DNA of 45,677 bases. Source: Betaproteobacteria bacterium (lineage in GTDB: Bacteria; Pseudomonadota; Gammaproteobacteria; Burkholderiales; JAHFQX01). The stretch lies in assembly GCA_023259135.1 (NCBI GenBank), contig JAHFQX010000022.1, positions 1-45,677 of the forward strand, written 5' to 3'. Below are positions 1-45,677 of this stretch, in pieces. Both the position numbers and the translations under genes were made by a program. The notes beneath the pieces were generated by a model. The model was not told the origin of the DNA. It worked only from the letters and a program-made list of their open reading frames with translations, and did no database searches. The first letter of the stretch is position 1; each line of letters begins with the position of its first letter.

Positions 1-96
1 GACGGTTTGCCGAGAAAAGGATCGTTAATAAACGTCTCCGTCTTGGCAGGCGTGGGAGCGATAGTGGCGATGGGAATTCTGTGTGCGCAAGTGGGT

Positions 97-501
97 TCAA
101 TCGTTCGACCGGCTTGCGCTTTCGATGAATATTATGCGTTCCCCCGGCCGCCAGTTCGCCGGGTTCGCATCCACGAATGTGCGGCTCGATCCATCCCTCA
201 TCCGGATAGTGACTTCGTAGCTCCTGGCCGACGTCCCCGGCATCTCGTTTTGGCCGCCCCTTGGCGCCCCTCCTTCGCCGAGTTGCTCGATCTCCCGCGT
301 GGACACGACGACGCCGCATTCCGCGCACTTCACCCTGACGCGCGGCGGGAACTTGTCGAGTGCGAGGGCGGCGTCCGCTACGTCGGTCGAGGTCGGCGTC
401 CAAGCCATCACGGCTGCAATTCCAGAGGCGCCAAGCAGAATCACCGCGATGCCCCCGATCAGCAGCCGCAAGTATGGGGCTTCATTGGCTTGCATTTTCA
501 T
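97..501 (-). CDS. small membrane-anchored protein of unknown function
   Basis: About 134 residues. One hydrophobic segment lies near the N-terminus (about residues 11-33, LRLLIGGIAVILLGASGI), followed by a soluble part with a CAEC pair (VKCAECGVVVS) and a C-terminal stretch MRDGSSRTF...WRPGERIIFI. That ending resembles the small beta domain at the end of SlyB/glycine-zipper-type envelope proteins, but the glycine zipper itself is absent, so no function is assigned. The ATG at 501 sits 7 bases after AGGAG; a GTG at 504 is the alternative. It is transcribed away from the antiporter gene. The bitopic topology and good ribosome-binding site favour this frame over the longer plus-strand frame across the same bases. 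Confidence 0.6.
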   Translation of the reverse strand: MKMQANEAPYLRLLIGGIAVILLGASGIAAVMAWTPTSTDVADAALALDKFPPRVRVKCAECGVVVSTREIEQLGEGGAPRGGQNEMPGTSARSYEVTIRMRDGSSRTFVDANPANWRPGERIIFIESASRSND

Positions 502-651
502 CACAAGTCTCCTGCGTCATTTGAAGAGGGTTCCGTGTCGGTGGATCTGGGTCAATTACCGATCGTCACGCCAATGGTCCCCCACACTCGGGGTTTTCTC
601 TGTGCGCTGTCGCTCGTAGTGCGGACACTGCGTTGATCGCCGTAACAGTCA

Positions 652-668
652 CTGGGAGGCTCTCCCAG
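652..668. promoter_or_regulatory. short perfect hairpin in the divergent intergenic region
   Basis: CTGGGAG and CTCCCAG are separated by GCT, about 90 bases before the antiporter start. It may be an operator or a leader hairpin. No T-tract follows, so it is not a standard terminator. The rest of 502-759 shows nothing else clear. Confidence 0.25.
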
Positions 669-759
669 GATATTGTTCCACCGCGGGTCCTGGTCGGCGG
701 ACCTGCGCTATGCGCGCCAGCGTACCTAAGCGTCCGGGTAACTTGGCGTATCTTTCGTT

Positions 760-2076
760 ATGTCCTTTGCAATCTGGGTGCTCATCATCGGCGCGCTGCT
801 GATCACAATGGCCCTGTCGGGCACATTGCTGAAGCGGCTCCCCCTGAGCACCGCCATACTTTATCTTGCCGCCGGTTACGGGCTCGGTCCCGCCGGATGG
901 GCCGTCATGGCGCCCGATCCGCTGATCTACTCCCTCATTCTGGAAAGAATGACGGAAGTGGCGGTGCTCATCTCGCTGTTCGCCGTCGGTCTCAAGCTCG
1001 GTCTTCCCTTGTCGGACAAGGGCTGGCGCCTGCCGGCGCGTCTCGCAGTTTTTTCAATGACGATTACGGTAGCGCTGATCGCCGCGATCGGAATGCTGGG
1101 CCTCGGCCTTTCGCTGGGCGCAGCCATCCTGCTCGGAGCGATCCTCGCGCCGACCGACCCGGTTCTGGCCTCGGATGTCCAGGTGATCGAGGCGAACGAT
1201 CGTGACCGCTTGCGCTTCAGCCTGACGGGCGAAGGGGGCTTAAACGACGGCGCCGCCTTTCCGTTCGTGATGCTGGGCCTGGGCATGCTCGGCCTGCACG
1301 ACCTGGGCGCGTGGGGCTGGCGTTGGCTCGCGGTGGATGTGCTCTGGGCGACTGCCGGCGGCTTGCTGATCGGCGGCGCGCTGGGCACGCTGATCGGGAA
1401 GCTGGTGGTCTATTTGCGCAGCCGCCACCAGGAGTCCGTCGGACTCGACGAATTCCTGGCGCTGGGCCTCATCGCACTGGCCTACGGGCTTGCCGTGCTC
1501 AGCCATACCTATGGTTTTCTGGCCGTTCTTGCCGCAGGCCTCGCTCTGCAGCGGGTGAAGGAACAGCCGGGAAAAATTCTCCATTCAGCCGCTCGGGAAA
1601 CGGGTCTTCAGAGCAAGCAGGCCCACGAAGCGCTTGCCATCAATTCGAAATATGCCAGCGCCTACATGAGGCAAGAGGTGCAGAGCTTCAACGAACAACT
1701 GGAGCGAATCGCGGAGGTGGCGATCGTTCTGGCGGTCGGCGCGATGCTCGCGTACACCTATTTCCCCGCCAGCGCTGTCTGGTTTGTCCCGCTCTTGCTC
1801 CTGGTTGTGCGTCCCGTGTCGGTATGGATTGGATTGCTCGGCGCGCCGGTATCGCGCGATCAGCGCATCCTGATCTCCTGGTTCGGCATCCGCGGCATCG
1901 GCTCAATTTACTACTTGATGTACGCGGTCAACCATGGTCTGCCTCGCTCCCTGGCGGGGGAAATCATCGCGCTCACGCTCACCATGGTGGCGGTCTCCAT
2001 CGTGCTGCACGGGATCTCCGTGACCCCGCTGATGAGTCTCTATGCGCGGAGGAAAGCACGGCGTTCCGGACGCTGA
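760..2076 (+). CDS. monovalent cation:proton antiporter (CPA family)
   Basis: 438 residues, almost entirely hydrophobic, with about 11-13 predicted membrane helices. It carries the CPA1/NhaP-like signatures ILAPTDPVLASDVQV and GEGGLNDGAAFPFVM, whose Asp and Glu/Asn-Asp residues form the ion path in this family. A hydrophilic loop (about residues 268-312) is followed by the last transmembrane block with GIRGIGSIYY. The role is exchange of Na+ or K+ for protons across the inner membrane; the ion cannot be read from the sequence. The start has no obvious Shine-Dalgarno, but residue 1 directly precedes the first helix. It is followed at 194 bases by a Crp-type regulator in the same direction. Confidence 0.88.
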   Translation: MSFAIWVLIIGALLITMALSGTLLKRLPLSTAILYLAAGYGLGPAGWAVMAPDPLIYSLILERMTEVAVLISLFAVGLKLGLPLSDKGWRLPARLAVFSMTITVALIAAIGMLGLGLSLGAAILLGAILAPTDPVLASDVQVIEANDRDRLRFSLTGEGGLNDGAAFPFVMLGLGMLGLHDLGAWGWRWLAVDVLWATAGGLLIGGALGTLIGKLVVYLRSRHQESVGLDEFLALGLIALAYGLAVLSHTYGFLAVLAAGLALQRVKEQPGKILHSAARETGLQSKQAHEALAINSKYASAYMRQEVQSFNEQLERIAEVAIVLAVGAMLAYTYFPASAVWFVPLLLLVVRPVSVWIGLLGAPVSRDQRILISWFGIRGIGSIYYLMYAVNHGLPRSLAGEIIALTLTMVAVSIVLHGISVTPLMSLYARRKARRSGR

Positions 2077-2146
2077 CAGGCGCGGGGGCGTGTGACCTTC
2101 CCGCCCGAGATTACTCACTATGCACAGGCCACGCCATGCCCCCTTG

Positions 2147-2175
2147 TTGCGTCTGTGCGGTGTGGTACATATAAT
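2147..2175 (+). promoter_or_regulatory. candidate sigma-70 promoter of the Crp/Fnr-type gene
   Basis: TTGCGT at 2147-2152, a 17-base spacer, then a perfect TATAAT at 2170-2175. Transcription would start near 2182, about 88 bases before the ATG at 2270. Confidence 0.45.
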
Positions 2176-2269
2176 GGCGCGGGAGGCCCATACACGGCTT
2201 GTGACGGCTATTTCATCCAGCGGCGTCGGTGGGGCCGTTCGATCGTGCCTGATGACAAGGAGGTTCATC

Positions 2270-2998
2270 ATGCCTTCCCCCCCCCCCCCCCCCCCCGCGC
2301 GTCAGAACCACCTTCTCGCCGCCCTGCCGGCGGACGAATATGCGCGCCTTTCCCCGCATCTGGAACTGGTCCCGATGCCGCTGGGTGATGTGCTTTACGA
2401 GTCCGGCGTTCAGATGCGCCACGTCTTTTTCCCCACCACCTCCATCGTGTCCCTGCTCTACGTCATGGAGGATGGCGCATCGGCCGAAATCGCCGTGGTC
2501 GGCAACGAGGGCATCGTCGGTGTCTCCCTCTTCATGGGCGGCGAAACCACGCCCAGCCGGGCCGTCGTGCAAAGCGCCGGCTACGCCTATCAGATGAAGG
2601 GGCAGTTGCTGAAGGACGAATTCAGGCGCGCCGGCCCGATGCAGAATCTATTGCTGCGTTACACCCAGGCGTTGCTGACGCAAATGGCGCAGACGGCGGT
2701 GTGCAACCGGCATCATTCACTCGACCAGCAGCTCTGCCGCTGGCTGCTACTCTCCCTCGACCGCTTGCCCTCCAGCGAACTGGTTATGACGCAGGATCTG
2801 ATCGCCAACATGCTGGGGGTGCGCCGCGAGGGCGTCACGGAAGCCGCCGGCAACGTGCAGAAGGCCGGCTTGATCGCGTACCGCCGTGGCCGCATCACCG
2901 TGCTCGACCGAGCGGGGTTGGAGGCGCGGGCCTGCGAGTGCTACGCGGTGGTCAAGAAGGAGTTCGAGCGCCTGCTCCCGGAGGCAACCGCTTCGTAA
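2270..2998 (+). CDS. Crp/Fnr-family transcriptional regulator
   Basis: 242 residues. A cyclic-nucleotide-binding-like beta barrel (about residues 12-130, containing NHLLAALP, YESG and VGNEGIVGVSLFMGG) is followed by a dimerisation helix and a winged helix-turn-helix (about 170-215, MTQDLIANMLGVRREGVTEA). No FNR-type N-terminal cysteines are seen, so it is not an oxygen-sensing iron-sulfur FNR. The start is the ATG at 2270 because AAGGAGG lies 6 bases upstream and the family N-terminus (QNHLLAALP) follows at once; an in-frame extension to 2120 lacks support. Codons 3-9 fall in an uninterrupted run of 20 C, so the protein begins MPS followed by six prolines. A change in the run by one or two bases would shift the frame. 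Confidence 0.85.
   Translation: MPSPPPPPPARQNHLLAALPADEYARLSPHLELVPMPLGDVLYESGVQMRHVFFPTTSIVSLLYVMEDGASAEIAVVGNEGIVGVSLFMGGETTPSRAVVQSAGYAYQMKGQLLKDEFRRAGPMQNLLLRYTQALLTQMAQTAVCNRHHSLDQQLCRWLLLSLDRLPSSELVMTQDLIANMLGVRREGVTEAAGNVQKAGLIAYRRGRITVLDRAGLEARACECYAVVKKEFERLLPEATAS
2277..2296 (+). repeat. 20-base poly-C tract inside the regulator's start region
   Basis: An uninterrupted run of 20 C begins 7 bases after the A of the start codon. The length given here keeps the regulator in frame. Such tracts are typical of slipped-strand phase variation but are also prone to sequencing error. Confidence 0.9.
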
Positions 2999-3094
2999 GC
3001 CGGTTGGCCATTGTTCCCTCCCACTCCAGGATCCGCTGTGCGCTGGTGTACATCGTATAAGCGGACGAAATGAGGCGATCGGATGCCCTCCACG

Positions 3095-3126
3095 AAAAAG
3101 ACCCCCGGACATAAGCTGCCCGGGGG
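3095..3126 (-). terminator. intrinsic terminator reading leftward
   Basis: On the minus strand CCCCCGG, an 11-base loop and CCGGGGG are followed by TCTTTTT. The hairpin arms are 3120-3126 and 3102-3108 on the plus strand. It would stop transcripts from the right, most likely those of the methyltransferase region before the transposase fragment landed between them. It may also slow rightward transcripts from the regulator gene. Confidence 0.6.
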
Positions 3127-3341
3127 CCGGAACCCGCCAATCAACCATTAAGGGGAGGGAGGCAATTGGCAGAGGGAGGAAGTTGAATTATTCGCATCTG
3201 CGCCAAGCATCTCTGTACGGCGCCACAGGGTAGAGTCCATGGACGTGGTGTAAATCCAATGTGATGGTAGCAGCCATCGAAATCTCCGGTAAGCCGGTAA
3301 GGTTGAGTTTACGAAGACTTAACCCCACAAAGGAGAAGACG
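3127..3341. other. intergenic stretch left of the transposase fragment
   Basis: No coding region recognised. GTGGTGTAAATCC near 3245-3257 could be the left end of an IS256-type element, and AAAGGAG at 3329-3335 is the remnant ribosome-binding site of its transposase. No matching inverted repeat was found on the right side, so the element end is not certain. Confidence 0.3.
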
Positions 3342-3978
3342 ATGGCTGACAACAGCGCTGGATTTGCGCATCCCCAAGCTTCGGAGCGGCAGCGACTTTC
3401 CCTCGCGGCTGTCCGAGAAGGCCATCGCGGCGGGGGTGCAGGAAGCCTGGATTGGCGGCGTGGGCACGCGCAAGGTGGACGACCTGGCGCAAGCCCTGGG
3501 GATTTCCGGCATCAGCCAATCCCAGGTCTCGGCGCTGTGCGCCGAGATCGACGAACGGGTGAACTCGTTCCTCAACCGCCCGATCGAGGGCGAATGGCCG
3601 TACCTGTGGCGGGATGCCCCCTATCTCAAGGTGCGCCAAGGCGGGCGCGTGGTATCGGTGGCGGCTATAATTGCCTGGGCGGTAAACCAGGGCGGCCGAC
3701 GCGAGATCCTGGGGCTGGCGATTGGCGAATCCGAAGCCAAGCCCTTCTGGGTGAAGTTTCTGACCCGCTTGAAACAGCGGGGACTCCCCGGCGTGAAACG
3801 GGTGATCTCGGACGCGCATGAGGGGCTGAAGGCCGCGATGGCCCAGGTGTTCTCGGCCAGCTGGCAGCGCTGCCGGGTGCACTTCATGCGCAACCTCCTG
3901 GCCTGCGTGGCCAAGTCGAACCAGTCGCTGGTGGGCACGCTGGTGCGCCAGGTGTTCGTGCAGCCGGTCAAACATTGA
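3342..3978 (+). pseudogene. IS256-family (Mutator-type) transposase, truncated at both ends
   Basis: Family sequence runs from LRIPKLRSGSDFPS (frame at 3364) through RKVDDLAQALGISGISQSQVS, PIEGEWPYLWRDAPYLKVRQ and VISDAHEGLKAAMAQV to CRVHFMRNLLACVAK, then stops after VFVQP at a foreign junction. About 205 residues remain of the usual 400. The two aspartates of the DDE triad are present (WRDAPY, SDAHEG), but the C-terminal part with the glutamate is gone, so it cannot transpose. The ATG at 3342 (MADNSA, preceded by AAAGGAG) is in a different frame from the conserved core, which points to a deletion that removed most of the N-terminal domain and broke the frame. Confidence 0.8.
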
Positions 3979-4068
3979 GGCTGTATAAAAAGTTCTGAAA
4001 CATGTCCATGGCACCAAAAGGGACAAAACTCGCGGTCCCATTGCATCACAAAGAACCGTCCGCGATTT

Positions 4069-5163
4069 TCATGATGAATGACGCCGTGGCTGATTCTCGG
4101 CCGATGCCTCCGGCTTGATCGCCGCAAAGCGCAGCCGCACGTAGTCCGCGGTCCAATTGCCTTCGGCGTCGCAAAAAGCCGGGCGCAAGGCTTCCACTAC
4201 TTCGGAGATGAATCGCTCCCGCTCGGCGGGCAGCAAGATGGAGGTGAACGGCTGAGCGAAGGTTTCCAGCCAGCCGCCGACATCGCCCGGCAGGCGGGTG
4301 GGACGGGGGAAGGGGGTGACGAATCGGACCGAGAATCCCTGGGCCTCCAGCAGGGCGCGGAACGCTTCGGCGCTGGGGAAGCACCAGGGATTGAGCGCCG
4401 CGGCGTCGACGCCGCGCCTGCCCAGAGCCGCTTCCAAGGCCGCCACGATGGTGGCGATGTTGCCCGCTCCGCCCATCTCGCCGACGAACCGGCCGCCCGG
4501 CTTGAGGGCCCGCCAGATGCCGGCGATGACTCGCGGCAGGGATTGCATCCAGTGCAGCGCGGCGTTGGAAAACACCGCGTCGAATTCCTGATCGAAGATC
4601 AGCGCTTGGCCGTCCATGACCCGCGCATCCAGACCCCGCAGTCTGGCGCCGGCCACCATCTCGGGGCTGGCGTCCACGGCCACCACCCGGCTGCCGCCGG
4701 CGCCGAGTTTTGCGGTAAGGGCTCCGTCGCCGCAGCCCACGTCAAGGATGCGCTCGCCGGCGCGGGGGGCCAGCACGTCCAGCAGCGAGGCCCCCAGGTC
4801 GGAGACGAAACGGGCGTTGCTGGCGTAAAGCCGCGGATCCCAACGCTGACGGCTGCGGTCGGGGGCTGCCGCGGAGGGCGGGGAAAGCGGACCCGATTCG
4901 GTCTGCCCGGACGGCAGAGCGTAATGAGCAAACGCCCGGCTGACCTTGCCGCGAAGACCGAAATGGAACACCTCGGCGCTCAAGCCTCGGTGCCCCCTGT
5001 AGTAGAGCGTCACGCTGTTCACTCCGGCCAGCACGTTCACCAAATCGAAATGCAGGCTCGGCGCGGCTTGCAGGGCCTTGGCCCAATAAGCCGCCACTTG
5101 GGCCTTGCCCCGCAGCGTGCCCGAGGGTTCTCCGGCAATGGTGACGATGGCCGGAGAGGACAT
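4069..5163 (-). CDS. SAM-dependent methyltransferase with N-terminal SnoaL/NTF2-like domain
   Basis: An NTF2/SnoaL-like fold (about residues 1-90) precedes a class I methyltransferase domain with motif I ILDVGCGDGALTAKL, DAVFSNAALHW and the GISRALKPGG-type strand (here GIWRALKPGG). The substrate is unknown. The listed start (ATG at 5163) is too far downstream: clear NTF2-like coding (WLEAWNSHDLERILEHYEDD) continues in frame to about 5260 with no ATG, GTG or TTG. Going further upstream, the frame meets TGA at 5290-5292 and, four codons before that, an ATG at 5304 with a weak AGGA. The natural start was probably 5304, now cut off by a nonsense codon; the gene may be inactive or use a rare start. 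The transposase fragment ends about 90 bases from its 3' end. Confidence 0.72.
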   Translation of the reverse strand: MSSPAIVTIAGEPSGTLRGKAQVAAYWAKALQAAPSLHFDLVNVLAGVNSVTLYYRGHRGLSAEVFHFGLRGKVSRAFAHYALPSGQTESGPLSPPSAAAPDRSRQRWDPRLYASNARFVSDLGASLLDVLAPRAGERILDVGCGDGALTAKLGAGGSRVVAVDASPEMVAGARLRGLDARVMDGQALIFDQEFDAVFSNAALHWMQSLPRVIAGIWRALKPGGRFVGEMGGAGNIATIVAALEAALGRRGVDAAALNPWCFPSAEAFRALLEAQGFSVRFVTPFPRPTRLPGDVGGWLETFAQPFTSILLPAERERFISEVVEALRPAFCDAEGNWTADYVRLRFAAIKPEASAENQPRRHSS

Positions 5164-5319
5164 CTCGAAATCATCCTCGTAGTGCTCCAGGATGCGCTCC
5201 AGATCGTGGGAATTCCACGCTTCCAGCCATTCCTTGGCAAATGCCTCGGCGAAATGTTGATCTATGACTATGTCGTTCTCCGACCCGATTCAATGCGTTG
5301 CCATGATCCTAGATGACGT

Positions 5320-6183
5320 TCAGGAACGGCTGCCCAAATAGGCCCCGCCGCTCACCAAGGCCAGCCCGCCCAACAGCCAGCCGGTCAGCGGTTCTCCCAG
5401 CAAGGGCACGGCGGCCAGCCCGGAAATCGCTGGCACCAGGGCCATGAAAGTGCCGAGCCGGGTCGGCCCGATCCGTTCCGCCGCCTTCATGTAAAGAATC
5501 ATGGCGACGATCACCACGATGATCCCTTGATAAACGGCCTGGCCGGCGATCAGGGACCACGGCGCGGCGGCCAGTTGCTTGGGCAGGAAAAAAACATAGA
5601 TGGGCAGATAGACCAGGGCCGCCAGCAAGGCCACGCCGATGGTGGCATCCCACGGGGCCACGGTCCAGCGCCGCGCCAGCACCGTATACAGCGCCCAGCA
5701 GAGGGACGCGCCCAGGATCAGCAGATCGCCCCGCCAAGTTTCCGCATCGCCGCGTAAAACATCCGTCCCCAGGCAAGCCACTCCCGCGGCGATGATCCCC
5801 AGCCCCAACCAGCGTCGCGCCGAAGGCCGCTCATCCAGCAGCAACCAAGCGAATGCCGCCACTTCGAACGGCAGCAAGCCGGACAGCAGAATGGCCCCGT
5901 GCACCGCCGGCGCGTAGGCGAAGCCGGAATACACCAGCAGCGAATATCCCAGCCCGCCGAACAACGCCAGGGCCGCCAGCCTCCCCGCCGGTAGACCCAC
6001 CCCGCCGCGCATGGACAGCGCCGGCAGCAACAGCACCGCGGCGGTCCCAAAACGCAAGGCCGTGATATCCAGGCCCGTCAAGACACTGGTGCCTCCGATC
6101 CGGGACACCAAGGCAAACCCGGACCAAATGGCCACGGTCAGCGCAGCGAACAAATATCCTTGGGCAAATCGGGAATCGGCCAT
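5320..6183 (-). CDS. EamA/DMT-family inner-membrane exporter
   Basis: 287 residues with ten hydrophobic segments arranged as two EamA repeats of about 140 residues. The second repeat begins near GDLLILGASLCWALYTVLARRW, and GTFMALVPAISGLAAVPLLGEPLTGW is the typical end of the family. Members export amino acids or metabolites; the substrate cannot be told here. The ATG at 6183 begins the first helix. It lies 56 bases after recX on the same strand and may be read from the recA-recX transcript, although nothing in its sequence ties it to DNA repair. Confidence 0.85.
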   Translation of the reverse strand: MADSRFAQGYLFAALTVAIWSGFALVSRIGGTSVLTGLDITALRFGTAAVLLLPALSMRGGVGLPAGRLAALALFGGLGYSLLVYSGFAYAPAVHGAILLSGLLPFEVAAFAWLLLDERPSARRWLGLGIIAAGVACLGTDVLRGDAETWRGDLLILGASLCWALYTVLARRWTVAPWDATIGVALLAALVYLPIYVFFLPKQLAAAPWSLIAGQAVYQGIIVVIVAMILYMKAAERIGPTRLGTFMALVPAISGLAAVPLLGEPLTGWLLGGLALVSGGAYLGSRS

Positions 6184-6239
6184 GGCTTGCGGCGACGGAA
6201 AACCTTGAGGCTGGGTTCAGAGGGTTCGGATCCGGAGAC

Positions 6240-6695
6240 TCATTCCGATTCCCCCGCTCCCCGGTCCCGCATCACCCGGCGAATGAGGTCGGAGGCAAAA
6301 CCCCGTTGCAGCAAAAAACGGTACTGCTTGGCCCGTTCCCGCGGATCGGCCGGAGGCTCGGGAAATTTCCGGCGCAGCACGGCCCGGGCGGTTTCCTCCT
6401 CGGTGCCGGCCAACTGTTCCAAGGCTTGACCGGCCACCGCCTCGTCTATGCCCTGCTCCTTGAGCTTTTGTCCGATGCGCCGGGAGCCGTACTTGGCCCG
6501 TTCCCGGTGGATGGCCTGCTCCGCCGCCCGCCGGTCGGAAAGCCAGTTGTGGGCTTCCAGTTCGGTGAGCAAGGCGTCCAGATCTTCCGGGGATGGGGCG
6601 TGGGGCGCCAGCTTGCGGCGCAGCTCGGCGCGGGAATGTTCGCGGCGGGCGAGCCAGGCCAGGGCCCGGCGGCGCAGCTCCGCCGCGGCGCTCAC
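6240..6695 (-). CDS. recX: RecA regulator RecX
   Basis: 151 residues, made of three-helix repeats typical of RecX ([60 protein letters not shown]). RecX binds inside the RecA filament groove and limits filament growth and recombinase activity. The start is GTG and overlaps the recA stop as GTGA, so the two proteins are translationally coupled and RecX would be made in lower amount than RecA. Length matches the family. Confidence 0.93.
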
Positions 6696-7714
6696 TGCGG
6701 TTCCGCCGCTCCCGCTGGGCCGCCCGCCACGCCCAGGGCGGAACGAATCTTCATCTCGATTTCCTGAGCCATTTCCGGGTGTTCTTTCAGATACTCCCGG
6801 ACGTTGTCCTTGCCCTGGCCGATGCGCTCGTTGCCGTAGCTGTACCAGGCGCCGGATTTCTCGATGAACTTGTGGGTCACGCCCAGTTCGATGATCTCCC
6901 CTTCCCGGGAAATGCCTTCGCCGTAGAGGATGTCGAATTCGGCCTGGCGGAAAGGCGGCGCCACTTTGTTCTTCACCACCTTGACGCGGGTCTCGCTGCC
7001 GATGACTTCATCGCCCCGCTTGATGGAGCCGGTCCGCCGGATATCCAGGCGTACCGAGGCGTAGAATTTCAGCGCATTGCCGCCGGTGGTGGTCTCGGGA
7101 TTGCCGAACATGACGCCGATCTTCATGCGGATCTGGTTGATGAAAATCACCAGGGTGTTGGAACGCTTGATGTTGGCGGTGAGCTTGCGCAGCGCCTGGG
7201 ACATGAGCCGCGCCTGCAAGCCCATTTGCGGCTCGCCCATCTCGCCTTCGATTTCCGCCCGGGGAGTCAGCGCCGCCACCGAGTCCACCACCACCAAATC
7301 CACCGAACCGGAACGCACCAGCATGTCGGCGATCTCCAGCGCCTGCTCGCCGTTGTCCGGCTGGGAGATCAGCAGATCGGAGATGTTCACCCCCAGCTTC
7401 TGGGCATATTGGGGATCCAGGGCGTGCTCCGCGTCGATGAAGGCGGCGGTGCCGCCCAGCTTCTGCATCTCGGCGATGACTTGCAGGGTGAGGGTGGTTT
7501 TGCCGGAGGATTCCGGGCCGTAAATCTCCACCACCCGGCCCCGCGGCAATCCCCCGACTCCCAGCGCAACGTCCAGCCCGAGGGACCCGGTGGACACCAC
7601 CTGGATATCCCGGGCCACCTCGGCTTCGCCCAGCCGCATGATGGAGCCCTTGCCGAACTGCTTTTCAATCTGCGACAGGGCCGCCTGCAGAGCCTTGCTT
7701 TTGTTTTCTTCCAT
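6692..7714 (-). CDS. recA: recombinase RecA
   Basis: 340 residues. Walker [12 protein letters not shown], the [10 protein letters not shown] Walker B strand, DNA-binding loop L1 ([23 protein letters not shown]) and L2 ([22 protein letters not shown]) are all complete. It forms nucleoprotein filaments on single-stranded DNA for homologous recombination and stimulates LexA self-cleavage. The start at 7714 is fixed by AAGGGAGG 8 bases upstream and the family N-terminus MEENKSKAL; longer in-frame extensions are not credible. No CTGT-N8-ACAG LexA box is visible in the 70 bases before the start. Confidence 0.98.
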
Positions 7715-7752
7715 ATTTAAGACCTCCCTTGCGAACGATTCATTATGGCATA

Positions 7753-7766
7753 TCGGGCAAGCCCGA
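7753..7766 (-). promoter_or_regulatory. inverted repeat between pncC and recA
   Basis: TCGGGC and GCCCGA flank a two-base spacer in the 67-base gap. It lies 16 bases after the pncC stop and 39 before the recA start. It could be a weak pncC terminator or an operator for recA; no T-tract follows. Confidence 0.3.
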
Positions 7767-7781
7767 GAACCCTTAGCGGCG

Positions 7782-8285
7782 TCAAAACCCCCGCGACACC
7801 CGCTCCAACAGTCCCTCCAGGGCGGCTCGCACGGTAGCGCGGCGCACCGCCTGCCGATTGCCGGAAAAATACAGGGTTTGGGTTTCCGGCGTCCCGCCGG
7901 GGCCGGCCCAGGCAAAGCACACCGTCCCCACCGGTTTTTCCTCGGTGCCGCCGTCGGGACCGGCGATTCCGCTCACCGCCGCCGCCCATTCGGCGCGGCT
8001 TTTACGCAACGCTCCCGCCGCCATTTCGCCTACGGTCTGTTCTGAAACCGCGCCCCAGCGGGCCAAGGTCTCCGGCGACACCCCCAACATTTCCTCCTTG
8101 GCGGCATTGCTGTAAGTGACGAAACCCCGGTCGAACCAGCGGGAGCTGCCGGGGATGCGGGTAACGGCTTCGGCAATGCCGCCGCCGGTGCAGGATTCCG
8201 CCAGCGCCAGCATCCCGCCCCGCTCCAGCAGCGCCTCTCCCAAACGCCGCGCCAAATCAGTCACCCTATGCTCGTCGCCGCTCAT
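7782..8285 (-). CDS. pncC: nicotinamide-nucleotide amidohydrolase (CinA C-terminal domain)
   Basis: 167 residues, equal to a stand-alone CinA C-terminal domain. Family motifs are [16 protein letters not shown] (catalytic Ser/Thr loop), [15 protein letters not shown] and [23 protein letters not shown]. It deamidates nicotinamide mononucleotide to nicotinate mononucleotide in the pyridine nucleotide salvage cycle; the N-terminal MoaB-like domain of full CinA is absent, as is normal for PncC. The ATG follows the pgpA stop directly (TAGATG), so it is part of the ribBA-to-pncC gene string, and recA comes next. Confidence 0.92.
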
Positions 8286-8792
8286 CTACATCACCCAGGT
8301 TTTCCAGGCGGCCAGCGGCAGCAGGGCATAAAAAGCCGCCAACAAATCGTCGGCCATCACCCCCAGCCCGCCTCCCAGGCGCCGCTCCAGGGCCCTGATG
8401 GGCGGCGGCTTGACGATATCCATGAAGCGGAACGCCATAAAAGCCCACACCTGCCACCTCGGCTCGTCGGGGGTAAAAAACAACACCAGCAGAAAAGCCA
8501 CGGTTTCGTCCCACACCATGGCCGGATGATCGGGCGCCCCCAGGTCCCGGCCGGTCCGCTCGCAGGCCGCCACCCCCACCATCGCCAGCGCCAGCCACAG
8601 GCCGAGAAAAGTCCAAGGCGTCAGGCTGGGGGCCAGCGCCCAGAACAGCGGAAAGGCCAGCAGGGCGCCGAAGGTGCCGGGGGCCAGCGGAATCAGGCCC
8701 AGGCCAAAGCTCAAGGCCACAAGCCGAGCCGGATGCCCGGTCATGAAACTCCAATTGGCGGGAGTCGTCCCCAGCTTAGCGAAAGTGGTCAA
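8286..8792 (-). CDS. pgpA: phosphatidylglycerophosphatase A
   Basis: About 168 residues. Family features are GLGLIPLAPGTFGALLAFP near the N-terminus, GAPDHPAMVWDETVAF (the acidic active-site region) and FRFMDIVKPPPIRALERRLGGGLGVMADDLLAA. It removes phosphate from phosphatidylglycerophosphate at the inner membrane. I place the start at TTG 8792, 4 bases after AGAAGGG; this keeps the pre-HPA segment (TTPANWSF) seen in related proteins and overlaps thiL by 17 bases. An ATG at 8744 would drop that segment, and an ATG at 8831 would add an arginine-rich stretch that belongs to thiL. Confidence 0.9.
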   Translation of the reverse strand: MTTFAKLGTTPANWSFMTGHPARLVALSFGLGLIPLAPGTFGALLAFPLFWALAPSLTPWTFLGLWLALAMVGVAACERTGRDLGAPDHPAMVWDETVAFLLVLFFTPDEPRWQVWAFMAFRFMDIVKPPPIRALERRLGGGLGVMADDLLAAFYALLPLAAWKTWVM

Positions 8793-9732
8793 AGCCCTTC
8801 TCCGCAAAATCCAAGGTCCGGCCGTCGGCATCCACCACCCGCACTCCGCTGCCCTCCTCCACCCGGCCGATGCGGGTCAGGGAGGGGGCCAAGATTCGGG
8901 ACAAAGCCTCGATCCGGGAGCGCCGCCGACGACCGGCGGTGAAGCACAATTCATAGTCGTCCCCGCCGGCCACCAACGCCACGCGGGCCACGGGGTCGGT
9001 CAGATGGCGCTCCATCACCGGGGAGCGGGGCAGCCGCCGCCATTCCACCACCGCCGCCACCGCCGAACGCTCGGCGATATGCCCCAGATCCGCCAGCAGC
9101 CCATCGGACACGTCGATGGCGGCGCGGGCGATGCCCCGCAGCGCCAGGCCCAAGCTCACCCGCGGCTCGGGAGTATGCAGAGCCGGCAGACAGGCGGCCA
9201 GGTCCCGGGGAGAAAGTTGCAGGCGATGGTGGAAGGCCGCCAGCGCTAGAGCCGCGTTCCCCAGGTGGCCGGACACCCAGATGTCATCCCCGGGCCGCGC
9301 GGCATCGCGGCGCAAGGCATGGCGGGCCGGTACTTCGCCCAGAATGGTGACGCAGATATTGAGGGGACCGCGGGTGGTGTCCCCGCCCACCAACTCCACG
9401 CCGAAGCGCCGCGCCAAGGCCCAAAAGCCTTCGGCAAAGGACGCCAGCCATGCCGGATCGGCCTCCGGCAGCGCCAGGGACAGCGTGGCCCAGCGCGGCG
9501 TCGCCCCCATGGCCGCCATGTCCGACAGGTTCACCGCCAGGGCCTTGTGGCCCAGAGCACGAGGATCCGCATCAGGAAAAAAATGCCGGCCCGCCACCAG
9601 CATGTCGGTGGAAATCGCCAGGGCGCCGCCCTTGCCGCCGACGGACAGCAGCGCCGCATCGTCCCCCACCCCCAGCAGCGCGCCCGGCGCGGGGTGGGTG
9701 AAATAGGTGCGGATCAGGTCGAATTCATTCAT
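8776..9732 (-). CDS. thiL: thiamine-monophosphate kinase
   Basis: 318 residues. ThiL signatures are complete: GVGDDAALL and ISTDMLVAGRHF at the N-terminus, KALAVNLSDMAAMGA, ELVGGDTTRG, AIDVSDGLLADLGHI and VAGGDDYELCF. It phosphorylates thiamine monophosphate to the active diphosphate cofactor with ATP, using several Mg2+ bound by the aspartates in these motifs. It sits between nusB and pgpA, the usual order in Proteobacteria, with a 25-base gap to nusB and an overlap with pgpA. Confidence 0.96.
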   Translation of the reverse strand: MNEFDLIRTYFTHPAPGALLGVGDDAALLSVGGKGGALAISTDMLVAGRHFFPDADPRALGHKALAVNLSDMAAMGATPRWATLSLALPEADPAWLASFAEGFWALARRFGVELVGGDTTRGPLNICVTILGEVPARHALRRDAARPGDDIWVSGHLGNAALALAAFHHRLQLSPRDLAACLPALHTPEPRVSLGLALRGIARAAIDVSDGLLADLGHIAERSAVAAVVEWRRLPRSPVMERHLTDPVARVALVAGGDDYELCFTAGRRRRSRIEALSRILAPSLTRIGRVEEGSGVRVVDADGRTLDFAEKGFDHFR

Positions 9733-9757
9733 CCGCGCTGACCTTCTGGGAAAAAAC

Positions 9758-10213
9758 TCAAGCCTGGATTTTTTTGTGAACCGAGGTTCCGGACGGTCGA
9801 GTCTCGTGGGGCCGCAAAACCGCCGCCAGCTTGTCCAGCACGCCGTTGATGTATTTGTGGCCGTCGGTGCCGCCGTAGGATTTGGCCAGTTCCACGGCTT
9901 CGTTGATCACCACTCGATAGGGAATTTCGGGACGGAATTGCAGCTCGTAGGCGGCCAGCAGCAGGATGGCGTGCTCCACCGGCCGCAGCGACTCCACCGA
10001 GCGATCCAGCAAAGGAGTGAAGGCCGCTCGCAGGGCTGGCGCGTGGGCCACGCTGCCCCGCAGCAGTTCGCTGAAGTAGGCCGCCTCGACCCAGCGGAAT
10101 GCCTTGCGCTCGGCGAATTCCTGCTCCAAGGCGGGCCAGGAGTCTGGATTCAGCAGCCACTGGTAGAGCCCTTGCAGCACCAGCTCCCGGGCTTTGCTGC
10201 GGCTATTTCTCAT
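9758..10213 (-). CDS. nusB: transcription antitermination factor NusB
   Basis: 151 residues, all helical. [15 protein letters not shown] at the N-terminus, [49 protein letters not shown] in the C-terminal half. NusB pairs with S10 (NusE) on boxA RNA to allow antitermination of rRNA operons. The ATG at 10213 overlaps the end of ribH by 11 bases, so it is coupled to riboflavin synthesis genes, as is common in this phylum. Confidence 0.95.
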
Positions 10214-10679
10214 CGAGCTTAAGCAACAGGTTGGCCATCTCGATGGCGACGCGGGCTGCGTCGGCGCCCTTTTCGGCCATCCGATGCAAGGCTTGGCCTT
10301 CGTCCTCGGTGGTAAGAATGGCGTTGACCACCGGGATGCCGGTTTCCAATTGCACCTCCATCAAGCCGCGGGCGGATTCGTTGGACACCACCTCGAAATG
10401 GTAAGTCTCGCCGCGGATCACCGCCCCCAAGGCGATCAGGGCATGAAAATCCTCGGTCAGGGCCATCTCGCGCAGGGCCAGCGGCAGTTCCAAGGCCCCC
10501 GGCACCGTGACCAGCAAAACATCCTCGTCCCGCACGCCGTGCTTGGCCAGTTCCGCGACGCAAGCCGCCAGCAGGCCGTCGCCGATCTCCTCGTTGAAGC
10601 GGCTCATGGCCATGCCGATGCGCAAGCCTTCGCCGGCCAGGTCGGATTCGATTTCCAAAATTTGGTTATAACGGGCCAC
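10203..10679 (-). CDS. ribH: 6,7-dimethyl-8-ribityllumazine synthase
   Basis: 158 residues. Conserved segments are [32 protein letters not shown] and [25 protein letters not shown]. It condenses the ribityl pyrimidinedione with 3,4-dihydroxy-2-butanone 4-phosphate, the product of the gene just upstream, to give lumazine for riboflavin. The start is GTG, 3 bases after the ribBA stop, with nusB overlapping its 3' end. Confidence 0.96.
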
Positions 10680-10682
10680 GGA

Positions 10683-11786
10683 CTATTCCTCGGATGGGTT
10701 GGGGTTGAGGTAACCGGTCACCTCCAAGTCGAAACCGGTCATGCTGGGCATTTTACGGGGGGTGGCCAGCAAGCGCATCTTGCCGACTTGGAGATCCCGA
10801 AGAATCTGCGCGCCGATGCCGTAATTGCGCAAATCCATCTTGGTTCGAGGAGGCGCGGCGGCCACCGGCAGCTTGGCTCGTTCCAGCAATTCCTCGGCGC
10901 TTTCGGAACGATGCAGCAGCACCATGACGCCCCGCGGCGCCTGGGCGATGGCCTCCAGGGCCCGGGGAATGCTCCAGGAATGGGGGCCGCCGCCCTTGTC
11001 GAGGAAATCCATGGCCGATATCGGTTCGTGGACCCGCACCAGGGTCTCCTGCTCCGGCCGGATATCGCCCTTTACCAGGGCCAAGTGGGTGCCGTGGCTG
11101 ACCTGCTCGGTATACACCACTAAAGTCAGGGAACCCCAGGCCGTTTCGATGGGCCGCTGCGTCACGCGCCGCACCAGGGATTCGATACGGCTTCGATGGT
11201 GGATGAGATCGGCGATGGTGCCGATCTTCAAGCCATGCTGCCGGGCGAAGGACACCAGATCCGGAAGCCGGGCCATCTCGCCGTTATCCTTGAGAATTTC
11301 GCAAATCACCGAAGCCGGCTCCAGGCCCGCGAGCTGCGCCAGATCACAGCCCGCCTCGGTGTGACCGGCCCGCACCAGCACTCCGCCGGGCTGCGCTTTC
11401 AGGGGGAAAATATGGCCCGGCTGGACCAAATCCTCGGGGCGGGCATGCTTGTTCACCGCCGCCCGGATGGTGCGAGCCCGGTCGGCGGCGGAAATCCCCG
11501 TGGTCACGCCCTCGGCGGCCTCGATGGAAATCGTGAAATTGGTTCCCAAAGGCGAACGGTTCAGGGAAACCATCAGGGGCAGATCGAGCTGCCGGCAGCG
11601 GGCTTCGGTCAAGGTGAGGCAAATCAACCCCCGGCCGTAGCGGGCCATGAAATTGACGCTCTCGGGAGTGGCGAATTCGGCGGCTTGGACCAGGTCACCC
11701 TCGTTCTCCCGGTCCTCCTCGTCCACCATCACCACCATCTTGCCGGCTCGGATGTCGGCGATGATTTCTTCAATAGGACTAACCAT
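10683..11786 (-). CDS. ribBA: 3,4-dihydroxy-2-butanone-4-phosphate synthase fused to a degenerate GTP cyclohydrolase II-like domain
   Basis: 367 residues. The N-terminal RibB domain (about 1-205) is intact: [34 protein letters not shown] and [13 protein letters not shown]. The C-terminal half has the RibA fold ending ([19 protein letters not shown]), but the region that should bear the zinc cysteines of GTP cyclohydrolase II reads [20 protein letters not shown] and contains none. It therefore probably makes only the four-carbon unit for RibH; a separate RibA should exist elsewhere. This matches the RibBX-type hybrids described in some Proteobacteria. The start at 11786 (MVSPIEEII) is the family N-terminus. 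No FMN riboswitch is recognised upstream. Confidence 0.93.
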
Positions 11787-11938
11787 GTCTTTAGGCAGGC
11801 TATCGCGATGAGACAACCCCGTCGGGGGCCGCCGGAAAAGAGCTTTATTGTACACGGACGGGGTGCGGCCCGGACGCTCCCTCACAGGGACTGGTCAAGA
11901 GCCCATCAAGACAGGCATGGTCATTGTCGGACGGCAAG

Positions 11939-11947
11939 CAGCCCCTT
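11939..11947. repeat. left copy of a 9-bp direct repeat at the island edge
   Basis: CAGCCCCTT occurs here and again at 21225-21233, in the same orientation. All accessory genes lie between the copies. The wider contexts agree at 12 of 14 positions (AGCAGCCCCTTCCA versus AACAGCCCCTTACA). Confidence 0.4.
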
Positions 11948-11983
11948 CCACGCCCTCGTCCTCGCGTCCCTGCCCCACTCAAC

Positions 11984-14671
11984 TCAACCGCCAAACCGTG
12001 CCGCCAGACCGGCGAGCGTGGTGTTCTCGGCGATCTCGTCATGCGGAATCAGCAAGTAACGCCATGGCTTGTCGCCATAAGTTGCCGCATGATCCGAGGC
12101 ATTCGCGCACCATTTGATGGCGGCTTCCTTCTTGGCGACGACAACCGGATTTTCGAGCTCCCTGCGCATCTTGGGTTCGAGCATGTATTTCGTATCATCG
12201 GTTTCCGCAACGAAGTCCGGCTGGTATTCCAGATGGTCGGCGCCCTGCCGGTAGTAGATCTGGAACTGGCCCTTGGCCGGCTTGAACCAGCGGATCGCCT
12301 CCCGCTCCAGGATCACCGCGAGCTTGCGCTCCGCGTCGGAGTCAAATTTCTGGACGGGGTACAGGCAGCGCCGGAAGCCGCCGAACAGGTACTTCGCCAT
12401 ATTGCTCTTGTCGGCGGGCGAGACCCGGTAGTCGGCCGGCGGCTCCTGGGCGAAATAGGTGTAGGCGCTCGGTTTCAGTTCCGTGAAACCCTTGCTCACC
12501 TTCACTTCATAGCCAACGTTGTCCTCCCAGTAGTGCTCCTGCATCTGGGCGTGGATGAATCGCGCAATGTCGCGCTGGTAGCAACGCAGCACCTTCCCCG
12601 TGTCCTCCTCCGACAGGTAGGAACGGAAATGCCTTACCGTCTGCGCCGCGAGGTCATAGAGAAGATCGGCGTGATCGTCGTAGCAGATGTCATTGAAGTC
12701 CATGAGGCCGCTCACCACGTAATCATCGAGGCGCGCCTCCTCGATCCCGCCGCGGCCGAGCGCCAGCACCTCGAGCTGATGGGTGCGCAGATGCCGGATC
12801 CACAACTCGTCCGACACCGCCGGATATTTGAGAGTGTCGAGCTTGAGGGTGAACGGCTTGAAGCCCGACTTCACCTCGCCTTTGGGCACGACAAGAATCC
12901 GCGGGATGTCAATCATCTGCTGGGTGACCAGCTCCACCGTCTTGGCTACTACCGCCGCGATGTCCGGCTTTTCGGCCATCCCCTCCAGTTCCAGTTGCGC
13001 GGGCTGACGCTGCTCTTCCACCGCCTTGACGATCGCGGCCTGGATCTCGGGCTTCTTGAGATGGGCCACGGTCGGCAGGGTCTGCGGCTGATTTTCCAGC
13101 TTGCGGATCACCTCCCAGGCAATCTGCGCGAGTTTCTGCTCCTCCGGCTTGTCGAAGGCCGGCGCCTGCCCCGTTCCGGCGACTGTGGCGCTTCCCGTCG
13201 CGTGATCGGGTCGCAGCCCCAGCTTGGTCGCAAGCATGGATTGCGACACCACCGTCGCCGTCTTCTGGCCGAACTGCGCCGGATCGAGTTCCACCGCCTG
13301 CAGCCGGATCGCGGAATCGGGCTTGCCGGCTTCGTCAATGATCTCCTGGAACCTGTCGTGAGCGACGATGTTGAGCCGGTCCACGGCCGTCACCCCGGTC
13401 CGCTTGCCGTAGGGCAGGCGCAGCCCGCGCCCGATGGACTGCTCGATCAGGATGCGCGCATTCGCCGCCCGCAGCGGGACGATGGTGTAGAGATTGGTCA
13501 CGTCCCAGCCTTCCTTCAGCATGTTGACGTGAATCACGATCTCGGTCGGTTCCTCCGTATGCTCCACCTTGAGCAGGCGCTCAATCATCGCCTCTTCCTC
13601 GGCACCCGTCCTGCTGGAATCCACCTGGATGACTTTGTCTTTGTAGCGTCCCTCGAAGAAGCCGTCGGACTGGACGGTTTGCGTAAGCGCCGCCGCGTGC
13701 GTAGTGTCGCGCGCGATCACCAGCAGGAACGGCTTGACGATCGCTTGGCCGGTTTCCCGCGCATAGGTCTCCAGTTCCACCTTCACGCTCTCGTGCAGCC
13801 GCACGCCGTCTTCCAGCTTGAGCCGCTCGATCTCTTCCGGCGACATGCCCGCCGGATTGAAGTTCTTGCGCGTCACCACCGCCGGCTCCTTGACGAAACC
13901 ATCGGCCATGGCGCGGCCCAGGGGATAGTTAACGATCACGTTCTTGAACGGCAGCGCGCTCCTGGCCGTTTCGACGAAGGGCGTCGCCGTCAGTTCGAGG
14001 CCGAGTATCGGTTTGAGTTCGTTGATCGCCCTGATCCCGGCGCTGGCGCGGTAGCGATGGGATTCGTCCATCAGCATCACCAGGTCGGGCAGGCCCGCCA
14101 GATAGTCGAAATAGCTTTCGCCGATGTATTCCGAAAGCCGTTTGATGCGGGGAGATTTGCCGCCGCGCACCTCGGCGTTGATCTTGGAAATGTTGAAGAT
14201 GTTGATGCGCACGCTGTCGAACAGCACGCCGCTGGCCGGATCGCGCTGATCGTAGTTGTCGCCGGTAATGATCGCCGGGGCGTCGGTGGCGAACTCGGCA
14301 ATGCCCTTGAAGACGTATTTCGGCGTATTCGGCGTGAAGTCCCCGATCAGCTTGTTGTAGATCGTGAGGTTGGGCGCCAGCACGAAGAAGTTGTTGATGC
14401 CGTGCGCCAGGTGCAGATAGCTGACGAAGGCGCCCATCAGCCGCGTCTTGCCTACTCCCGTCGCCAGCGCGAAGCACAGCGACGGAAACTCCCGCTCGAA
14501 ATCCGTGACGGTCGGAAACTCGCTGCGAATGGCTTCCAGCGCGGTGGCCACGTCCGCTCCTTTGCCGGGCGGCGCGATTTCCGTGACGCGGTCGAGAATT
14601 TCCAGCGAGCGGCGCTGAGGCGCGCGCAGCGACAGGCGGCCGGCGATGGCGTTCACATGGCGGCTGGTCAT
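11984..14671 (-). CDS. res: type III restriction enzyme subunit R (helicase-nuclease)
   Basis: 895 residues. Superfamily 2 motor: Walker A ALATGVGKTRLMGA (about residues 68-81), DEAH-like box MDESHRYR (201-208), TATPF motif III and the VI-type IEQSIGRGLRLP. A PD-(D/E)xK nuclease is seen near the C-terminus (YQPDFVAETDDTKYMLEPK). It would cleave DNA with ATP when partnered by the modification subunit encoded at 15375-17093. The start ATG at 14671 overlaps the stop of the upstream HEPN gene (ATGA), so it is translationally coupled to a toxin gene. It is the last gene of the leftward defence operon, about 200 bases from ribBA. All motifs look intact. Confidence 0.9.
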   Translation of the reverse strand: MTSRHVNAIAGRLSLRAPQRRSLEILDRVTEIAPPGKGADVATALEAIRSEFPTVTDFEREFPSLCFALATGVGKTRLMGAFVSYLHLAHGINNFFVLAPNLTIYNKLIGDFTPNTPKYVFKGIAEFATDAPAIITGDNYDQRDPASGVLFDSVRINIFNISKINAEVRGGKSPRIKRLSEYIGESYFDYLAGLPDLVMLMDESHRYRASAGIRAINELKPILGLELTATPFVETARSALPFKNVIVNYPLGRAMADGFVKEPAVVTRKNFNPAGMSPEEIERLKLEDGVRLHESVKVELETYARETGQAIVKPFLLVIARDTTHAAALTQTVQSDGFFEGRYKDKVIQVDSSRTGAEEEAMIERLLKVEHTEEPTEIVIHVNMLKEGWDVTNLYTIVPLRAANARILIEQSIGRGLRLPYGKRTGVTAVDRLNIVAHDRFQEIIDEAGKPDSAIRLQAVELDPAQFGQKTATVVSQSMLATKLGLRPDHATGSATVAGTGQAPAFDKPEEQKLAQIAWEVIRKLENQPQTLPTVAHLKKPEIQAAIVKAVEEQRQPAQLELEGMAEKPDIAAVVAKTVELVTQQMIDIPRILVVPKGEVKSGFKPFTLKLDTLKYPAVSDELWIRHLRTHQLEVLALGRGGIEEARLDDYVVSGLMDFNDICYDDHADLLYDLAAQTVRHFRSYLSEEDTGKVLRCYQRDIARFIHAQMQEHYWEDNVGYEVKVSKGFTELKPSAYTYFAQEPPADYRVSPADKSNMAKYLFGGFRRCLYPVQKFDSDAERKLAVILEREAIRWFKPAKGQFQIYYRQGADHLEYQPDFVAETDDTKYMLEPKMRRELENPVVVAKKEAAIKWCANASDHAATYGDKPWRYLLIPHDEIAENTTLAGLAARFGG

Positions 14672-15027
14672 ATGCCGTCCCCGGCGGAGCCGTCGCCGGA
14701 CTCCGACAACACGCGTCGCGCGGCGCGACTCAGCGCAGAAATTTTCGTCTGCACGATGCTCCACACCACCGCAGGGTCGAGCGCGAAGTACCGATGCGCA
14801 ACGATGTCCCTGAAGCGCGCCGCGCCGGCCACTTCCGGCATCCGGGCCTTGGCTTCTTCGGGCAGACGCTTGGCCGCCTCGCCGACGATCTCAAGGTTGC
14901 GCACCGTGGCATGAAACACCAGTGCGTCAGCCGCGAACGATTCACCGGACGCACCGGCGGTGAACTGCTCGATCAGACGGCATGCGTCCGCGATGTCTTC
15001 AAGATACAACGTCCAGTCACGCGACAC
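14668..15027 (-). CDS. hepT: HepT-like HEPN ribonuclease (toxin), first module
   Basis: 119 residues, DUF86/HepT type. The catalytic HEPN motif R-x4-H-x-Y is present as RDIVAHRY (Arg73, His78, Tyr80), inside the usual frame ATVRNLEIVGEAAKRLP...FRDIVAHRYFALD. In the Shewanella pair the tyrosine of this motif is AMPylated by MntA, which blocks RNase activity. The GTG start at 15027 overlaps the mntA1 stop by 11 bases; its TGA overlaps the res ATG. The gene is thus locked between its antitoxin and the restriction subunit. The last 15 or so residues are glycine/serine rich (SESGDGSAGDGI). Confidence 0.88.
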   Translation of the reverse strand: MSRDWTLYLEDIADACRLIEQFTAGASGESFAADALVFHATVRNLEIVGEAAKRLPEEAKARMPEVAGAARFRDIVAHRYFALDPAVVWSIVQTKISALSRAARRVLSESGDGSAGDGI

Positions 15028-15310
15028 GGAGCAGGTCCTTCTCGATGTGCCGCCGCAGGCGCGGCTTGATCATCGCCTCGGTGGCCAGGTCCACCTTCAA
15101 GCCGAACAACTCTTCGAGGTAGGTCTGCAGGCCGACATACCCATCGAAGGTCGCCGGGCCTTCGAACTCCACCAGCACATCAATATCGCTGTCGTCGCGC
15201 AGCTCGTCCCGTGCCGCCGAACCGAAAAGCGCGAGATGCCTCGCGCCGAACCGCTTCAGGAACTCGTCGCGATGTTGATTCAACAGATCCAGGATCATGG
15301 CTCGGTTCAT
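15017..15310 (-). CDS. mntA: MntA-like nucleotidyltransferase (antitoxin), first module
   Basis: 97 residues, minimal nucleotidyltransferase fold. The active site GSAARDELRDDSDIDVLVEF carries GS followed by the D-x-D pair, and EVDLATE-type strand KVDLATE supplies the third acidic position. In known pairs MntA transfers AMP to a HepT tyrosine. The start is the ATG at 15310 (MNRAMILDLL), 8 bases after GAGGA; an earlier in-frame start lies inside a hairpin region. It is about half identical to the second MntA copy at 17436-17726, so the two are old paralogs rather than a fresh duplication. Confidence 0.88.
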   Translation of the reverse strand: MNRAMILDLLNQHRDEFLKRFGARHLALFGSAARDELRDDSDIDVLVEFEGPATFDGYVGLQTYLEELFGLKVDLATEAMIKPRLRRHIEKDLLRVA

Positions 15311-15328
15311 AGCTTCGTCCTCAACGGG

Positions 15329-15357
15329 ATTTCCGACACAGTGCATCGGAAATGCAC
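15329..15357 (-). promoter_or_regulatory. two mutually exclusive hairpins between mod and mntA1
   Basis: Hairpin A pairs GTGCAT (15341-15346) with ATGCAC (15352-15357). Hairpin B pairs ATTTCCGA (15329-15336) with TCGGAAAT (15346-15353). Both need the bases 15346-15353, so only one can form. The pair fills the 64-base gap between the mod stop and mntA1 and looks like a small switch or attenuator. No T-tract follows either hairpin. Confidence 0.5.
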
Positions 15358-15374
15358 ATTATTCCCATGAAACG

Positions 15375-17093
15375 TCATAAGTCCAGCGCCTGCTGCCCCG
15401 CATTCTCCCCTCGCCCACTCGCGGGAGAGGAATCGGCATTTCCACTCCCCTCTCCCGCGAGCGGGAGAGGGGTCGGGGGAGAGGGCGGCGCCTCCGGCAA
15501 ATTCTCCACCCGCAGACTGTAGTCGTCATGCCCCCACTCGCAGCGCGAGAGCACCTGCTTGGGAATCTTCTTCACCGTGAGATTCGAATACTCGCCCCGG
15601 CCGCGGAAAGCGGTGCATAGCACCAGCAGCGTGCGCTCCGGCCCCACCTCGTCGGAGAGTTGCTGAAGCTGCTCGTGGGTCAGGTTCGCCGTCGTGACGT
15701 AGATAAAATCCCGCTCGGTGGAATGGCCGTGCTGCCAGTACACCGAATCCGAGGGCGCATAGGTGAAGCCCTCCAGTTTGCACAGCGCCTCCGCCAGCAT
15801 GGCGGCGTTGTAGCCGGTGTTGATGACCCAGTTGCCCCACTTGTCCTTTTCCAGCAGCGAGGGCGCGAGACGATAGTAGCGGAAGCCACCGCCGCCGCGC
15901 CACGAAACGGCCTCGGTGATGCCACCGGGGTCTTCGCCGTCAATGACCTTCTTCAGGCGCGGAATGATGTGGGTGTGGCAGTGCTCACCCAGCTCCACCA
16001 TAATCCAGCGCCGGCCCATCTTGTGGGCGACGGCGCCGGTGGTGCCGGAACCGGCGAAGGAGTCGAGGACGAGGTCGCCTCTGTCAGTACAAATGTCCAA
16101 CACTCGGCAAACAAGGTCTTCTGGCTTTGGTGTATCGAACACCGCCTCCTCGCCAAATAGCGCCTTCTGGTGCGCCTTTGTCTGGCGTGTTGTATCAAGG
16201 TCATTCCAAATTGTTGGGTGGGGTCGAGATGGGTTCTCAGGTGCGAATTCGCGTGTGTACGGAACCCATCTCTTACTGCCATTCTGCTCGCGGAGCTTCC
16301 AAATCAACTCGCTCTTCGCAATCAGATCGTCAACGGCAATCTTACCCAGCGCCCAGCGGGCTTCTCTGCCGTCATCATGGATGGGCAAGACCTCCGTGCC
16401 ATCCGGCGCCACGACCGGAAAGAACATTGAGGGGCGATCTGATCGGAGGCTATTTTTTCCATTCTTTTTCAACAGGCGGTCTCTATAAGGGCGTGTGCTC
16501 TCCGAATCCGGAGGCCGATAGGCGTCAAGAATGGAAATGTCCTGACGCTGCTTGAACCCCCTAGCACCGGGCGTCTTGCTGACGCAAAGCACATACTCAT
16601 GGTCAGGCGTAATGGGCACCTTGTTGTCGTTCGGGCTGTCAACCTTCTTCCAAATGAATGAGGTTACGAAGCAACCCCGCCCAAACACCTCATCGCACAA
16701 CACCTTGAGGTAATGCGCCTCGTTGTCATCAATGGTGATCCACAGCGAACCGTCGTCGGACAGCAACCGTCGAATCAACTCCAGCCGGTCGCGCATCAGC
16801 GACAGCCAGATCGAATGCTCCACCCCGTCGTCGTAATGCGTGAAGGCGCTGCCGGTGTTGTAGGGTGGATCAATGAACACGCACTTCACCTTTCCCGAAA
16901 ACTCCGCTTCCAGCGCCTTCAGCGCCAGCAGGTTGTCACCGAAGATCAGCCGATTGTCGAAAAAGTCAGTCTCCGTGACACGGTGTTTCGCGTGATAGGA
17001 CTTCTCCGGCTCCTCCAGCAAAATCCGCGGCTCCAGCTTCGGCCGGTTCTCCTTGCCGATCCAGGTGAGTTCGAGTTTTTGTTTCTTCCTCAT
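15375..17093 (-). CDS. mod: type III DNA methyltransferase subunit (Mod), beta-class N6-adenine type
   Basis: 572 residues. DPPY (VFIDPPYNTGSAF, residues 73-85) precedes the SAM-binding LDSFAGSGTTGAVAHKMG (343-360), the beta-class order of type III Mod subunits. The middle part (about 150-320) is the likely target recognition region. It methylates the recognition site and is needed for Res to cut. The ATG at 17093 (MRKKQKLELTWIGKENRPKL) overlaps the hepT2 stop as ATGA. The last 37 residues or so (proline- and glycine-rich, PPSPPTPLPLAGEG...) are the translation of a REP-like palindromic element and are not part of the enzyme fold. Confidence 0.92.
   Translation of the reverse strand: MRKKQKLELTWIGKENRPKLEPRILLEEPEKSYHAKHRVTETDFFDNRLIFGDNLLALKALEAEFSGKVKCVFIDPPYNTGSAFTHYDDGVEHSIWLSLMRDRLELIRRLLSDDGSLWITIDDNEAHYLKVLCDEVFGRGCFVTSFIWKKVDSPNDNKVPITPDHEYVLCVSKTPGARGFKQRQDISILDAYRPPDSESTRPYRDRLLKKNGKNSLRSDRPSMFFPVVAPDGTEVLPIHDDGREARWALGKIAVDDLIAKSELIWKLREQNGSKRWVPYTREFAPENPSRPHPTIWNDLDTTRQTKAHQKALFGEEAVFDTPKPEDLVCRVLDICTDRGDLVLDSFAGSGTTGAVAHKMGRRWIMVELGEHCHTHIIPRLKKVIDGEDPGGITEAVSWRGGGGFRYYRLAPSLLEKDKWGNWVINTGYNAAMLAEALCKLEGFTYAPSDSVYWQHGHSTERDFIYVTTANLTHEQLQQLSDEVGPERTLLVLCTAFRGRGEYSNLTVKKIPKQVLSRCEWGHDDYSLRVENLPEAPPSPPTPLPLAGEGSGNADSSPASGRGENAGQQALDL
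15404..15487. repeat. REP-like palindromic element within the 3' end of mod
   Basis: A 26-bp near-perfect palindrome at 15447-15472 has arms CCCCTCTCCCGC and GCGGGAGAGGGG around GA. A second, imperfect unit lies at 15404-15431 in facing arrangement. This sequence type is widespread between genes in Proteobacteria; here it is read through in frame and supplies the Mod C-terminal tail. Confidence 0.7.
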
Positions 17094-17443
17094 GCCGATT
17101 GTGCTTTGAGCGCGCGCAAGTTGGGTAGCAAGGCGGGAATATCGCCACGGATAATGCTCCACAGGGTGTCGTTATCGATCCCGAGATACCCGTGTATCAA
17201 CCGGTTGCGCGCAGCGATGACGAGCCGCCACGGAATCTGCGGATTAGCCGCGCGGACCGAGTCCGGGACATGGGTCGCCGCCTCGCCGATCAGTTCCAGG
17301 TTGCGCACGGCAGCGTCGTAATTCAGTCCGCTGGCAACGAAACCCGCTTGATCGAGGCCGTCGGTATAGGCGATGACTTTTTCAGCAAAGCCAATCATAT
17401 CGTCGATATAAAACCGCCATTCACGCTGCCCAGCATCAGACAC
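17090..17443 (-). CDS. hepT: HepT-like HEPN ribonuclease (toxin), second module
   Basis: 117 residues. HEPN motif RNRLIHGY gives Arg79, His84 and Tyr86 in the R-x4-H-x-Y pattern, within AAVRNLELIGEAATHVP...VIAARNRLIHGYLGID. The GTG at 17443 is chosen because AAGGAGG lies 7 bases upstream and it yields MSDAGQREW, like the first copy; a longer frame to 17461 would place a ribosome site inside the gene. It overlaps mntA2 by 8 bases, and its TGA overlaps the mod ATG. It is only distantly similar to the HepT at 14668-15027 outside the motif. Confidence 0.88.
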   Translation of the reverse strand: MSDAGQREWRFYIDDMIGFAEKVIAYTDGLDQAGFVASGLNYDAAVRNLELIGEAATHVPDSVRAANPQIPWRLVIAARNRLIHGYLGIDNDTLWSIIRGDIPALLPNLRALKAQSA

Positions 17444-17726
17444 GGACCGCCTCCTTTTCAATGAATGGTCTCAGCTCTGCACGCAGGGCCTTTTCAGTCA
17501 CCAGATCAACCTCGCAGCCGAGCAGGTCTTCGAGATAGAACTGGACGCCGAAGTAGCGCTCCGATGTTGCCGGGCCGTCGAAGGCAACCAGGATGTCGAT
17601 GTCGCTGCCACTTTGCGCGGCATCGCGTGCGGTGGAACCGAACAGGGCAAGCTGCGTTACTCCGTAACGGGCCGCCAGCACGGGTTTGCTCTGGGTGAGC
17701 AATTCAAGGGCGCGTGCGCGGTTCAT
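17436..17726 (-). CDS. mntA: MntA-like nucleotidyltransferase (antitoxin), second module
   Basis: 96 residues. The nucleotidyltransferase site is FGSTARDAAQSGSDIDILVAF, with EVDLVTEKAL following. The ATG at 17726 (MNRARALELL) is preceded by GGAGG at 7 bases. That ATG also overlaps the TGA of the 50-codon Mod-like reading frame upstream (ATGA). It pairs with the HepT just downstream and would keep it AMPylated. Family members act in the cytoplasm. Confidence 0.88.
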   Translation of the reverse strand: MNRARALELLTQSKPVLAARYGVTQLALFGSTARDAAQSGSDIDILVAFDGPATSERYFGVQFYLEDLLGCEVDLVTEKALRAELRPFIEKEAVRV

Positions 17727-17875
17727 TGCAACCTCCATTCGAAAGAGTCAGCATCGGTGACACGATGCTTCGCGTGATAGGACCTCTCCGGCTCCTCCAG
17801 CAAAATGCGTGGCTCCAGCTTCGGCCGGTTCTCCTTGCTGATCCAAGCGAGTTCGAGATATTGTTTCTGTGCCAT
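17723..17875 (-). CDS. 50-residue copy of the Mod N-terminus (mod')
   Basis: An intact 50-codon frame starting MAQKQYLELAWISKENRPKL. Thirty-four of its first 40 residues match the start of Mod at 17093, and the DNA agrees at about 105 of 120 positions. After that it diverges (DADSFEWRLQ against ETDFFDNRLI) and ends in a TGA that overlaps the mntA2 ATG. The last codons contain the GGAGG of mntA2. It may be the relic of an ancestral mod interrupted by a toxin module, or a leader peptide that couples translation into the module. It lacks all catalytic motifs. Being 50 codons it is easily missed by gene finders. Confidence 0.6.
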   Translation of the reverse strand: MAQKQYLELAWISKENRPKLEPRILLEEPERSYHAKHRVTDADSFEWRLQ

Positions 17876-17951
17876 GGTGGTATATAGCAACATGTTGATT
17901 TATTGAGTGTTTATGTTAATTGTCGTTTTCCAGTGAAGTAAAACTGGCGGG
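17876..17951 (-). promoter_or_regulatory. AT-rich gap upstream of mod', probable operon promoter region
   Basis: This is one of the few clearly AT-rich stretches in the window. On the minus strand TTTACT and TAACAT are 18 bases apart and could act as -35 and -10. A small hairpin (CCAGT/ACTGG, 17930-17947) follows the end of the AlbA_2 gene. Confidence 0.35.
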
Positions 17952-19418
17952 TCAAGCCCAGTACGGGACGTATTCGGCGAACTTGGATGACGGCGAGTCC
18001 GGGTCTTTGCGCTTGATGCGCCCGGCGTTCACTGCGTCCCGGATCAGGTTGGATACCTGGGTGCGCTGCCGCTCTTGCATCTTCAGACGTTCCCGCAAAC
18101 TGGTGTTGGTCATGGCGCCGCTGGAAAGGTACTTTAGTACGGCATGTTGGTAGCAGGCCTCGACGCGCTCGGATTGGGACATGTCGGCGAACTTGCGCGG
18201 GGCGTAGAGAATGACCTTGAATGCCTTTTCCGTCTGGACGAACGCGACCGGTGGCAGGCCGAACAACTCGACAGCCGTCACGACCTTTTGAAAGCCGGTG
18301 CCGCGTTCCTCGCAGATGCGGTAGCGGCGGAAGGCTGCGGCGAGAATCTCGTTGCGCGATTCGGGCGTCGCGCCGATGAGGCGGTCAACCGTCTTGCCGG
18401 GAAGCAGGCCGCCCGGGTTGGTGAACTCGATGCGGTCATCGAAAACCTCGAGCATCGGCCCTGCGCCGGCGATGGTGAAATCCTGGTGGATGAGAGCATT
18501 AGCGATCAACTCGCGTAACGCGATTTCAGGATAGACAGTAACCTCGGCGCGCAAGGCCTCGCGGATGACTTCGCTATGGGGAAGGATGTGCTTGAGATAC
18601 CCAATGAGTCCCTCAAAGCCGATGGCGTAGCCTTTTTGGCCAACCAGTTCGTCAATGGTTTCCACCTTGTTGAGGCCGCGATAGTGGATAACGCGGAGGC
18701 GCTTTCTTTGCAGCGTGTCGAATGGCCGCAGGTCGCGTGCTGCAGCGATGGCGCCGAAGTGAGTGAGATATCCGCCATCGCCATCGGGTTCGATCACCTT
18801 CTCGTCGACCAGCCAGTGCAGCGCGTCGTCATAATCCGCCGGCATCGGCCGTTCAAGAAGCTTGCAGATCGTTGCGAGGTCGAGTTGTGCGAGCAGGTCC
18901 GGCAGGGCGAGACGGGATGAGGCGCGCAGTTCTTCCCAGCGCGGTGCGCGGCTGTTCATCAGCATCGCTCCGATTTCCTGACGCGATGCTGAGCGGGTTG
19001 TTCCACCGGAACGGACCCAGGCGTGCTCGATCGATTTGCCGCGGCGATGCACGGGTTTGACCGGCTGCTCCGGGACATGCACGAATAGAATCGGCGCGCG
19101 CTCCCAGTCGACTACCGCGTGGTCAATCACGATCGGCGGCTCCAGCGCATCCCGGCCCAGGTTGGCCAATTGGCTGACTATGGTCTCGACGGTTTCCTGC
19201 GTCACCCCTGTTACGCTTCCCAGCGAATTATCGATGCCAAAGACCATGAATCCGCCGCCGGAGTGGTTGGCAAAGGCCGACAGATGCTCCACCAGTCGCT
19301 CCTTGTTGGGCGACAGCCCGCTCTTCCAATCGAGTTCATTTGGCTCCGTGACTACCGGAGACAGGCTTTGCCGAAGGATGGCCACGCCGCGCGCGATCCA
19401 TGGTTTTGGCGTGTTCAT
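17952..19418 (-). CDS. AlbA_2 (Schlafen-type) domain protein with GHKL-like ATPase region
   Basis: 488 residues. The AlbA_2 nucleic-acid-binding domain occupies about residues 20-150, with ELDWKSGL, FANHSGGGFMVFGIDN and the later HAWVRSGGTTRSASRQEI. A GHKL-like ATP site follows (about 310-400): LRELIANALIHQDF, MLEVFDDRIEFTNPGGLLPG and ERGTGFQKV. A winged helix closes the protein. This is the COG2865-type architecture; members are annotated as transcriptional regulators or defence-linked proteins, and no precise function is known. The ATG overlaps the upstream dinD-remnant stop (ATGA). The gene lies 76 bases before the mod' start in the same direction. Confidence 0.85.
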   Translation of the reverse strand: MNTPKPWIARGVAILRQSLSPVVTEPNELDWKSGLSPNKERLVEHLSAFANHSGGGFMVFGIDNSLGSVTGVTQETVETIVSQLANLGRDALEPPIVIDHAVVDWERAPILFVHVPEQPVKPVHRRGKSIEHAWVRSGGTTRSASRQEIGAMLMNSRAPRWEELRASSRLALPDLLAQLDLATICKLLERPMPADYDDALHWLVDEKVIEPDGDGGYLTHFGAIAAARDLRPFDTLQRKRLRVIHYRGLNKVETIDELVGQKGYAIGFEGLIGYLKHILPHSEVIREALRAEVTVYPEIALRELIANALIHQDFTIAGAGPMLEVFDDRIEFTNPGGLLPGKTVDRLIGATPESRNEILAAAFRRYRICEERGTGFQKVVTAVELFGLPPVAFVQTEKAFKVILYAPRKFADMSQSERVEACYQHAVLKYLSSGAMTNTSLRERLKMQERQRTQVSNLIRDAVNAGRIKRKDPDSPSSKFAEYVPYWA

Positions 19419-19702
19419 AAGCGTTCCGTCAGGTCGCCGCCGATGCGCTTGATGGCATCGCGCACTCCCTTGCCTAGTTCGATCATTTTGCCGACGCCGG
19501 CAAAATGATAATCGGGGTTGTTTCCCGATTGCTTACAAGAGGTTATGGCTCGCTCGACGGCTTGCTCGAAGCGCCGCCACTGGCTGTAGCCCAGGAGGGG
19601 CTGCAAGTCGCGGGCGCTCCAGTATTCGGCGCCGTGGGTGTTGGTCTGCTTGAGGCCCTCGAACGAGGTGCCTCCGAGGCTGGGCAGGTGCTTGTCGCTC
19701 AT
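19415..19702 (-). pseudogene. DinD-like protein with internal deletion
   Basis: 95 residues against about 270 in DinD. Residues 1-79 match the N-terminal part (NTHGAEYWSARDLQPLLGYSQWRRFEQAV, HFAGVGKMIELGKG). They then join directly to VRDAIKRIGGDLTERL, which resembles the DinD C-terminal end. The middle is missing without loss of frame. DinD in E. coli is SOS-induced and linked to RecA filament disassembly. The remaining frame is still coupled by ATGA to the AlbA_2 gene, so it could persist as a translated leader even if DinD activity is lost. Confidence 0.7.
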
Positions 19703-19786
19703 CGTCTGGACTCCTTGCCGGTCGGGGCAATGGATTTTCCCATTGGCATGGCGAGTTTACCCGCTTCCAGGCTCACCGGACGAGCC

Positions 19787-20362
19787 TCATGCCAGACGCC
19801 ACCGGACCGCAAACAGCCGCTCGCCCCGCGTGGTCTGCGCCAGCTTGCTCTCGATCCGGGCGATGAGTTCCTCGCGCGGCCTATCCACCTGGTCCTGCGC
19901 ATCGAACAGGGTGCGGCGCTTCTGGTTGCGCTGCGCTTCGAGCGTCTTGATCTGTTTCTGCCCAGCCAGCTTGTTTTCCAGCGTCAGGGCGGTGGTGGCG
20001 GCGTTGTAGGACCTGGATTCCAGCAGGCGGCAAGGCAGGAAGAACTTTTCGGTCAGCTCCTGATACCACTGCTTGCGTAGATTGGACGGTGTAATGACCA
20101 GAATGCGTCGTTTGCGCTCCGCCCACTTCTGCGAGAGCACCAGGCCGGCTTCGATGGTCTTGCCGAGGCCGACTTCATCGGCCAGCAAGGCGCCTTTGGA
20201 GAGTGGTGACTTGAAGGCGAACAGGGCCGCATCGACTTGATGTGAGTTGAGGTCAACCTGGGCGCTGGCTACTGCGCCAGCGAGCTTTTCGGCGCTGTCC
20301 GGCGGGCAGCGCTTCGTTAGCTCGAAAGCGAAGTACTTGGCGTGGTAAGGGGTTAGCTGCAT
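19787..20362 (-). pseudogene. SNF2-type helicase with internal deletion
   Basis: 191 residues. The N-terminal 125 or so belong to a large SNF2-like helicase associated with restriction islands: [55 protein letters not shown] (Walker A), [17 protein letters not shown]. The sequence then jumps to a coiled C-terminal tail ([27 protein letters not shown]...) that in full proteins ends a chain of about 950 residues. Motifs Ia-VI after the first are missing, so it cannot act as a motor. The reading frame stayed open across the deletion. A second copy of the tail lies at 21058-21222. Confidence 0.75.
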
Positions 20363-20382
20363 GTTCCGCGGATTCCCGCACT

Positions 20383-20787
20383 CTATTTCCGGAGGAACTG
20401 CTCCATCGTCAGCGCCTGTTCCGGAAACGCTTTGAGCACGGCCTTGTCCGCGGTGACCAGCGGAACGGCCAGCGCGGAGGCGAGCGCAACAAATTCCGCG
20501 TCGTAGGCAGTGAGCGTGCTGCGGGCGACTATCTCGAGCACCCGGTCATCGGCGACCCAGTGCTCACCATCGGCCATCGCCTGATCAGCAGCCTTCAGTA
20601 TCCTGCCGATTTGGATGCGCGACAGCAGTCCGCGGCGCAGGTAGGCAGTCAGCACGTTGCGCAATTCCGAGCGCCAGAGAACGGGCGCATGCCAGTCTGG
20701 ATCCTGCCGTCGCACCGCCTGCGCGATTTCCGTATGCTGGCCGCGCACCCAGCAGTAGTGGATGATGTTGGTATCGACGACGATCAC
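20383..20787 (-). CDS. vapC: VapC-like PIN-domain ribonuclease (toxin)
   Basis: 134 residues. The PIN acidic residues are placed as expected: VVDTNIIHY at the start, [24 protein letters not shown] and [17 protein letters not shown] toxins cleave tRNA or other RNA with Mg2+/Mn2+. It begins with GTG, overlapping the antitoxin stop as GTGA. It is intact, so this pair is probably functional. Confidence 0.9.
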
Positions 20788-21020
20788 TTCAGGCCCTTGC
20801 GCTTGTAGCGGTCGCCGATTCGGTGGTCCACGCGGGGAAGCCGGTCGGTAAATGCCTTGAGATCCCGCGCAAGTCTGGCCCGATCAACCTTCGGCGCCGA
20901 TATGTCGCGCTCGAGTCTGGCTAGAATTTCGCTGTTCAGGCTGCGCCGGTTCTTCTCCGCGCTGTCCTTGAGCAGGGCGTGGACCTCCTTGGGAATGTTC
21001 TTGAGCGTCAAGTTGAGCAT
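20784..21020 (-). CDS. vapB: Arc/FitA-type ribbon-helix-helix antitoxin for VapC
   Basis: 78 residues. LNLTLKNIPKEVHALLKDSAEKNRRSLNSEILARLER is a ribbon-helix-helix DNA-binding domain of the FitA/Arc kind; the basic C-terminal part should wrap the toxin. The start ATG at 21020 has GGAG upstream, whereas a longer frame to 21083 enters operator DNA. It is expected to bind the repeats at 21032-21055 and repress the pair together with VapC. Confidence 0.85.
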   Translation of the reverse strand: MLNLTLKNIPKEVHALLKDSAEKNRRSLNSEILARLERDISAPKVDRARLARDLKAFTDRLPRVDHRIGDRYKRKGLK

Positions 21021-21031
21021 GGGGCACTCCG

Positions 21032-21055
21032 TGGAACCATTATGGAACCATTCCA
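21032..21055 (-). promoter_or_regulatory. probable VapB operator
   Basis: TGGAACCA occurs twice (21032-21039 and 21043-21050), 3 bases apart, and the second copy forms TGGAA-CCA-TTCCA with the next bases. The array ends 12 bases before the vapB ATG, where ribbon-helix-helix antitoxins usually bind. Confidence 0.5.
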
Positions 21056-21057
21056 GT

Positions 21058-21222
21058 CTAGTTTCGCCGGAACGGCCGGTCAAGCGCCCGGGTCACATCA
21101 ACCCCCATCCCAGGGACAGCAGGTCCGTGCGGCCGGTCCACCTCGTCCCGCGCGCTGAAGAGCGAGCGCCGTTTCGGGTTGCGCCGCGCCTCCAGTGCCC
21201 TGATCTGCTTCTGGCCTGCGCC
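21058..21222 (-). pseudogene. second copy of the SNF2-type helicase C-terminal tail
   Basis: On the minus strand, GAGQKQIRALEARRNPKRR and SLFSARDEVDRPHG closely match the tail at 19787-20362 ([28 protein letters not shown]). The frame then drifts and ends at TAG (21058-21060). There is no start codon; it directly follows the recN stop. The two tails bracket vapBC, as if the toxin pair had been inserted next to a duplicated helicase end. Confidence 0.7.
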
Positions 21223-21224
21223 AA

Positions 21225-21233
21225 CAGCCCCTT
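21225..21233. repeat. right copy of the 9-bp direct repeat, at the recN stop
   Basis: CAGCCCCTT overlaps the first two bases of the recN stop codon (read TAA on the minus strand). It pairs with the copy at 11939-11947. Confidence 0.4.
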
Positions 21234-22929
21234 ACAAGGACTTGGAGCGGCTCCCGCCGGATCTGCCCGCGGGAGCGGCGCCGGCCAGCAGTTCGGCGGC
21301 GTGGCGGCGGGTGGTGTCGGTAATGACCGCTCCGCCCAGCATGCGGGCGATTTCCTCCACCCGTTGCGCCGCGTCCAAAGGCTGCACTTGGGAGGTCGCC
21401 ACTCCGTCGGACACCGTTTTGACAACTTGCCATTGCTGGTCCGCCGCCGCCGCCACCTGGGGCAGATGGGTGATGCACAGCACTTGGTAGCGCCGGCCCA
21501 GCTCCCGCAGCAGTTCCCCCACCACCGCCGCCACCCGGCCGCCGATGCCCACGTCCACCTCGTCGAACACCAGGGTGGGCACCCCGGCCGCGGTGCTGGC
21601 GGCGGCCTGAATCGCCAAGCCGATGCGGGACAGCTCGCCCCCCGAGGCGATCTTCGCCAAGGGTCGCAACGGCGCGTCGGCGTGGGGAGTGACTTGAAAT
21701 TCGGCTTGTTCCAGCCCACCCGGCCCGCCTTCTTCCAGGGCCGACAAGACCACCCGAAAACTTCCTCCCTCCAAGGCCAGCCGCTGCATCGCCTCGGTCA
21801 CCATGCCGGACAAACGCCGGGCCGCCTGGGCGCGTTTTTTCCCCAAAGCCGGGGCTTGTTCCAAGTAGCGCCCACGGGCCTCTTCTTCGGCCTGCCGCAG
21901 GGTGGTTGCCGAATCGCCCTCCCCCAGCTCCGCTAGCCTGGCGCCGCAATCCGCCAAGACTTGGGGAATATCCTCGACGCTGATCCGGTACTTGCGGGCC
22001 GCCCCATGGGCCGCCGCCAAAACCCGCTCCAGTTCCCGCAAGCGGGCGGGATCCAAATCCAAGCCGTCCCGATAGCGGCGCAATTCGTGGCCGGCCTCCC
22101 GTACCTGAATCTGGGCGGACTCCAGCATCTCGACGATGGCTGCCAGCCCGGCGTCGTGCTCCAGCCCGGCGGACAGCCGGGAAATGACGCCGGCCAACTG
22201 GCTCTCGACGGCCTGCTCCTGCTCGACCAGCACATCCAGGGCGGAGTCGGCGGCTTCCAGCAAGCTGGCGGCATGGCTCAGACGAGCATGATCGGCCTGC
22301 AAGGTTTTCCAGCTTTCCGGGGTCAGGCCCAGAGCGGCCAATTCGCGTTCCTGGATTTCCAGGGCATGCCGCTCGGCCGCCAAGGCGGCGGCGTCTTTTT
22401 CCCAGGCTTCCCGGCGCAGTCTGCAGGCGCGCCAGGCTCGGTAGGCCGATTCCACTTCCCGCGCCTGGGGAGCCAGGCCGCCGAAGGCGTCCAGCAGATC
22501 GCGCTGGGCAGCGGGACGCAGCAAAGACTGATGGCCGTGCTGGCCATAGATATCCACCAGACCTTCTCCGGCCGCTTTCAATTGCTGCACGGTGGTGGCC
22601 CGGCCGTTGATGAAGCCGCGGGAACGGCCCCCTGCCTCGATCACTCGGCGCAGTACGCAGCGATCATCCTCCGCCAGCGCTTGTTCATCCAGCCAGGCGG
22701 CCAAGGGACTGCCGGGGGGCACATCGAACTCGGCTTCGACCTCGGCTTTTGCGGCGCGGGGACGCACTACCGTGGCGTCGCCCCGCTCGCCCAGCAGCAT
22801 CGCCAAGGCATCCACCAAAATGGATTTGCCGGTCCCGGTTTCTCCGGTCAAGGCCGTGAAGCCGGAATGGAAATCCATCTCCAGGCGGTCCACGAGGACG
22901 AAATCCCGGACAGTCAGCCGTCGCAACAT
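21232..22929 (-). CDS. recN: DNA repair ATPase RecN
   Basis: 565 residues. SMC-like ABC ATPase: N-terminal Walker A FTALTGETGTGKSILVDALAMLLG (about 28-51), long coiled coils in the middle, and C-terminal signature IASGGELSRIGLAIQ and Walker B TLVFDEVDVGIGGRVA. RecN acts at double-strand breaks, holding DNA ends for recombination. The ATG at 22929 starts the family N-terminus MLRRLTVRDFVLVDRLEMDF. Its last codons abut the accessory island but the protein end (SGGSRSKSL) looks normal. Confidence 0.95.
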   Translation of the reverse strand: MLRRLTVRDFVLVDRLEMDFHSGFTALTGETGTGKSILVDALAMLLGERGDATVVRPRAAKAEVEAEFDVPPGSPLAAWLDEQALAEDDRCVLRRVIEAGGRSRGFINGRATTVQQLKAAGEGLVDIYGQHGHQSLLRPAAQRDLLDAFGGLAPQAREVESAYRAWRACRLRREAWEKDAAALAAERHALEIQERELAALGLTPESWKTLQADHARLSHAASLLEAADSALDVLVEQEQAVESQLAGVISRLSAGLEHDAGLAAIVEMLESAQIQVREAGHELRRYRDGLDLDPARLRELERVLAAAHGAARKYRISVEDIPQVLADCGARLAELGEGDSATTLRQAEEEARGRYLEQAPALGKKRAQAARRLSGMVTEAMQRLALEGGSFRVVLSALEEGGPGGLEQAEFQVTPHADAPLRPLAKIASGGELSRIGLAIQAAASTAAGVPTLVFDEVDVGIGGRVAAVVGELLRELGRRYQVLCITHLPQVAAAADQQWQVVKTVSDGVATSQVQPLDAAQRVEEIARMLGGAVITDTTRRHAAELLAGAAPAGRSGGSRSKSL

Positions 22930-22998
22930 GAGGAAACTCTTAGCGGCGGGAACACGGCCGGGGCCGGCGGCAATCCCTCTCCCGCGGAGGCGCCGGAT

Positions 22999-23871
22999 TC
23001 ACAGCACCTCGCTCCAGCGCAGCTTTTCCCGCAACATGTGGAAATAGTCGTAGCCGGCGGGGTGCAGCAATCGAATCTTGTGGGGGCAACGCCGCACCAC
23101 CACCCGGTCGTGATTGCGCAGATCGAAATGAGAATGGCTGTCGAAGTGGGCATGGGCGCCGCCGGCCTCGTGCAAAACGACCTCCACCACCGAATCGGCG
23201 CTCACCACCAGCGGCCGGCTGCTCAAGGTATGGGAGCAAATGGGCACCAGGGCCAGCAAATCCAGGCTCGGATGCAAGATCGGGCCTCCGGAAGACAGGG
23301 CGTAGGCGGTGGAGCCGGTGGGCGTGGCCACGATCAAGCCGTCGGAGCGCTGGGTATAGAGAAATTCGCCATCGAGATGCACATCGAATTCGATCATGCT
23401 GCCCTTGAGGCCCTTTGCCACCACCGCGTCATTAAAGGCCAGCACGTCGAACAGGCTCTCGCCGTCGTTGAAGATCTCCGCGGCCAGCAGCATGCGGCTG
23501 TCGGTGACGTAGCGCCCGTCCAGCATGGCGCCGATGGTCTCCAGCATGTTCTCGACCGAAACGTCGGTCAGAAACCCCAGCCGGCCCTGGTTCACCCCCA
23601 CCAGCGGAACGTCGTAAGGGGCAAAGGTGCGGGCAATGTTGAGCATGGTCCCGTCCCCGCCCAGCACCACCGCCAAATCGGCTTGCCGGCCGATATCCTC
23701 CAAAGCCAGCACGGTGTAGCGAGTTTCCCCCACGTGGGCGGCGGTAAACCGATCCAGCAGAATGGCGATGCCCCGCTCCTCCAGGAAGCGCGCCAGCCGC
23801 AACAGAGGCTCCGCCACCTCGGGGTTTTTGCGCTTGCCGATGAGAGCGACGGTCCGGAAAGGAGTATTCAT
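22999..23871 (-). CDS. nadK: NAD kinase
   Basis: 290 residues. Signatures are VVLGGDGTMLNIAR (GGDGT, substrate phosphate site), GVNQGRLGFLTD, LAFNDAVVAKG (NDAV) and TPTGSTAYALSSGGPILHP. It makes NADP from NAD and ATP. It lies 69 bases upstream of recN on the same strand, an order shared by many Beta- and Gammaproteobacteria. Confidence 0.96.
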   Translation of the reverse strand: MNTPFRTVALIGKRKNPEVAEPLLRLARFLEERGIAILLDRFTAAHVGETRYTVLALEDIGRQADLAVVLGGDGTMLNIARTFAPYDVPLVGVNQGRLGFLTDVSVENMLETIGAMLDGRYVTDSRMLLAAEIFNDGESLFDVLAFNDAVVAKGLKGSMIEFDVHLDGEFLYTQRSDGLIVATPTGSTAYALSSGGPILHPSLDLLALVPICSHTLSSRPLVVSADSVVEVVLHEAGGAHAHFDSHSHFDLRNHDRVVVRRCPHKIRLLHPAGYDYFHMLREKLRWSEVL

Positions 23872-23966
23872 GGCGGGAATTAAACCATATATGCCGGGTC
23901 GGACAAAGGATGAGGGCGGGCTTCTGGAAGCGTCGGAACCGCTTCCGGACCGAAACCATCCTTTCC

Positions 23967-23995
23967 TTTACAGTGTTTCAGACCGTCGGTATAAT
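23967..23995 (+). promoter_or_regulatory. strong sigma-70 promoter of the tRNA pair
   Basis: TTTACA (23967-23972), a 17-base spacer and TATAAT (23990-23995) lie just before tRNA-Ala. The following TCGCGG is a GC-rich discriminator, as found in stringently controlled stable RNA promoters. Confidence 0.85.
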
Positions 23996-24012
23996 TCGCG
24001 GTCTTTTGAAGT

Positions 24013-24088
<76 letters not shown>

Positions 24089-24105
24089 CCGTAAGAAGTC
24101 CTGCA

Positions 24106-24181
24106 GTCCCCATCGTCTAGAGGCCTAGGACATCGCCCTTTCACGGCGGTAACAGGGGTTCGAATCCCCTTGGGGACGCCA
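24106..24181 (+). tRNA. tRNA-Glu (anticodon TTC)
   Basis: A 76-base cloverleaf with encoded CCA. The acceptor stem GTCCCCA pairs with TGGGGAC; the anticodon stem CGCC/GGCG frames CTTTCAC with TTC; the T arm is GGGGTTCGAATCCCC. It is 17 bases after tRNA-Ala and should be co-transcribed with it. Confidence 0.95.
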
Positions 24182-24186
24182 GCTTG

Positions 24187-24200
24187 GCCCCACTCGGGGC
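24187..24200. terminator. hairpin between convergent tRNA-Glu and dnaB
   Basis: GCCCC and GGGGC around ACTC fill the 25-base gap between the two converging transcripts. No T-tract, so termination is uncertain. Confidence 0.3.
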
Positions 24201-24206
24201 ATCCCG

Positions 24207-25595
24207 CTAGAAGCGGCCGGGATCCATGTAATTCTCGAAGCGCGTGTGCTCGCCCAGGAAAGTCAGCTTAACGGTGCCGATGGGGCCGTTGCGCTGCTTG
24301 CCGATGATGATCTCGGCAAGACCCTTATCCCGGGTCTCGGGGTTGTACACCTCATCCCGGTAGATGAACAGGATCAGGTCGGCATCCTGCTCGATGGCGC
24401 CGGATTCCCGCAGATCCGACATCACCGGGCGCTTGTTGGGGCGCTGCTCCAAACCGCGATTCAACTGCGACAAGGCAACCACCGGGACATTGAGTTCCTT
24501 GGCCAGCGCCTTGATGGATCGGGAAATCTCGGATATTTCCGTGGCTCGGTTCTCGCCTTCCCGGGTAGAAGACATCAACTGCAAATAATCCACCACCACC
24601 AAGCCCAGCTTGCCGTATTGACGATGCAAGCGCCGGGTCCGGGCGCGCAACTCCAGGGCATTGAGGGCCGGGGTCTCGTCGATGTGAATGGGGGCCTCGT
24701 TCAACTTGCCCACCGCCTTGGCCAGCCGCTCCCAATCCTCGTCATGGAGCCGTCCCGTGCGAACCCGATGCTGATCGATCCGTCCAATGGAACCCAGCAT
24801 ACGGGTCACCAGTTGGGTGCCGGACATTTCCATGCTGAACACCGCCACCGGCAAACCCAGGTCCAGCGCCACATGCTCGGCCATATTCAGGGCAAAGGCG
24901 GTCTTGCCCATGGAAGGCCGTCCAGCGACGATCACCAAATCTCCCGGCTGCAAGCCGGAAGTTCTCTCGTCCACGTCGGCAAAACCGGTCTCAACCCCGG
25001 TGACATCGCCTGGATGCTCCCGCTGGTGGAGCATGTCAATGCGCTCCACCACCTGGGTCAAGAGCGACTGGACCGCCACGAAGCCCTGCTGCCCCCGGGC
25101 TCCCGCCTCGGCGATTTCGAACACCTTGCCTTCGGCTTCGTCCAGGATTTGCCGGGCCGAGCGGCCCATGGGACTGTAGGCGGATTCGCCGATTCCGGCC
25201 GCCACCTCCGCCAAGCGGCGCAGAATGGACCGCTCCCGGACAATCTCGGCATAGCGACGTATGTTGGCGGCGGATGGCACGTTTTGCGCCAGCGCCCCTA
25301 AATAAGCCAACCCGCCCGCATTCTGCAATTCTGTGTTGGACTCCAGGCTCTCGGCCACGGTAATGATGTCCGCGGGCCTGCTCTCGTCGATGAGACGGGA
25401 GATATGGCGATAAATCTGCCGGTGGTCAGCCCGGTAAAAATCCCCCTCGGAGATCAGGTCCGCCACCCGGTCCCAAGCGCTGTTGTCGAGCAACAGGCCA
25501 CCCAGTACCGACTGCTCCGCCTCCACCGAATGGGGCGGCAGCTTGAGGGCATCCAATTGAACATCGGGGCTGGCCGGGGAAACGATTTGGACCAT
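24207..25595 (-). CDS. dnaB: replicative DNA helicase DnaB
   Basis: 462 residues. The N-terminal primase-interaction domain begins LKLPPHSVEAEQSVLGGLLLDNSAWDRV; the RecA-like motor has Walker A IVAGRPSMGKTAFALNMA, GLVVVDYLQLM (Walker B) and VVALSQLNRGLEQRPNKRP. It forms the hexameric fork helicase. No intein is seen. Its place downstream of the rplI operon and near tRNAs is usual. The ATG at 25595 gives the normal short leader. Confidence 0.96.
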   Translation of the reverse strand: MVQIVSPASPDVQLDALKLPPHSVEAEQSVLGGLLLDNSAWDRVADLISEGDFYRADHRQIYRHISRLIDESRPADIITVAESLESNTELQNAGGLAYLGALAQNVPSAANIRRYAEIVRERSILRRLAEVAAGIGESAYSPMGRSARQILDEAEGKVFEIAEAGARGQQGFVAVQSLLTQVVERIDMLHQREHPGDVTGVETGFADVDERTSGLQPGDLVIVAGRPSMGKTAFALNMAEHVALDLGLPVAVFSMEMSGTQLVTRMLGSIGRIDQHRVRTGRLHDEDWERLAKAVGKLNEAPIHIDETPALNALELRARTRRLHRQYGKLGLVVVDYLQLMSSTREGENRATEISEISRSIKALAKELNVPVVALSQLNRGLEQRPNKRPVMSDLRESGAIEQDADLILFIYRDEVYNPETRDKGLAEIIIGKQRNGPIGTVKLTFLGEHTRFENYMDPGRF

Positions 25596-25730
25596 GACAA
25601 TACCGTTAGGGTGGAGACATTCCGGAAAAGGCCCAGATCAAGATACAAGATAATTGAGCGGCCATTCTACCACCAGGCCCCCCCTCGCCGGATCGGCATA
25701 GGGGGCAGCTATTATAGCTGCGCCCCTGCC

Positions 25731-25911
25731 ACGCCCGCCCGAGCGCCGGGTCAGTTGCCGCACCCGTTGCTTGAGCGTCGCCAGTGGTTTGGCGGCCACT
25801 TTGCGTTCGGCCTCGCCCTTGGCAAACCAGAAGCCGTAGGCAGTCGATAAGAATGTCGTGGTTGACCCGGCCGAAGAACTTCTCAAGAGCGCGCCCAGCA
25901 TGGGCGCACAA
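25731..25911 (-). pseudogene. group II intron reverse transcriptase/maturase remnant
   Basis: Within the 373-base gap between dnaB and rplI. One minus-strand frame reads LEKFFGRVNHDILID, the conserved RT segment of bacterial group II introns; an overlapping frame then reads YGFWFAKGEAERKVAAKPLATLKQRVRQLTRRSGG, the end of the same protein family. About 200 residues between them are gone and the frame shifts at the junction. It lies just beyond the rplI terminator, a typical landing place for group II introns. No intron domain V was recognised. Confidence 0.65.
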
Positions 25912-25914
25912 AGC

Positions 25915-25940
25915 AAAAAGGGCTGTCTCCAGCCCTTTTT
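25915..25940 (-). terminator. intrinsic terminator of the rpsF-rplI operon
   Basis: AAAAAGGGCTG and CAGCCCTTTTT around a four-base loop, 29 bases after the rplI stop. It is symmetrical and could work in both directions. Confidence 0.85.
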
Positions 25941-25968
25941 CTACCCGGCCCCGGAAGGCGGGAAACGG

Positions 25969-26418
25969 TCAGCTTTCCCCCAGTACCGACACGGTGATGG
26001 TCACCGTCACGTCGGGATGCAAATTGATGGCGATAGGATGGTCGCCAACCTGTTTCAAAGGCCCCGCCGGCATGCGAATGGTGCTTTTTTCCACCTCGAA
26101 CCCTTGGGCCGCCAAGGCGTCGACGATGTCGAAATTGGTGACGGAACCGAACAGCTTGCCGTCCACCCCTGCCTGCCGGACCACCTGTACCAGCAACCCA
26201 TCCAATTTGGCCGCCCGCTCACGGGCAGCGGCCAAGGCCGCTTCCAGCGTTTTCTCCAGATCCGCTCGCTTGGCCTCGAACTCGGCGATATTGGCGCGAG
26301 TGGCTCGCTTCGCCTTGCCCCGCGGAATGAGGAAATTACGGGCGTAGCCGTCCTTGACCTTGATCACGTCTCCCAGTTGACCGAGATTGATCACTTTGTC
26401 CATCAATATCACTTCCAT
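25969..26418 (-). CDS. rplI: 50S ribosomal protein L9
   Basis: 149 residues. N-terminal rRNA-binding domain [36 protein letters not shown], a central helix and a C-terminal domain ending [15 protein letters not shown]. The ATG at 26418 follows GGAGAGGAT; the gap to rpsR is 15 bases. Confidence 0.96.
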
Positions 26419-26433
26419 GAGATCCTCTCCGAG

Positions 26434-26727
26434 TCAGTGCAGGTCAGTGTAGGGCAGCAATGCCAGAAACCGGGCACGCTTGATGGCCACGTTCAGTTGC
26501 CGCTGGTAATGGGTCTTGGTCCCGGTGATGCGCCCCGGGATGATTTTACCGTTGTCGTTGATGAAGTCTTTCAGCAGTTCGGTGTCTTTGTAGTCGATCT
26601 CTTTCACCTTGCCGACGGTAAACCGGCAAAACTTCTTGCGCTTGAAAAGCGGGCGCGGTTTCTCCACTTCCTTGCGCTTGCCGAAAGCGCCCTTGCCTTT
26701 GCTCTTGCTGTTTCCTCTGAATGCCAT
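26434..26727 (-). CDS. rpsR: 30S ribosomal protein S18
   Basis: 97 residues. [61 protein letters not shown] is typical S18, with a basic N-terminal extension ([21 protein letters not shown]) common in Betaproteobacteria. S18 pairs with S6 on the 30S platform. The ATG at 26727 is correct; longer frames enter the priB end. Confidence 0.96.
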
Positions 26728-26785
26728 CTTTACCACTCCCAAAAAATGAATTTCGTCGAAGCTCCCACGGCGGGCCGGACCCGGT

Positions 26786-27088
26786 CTAAGCCGCTTCGGG
26801 GGAAGCCCCGGTAACATGCAGAATCACCTGACTGGAAGCCGCCGTGCGCTGCGCCAAGAAGCCCTCCAGCCGCAGGCCGGATCCCAGAGCCAACCGGGAT
26901 ACGGCGGAGGCGGGGGTCCCCATCGCCAAACATGGCATGGATACGCTTACCCGCCGGGGCAGCCCGGCCTCGATTTGGGTGGAGACATGGGCGACGCGGA
27001 ACTCCAGGGCCGGCACTCCCGCCGGCGTGTGCCGCAACGCACCCATCGTATCCAAACGCCCCGTCAGCATGACTCGGTTGGAATCCAC
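26786..27088 (-). CDS. priB: primosomal replication protein N (PriB)
   Basis: 100 residues, a single OB fold: [31 protein letters not shown], ending with [21 protein letters not shown]. It binds single-stranded DNA and PriA during replication restart. The start is GTG. Its place between rpsF and rpsR is the classic proteobacterial arrangement. Confidence 0.92.
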
Positions 27089-27107
27089 TCAGCGCTTGCG
27101 CATCAAT

Positions 27108-27509
27108 CTACTGCACGACGGGTTGCGGCTCGGCCTCCTCGGCCTTCGGTGCCTTGGATGCCTCCGGCGCGGCTGTCAGGGATCTGGCCTTCTCTTCCTT
27201 CATCATGGGAGAAGGAGTCGTCACCGCTTCCTCCATGCGAACGGTCAGATGCCGCAGCACCGCATCGTTGAACTTGAAGCCATGCTCCAGCTCGTCGAGG
27301 GTCTCCTGATCAACCTCGATGTTCATCAAGGCGTAGTGCGCCTTGTGGACCTTCTGAATGGGATAAGTCATATGCCGGCGCCCCCAGTCTTCCAGGCGGT
27401 GGATCTTGCCGCCCCGCCCGGTAATGAGAGTTCGGTACCGCTCGACCATGGCGGGCACCTGCTCGCTCTGGTCGGGGTGAACGATAAAAACGATTTCATA
27501 GTGCCGCAT
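27108..27509 (-). CDS. rpsF: 30S ribosomal protein S6
   Basis: 133 residues. S6 core [24 protein letters not shown]...[19 protein letters not shown] (1-95), then an Ala/Glu/Pro-rich tail of about 35 residues of the kind that is glutamylated or variable in length in this family. The ATG has GGAGACAGC upstream. It is the first gene of the operon and the probable target of autoregulation by S6:S18 through its leader. Confidence 0.95.
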
Positions 27510-27530
27510 GCTGTCTCCTTATGGGTTGAA

Positions 27531-27557
27531 GCCTGCCGTCCGGCACGGGGGTCAGGC
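27531..27557 (-). promoter_or_regulatory. rpsF leader hairpin, candidate S6:S18 binding site
   Basis: On the minus strand GCCTG pairs with CAGGC, then ACCC bulges, then CCGT pairs with ACGG around the loop GCCGG. It starts 22 bases upstream of the rpsF ATG. A stem with a bulge and a CCG loop resembles the S6:S18 leader motif known from other bacteria; the match is by eye only. Confidence 0.35.
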
Positions 27558-27623
27558 AAGGAAATCCAAATTTAAGCCCCGGACCCTCTGCCGATCATGC
27601 CGGCAAACGGGCGAGGGGGAGGG

Positions 27624-27651
27624 ATTATACCCAAAAACCCGGCCCGGACAA
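27624..27651 (-). promoter_or_regulatory. promoter of the rpsF operon
   Basis: On the minus strand TTGTCC, a 16-base spacer and TATAAT; start near 27617, giving a leader of about 108 bases. Confidence 0.65.
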
Positions 27652-27797
27652 AAACCGCGCCAACAGCCGCTCAAGCATCCAAGCCGGGTACAATTGAATC
27701 CGGGCGTATTTTATTCCGGATTGCCGAACGCTATGGCACCCCGTGCCGAATCCCTCGCTTGGGTTATCCTCAACATCTAATAATAGCGAAAGATAGG

Positions 27798-29051
27798 ATG
27801 AATCCCCGATCTGGCGGTGATGCCGTACCACTACGAAACCGCATCGTCACCGTCGTTGCCGCCACCTTGGGCACTCAGGTGGTCGCCTCGGGCGCGTTGG
27901 CCCTGCTGCCCACCATCGCTCCCAAGGTAGGGGAATCCTTGAAAATTGCTCCCGCCTGGGTGGGATACTACGTGACCTTGATCTATGCGGGGGCCATGGT
28001 CGCCTCGTTGCTCAGCGGCAACCTGGTGCGCCGCTGGGGGGCGGGGCGGGCCGCCCAGGCGGCCTTGGGCATCATTGCCGTCGGCTGCCTGCTGTCAGCC
28101 ATTCCCTCTCTGCCGGCCATGGCCTTGGGAGCTCTGGTGCTGGGAAGCAGCTACGGCCTCGTCACTCCCTCCAGTTCCCATTTGCTGATACGGTTCGGCT
28201 CGGCCAAGTCCATCAACTTCATTTTCTCCGTCAAGCAATCCGGAGTTCCTTTGGGCGGCATGATAGCCGGCGCCATCGCCCCCGCTATCGCCCTGACCCT
28301 GGGCTGGCAATCCACCTTCCTCATCGGCGCGGCTGCCTGCCTGGCTACCGCCACGCTGCTTGAGCCGCTTCGCCGGAGTTGGGATACGGACCGAAACCCG
28401 AACATCAAATTGCTGCAAAACCCCCTTTCCATACTCGGCCTCGTTCATGGGGTCCCCGTACTGCGCTGGCTGATGATGGTGATTATTTCCTATGTCGTGG
28501 TGCAGATTTGCCTGACTACTTTCGTGGTCACCGCGCTGGTCACCGAAATCGGATTTTCCCTGCTGGAAGCCGGCTTTTTGTTTTCCCTGATACAACTCGT
28601 GGGAGCGCTCGGACGCTTATTCTGGGGGTGGAGCGCCGATCGCCTGAGGAGCGAACTGGGGCTGCTCGGCGCGCTGGGGCTCATGATGGGCGGCATCAGC
28701 CTGGGGGTCGCCTTCATGACTCCAAACTGGCCCAAACTGGCGATATACGGATCATTCATCCTCCTTGGAGCCATGGCCATTGGCTGGAACGGCGTCTACC
28801 TCGCCGCCTTGGCCCGTTACTCTCCCCCCGGACAGGTCAGCACGGTATCCGGGATCTCCGTGTTTTATTCCAGTTGGGGAATTCTGCTGGGAGTGCCGGC
28901 TTTCGCCGCCCTGCATCAGGTGCTGGGCAGCTACGCGCCCCTCTTCGGGCTGCTGGCCTTGGCGAGCTACGGTGGGGCGCTTGCCTGCTGGTTGGCCCAC
29001 AAGGGCATCCCCTCGTCGCCCACCTTGGAACCTACAGCCGGCTCACCATGA
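27798..29051 (+). CDS. MFS transporter, first of a tandem pair
   Basis: 417 residues with about 12 hydrophobic segments. The family marker between helices 2 and 3 is NLVRRWGAGRAAQ; a middle loop RRSWDTDRNPNIKLLQNP separates the halves. The substrate is not known. I start at ATG 27798 (MNPRSGGDAVPLRNRIVTVV) because the longer frame to 27597 begins inside the divergent rpsF promoter and codes for a polar stretch unlike the family. Its TGA overlaps the ATG of the second gene (ATGA). Confidence 0.85.
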   Translation: MNPRSGGDAVPLRNRIVTVVAATLGTQVVASGALALLPTIAPKVGESLKIAPAWVGYYVTLIYAGAMVASLLSGNLVRRWGAGRAAQAALGIIAVGCLLSAIPSLPAMALGALVLGSSYGLVTPSSSHLLIRFGSAKSINFIFSVKQSGVPLGGMIAGAIAPAIALTLGWQSTFLIGAAACLATATLLEPLRRSWDTDRNPNIKLLQNPLSILGLVHGVPVLRWLMMVIISYVVVQICLTTFVVTALVTEIGFSLLEAGFLFSLIQLVGALGRLFWGWSADRLRSELGLLGALGLMMGGISLGVAFMTPNWPKLAIYGSFILLGAMAIGWNGVYLAALARYSPPGQVSTVSGISVFYSSWGILLGVPAFAALHQVLGSYAPLFGLLALASYGGALACWLAHKGIPSSPTLEPTAGSP

Positions 29052-30277
29052 GCGCTCTGCCCGAGAAACAGGCGACGCCGCTGCGAAACCGCATCGTCAC
29101 CGTCGTTACCGCCACCTTGGGCGCCCAGGTGGTCGCCTCCACCGCCAGCGCGGTATTGCCCACCATCGCTCCCAAGGTGGCGGCCTCCCTGCAAGTTTCT
29201 CCGGTGCTGGTCGGGTACTACGTCACCCTCATCTACGCCAGCGCCATGGCCGCTTCGCTGTTCAGCGGCAACCTGGTGCGCCGCTGGGGGGCGGGGCGGG
29301 CCGCCCAGGCAGCCCTGGGCGTCATCGCCGTCGGCTGCCTGGTTTCGGCCATTCCTTCCCTGCCGGCGATGGCCCTGGGGGCTCTGGTGCTGGGAAGCAG
29401 CTACGGCCTCATCACTCCCGCCAGCTCCCATCTGCTGGCGCGGTTCGGTTCGGCCAGCTCCATCAACTTCATCTTTTCCATCAAGCAAACCGGGGTTCCC
29501 GTCGGCGGCATGATGGCCGGCGCCATTGCCCCGGCCATCGCCCTGGCGCTGGGCTGGCAGACCGCATTCGGCGTCGTGGCGGCGGCTGCCGTGGTCGCCA
29601 TGGTCCTGCTGGAACCGCTGCACAGAAGCTGGGATACCGACCGCAATCCGGAAATCGGGCTGCTGCAAAACCCCTTCTCCGCTCTAGTCCTGGCCCAAAC
29701 CGTTCCTGTGCTGCGCTGGCTCATGGTGATCACCACCACCTATGTCGTGGTGCAAGTCTGTCTGACTACCTTCGTGGTCACCGCGCTGGTCACGGAAGGA
29801 GGCTTTTCGCTGCTGGAGGCCGGCGCGGTGTTTTCCGTCATGCAACTGGGGGGAGTAGTGGGGCGGCTGGCCTGGGGATGGATCGCCGACCGCTTCGGCA
29901 ACGGGATCGCGGTGCTGGGGATCGTCGGAGGGCTGATGGCCGGAGCCAGCCTGGGAGCGGCGGCGGTCACCCCGGAGTGGTCCAGGCTGGCCATCTACGG
30001 GTTGTTCATCGTCTACGGCGCCACGGCCATCGGCTGGAACGGGGTGTTCCACGCCGTCCTGGCCCGCCATTCTCCGGCCGGACAGGTCAGCACCATATCC
30101 GGAGCCGCGATGTTCTATTCCAGCGCAGGCATCCTGCTGGGGGTTCCGGCTTTCACCGCCCTGCATCACGTCCTGGGGAACTATGGCCAACTATTCGGCC
30201 TGATGGCCCTGGTGGCCTGCGCTGGAATCGCGGGCTGCTGGCTGGCCCACAAAAACCTTCCCGCCGCCAGTTATTAA
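29048..30277 (+). CDS. MFS transporter, second of a tandem pair
   Basis: 409 residues, starting MSALPEKQATPLRNRIVTVVT. It is closely similar to the upstream transporter over its whole length; the loop NLVRRWGAGRAAQAALG is the same in both and the DNA there is identical for about 45 bases, while other parts have clearly diverged. The pair therefore comes from a tandem duplication, with either selection or gene conversion on the conserved blocks. ATGA overlap implies they are made together, possibly as a heterodimer or with differing substrates. It converges on hypE with only five bases between. Confidence 0.87.
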   Translation: MSALPEKQATPLRNRIVTVVTATLGAQVVASTASAVLPTIAPKVAASLQVSPVLVGYYVTLIYASAMAASLFSGNLVRRWGAGRAAQAALGVIAVGCLVSAIPSLPAMALGALVLGSSYGLITPASSHLLARFGSASSINFIFSIKQTGVPVGGMMAGAIAPAIALALGWQTAFGVVAAAAVVAMVLLEPLHRSWDTDRNPEIGLLQNPFSALVLAQTVPVLRWLMVITTTYVVVQVCLTTFVVTALVTEGGFSLLEAGAVFSVMQLGGVVGRLAWGWIADRFGNGIAVLGIVGGLMAGASLGAAAVTPEWSRLAIYGLFIVYGATAIGWNGVFHAVLARHSPAGQVSTISGAAMFYSSAGILLGVPAFTALHHVLGNYGQLFGLMALVACAGIAGCWLAHKNLPAASY

Positions 30278-30282
30278 CCCGC

Positions 30283-31332
30283 TCAGCAGATGCGCGGCAG
30301 TTGCTCGCCGGTCAGCCAATCCACCATGCGCATTCCTCCCAGCCGGGTCTTCATCTGCACGAAGCGGCGGGGGTCTTGCCGGACGGCGCCGATGATGGCC
30401 GCATCCCGGCCCAATGGGTGGCAGCGCATCGCTTGCAGCAGTCGGCCGGCATCCTCCGAAGCGCAGATCGCCACCAGCTTGCCTTCGTTGGCGGCGTAGA
30501 GCGGGTCCAGGCCAAGAAATTCGCAAGCCGCCGCCACCGCCGGCTTGACCGGAATCGCCGCCTCTTCCAGCAGCATGCCCACTCCCGACTGGGCGGCGAT
30601 TTCGTTCAGGGTGGTGGCCAATCCGCCCCGGGTGGGATCCCGCAGGCAACGCAGCGCGGCGCCGCTGTCCAGCATGGCGGCGATCAGGCCGTGCAGCGCC
30701 GCGGTATCCGAAACGATAGGCGCATCGAAAGACAGATGCTCGCGGCAGGATAGAATCGCCATGCCGTGGTCGGCGATGCTGCCGGACAACACCATCGCAT
30801 CCCCCGGCCGGGCCCGGTCTCCGGATAGCAGCAGCCCTCCCGGCATCACCCCGACGCCTGCGGTGGCGATGAACACCCCATCCCCCTTGTTGCGCTCCAC
30901 CACCTTGGTATCGCCCGCCACCACCGGCACCCCAGCCTGCCGCGAGGCCTCCGCCATGGAGGCGACGATGCGCGCCAGATCCGCTAGGGGAAAGCCTTCT
31001 TCCAGAATGAAGCTGGCCGTCAGCCACAGCGGCTTCGCGCCCATCACCGCCACGTCGTTGACGGTGCCGTGCACCGCCAAGCAGCCGATGTCGCCGCCCG
31101 GAAAAAACAGCGGGGAGACGACGTGGGCGTCGGTGGCCAGCACCAGCCGCCCGCCGGGCGGCGGCAGCAAGGCGCCATCGTTGCCTTGGGCCAGATACTC
31201 GTTGGCGAAGGCGGCGGCGAACAATTCGCGGATCAGTTGCGCCATGGCCCGCCCTCCGCCGCCGTGGGAGAGATCCACTCGGCCGCGCTTGATGTCCAGG
31301 GGCCGGCCAGTGCTCGGCTTGGCGGCTCCCAT
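30283..31332 (-). CDS. hypE: hydrogenase maturation protein HypE
   Basis: 349 residues. GDIGCLAVHGTVNDVAVMGAKP, GVPVVAGDTKVVE, TRGGLATTLNEIA and the invariant C-terminal PRIC are all present. HypE takes the carbamoyl group from HypF on that final cysteine and dehydrates it to thiocyanate, the source of the CN ligands of the NiFe centre. The ATG at 31332 shares a base with the hypD stop (TGATG). Confidence 0.95.
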   Translation of the reverse strand: MGAAKPSTGRPLDIKRGRVDLSHGGGGRAMAQLIRELFAAAFANEYLAQGNDGALLPPPGGRLVLATDAHVVSPLFFPGGDIGCLAVHGTVNDVAVMGAKPLWLTASFILEEGFPLADLARIVASMAEASRQAGVPVVAGDTKVVERNKGDGVFIATAGVGVMPGGLLLSGDRARPGDAMVLSGSIADHGMAILSCREHLSFDAPIVSDTAALHGLIAAMLDSGAALRCLRDPTRGGLATTLNEIAAQSGVGMLLEEAAIPVKPAVAAACEFLGLDPLYAANEGKLVAICASEDAGRLLQAMRCHPLGRDAAIIGAVRQDPRRFVQMKTRLGGMRMVDWLTGEQLPRIC

Positions 31333-32456
31333 CAGGCCGTCGCCGCTTCGCGGTCGGCGAAGCGGCCGTAGCTGTAATGAGCGGCGCAGGCGCCTTCCGA
31401 AGACACCATGCAGGAGCCCACCGGATTGTCCGGCGTGCATGCGCTGCCGAAAATCTTGCAGTCCTGGGGCCGCTTCACTCCCCGCAGAATGGCGGCGCAT
31501 TCGCAGGCCTTGTGATCAGCCACCGGCCGGGCCTCCAGGCCGAACCGCGCCTCGGCGTCGAAAGCCGCGTAGCGCGGCCGCAGCCGCAAGGCGCTGTTCG
31601 GCAACGTACCCAAGCCGCGCCATTCGAAATCGGGCCGCAATTCGAATACGTTCTCCATGAGGGCCTGGGCCTTGCGGTTACCGTGCCGGGTCACGGCGCG
31701 AACGAACTCGTTTTCCACCTCGGCCCGGCCCTCGTTGACTTGCCGGAGTAACAGCAGAATGGCCTGCATTACATCCAAGGGCTCAAAGCCGGCGATGACC
31801 ACCGGCTTGCCGTAATCCCGCGGAAAAGGCTCGTAGGGCGCGCTGCCGATGACGGTGCTGACGTGGGCTGGACCGACGAAGCCGTCGATGGCGGCGCCGC
31901 CGGGCTGGGACAAGATGGCATGCATCGCCGCCGGCGTCAGCACGTGGTTGCACAACACGCTGAAGTTGCCGAGTTGCTCCGCCGCCGCCTGAAGCACCGC
32001 CACCGCGGTAGGAGGCGTGGTGGTCTCGAAGCCGATGGCGAAAAACACCACCTGCCGATCGGGGTGGCGCCGGGCGAGGCCCAGCGCATCGGCGACGGAA
32101 TACACCATGCGCACATCCGCGCCGCGGGCCTTGGCTTGTAGCAGCGACCGGCCGCCGGAGGCCGGCACCCGCAGCATATCGCCATAGCTGCACAGCAGCA
32201 CGTCCCGCTCCAGCGCCAGGCCGATGGCCAGATCGATGCGGCCGATAGGCAGCACGCAGACCGGGCAGCCCGGGCCATGAATCATCCGCACGCGGACCGG
32301 CAGCAGGCCGGTAACGCCATAGCGGAAGATGGCGTGAGTATGCCCGCCGCAGAACTCCATGAAACGGTATTCCCGGTCCGGTCTCGCGGCCCGGAAAATA
32401 TTCGCGGCGATGGTCCGGGCCAAGGCCCCGTCGCGGAATTCGTCCACGTATTTCAC
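31332..32456 (-). CDS. hypD: hydrogenase maturation protein HypD
   Basis: 374 residues. [16 protein letters not shown] and [13 protein letters not shown] hold the cysteines that carry the Fe(CN)2CO unit with HypC; the C-terminal [10 protein letters not shown]...[30 protein letters not shown] binds a 4Fe-4S cluster. The start is GTG, overlapping the hypC stop (GTGA). Confidence 0.95.
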
Positions 32457-32680
32457 GAGGGGGCCTCCTGTTCCAGGGCGGCGAACAGATCCAGGGTGCG
32501 CTGCGCCTCCTCCGGATCAAGACGGGCCAGCGCATAGCCCACATGCAGAATGACGTAGTCCCCCAGCTCGATACCGTCCACCAGCGCCAGGGAAATTTCC
32601 TTCCGCACTCCGCCGATGTCCACCACCGCCCGCTCTCCGGAGAGTATTTGCTCCACTCGCACCGGCAAGGCAAGACACAT
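32453..32680 (-). CDS. hypC: hydrogenase assembly chaperone HypC
   Basis: 75 residues starting [12 protein letters not shown]; Cys2 is the iron-carrying residue after Met removal. It delivers iron to the large subunit with HypD. Start ATG 32680; downstream coupling to hypD. Confidence 0.93.
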
Positions 32681-32698
32681 GACACTCTCCTTAAATCT

Positions 32699-35062
32699 TC
32701 AAACCGGCTGCTGCAAGGCGACCCACGCCTGCCCCAGGGCGAGGCCGCCGTCGTTGGGAGGCGCCGCACACGCTGTCAGCACCCGTAATCCCCGGCTACC
32801 GAGTTCGCGAGCCAGTTCCGCGCCCAATATTCCATTCAGGAAACAGCCGCCGCCGCAGACCACGATATCAATTCGCTGCCGCAAGGCGGCCTCCATTACC
32901 CATTCGCTCAGACCCGCCGCCAAGGTAGCGTGGAACAGCGCCGCTCCAAAAGCCGCGGCGCCGCAATCCGCCAGGGCTTCCAGCAAAGGAAAAAAATCCA
33001 GCACGCCATTTTCCAGCCACCAGCCCCCGGCCAGGGGCGGCACCGGCCCATGCCCCACGGCCAGCCCTTCCAGTTCCATGGCGGCCTGGCCCTCGAAGCC
33101 GGCCAGCTCCCGCACCCCCAGCAATCCGGCAGCCGCATCGAACAGCCGCCCCGCGCTGGAAGTAGGCGGGCAGCGGACATCCTGCCGCAACATCCGCGCC
33201 ACCGCCGCCGCCCCCGGCCGATGCCGGAAGCGGGGAACGATGGCCTCGGCCCGCCCCAGGACAAATAAGGCCGCGGCCGCCATGCGCCATGGCTCCCGGG
33301 CCGCTTGATCGCCGCCGGGCAAGGGCAATTCCCGCAGGTGGCCCAAGCGCCGGCACTCCGCTCCCGCCACCCGCAGCAGCTCCCCGCCCCACAGACCGCC
33401 GTCCGCGCCCAAGCCGAAACCGTCCAGCGCCAGCCCGATGACCGGCCCGGCCACTCCGTGCTCGGCGCATACCGCCGCCACATGGGCATGGTGGTGCTGC
33501 ACCGCCAAGGCCGGCACATCGAACCGGCTGGCCAATTCGCCGGCGAGCCGGGTGCTGAAAAAATCCGGGTGATTGTCGTGGGCAATGACGATCGGCCGCG
33601 CTTCGAGCATGGCCAGCAGATGCTCGGCGGCCTCCTCCAGGGCGGCGCAGGCCGCGCCGTTGTCCAGGTCGCCGATGTGGGGCGAGAGGAAAGCCTCGTC
33701 CGCCCGAGTCAGGCAAATCGCATTTTTAAGCGCCCCCCCCAGCGCCAGCACGGCGGGACCCGACCGCGGCAACTTGACGGGCCGCGGCGCGTAACCTCGG
33801 GCGCGGCGAACCATACGGGGAAGGTCGGCCATCGGTACTGGCCGGTCGGCCCTCGCTCGCCGCCCTTCGCCCTGCACCACCGAATCGTCGCAACGCCACA
33901 GGATATCCCGGTCATGCAGCAGAAAAGCGTCGGCGATGCCGGCCAGGCGCCGCATCGCTTCGGCGTTGTCAATCGCCAGGGGCTCGCCGCCGGGATTGGC
34001 GCTGGTCATCACCAGAACCAGCGGCTGCTGCCGATCCAGCCAATCCAGGCCGGCGGGCCGCCCCGCCGCTTGGTGAAACAACACATAGTGCAGCGGCGCA
34101 TAGGGCAGCATCACCCCCAGAGCGGCCATGCCCGGAGCCACCCCCGGCAGCGCGGCGTCGCAGCCGGGGCGTTTTTCCAAGAGCGCGATGGGGCTCTCGG
34201 GGGAAGCCAGCCAAGCCTCCTCGATCGCGCTCAACTCCACGTAACGCCGCGTCGACGCGGCATTGGCCAACATTACCGCCAGCGGCTTGGCTTCCCGCGC
34301 CTTGCGCCGGCGCAGGCGGGCGACGGCCGCCGCGTCGGTGGCGTCGCAGCACAGGTGAAAGCCTCCCAGCCCCTTCACCGCGACGATTTGGCCGGCGCGC
34401 AGCCGGGCCAAGGTGGCGGCGATGGGGTCGGCATCGTGCAGCGGCCGGTCCGTTCCTTCCCACAAAGACAGCCGCGGCCCGCATGCCGGGCAGGCATTAG
34501 GCTCGGCGTGGAAACGGCGGTCGGCCGGATCCCGGTACTCGCGCTCGCATTCGGCGCATAGGGGAAAGGCCGCCATGCTGGTGCGGCTCCGGTCGTAGGG
34601 CAGGCCCCGGCTGATGGTGAAACGCGGGCCGCAGCGGGTGCAGTTGATAAAGGGATAGCGCCAGCGCCGGTCGCGGGGATCGAACAACTCGGCCAGGCAA
34701 TCGCCGCAGACCGCCACGTCCGGCCCCACCGCGGTGGCCGCCGGGCCGACGCCGCTCTCCAGGATGCGAAAATCCGCCAAGCCCAGCGGCCCGGCGGGCT
34801 CCACCCGCAGCCCGTCGATGCAGGCCAAAGGCGGCGCCTCGGCGCGCAACCGCTCCAGAAAGCGGCCGAGGTTCTGTTCTTCTCCTTCTACTTGGATTTC
34901 CACTCCGGCCGCATCGTTGCGCACCCAACCGGCCAGGCGCAGTTGATCCGCCAAGCGCCAGACAAAGGGCCGAAATCCGACTCCCTGCACCAGCCCCGTG
35001 ACCCGAACTTGCCGCCGTTCCCGCTTGGCGGCGAGGAGGGGGCCGGTCGGAGCGGGTTCCAT
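32699..35062 (-). CDS. hypF: carbamoyltransferase HypF
   Basis: 787 residues. In order: acylphosphatase-like domain (VTGLVQGVGFRPFVWRLA, about 20-110), two zinc fingers (CGDCLAELFDP...INCTRCGP and CAECEREY...NACPACGP), a YrdC-like domain (about 215-400) and a Kae1-like domain with the metal motif VQHHHAHVAAV and CGGGCFLNG. It makes carbamoyl-adenylate from carbamoyl phosphate and passes the carbamoyl to HypE. The ATG at 35062 is 9 bases from hypB; the longer frame to 35269 overlaps hypB and is not credible. Confidence 0.95.
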   Translation of the reverse strand: MEPAPTGPLLAAKRERRQVRVTGLVQGVGFRPFVWRLADQLRLAGWVRNDAAGVEIQVEGEEQNLGRFLERLRAEAPPLACIDGLRVEPAGPLGLADFRILESGVGPAATAVGPDVAVCGDCLAELFDPRDRRWRYPFINCTRCGPRFTISRGLPYDRSRTSMAAFPLCAECEREYRDPADRRFHAEPNACPACGPRLSLWEGTDRPLHDADPIAATLARLRAGQIVAVKGLGGFHLCCDATDAAAVARLRRRKAREAKPLAVMLANAASTRRYVELSAIEEAWLASPESPIALLEKRPGCDAALPGVAPGMAALGVMLPYAPLHYVLFHQAAGRPAGLDWLDRQQPLVLVMTSANPGGEPLAIDNAEAMRRLAGIADAFLLHDRDILWRCDDSVVQGEGRRARADRPVPMADLPRMVRRARGYAPRPVKLPRSGPAVLALGGALKNAICLTRADEAFLSPHIGDLDNGAACAALEEAAEHLLAMLEARPIVIAHDNHPDFFSTRLAGELASRFDVPALAVQHHHAHVAAVCAEHGVAGPVIGLALDGFGLGADGGLWGGELLRVAGAECRRLGHLRELPLPGGDQAAREPWRMAAAALFVLGRAEAIVPRFRHRPGAAAVARMLRQDVRCPPTSSAGRLFDAAAGLLGVRELAGFEGQAAMELEGLAVGHGPVPPLAGGWWLENGVLDFFPLLEALADCGAAAFGAALFHATLAAGLSEWVMEAALRQRIDIVVCGGGCFLNGILGAELARELGSRGLRVLTACAAPPNDGGLALGQAWVALQQPV

Positions 35063-35070
35063 GGCGGCCC

Positions 35071-35907
35071 TCAGAGTTTGCGAATAAATCCGGTGGGCGG
35101 CTGCCCGGCCCGGCGCCGGCCCCATCCTTGCTCGATCCAGGCGAGCCAGGCGCCGAATCCCTCGCCGGTGACCGCCGATACGCGGATGGCGGGCAGGCCG
35201 GGATGAACCTGCCGGGCGTAGCTCAAGGCCCGCTCCGGGTCGAAGGCGACGTAAGGCAAAAGATCCCACTTGCTGAGCAGCAACAGGTCAGCGGCGCGGA
35301 ACATGTCCGGATACTTGAGGGGTTTGTCCTCGCCCTCGGTGACCGACAACACCACCACTTTGTGAGCCTCTCCGAGATCGAAGGCGGCTGGGCACACCAG
35401 ATTGCCCACGTTCTCGATCAGCAGCAGGCTGGCTTCGGCGGGGGCCAGCCGCGCCACGGCCCGGCCAACCATGGCGGCATCCAGGTGGCAACCCTTGCCG
35501 GTATTGATCTGGATCGCGGGAACCCCGGTGGCGCGGATGCGTTCGGCATCCAGGCTGGTCTGCTGGTCGCCCTCGACGACGGCCATGGGCAGCCGATCCC
35601 GTAGCGCCTCCAGGGTGCGCACCAGCAGGGTGGTCTTGCCGGAGCCGGGACTGGACAGCAGATTCAAGGCCAGAATGCCGCGTTCCGCGAAACGGCGCCG
35701 GTTGGCTGCCGCATGGCGATCGTTCTCGGCCAGGATGTCCTGCTCGATGGACACCCGCCGGGCCGGCGCGGCGTCGGTAGGACGGCTTCCGGTCACGCCG
35801 CGGCCCAGGCCCAGATAGCCGGCCGGCCCGTGAGCGGAAAGGCTGCGAAACCGGACCTCGCCCTCGATCCGCGTATCGGCGGCCCCGCAGCCGCAGGTCG
35901 TGCACAT
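35071..35907 (-). CDS. hypB: hydrogenase nickel incorporation GTPase HypB
   Basis: 278 residues. The N-terminal MCTTCGCG is the high-affinity nickel motif. The GTPase part has LNLLSSPGSGKTTLLVRTLEAL, VVEGDQQTSLDAERI and KWDLLPYV. It delivers nickel with HypA using GTP hydrolysis. There is no long histidine tract, so it is probably not a nickel store. Confidence 0.94.
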   Translation of the reverse strand: MCTTCGCGAADTRIEGEVRFRSLSAHGPAGYLGLGRGVTGSRPTDAAPARRVSIEQDILAENDRHAAANRRRFAERGILALNLLSSPGSGKTTLLVRTLEALRDRLPMAVVEGDQQTSLDAERIRATGVPAIQINTGKGCHLDAAMVGRAVARLAPAEASLLLIENVGNLVCPAAFDLGEAHKVVVLSVTEGEDKPLKYPDMFRAADLLLLSKWDLLPYVAFDPERALSYARQVHPGLPAIRVSAVTGEGFGAWLAWIEQGWGRRRAGQPPTGFIRKL

Positions 35908-35943
35908 CGCCCCCCTCCCGTCGTTGGTTGCGTGGCGGTCATA

Positions 35944-36285
35944 CTAATCCACTTCCAGTTCCTTGACACGCATCTCCGTGCCGCCCGTCACCCGCACCTG
36001 ACGGCCGCCGCAGCGCGGACAAGCATCCCAGGCGCTCTCCAGCGGCACCGTGTCGGCGCAACCGGGACACCAACCCGCTCCGGGCAGTTCCAGGATCTCC
36101 AGCCGCGCCCCGCCGGCCACCCCCTCCCGAGCCGCCACCTCGAAGCAAAAGCGCAGAGCCTCCGGCTCCGCGGCGGCAAACCGGCCAATCTCCAGTCGCA
36201 CCGTGCGCACCCGCGAGAACGCTTGGTCGCGAGCCGCTTTCTCGATGATCCGGATCACCTCCTGGGCCAGAGCCAGCTCATGCAT
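35944..36285 (-). CDS. hypA: hydrogenase nickel metallochaperone HypA
   Basis: 113 residues. MHELALAQEVIRIIEKAA has the nickel-ligand His2; CPGCADTVPLESAWDACPRCGG is the structural zinc site (CxxC, CxxC). First gene of hypA-hypB-hypF-hypC-hypD-hypE; 36 bases lie between it and hypB. Confidence 0.93.
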   Translation of the reverse strand: MHELALAQEVIRIIEKAARDQAFSRVRTVRLEIGRFAAAEPEALRFCFEVAAREGVAGGARLEILELPGAGWCPGCADTVPLESAWDACPRCGGRQVRVTGGTEMRVKELEVD

Positions 36286-36318
36286 CGCGCGCTCCGAAGG
36301 CCCCGCCGATATGCCGAA

Positions 36319-36804
36319 TCAATCCCGGAAATTCTGATATTGCAAAGGGTAGTCGGTGACGGCTTTACGCACCAGTTGGATGGCCTCCTGGAGGAGGTCC
36401 CTCTTGGCGCCCGACACCCGCACCGATTCGCCCTGGATGCTGGCTTGGACCTTGAGCTTGCTGTCCTTGAGCAGCTTGACGATGCGCTTGGCCAATTCGG
36501 TGTTCACGCCCTGCCGGACGGTGATCTGTTGCTTGACCTTGTTGCCGGAGATTTTTTCGATGTTGCCCAGCTCCAGGCAACGCACATCCACGCCCCGCTT
36601 GGCCAGCTTGCCGACCAGAATATCGCGCGCCTGGCTGAGCTTGAAGTCGTCGTCGGCGTAGGCGACCAGCACGGTCTCCGACAACTCCACCCGGGCATCG
36701 GAACCCTTGAAATCAAACCGGGTGGAAATCTCCTTGTTGGCTTGATCCATAGCATTGCGGATCTCCACGCGGTCCACTTCGGAAACAATGTCGAACGAAG
36801 GCAT
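36319..36804 (-). CDS. yajQ: YajQ-family nucleotide-binding protein
   Basis: 161 residues. [37 protein letters not shown] and [29 protein letters not shown] are hallmarks of DUF520/YajQ, two ferredoxin-like folds. Members bind tRNA/nucleotides and in Xanthomonas the cyclic di-GMP signal. Not functionally linked to the hyp genes by sequence. Confidence 0.93.
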
Positions 36805-36818
36805 GGGATGCTTCCTCG

Positions 36819-37400
36819 CTAAGGTTGGGAAAGATCCAATTTTATGCTGCAGGACATGAGGGGCAAGCCGGTACCGTCATCGAATTCCGCGGCCGCCTCC
36901 ACCCCCAGCAACGCCACCTCCTCGGCGCTCAGATCGGGCCTTTGATAAGCGGCGAACATGGCGCCCAGGGCATAGTCGCTGCCGCTGCCGTAGGCGTAAA
37001 AGCGGGAGAATTCCTGCACCGTGCGATGCGCCGCCACGCCGAAAATCCCCTTAGGGCTGGCAATCAGCACATCCATGCGAGAGGACTCCAGGGCATCTTC
37101 CTTGTCCTCCTCCGGCTGCAGGAAATAATCTTCCTTCAAGGCGGCATGAAGTTTCTGCCAGACGCGAAATATCTCCTCTACCCGATCCAGGCCATGGATG
37201 GGGTAGCGGGCAAAGTAATCGGCCAGGATCAACTTGAAGGTAGCGGTGCCGGTGACCCCGAGGTAGCTGTCGCCGACTTGCAAAATCTTGCCGTGGTTCT
37301 CCACGTAGGCCGCCGACTCCTTGCCGGAACCCCATTTGGTCAGGGTATCCGCGGCAATGGCGGCGAACCCGCCCTTTTTGACAACCGCAACGGTACTCAT
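36819..37400 (-). CDS. proteasome-like Ntn hydrolase (BPH type)
   Basis: 193 residues in the HslV/20S fold: [20 protein letters not shown] at the N-terminus, [18 protein letters not shown], and [19 protein letters not shown] as the conserved GSG segment. Aligned with HslV (TTIVSVRRNG...GGD), the mature first residue is Ser (codon 2), with Asp18 and Lys38 at the positions of catalytic Asp17 and Lys33. No hslU, mpa or other unfoldase is adjacent. The protein is best placed with the betaproteobacterial proteasome homologs (BPH), described as double-ring peptidases of unclear role. It has no propeptide; Met removal would expose Ser. It lies between yajQ and argG. Confidence 0.8.
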
Positions 37401-37427
37401 GGTCCCGACCGGATAAGCCTTCCCAAA

Positions 37428-38669
<1,242 letters not shown>

Positions 38670-38719
38670 TTTGCCCAACCTTTCGATCAATCGCTCCGAA
38701 CCGAAGTCCGGGAACCGCG

Positions 38720-39640
38720 CTATTCGGCCTGCTCCAGCCGCCCCAGCAGCAAATATTCCATCAATGCCTTCTGGGCGTGCAAGCGGTTCTCCGCCTCGTC
38801 CCACACCACCGACTGCGGCCCATCGATCACCTCGGCAGCGACTTCTTCCCCGCGATGGGCCGGCAGGCAATGCATGAATACCGCATCGGATTGGGCCAAG
38901 GCCATCATCTCGGCGTCCACCTGCCAATCCTGAAAATCCCGGCGGCGCTCCTCGTCCTCGGCTTCGAAGCCCATGCTGGTCCACACGTCGGTGGTCACCA
39001 GATCCGCGTCCCGGGCCGCTTCCATGGGGTCCGTAAATTCTTCGTAATGATCGGTGCCGTACAGCCCGGCCCGCTCCGGCTCCACTTCGTAGCCCGGCGG
39101 GGTGGAAACATGCACGTTGAAGTCGAAGATTTCCGCGGCCTGCAACCAGGTGTTGCATACGTTGTTGGAATCGCCGATCCAGGCCACGGTCTTGCCGCGG
39201 ATGGGGCCGCGATGCTCGATGAAAGTGTAGATGTCGGCGAGGATCTGGCAGGGGTGATACTCGTTGGTCAGCCCGTTGATCACCGGCACCCGGGAATGGC
39301 CGGCGAAGCGCTCGACGATCTCCTGCTCGAAGGTGCGGATCATGACGATGTCGCTCATGCGGGAAATCACCTGGGCCGCGTCCTCCACCGGCTCGCCGCG
39401 ACCCAACTGGGAATCGCGGGTGTTGAGGTAGATGGCCGAGCCTCCCAACTGATGCATCCCCGCTTCGAAGGACAGCCGGGTGCGGGTGCTGGCCTTCTCG
39501 AAGATCATCACCAGGGTGCGGTCCAGCAACGGCCAATAGCGCTCGTAGCGCTTGAACTTGTCCTTGATCCAGCGGGTGCGCCGGAAGAGGTATTCATACT
39601 CCTCCAGGCCCAGGTCTTGCATCTGCAAAAAATGCTTCAT
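38720..39640 (-). CDS. argF: ornithine carbamoyltransferase
   Basis: 306 residues. Carbamoyl phosphate site [21 protein letters not shown], ornithine loop [13 protein letters not shown] and [12 protein letters not shown]-type motif ([13 protein letters not shown]) are present. It makes citrulline, the substrate of ArgG downstream. It follows argD by 15 bases. Confidence 0.96.
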
Positions 39641-39655
39641 GGCGAACCTCCCCGC

Positions 39656-40825
39656 TTACCCGAGGAACTCCCGGATCAGCGGCGCCAGTCCCTCCACCAA
39701 CTGGACCGCTTCGGCGGAGCTCATCACCAACGGCGGCACCAGCCGGATGACGTTGTCCGAGGTGACATTGATGAGCAGGCCCCGCCCCAGCGCCCGGGCC
39801 GTCAGTTCGCCGCAAGGTTTCGCCAGCTCCACCCCGATCATCAGCCCTTGGCCGCGGATCTCGGTCACTCCCCTCGCCCCGGCCAACCCCGCCCCAAGCC
39901 CCGCGCGGATCTGCTCGCCGATGCGGGCCGCGTGCTCCAGCAGGCCGTCTTCTTCCATCACCGCCAAGGTAGTCAAGGCTGCCCGGCAGGCCAGGGGATT
40001 GCCGCCGAAGGTGCAGCCGTGGCTGCCGGGCTTGAACAGCGCAGCCGCTTCGCCCCGAGCCAGACACGCCCCCACCGGCACCCCGGAGCCCAACCCCTTG
40101 GCCAGGGTCATCACGTCGGGCTTCAGACGGCCGTGCTGATGGGCGAACCACTTTCCGGTGCGGCCGATGCCGGTCTGCACCTCGTCCAGCATGAGCAGCC
40201 AGCCGAAGCCGTCGCACAAGGCCCGCAAGCCGTCCAAGTAGTCCGCCTGGGGCACGTTCACTCCCCCCTCGCCCTGGAACGGCTCCACCAGCACCGCCAC
40301 CACGTTAGGGGCATGCTTGGCCACTTGTTCCACCGCCGCCAAATCGTCGTAAGGGACCCGCAAGAAACCCGTCACCAAGGGCTCAAAACCCGCCTGAGCC
40401 TTGCGGCTACCAGTGGCCGACAGGGTGGCTAGGGTACGGCCGTGAAAGCTTTTTTCCATGACCACGATGGCGGGATTGTCCACTCCCTTGCCGTGCCCCC
40501 ACAGGCGAGCCAGCTTGATGGCGGCCTCGTTGGCTTCCGCCCCGGAGTTGCAAAAGAACGCGCCGTCCATCCCCGACAAGGCGCACAGCCGATCTGCCAG
40601 TTGTTCCTGGAGGGTGACCTGGTAGACGTTAGAAGTGTGGATCAGAGTCCGAACCTGCTCGCACAGCGCCGTCACCATCCGCGGATGGCCGTGGCCCAGG
40701 CCGTTCACGGCCACCCCGGCCAAGGCGTCCAAATAGCGCTTGCCCACGGCATCCCAGAGCCATACGCCCTCGCCCCGGACAAAAGCCACCGGGAGCCTGC
40801 TGTAGGTATTCATCACATGGGACAT
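39656..40825 (-). CDS. argD: acetylornithine aminotransferase
   Basis: 389 residues, PLP class III. GSRKAQAGFEPL, LMLDEVQTGIGRTGKWFAHQ and the Schiff-base lysine in VMTLAKGLGSGVPVGA are clear. It makes N-acetylornithine from the semialdehyde and may also serve in lysine synthesis. The start at 40825 (MSHVMNTYSRLP) fits the family better than the extension to 40888. First of the argD-argF-argG string. Confidence 0.94.
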   Translation of the reverse strand: MSHVMNTYSRLPVAFVRGEGVWLWDAVGKRYLDALAGVAVNGLGHGHPRMVTALCEQVRTLIHTSNVYQVTLQEQLADRLCALSGMDGAFFCNSGAEANEAAIKLARLWGHGKGVDNPAIVVMEKSFHGRTLATLSATGSRKAQAGFEPLVTGFLRVPYDDLAAVEQVAKHAPNVVAVLVEPFQGEGGVNVPQADYLDGLRALCDGFGWLLMLDEVQTGIGRTGKWFAHQHGRLKPDVMTLAKGLGSGVPVGACLARGEAAALFKPGSHGCTFGGNPLACRAALTTLAVMEEDGLLEHAARIGEQIRAGLGAGLAGARGVTEIRGQGLMIGVELAKPCGELTARALGRGLLINVTSDNVIRLVPPLVMSSAEAVQLVEGLAPLIREFLG

Positions 40826-41044
40826 GGTTTCGCCGCCGATAGAAATGGAAAGCGAACACGGCGGCCCGCCGCCGCCGTGTTCCGTCAACCCGTTATCAAG
40901 GCGCTATCTTTACCGAATCCTCGTCCCGATGCAAGAACCGCCCCGGTCTCGAAAATCGGCTTGCCACCCCCTCCCCCAAGCCGCCATAACTAGAACCATC
41001 GGCAGAAAAACCAGTTCCCAAAACCCATTTGCTGCAATGCAAGA

Positions 41045-41073
41045 TTGTTCGGACAACTTGTTTGCTCTAGTAT
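41045..41073 (+). promoter_or_regulatory. candidate promoter of the catabolic cluster
   Basis: TTGTTC, a 17-base spacer and TAGTAT end about 20 bases before the ATG at 41094. The rest of the 268-base gap to argD shows no clear site. Confidence 0.4.
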
Positions 41074-41093
41074 TAATACCCAGGGAGAAACTT

Positions 41094-42059
41094 ATGGTCG
41101 CCTTTTTCCGCCGCTGCTTTGTGTTGTGGGTTGCCGCCTGGGGATTGGCTCCCCTGGTTGCGTGGAGCGACACCTACCCCAGCAAGCCGATTCGGCTGGT
41201 GATTCCCTTCGCTCCTGGCGGCGCCACCGACGTGGTGGCGCGGATCGTGGCCCAAAAATTGACCGAAATCCTCAAGCAATCGGTGGTGGTGGATTCCCGG
41301 CCGGGCGCCAACGGCATCATCGGCACCGACATCGTCGCCAAGGCCGCTCCCGACGGCCACACCCTGCTGGCCACGGTGGCCAGCGCCCACACCTTGAATC
41401 CCAGCATTTACAAGCTGCCCTACGAGCCCATCAAGGATTTTGCTCCCGTTAGCCTGGTAGCCAATCTCAGCGGCATGATCGTGGTCCATCCCTCGGTGCC
41501 GGCGAAAACCATCCAGGAGTTCATTGCCCTGGCCAAATCCAAGCCCGGCCAGATCAACTTCTCCTCCGGCACCAGCCTGATCCAACTGATCGGCGAAACC
41601 TTCAAATCCGCTACCGGCACCGATATCGTTCCCATCCCCTATAAAGGCACCGGGCCTCAGTTGGCTGCCGTCCTGGCGGGAGAAGTCGCCATGACTATCG
41701 ACCCTTTCACCGCGGTATCCCATGTGAAAGCCGGCAAACTGCGGGCCTTGGCGGTCCTCTCGCCTAAGCGCTCCCAAGTCTTGCCCGATGTTCCCACGCT
41801 GCTGGAAGCCGGAGTCCGGGGCGTCGAACTGAACTCTTGGGTAGGCATCTTGGCTCCGGCCGGGACTCCCAAGGAAATCGTCAACCGCCTGCAAGCCGAA
41901 ATCGCCAAAATCGTCGCCATGCCCGACGTCAAGGAGCGCCTGGCCGGCCTCAACTACGAGTCGGTGGGTAGCACACCCGAACAATTCACCGCCATCATCG
42001 CCACGGAAATCGCCAAATGGGCCAAGGTTGTGAAAGAAACCAATTTCAAGGTCGAGTAG
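41094..42059 (+). CDS. tripartite tricarboxylate transporter substrate-binding protein (Bug type)
   Basis: 321 residues. Signal peptide about 1-25 (FRRCFVLWVAAWGLAPLVAWS), then PSKPIRLVIPFAPGGATDVVARIV, GANGIIGTDIVAKAAPDGHTLL and GTGPQLAAVLAGEV, hallmarks of Bug proteins. It captures a carboxylic acid in the periplasm for a TctAB-type pump, which is not in this window. AGGGAGAAA lies 4 bases before the ATG. Bug genes without pump genes nearby are very common in Betaproteobacteria. Confidence 0.9.
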   Translation: MVAFFRRCFVLWVAAWGLAPLVAWSDTYPSKPIRLVIPFAPGGATDVVARIVAQKLTEILKQSVVVDSRPGANGIIGTDIVAKAAPDGHTLLATVASAHTLNPSIYKLPYEPIKDFAPVSLVANLSGMIVVHPSVPAKTIQEFIALAKSKPGQINFSSGTSLIQLIGETFKSATGTDIVPIPYKGTGPQLAAVLAGEVAMTIDPFTAVSHVKAGKLRALAVLSPKRSQVLPDVPTLLEAGVRGVELNSWVGILAPAGTPKEIVNRLQAEIAKIVAMPDVKERLAGLNYESVGSTPEQFTAIIATEIAKWAKVVKETNFKVE

Positions 42060-42092
42060 CAACGGTTCGATGGAAATCACGCAGGAGGCAAA

Positions 42093-43067
42093 GTGGGCCA
42101 GTTGCATACAGATAGTCGGCAATTTTCGGACACCGAGAAATTTGGCAAGAACAGAGAGCGCACCACAAAAATCGCCTCTGTCGACGAAGTGGTGGGCCTG
42201 ATTAAGCCGGGATGCAAGCTCGGCCTGGGTGGCGCCCTACACGAATCGCGGCCGGTGGCCTTAGTTCGGGAAGTTGTCAAACGCCGCATCGGGGATCTTT
42301 CCGTCTATTCTGGACCGGTTGCCGGCTATGATGTTGATCTGTTGATCGGCGCCGGCTTGGTGAAAGAAACCTTCATTCCGGCCATTACGTTTGAATCCCA
42401 CGGCTTAGCCCCCAATTTCCGTGAAGCGGTAGAGGGAGGGTTAGTCAAGGCTCATATTTTGGATGTTCTCACTGTGGTGGGCGGCTTGATGGCGGCCGCA
42501 CTGGGTTTACCATTTTTCCCGATAGCCGCGTTAAAAGGAACGGATGAGGTGAAGTACAACCCCCTCATCAAGAAATTCACTCCGCCTTTTGGGGATGAAG
42601 ACATTTACGCTGTTCAGCCAATCGCTCCTGATGTTGTTCTTTTACATGCGGCCGAGAGCGATCCTTTCGGCAATATCAGGAACTATGGCGCATTCCGCTC
42701 TGTTGACCAACTCCTTGCCAAGGCAGGCAAGACGGTCATTGTGAGCGTCGATAAGATCGTCAGCCCAGAGACGATCATGCAGGATCCCTACCGGACAACC
42801 ATCCCCTGTGTATACATACACAAGGTGGTGGAGATTCCATATGGCGCCCATCCGACTGCCTCGCCGTCCATCTATTCGATGGACGATGATCACATCGCCG
42901 AATACTGGCAGGCTGCGGAACTGAAAAGAACCGGGCGGAATCCGGAGGCGTTTGGGGGCTATCTGCGCCGCTATGTCGATGAACCGGAATCGATCTATCG
43001 CTATTTGGAGCTGGTGGGCGGCATGAGAAAGCTCGTTGAGCTCGAGAAAGAGGAGCGGCAATTGTGA
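42093..43067 (+). CDS. CoA-transferase-like subunit A (IpdA/GctA type)
   Basis: 324 residues, family I CoA-transferase alpha fold: VGLIKPGCKLGLGGALHESRPVALVREVVKR, LPFFPIAALKGTDEV and LLHAAESDPFGNIRNYG. It is paired with the B subunit directly downstream. The pair looks more like IpdAB (ring-opening hydrolases of steroid and related breakdown) than succinyl-CoA transferases, but the substrate cannot be told. Its codon use is less GC-biased than the Bug gene before it. Confidence 0.8.
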   Translation: MGQLHTDSRQFSDTEKFGKNRERTTKIASVDEVVGLIKPGCKLGLGGALHESRPVALVREVVKRRIGDLSVYSGPVAGYDVDLLIGAGLVKETFIPAITFESHGLAPNFREAVEGGLVKAHILDVLTVVGGLMAAALGLPFFPIAALKGTDEVKYNPLIKKFTPPFGDEDIYAVQPIAPDVVLLHAAESDPFGNIRNYGAFRSVDQLLAKAGKTVIVSVDKIVSPETIMQDPYRTTIPCVYIHKVVEIPYGAHPTASPSIYSMDDDHIAEYWQAAELKRTGRNPEAFGGYLRRYVDEPESIYRYLELVGGMRKLVELEKEERQL

Positions 43068-43834
43068 TGAGTCTAGCCTGCAAACCTGTCGAGTTGATGG
43101 CCATTATCTTGGCCCGGGATATCCGCGACGGTGAAAAAGGCGCCGCGGGAATTGCCGCCGCGGTACCGAATGCCGCAATGTTTCTTGCACGACGCCTGCA
43201 TGCCCCCAACTTCAGCATTTGCGGTGAATTGGTTGTCAACCCGAAGCCCAAATGCCTCTACGCATCCGTCTCGGATCACCGCTACCACTATGGAGCAGAA
43301 GCCGAGGAGGGGTTTCTGGAGCTTTTCGGCAGCTCCCATAAAGGCCTGGACTTCTGGTTCCACAGCGGCATTCAGATCGATAAGTATGGGAACGTCAATC
43401 TCCACCTGCTGGGGAGCGTAGAGCGCCCCACTTTCAGGGGACCCGCCCTCGCGAATGTATCTTTTGCAGTGACTTCGAAGCGTTTCTATCTGTATCCGAT
43501 GGTCCATAACCGTCGGGTGTTTGTCGACAAGGTTGACTTCATCAGTGTGCCGGGCAACCTCCAAGGCCCGGAGAGCAAGGCAATGGCGGGCCTCAGGAAC
43601 GAGGGCCCCAGGCTATGCGTTTCGCCCTTGGCGGTGATGGATTTCGATCCCGTCACATTGCGCATGCGCCTGCGCTCGGTCCACGAAGGACACACGGTCG
43701 ATGAAGTGCTGGCAAATACGGGCTTCGATCTCATCGTGCCTGACCGCGTGCCGATTACCGAGCCTCCCACCGAGGAGGAGTTGCGTGTGCTCCGCGAGGA
43801 AGTTGACCCCAATGGCTTGCTGCGTAGCTACTAG
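43067..43834 (+). CDS. CoA-transferase-like subunit B (IpdB/GctB type)
   Basis: About 255 residues. KCLYASVSDHRYHYGAEAEEGF, FHSGIQIDKYGNVNLHLLG and the ending PPTEEELRVLREEVDPNGLLRS match the IpdB/GctB group. SICGELVV may hold the family glutamate, but I cannot confirm it is catalytic. The ATG at 43067 shares a base with the stop of subunit A (TGATG); a GTG at 43064 is an equally good start with AGGAG 8 bases before it. Confidence 0.8.
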   Translation: MSLACKPVELMAIILARDIRDGEKGAAGIAAAVPNAAMFLARRLHAPNFSICGELVVNPKPKCLYASVSDHRYHYGAEAEEGFLELFGSSHKGLDFWFHSGIQIDKYGNVNLHLLGSVERPTFRGPALANVSFAVTSKRFYLYPMVHNRRVFVDKVDFISVPGNLQGPESKAMAGLRNEGPRLCVSPLAVMDFDPVTLRMRLRSVHEGHTVDEVLANTGFDLIVPDRVPITEPPTEEELRVLREEVDPNGLLRSY

Positions 43835-43935
43835 GCGCCTTCCGACGCCGTCAAGCCCGCTAACCCCGGCCCCAGATTGGAGTTCGGCGTGACGCGCGGG
43901 GATCCTTGGGGACCTCGCTAAGGAGAGTCTGTAGT

Positions 43936-45120
43936 ATGGAACAACCGCTGGCGGGAATACGAGTGCTGGATCTCACGGTAGCCTATTTGGGGCCCTATGC
44001 CACACAACTGTTGGCGTATATGGGCGCGGAGGTCATTCACGTCGAATCACCCCGCGGCGAGCTGAGCCGTGGAATTGACGCCCGCGGCGGCACCAGCCAT
44101 TTGTTTGCTCTCTTGAACAATGGCAAGAAGTCCATCACCCTGGACCTGCGCGCGCGGGAAGGACAGGAGATCTTCAGGCAGCTGCTGGAACGAACCGATA
44201 TGTTCGTGCAAAATTATGCGTACGGTATTGTCGAAGGCTTCGGTTTCTCATGGGAAACGCTGCGGGAGATCAATCCCAGGCTGATCTATGCAACCGCGAC
44301 GGGCTATGGCAGCTACGGTCCCTACCGGGACTGGAGTTCAGTCGATATCGCGGTTCAGGCCAAGTCGGGGCTCATGAGCGTTAACGGCTACCCGGATCGT
44401 CCGCCATGCCGCTTCGGCGCGGCGGTTACCGATCCATTCGCCGGCCTTCATCTCCTCACCGGAGCCTTGGCGGCGCTGTATCAACGGGAAAGAACGGGTC
44501 GCGGGAGAAGAATCGAGGTATCGCTGCACGACACCGCGGCAGGCTCCTTGGCCATCAACCTAGCGGCATACTACGCAAGCAGCCGTGTCCCGGAGCGCCA
44601 GGGCAGTGGCCAGTCCTCGGGGCTCGCGCCGATGGGGGTGTTCGAAACTTCGGACGGCTATTGTGCGCTGACGGCCATTCAGGACAACTGGTGGAATAGC
44701 TTGTTGGAAATATTGGGCCGCGCCGAACTGAAGTCGGATCCACGCCTTGCTACGCCAAGCGCCCGCCGAGAAAACAAGGAATGGGTGGACGAAATCGTCA
44801 ATTCCTGGACGCGCACGAGGACCAAGCATGAGGTAGAGCAGGAGTTGAATAAACACGGCATTCCCGCTGGAGCGGTCTTGGATTTGCGAGACATCCTGAG
44901 CGACCCCCAGTATGCGGAACGCGAAACTTTCGTGGAGACGGAGCACCCCATACTCGGCCGCCTGAAGGTATTCGGCAACTTCATCAAGTTTTCGGATTCA
45001 CCGTCACCGAGGCTGAGCCCGGCGCCAGCACTCGGTGAAGACAATGATTCCGTATACATCGACCTGCTCGGCTACACGTCCGAGGCGGTGGCCAAGCTCA
45101 AGGCGAATGGCACCATCTAA
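43936..45120 (+). CDS. CaiB/BaiF-family (class III) CoA transferase
   Basis: 394 residues. LAGIRVLDLTVAYLGPYATQLLAYMGAEVIHVE is the family N-terminus; AAVTDPFAGLHLLTGALAALYQRE carries the catalytic aspartate (Asp166); GRGRRIEVSLHDTAAGSLA follows. It moves CoA between carboxylic acids. AAGGAGAG precedes the ATG at 43936 by about 9 bases. It probably activates the acid handled by the upstream pair and imported by one of the flanking binding proteins. Confidence 0.9.
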   Translation: MEQPLAGIRVLDLTVAYLGPYATQLLAYMGAEVIHVESPRGELSRGIDARGGTSHLFALLNNGKKSITLDLRAREGQEIFRQLLERTDMFVQNYAYGIVEGFGFSWETLREINPRLIYATATGYGSYGPYRDWSSVDIAVQAKSGLMSVNGYPDRPPCRFGAAVTDPFAGLHLLTGALAALYQRERTGRGRRIEVSLHDTAAGSLAINLAAYYASSRVPERQGSGQSSGLAPMGVFETSDGYCALTAIQDNWWNSLLEILGRAELKSDPRLATPSARRENKEWVDEIVNSWTRTRTKHEVEQELNKHGIPAGAVLDLRDILSDPQYAERETFVETEHPILGRLKVFGNFIKFSDSPSPRLSPAPALGEDNDSVYIDLLGYTSEAVAKLKANGTI

Positions 45121-45176
45121 TATTGGAGAATCAGGGGTAATTCCGCCCCCGTGTTTGAGCAATTGGAGGTAGAGTA

Positions 45177-45677
45177 ATGAAGCTGCTATGCAAAGGTTGG
45201 GCGTTGTTGATGCTTCTGAGCGGCGCCAGCGCCGTCTTCTCTCAGGAGAAACTGACATTGCGGGTTTCCGACCAATTTCCTCCCACCCATTTCGTCTACG
45301 ACAGCGTCAAGTTTTGGATAGCCGAGGTCGAGAAGGCGGCCGGGGGAGCGGTGAAGCTCGAATACTATCCGTCGGAACAATTGGGCAAGGCCAAGGATCA
45401 GTTGGCGTTGATTCAATCCGGGGTGGTGGATGTCAGCCTGGTGGTGCCGGGCTATGTCTCCGACAAAATGCCTTTGTCCGCCGTAGCAGAGCTTCCGGGG
45501 ATGGGCGATCCCAAAACATCCTGCGCGGGCGCCAGCGCCTACATGAAGCTAGCCCAAGAAGGGATTTTCGCCAAACAGGAGTACGGCCCGGCCGGCGTGC
45601 GGGCCATTTGGGGTTTCGCCTTTCCCCCTTACCAACTCATGATGGCCCAGCGGCGCATTGCTCCCTTGAAGGAGATC
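45177..45677 (+). CDS. TRAP transporter substrate-binding protein (DctP type), partial
   Basis: 167 codons, running off the right edge. MKLLCKGWALLMLLSGASAVFS is a signal peptide; then LTLRVSDQFPPTHFVYDSVKFW, QLGKAKDQLALIQSGVVDVSLVVPGYVS are typical of the DctP/TAXI-like binding fold. GGAGGT lies 8 bases before the ATG. It follows the CaiB-type gene by 56 bases and ought to be followed by the membrane subunits. Confidence 0.85.
   Translation, partial: MKLLCKGWALLMLLSGASAVFSQEKLTLRVSDQFPPTHFVYDSVKFWIAEVEKAAGGAVKLEYYPSEQLGKAKDQLALIQSGVVDVSLVVPGYVSDKMPLSAVAELPGMGDPKTSCAGASAYMKLAQEGIFAKQEYGPAGVRAIWGFAFPPYQLMMAQRRIAPLKEI

Follow-up and report, generated by a model that had tools for sequence, protein, structure and literature searches.

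An argG-linked BPH of the proteasome family with serine as mature residue 1 in an otherwise Thr1 subfamily

The closest described systems are the BPHs of Thiobacillus denitrificans (Td-BPH, PDB 5OVS, 5OVT) and Cupriavidus metallidurans (Cm-BPH, 5OVU), which were presented by Fuchs et al. (PMC5777263). According to that paper, BPHs have no propeptide and no partner unfoldase and form double rings of 14 subunits; in Td-BPH the residues Thr1, Asp17 and Lys37 were described, epoxomicin was found to modify Thr1 covalently, and a link of bph to argG was reported. The same source assigns an N-terminal Ser to all BPHs outside the Betaproteobacteria, and a survey from 2021 (PMC8665760) gives Thr1/Ser1 as part of the triad of proteasome-like proteins generally. 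In a literature search which covered a minority of the subscription journals no further reports of Ser1 BPHs were found beyond these two papers. Ser1 BPHs as such are therefore not new, and the general novelty implied by a preliminary description of the locus studied here does not hold: PMC5777263 already describes Ser1, Lys37, the missing unfoldase and the link to the argG operon. The new part is modest and consists in the occurrence of Ser1 inside the argG-linked, otherwise Thr1 subfamily.

The gene in question (bph) is located at positions 36819..37400 on the minus strand of the 45,677-nt stretch of DNA that was analyzed (the window) and comprises 193 codons plus stop. A phmmer search of the PDB (E 0.001) with its product returned only two distinct sequences, both solved BPHs (5ovs, Td-BPH, 2.2e-79; 5ovu, Cm-BPH, 4.1e-39), and these values exclude a chance likeness. 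An AlphaFold model built from 36 aligned relatives (pLDDT 84, pTM 0.84) had 5ovs_A as its top Foldseek match (E 5.7e-24, TMq 0.85, 68% identity). At E 0.001 no Pfam domain was found in the window protein; at E 1 PF00227 matched 36/36 relatives, the window protein itself being below the PF00227 cut-off. Membership of the HslV family was rejected (17.2 bits versus a cut-off of 157.75 for NCBIfam TIGR03692; no adjacent hslU), and likewise that of the bacterial 20S beta subunits (15.3 bits versus 191.9, NCBIfam TIGR03690). The assignment to the BPH type made in the preliminary description is upheld by phmmer, fold search and synteny, all of which point to BPH.

With Td-BPH the window protein shares the fold, Asp17, Lys37, Gly50, the GSG segment and the argG operon at 68% sequence identity; the two differ at residue 1, which is Thr in Td-BPH (PMC5777263) and Ser here, and at residue 173, which is His in Td-BPH and Asp here. 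Even the nearest relative reaches only about 71% identity. Cm-BPH has the BPH fold and the catalytic residues in common with it but is 39-40% identical in the fold search, and its gene lies in a pyruvate dehydrogenase operon (PMC5777263). HslV, represented by the host's own copy on contig C39 and by the HslVs in the PDB, follows the same proteasome fold and Thr1-Asp17-Lys33 logic, but has an adjacent hslU, which is absent here. The Ser1-type BPHs outside the Betaproteobacteria resemble the window protein in their N-terminal Ser nucleophile (PMC5777263), whereas they have TCN codons and mostly Val/Ile49 where the window gene has AGT, Thr49 and additionally Val3; their searched loci lack the argD-argF-argG-bph-yajQ setting.

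Translated from the minus strand, the 193 amino acids of the product begin with M-S-T-V-A-V-V-K-K. From the in-frame stop of argG to the Ser codon, the ATG at 37398..37400 is the sole start codon, as the frame runs from the last argG codons through the argG TGA and nine codons, none of them ATG, GTG or TTG, into the bph ATG. An alternative start that would make Thr residue 1 was ruled out, there being no usable start codon upstream. Met-Ser is a usual substrate of methionine aminopeptidase. Because the bph ATG is the only usable start, Ser (AGT, 37395..37397, minus strand), the putative nucleophile, is bared once Met is removed and Thr is residue 2, just as had been proposed beforehand. The nucleophile position follows immediately after Met, without a propeptide.

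The remaining catalytic residues are intact. Asp17 (37347..37349), Lys37 (37287..37289), which is the equivalent of Lys33 (PMC5777263), Gly50, Ser138 of GSG (36984..36986; Ser129 of the 20S proteasome, Ser139 of Td-BPH) and Asp173 are all present in the alignment. Thr49, at the methyl-contact position equivalent to Ala46, and Gly50 of the oxyanion hole are encoded at 37248..37253, and Val3 at 37389..37391, all on the minus strand; in the 20S proteasome, residue 3 touches the methyl group of Thr1 (PMC4792962). Asp17, Gly50 and Gly137/Gly139 of GSG are kept in 241/241 distinct BPH-like proteins and Lys37 in 240/241, the partial proteins L134 and L137 being left out of these column counts and of the trees. 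With Ser counted as 1, Lys is residue 37 versus 33 in the host's own HslV (TTILSVRR..., L001), which bears out the earlier statement that it stands four residues later. A long acidic pore loop, as described in PMC5777263, is present at residues 94-102 (QPEEDKEDA, 37092..37118, minus strand), where model confidence is low.

The gene order is argD-argF-argG-bph-yajQ, and of the operon types associated with BPHs (argG, PDC or Hsp33) the locus represents the argG type. All genes are on the minus strand: argD (39656..40888, longest ORF, the true start probably lying further in), argF (38720..39640), argG (37428..38669) directly upstream of bph, and yajQ (DUF520, 36319..36804) directly downstream, 14 nt past the bph stop. 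Where the flanks of distinct argG-type loci were long enough, argG is found upstream in 84/88 and yajQ at most 300 nt downstream in 85/91. No unfoldase was found nearby, as had been noted before: the 12 further ORFs of the window that were run through Pfam include none of the Clp/HslU type, and AAA-type matches among them are restricted to an SMC/RecN-like ORF and DnaB. A complete hslV-hslU pair is present in the host genome on a different contig from bph. With respect to plasmid-borne spread, tblastn gave no match in 72,556 plasmid records.

According to the preliminary description, the case would fall if all BPH proteins already had Ser1. The outcome is mixed, with 45 Ser1 versus 196 Thr1 among 241 distinct BPH-like proteins; a first tally of 244 (199 Thr1, 45 Ser1) still included three partial proteins, and the residue-1 counts by sample given below leave out L124 and L138, which have no readable start, and the fragmented L274. 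In the latter (genome G185) the BPH is broken into fragments that lie in different frames and seems to be a gene in decay. We take the host's order to be that holding the Betaproteobacteria, since named betaproteobacterial contigs carry the same proteins as its genomes (e.g., L077 and L043) and Thiobacillus and Hydrogenophilus hosts are nearest by neighboring genes. Within this order 152 of 399 sampled genomes have a match. Residue 1 of the best copies was readable in 149 of them (all except G715, where the N-terminus is missing, G630 and G750) and is Thr in 146 and Ser in three, namely in the window gene (AGT), L043 (AGC) and L164 (TCG). L164 is a TCN Ser1 protein of another subfamily, not of the argG type. 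Three host-order genomes (L167 in G706, L168 in G521 and L169 in G482) contain a Thr1 argG-type copy together with a TCN Ser1 copy of another subfamily. As L164 and L167-L169 group together outside the argG-type clade, the window gene and L043 are the only argG-type Ser1 BPHs of the order sample.

The named betaproteobacterial contigs comprise 79 loci, 77 of them readable: 75 are Thr1, L077 is the same protein as L043, and L132 (Formimonas) has Ser1 encoded by TCA. Elsewhere in the class sample 45 genomes have a match, and the 44 readable ones divide into 38 Ser1, all TCN, and 6 Thr1; one further order outside the host's contributes 19 Thr1 BPHs. In a family outside the host's order (L294-L311) all 18/18 genomes examined have a Thr1 BPH, against the published rule. 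The rule of Thr1 inside and Ser1 outside the Betaproteobacteria appears to fail both ways here; the divide at this boundary is not strict. Thr1 in Betaproteobacteria, from which the window gene (Ser1, AGT) departs, is a reported distribution and no membership requirement for BPH. The unusual part is that the window BPH belongs to an otherwise Thr1 argG-linked subfamily.

The codon of Ser1 is AGT in the window gene, AGC in L043/L077 and TCN in 43/43 other distinct Ser1 sequences. AGT is not odd as such, AGY making up 56/144 Ser codons in ten neighboring ORFs. ACY is one base change away from AGY; TCN is not. In a tree of host genes (ArgG+ArgF+ArgD+YajQ; 46 rows thinned from 62, quick method with SH-aLRT only) the host falls into a group of 12 rows (98) that includes Thiobacillus and Hydrogenophilus hosts and in which every other member is Thr1, whereas the partner of L077, the copy of L043 on a named contig, is the Thr1 host L063 (99). 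Two changes are enough on this tree, and a single origin of the two AGY Ser1 residues in the form of host sisterhood was rejected (54.6 log units, AU p 1.4e-12). As the neighboring genes separate the two AGY hosts, each lying among Thr1 hosts, Thr was likely exchanged for Ser twice and independently. Altogether we consider it probable that the window gene codes for a true BPH of the argG-linked type, i.e., for a peptidase of the proteasome family that is self-compartmentalizing and independent of ATP, and that a single base change (ACY to AGY) in its lineage turned Thr1 into Ser.

The BPH tree itself, which is based on a short alignment of 190 columns and on 106 rows thinned to 77 by near-identity, leaves room for the main rival, in which the Ser of the window gene is a relic of an old BPH and Thr1 arose in the remaining argG-type BPHs. 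There the window protein is the first branch of the argG-type clade (rest 85/73), Ser1 is found in the closest outgroup rows (L003/L005), and a Thr1-only clade with both Ser proteins outside is not rejected (p 0.23); moreover, Fuchs et al. (PMC5777263) made the case that both variants, Ser1 and Thr1, are of old origin. An ancestral Ser is nevertheless rather unlikely. Its codon would have had to cross from the TCN block of the 43 other sequences to AGT, which requires either two changes at once or a passage through Thr or Cys, the host genes place the host deep within Thr1 hosts with conserved synteny, and the BPH tree is compatible with the host topology too (p 0.13 for the host-tree group, p 0.31 for L043+L035). 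The BPH data equally admit a single AGY clade (p 0.34), and both AGY proteins have Val3 and Thr49, as would be expected if they had one origin and gene conversion, or a transfer to the identical position between argG and yajQ, had carried bph alone from one lineage to the other. Such a replacement must, however, fall exactly between argG (ppnP in one case) and yajQ, and L043 (68% identical to the window gene) is no closer to it than Thr1 proteins such as L064 (71%); we regard this history as improbable. A misreading of ACT as AGT in sequencing or assembly is very improbable: a single base in one assembly decides, and no second genome of the host's family is in the sample, but a second lineage has AGC (L043, L077) and the genome is 98.99% complete with 0.47% contamination.

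Ser1 might also mark lost catalysis in a degraded or repurposed BPH. The BPHs of the two species assayed were inert on standard peptides and casein in vitro (PMC5777263), for which reason proteolysis by any BPH is to be called putative, and Ser1 is less efficient in the yeast 20S proteasome (PMC4792962). Against this, nothing is lost from the triad, the oxyanion hole, GSG or the pore loop, the reading frame and the operon are undisturbed, and 38/44 readable class members outside the host's order have Ser1, so that we give a loss of catalysis little credence.

For an active Ser1 BPH the 20S proteasome offers a model, in which the nucleophile gives up its proton to Lys33, which is supported by Asp17, and the amine is handled by Ser129/Asp166 (Huber et al., PMC4792962). 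The yeast beta5-T1S variant retains activity but loses 40-45% of it toward one substrate, and its sensitivity falls 3.7-fold for bortezomib and 1.8-fold for carfilzomib; its Ser Oγ occupies the place of the Thr methyl, since this methyl normally contacts residue 3, Ala46 and Lys33 (PMC4792962). By analogy, Met of the window protein would be taken off co-translationally to expose Ser1, and 14 subunits would build a double ring with Ser1 toward the chamber. Asp17 would orient Lys37, Lys37 would deprotonate Ser1-Oγ, and the latter would attack the peptide to form an acyl-ester which is released by water, while Ser138 and Asp173 would adjust the N-terminal amine. Small or unfolded substrates might be selected by the acidic pore loop without an unfoldase. 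An effect of Ser1 on rate and inhibitor response of the BPH is a reasonable expectation: without compensation by the pocket, Ser1 would work more slowly than Thr1 and respond somewhat less to inhibitors, and Val3 may help to hold Ser.

Given the contacts of the Thr1 methyl in the 20S proteasome (PMC4792962), residues 3 and 49 were inspected across the family. Among the 241 proteins Val/Ile49 is found in 36/45 Ser1 versus 0/196 Thr1 proteins, and among those with Thr49, Val3 is found in 6/6 Ser1 proteins, including the window protein (Ser1, Val3, Thr49), versus 7/77 Thr1 proteins. Exceptions are L263, which combines Ser1 with Ala49 and Ile3, and L312, a Thr1 protein with Ile49 among 19 further Thr1 proteins added later; the added genomes contributed one more Thr1 clade and this exception, and no further switches. 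In independent contrasts, for which L275 was left out of the tree, on average 2.7 of 4 pairs changed in the same direction and none in the opposite one, the four well-supported pairs being too few for statistical power (p 0.25-1). The apparent covariation of residues 3 and 49 with Ser1 is a lead, not a result. A wider reading, tentative and in our view doubtful, is that the nucleophile of BPHs has changed repeatedly between Thr and Ser in nature, always within one proteasome fold, and that in Ser1 BPHs the room left by the missing Thr methyl is filled again; if so, the refilled space would block the unproductive Ser rotamer of yeast T1S and restore efficiency.

These proteins bear on the old question why proteasomes insist on Thr over Ser. 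A Thr1 subfamily with two apparently derived Ser1 members provides natural near-matched pairs, e.g., L043 and L035, which were placed in one genus, and such pairs could reveal the cost of Ser1 and a compensation by the pocket at residues 3 and 49.

Several minor observations concern the neighboring genes. YajQ is a candidate functional partner of argG-type BPHs; it is not mentioned in the text of the BPH paper (PMC5777263), and a literature search for YajQ and proteasome gave no paper on BPH judging by title and start of abstract. In the loci L094, L101, L102, L106 and L112 yajQ follows bph only after about 2.7-3 kb, seemingly displaced by inserted genes. Several relatives (L064, L067, L075, L077, L084, L094 and L135) have a small gene between argG and bph, and its copy in L084 matches the nucleoside phosphorylase PpnP (PF06865). 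This small gene is missing from the window, where the gap between argG and bph (37401-37427) measures 27 nt. Elsewhere in the window, ORFs for a DNA methylase (N6_N4_Mtase, 15375-17162) and a Schlafen/AlbA_2 protein (17952-19418) lie close together on the minus strand.
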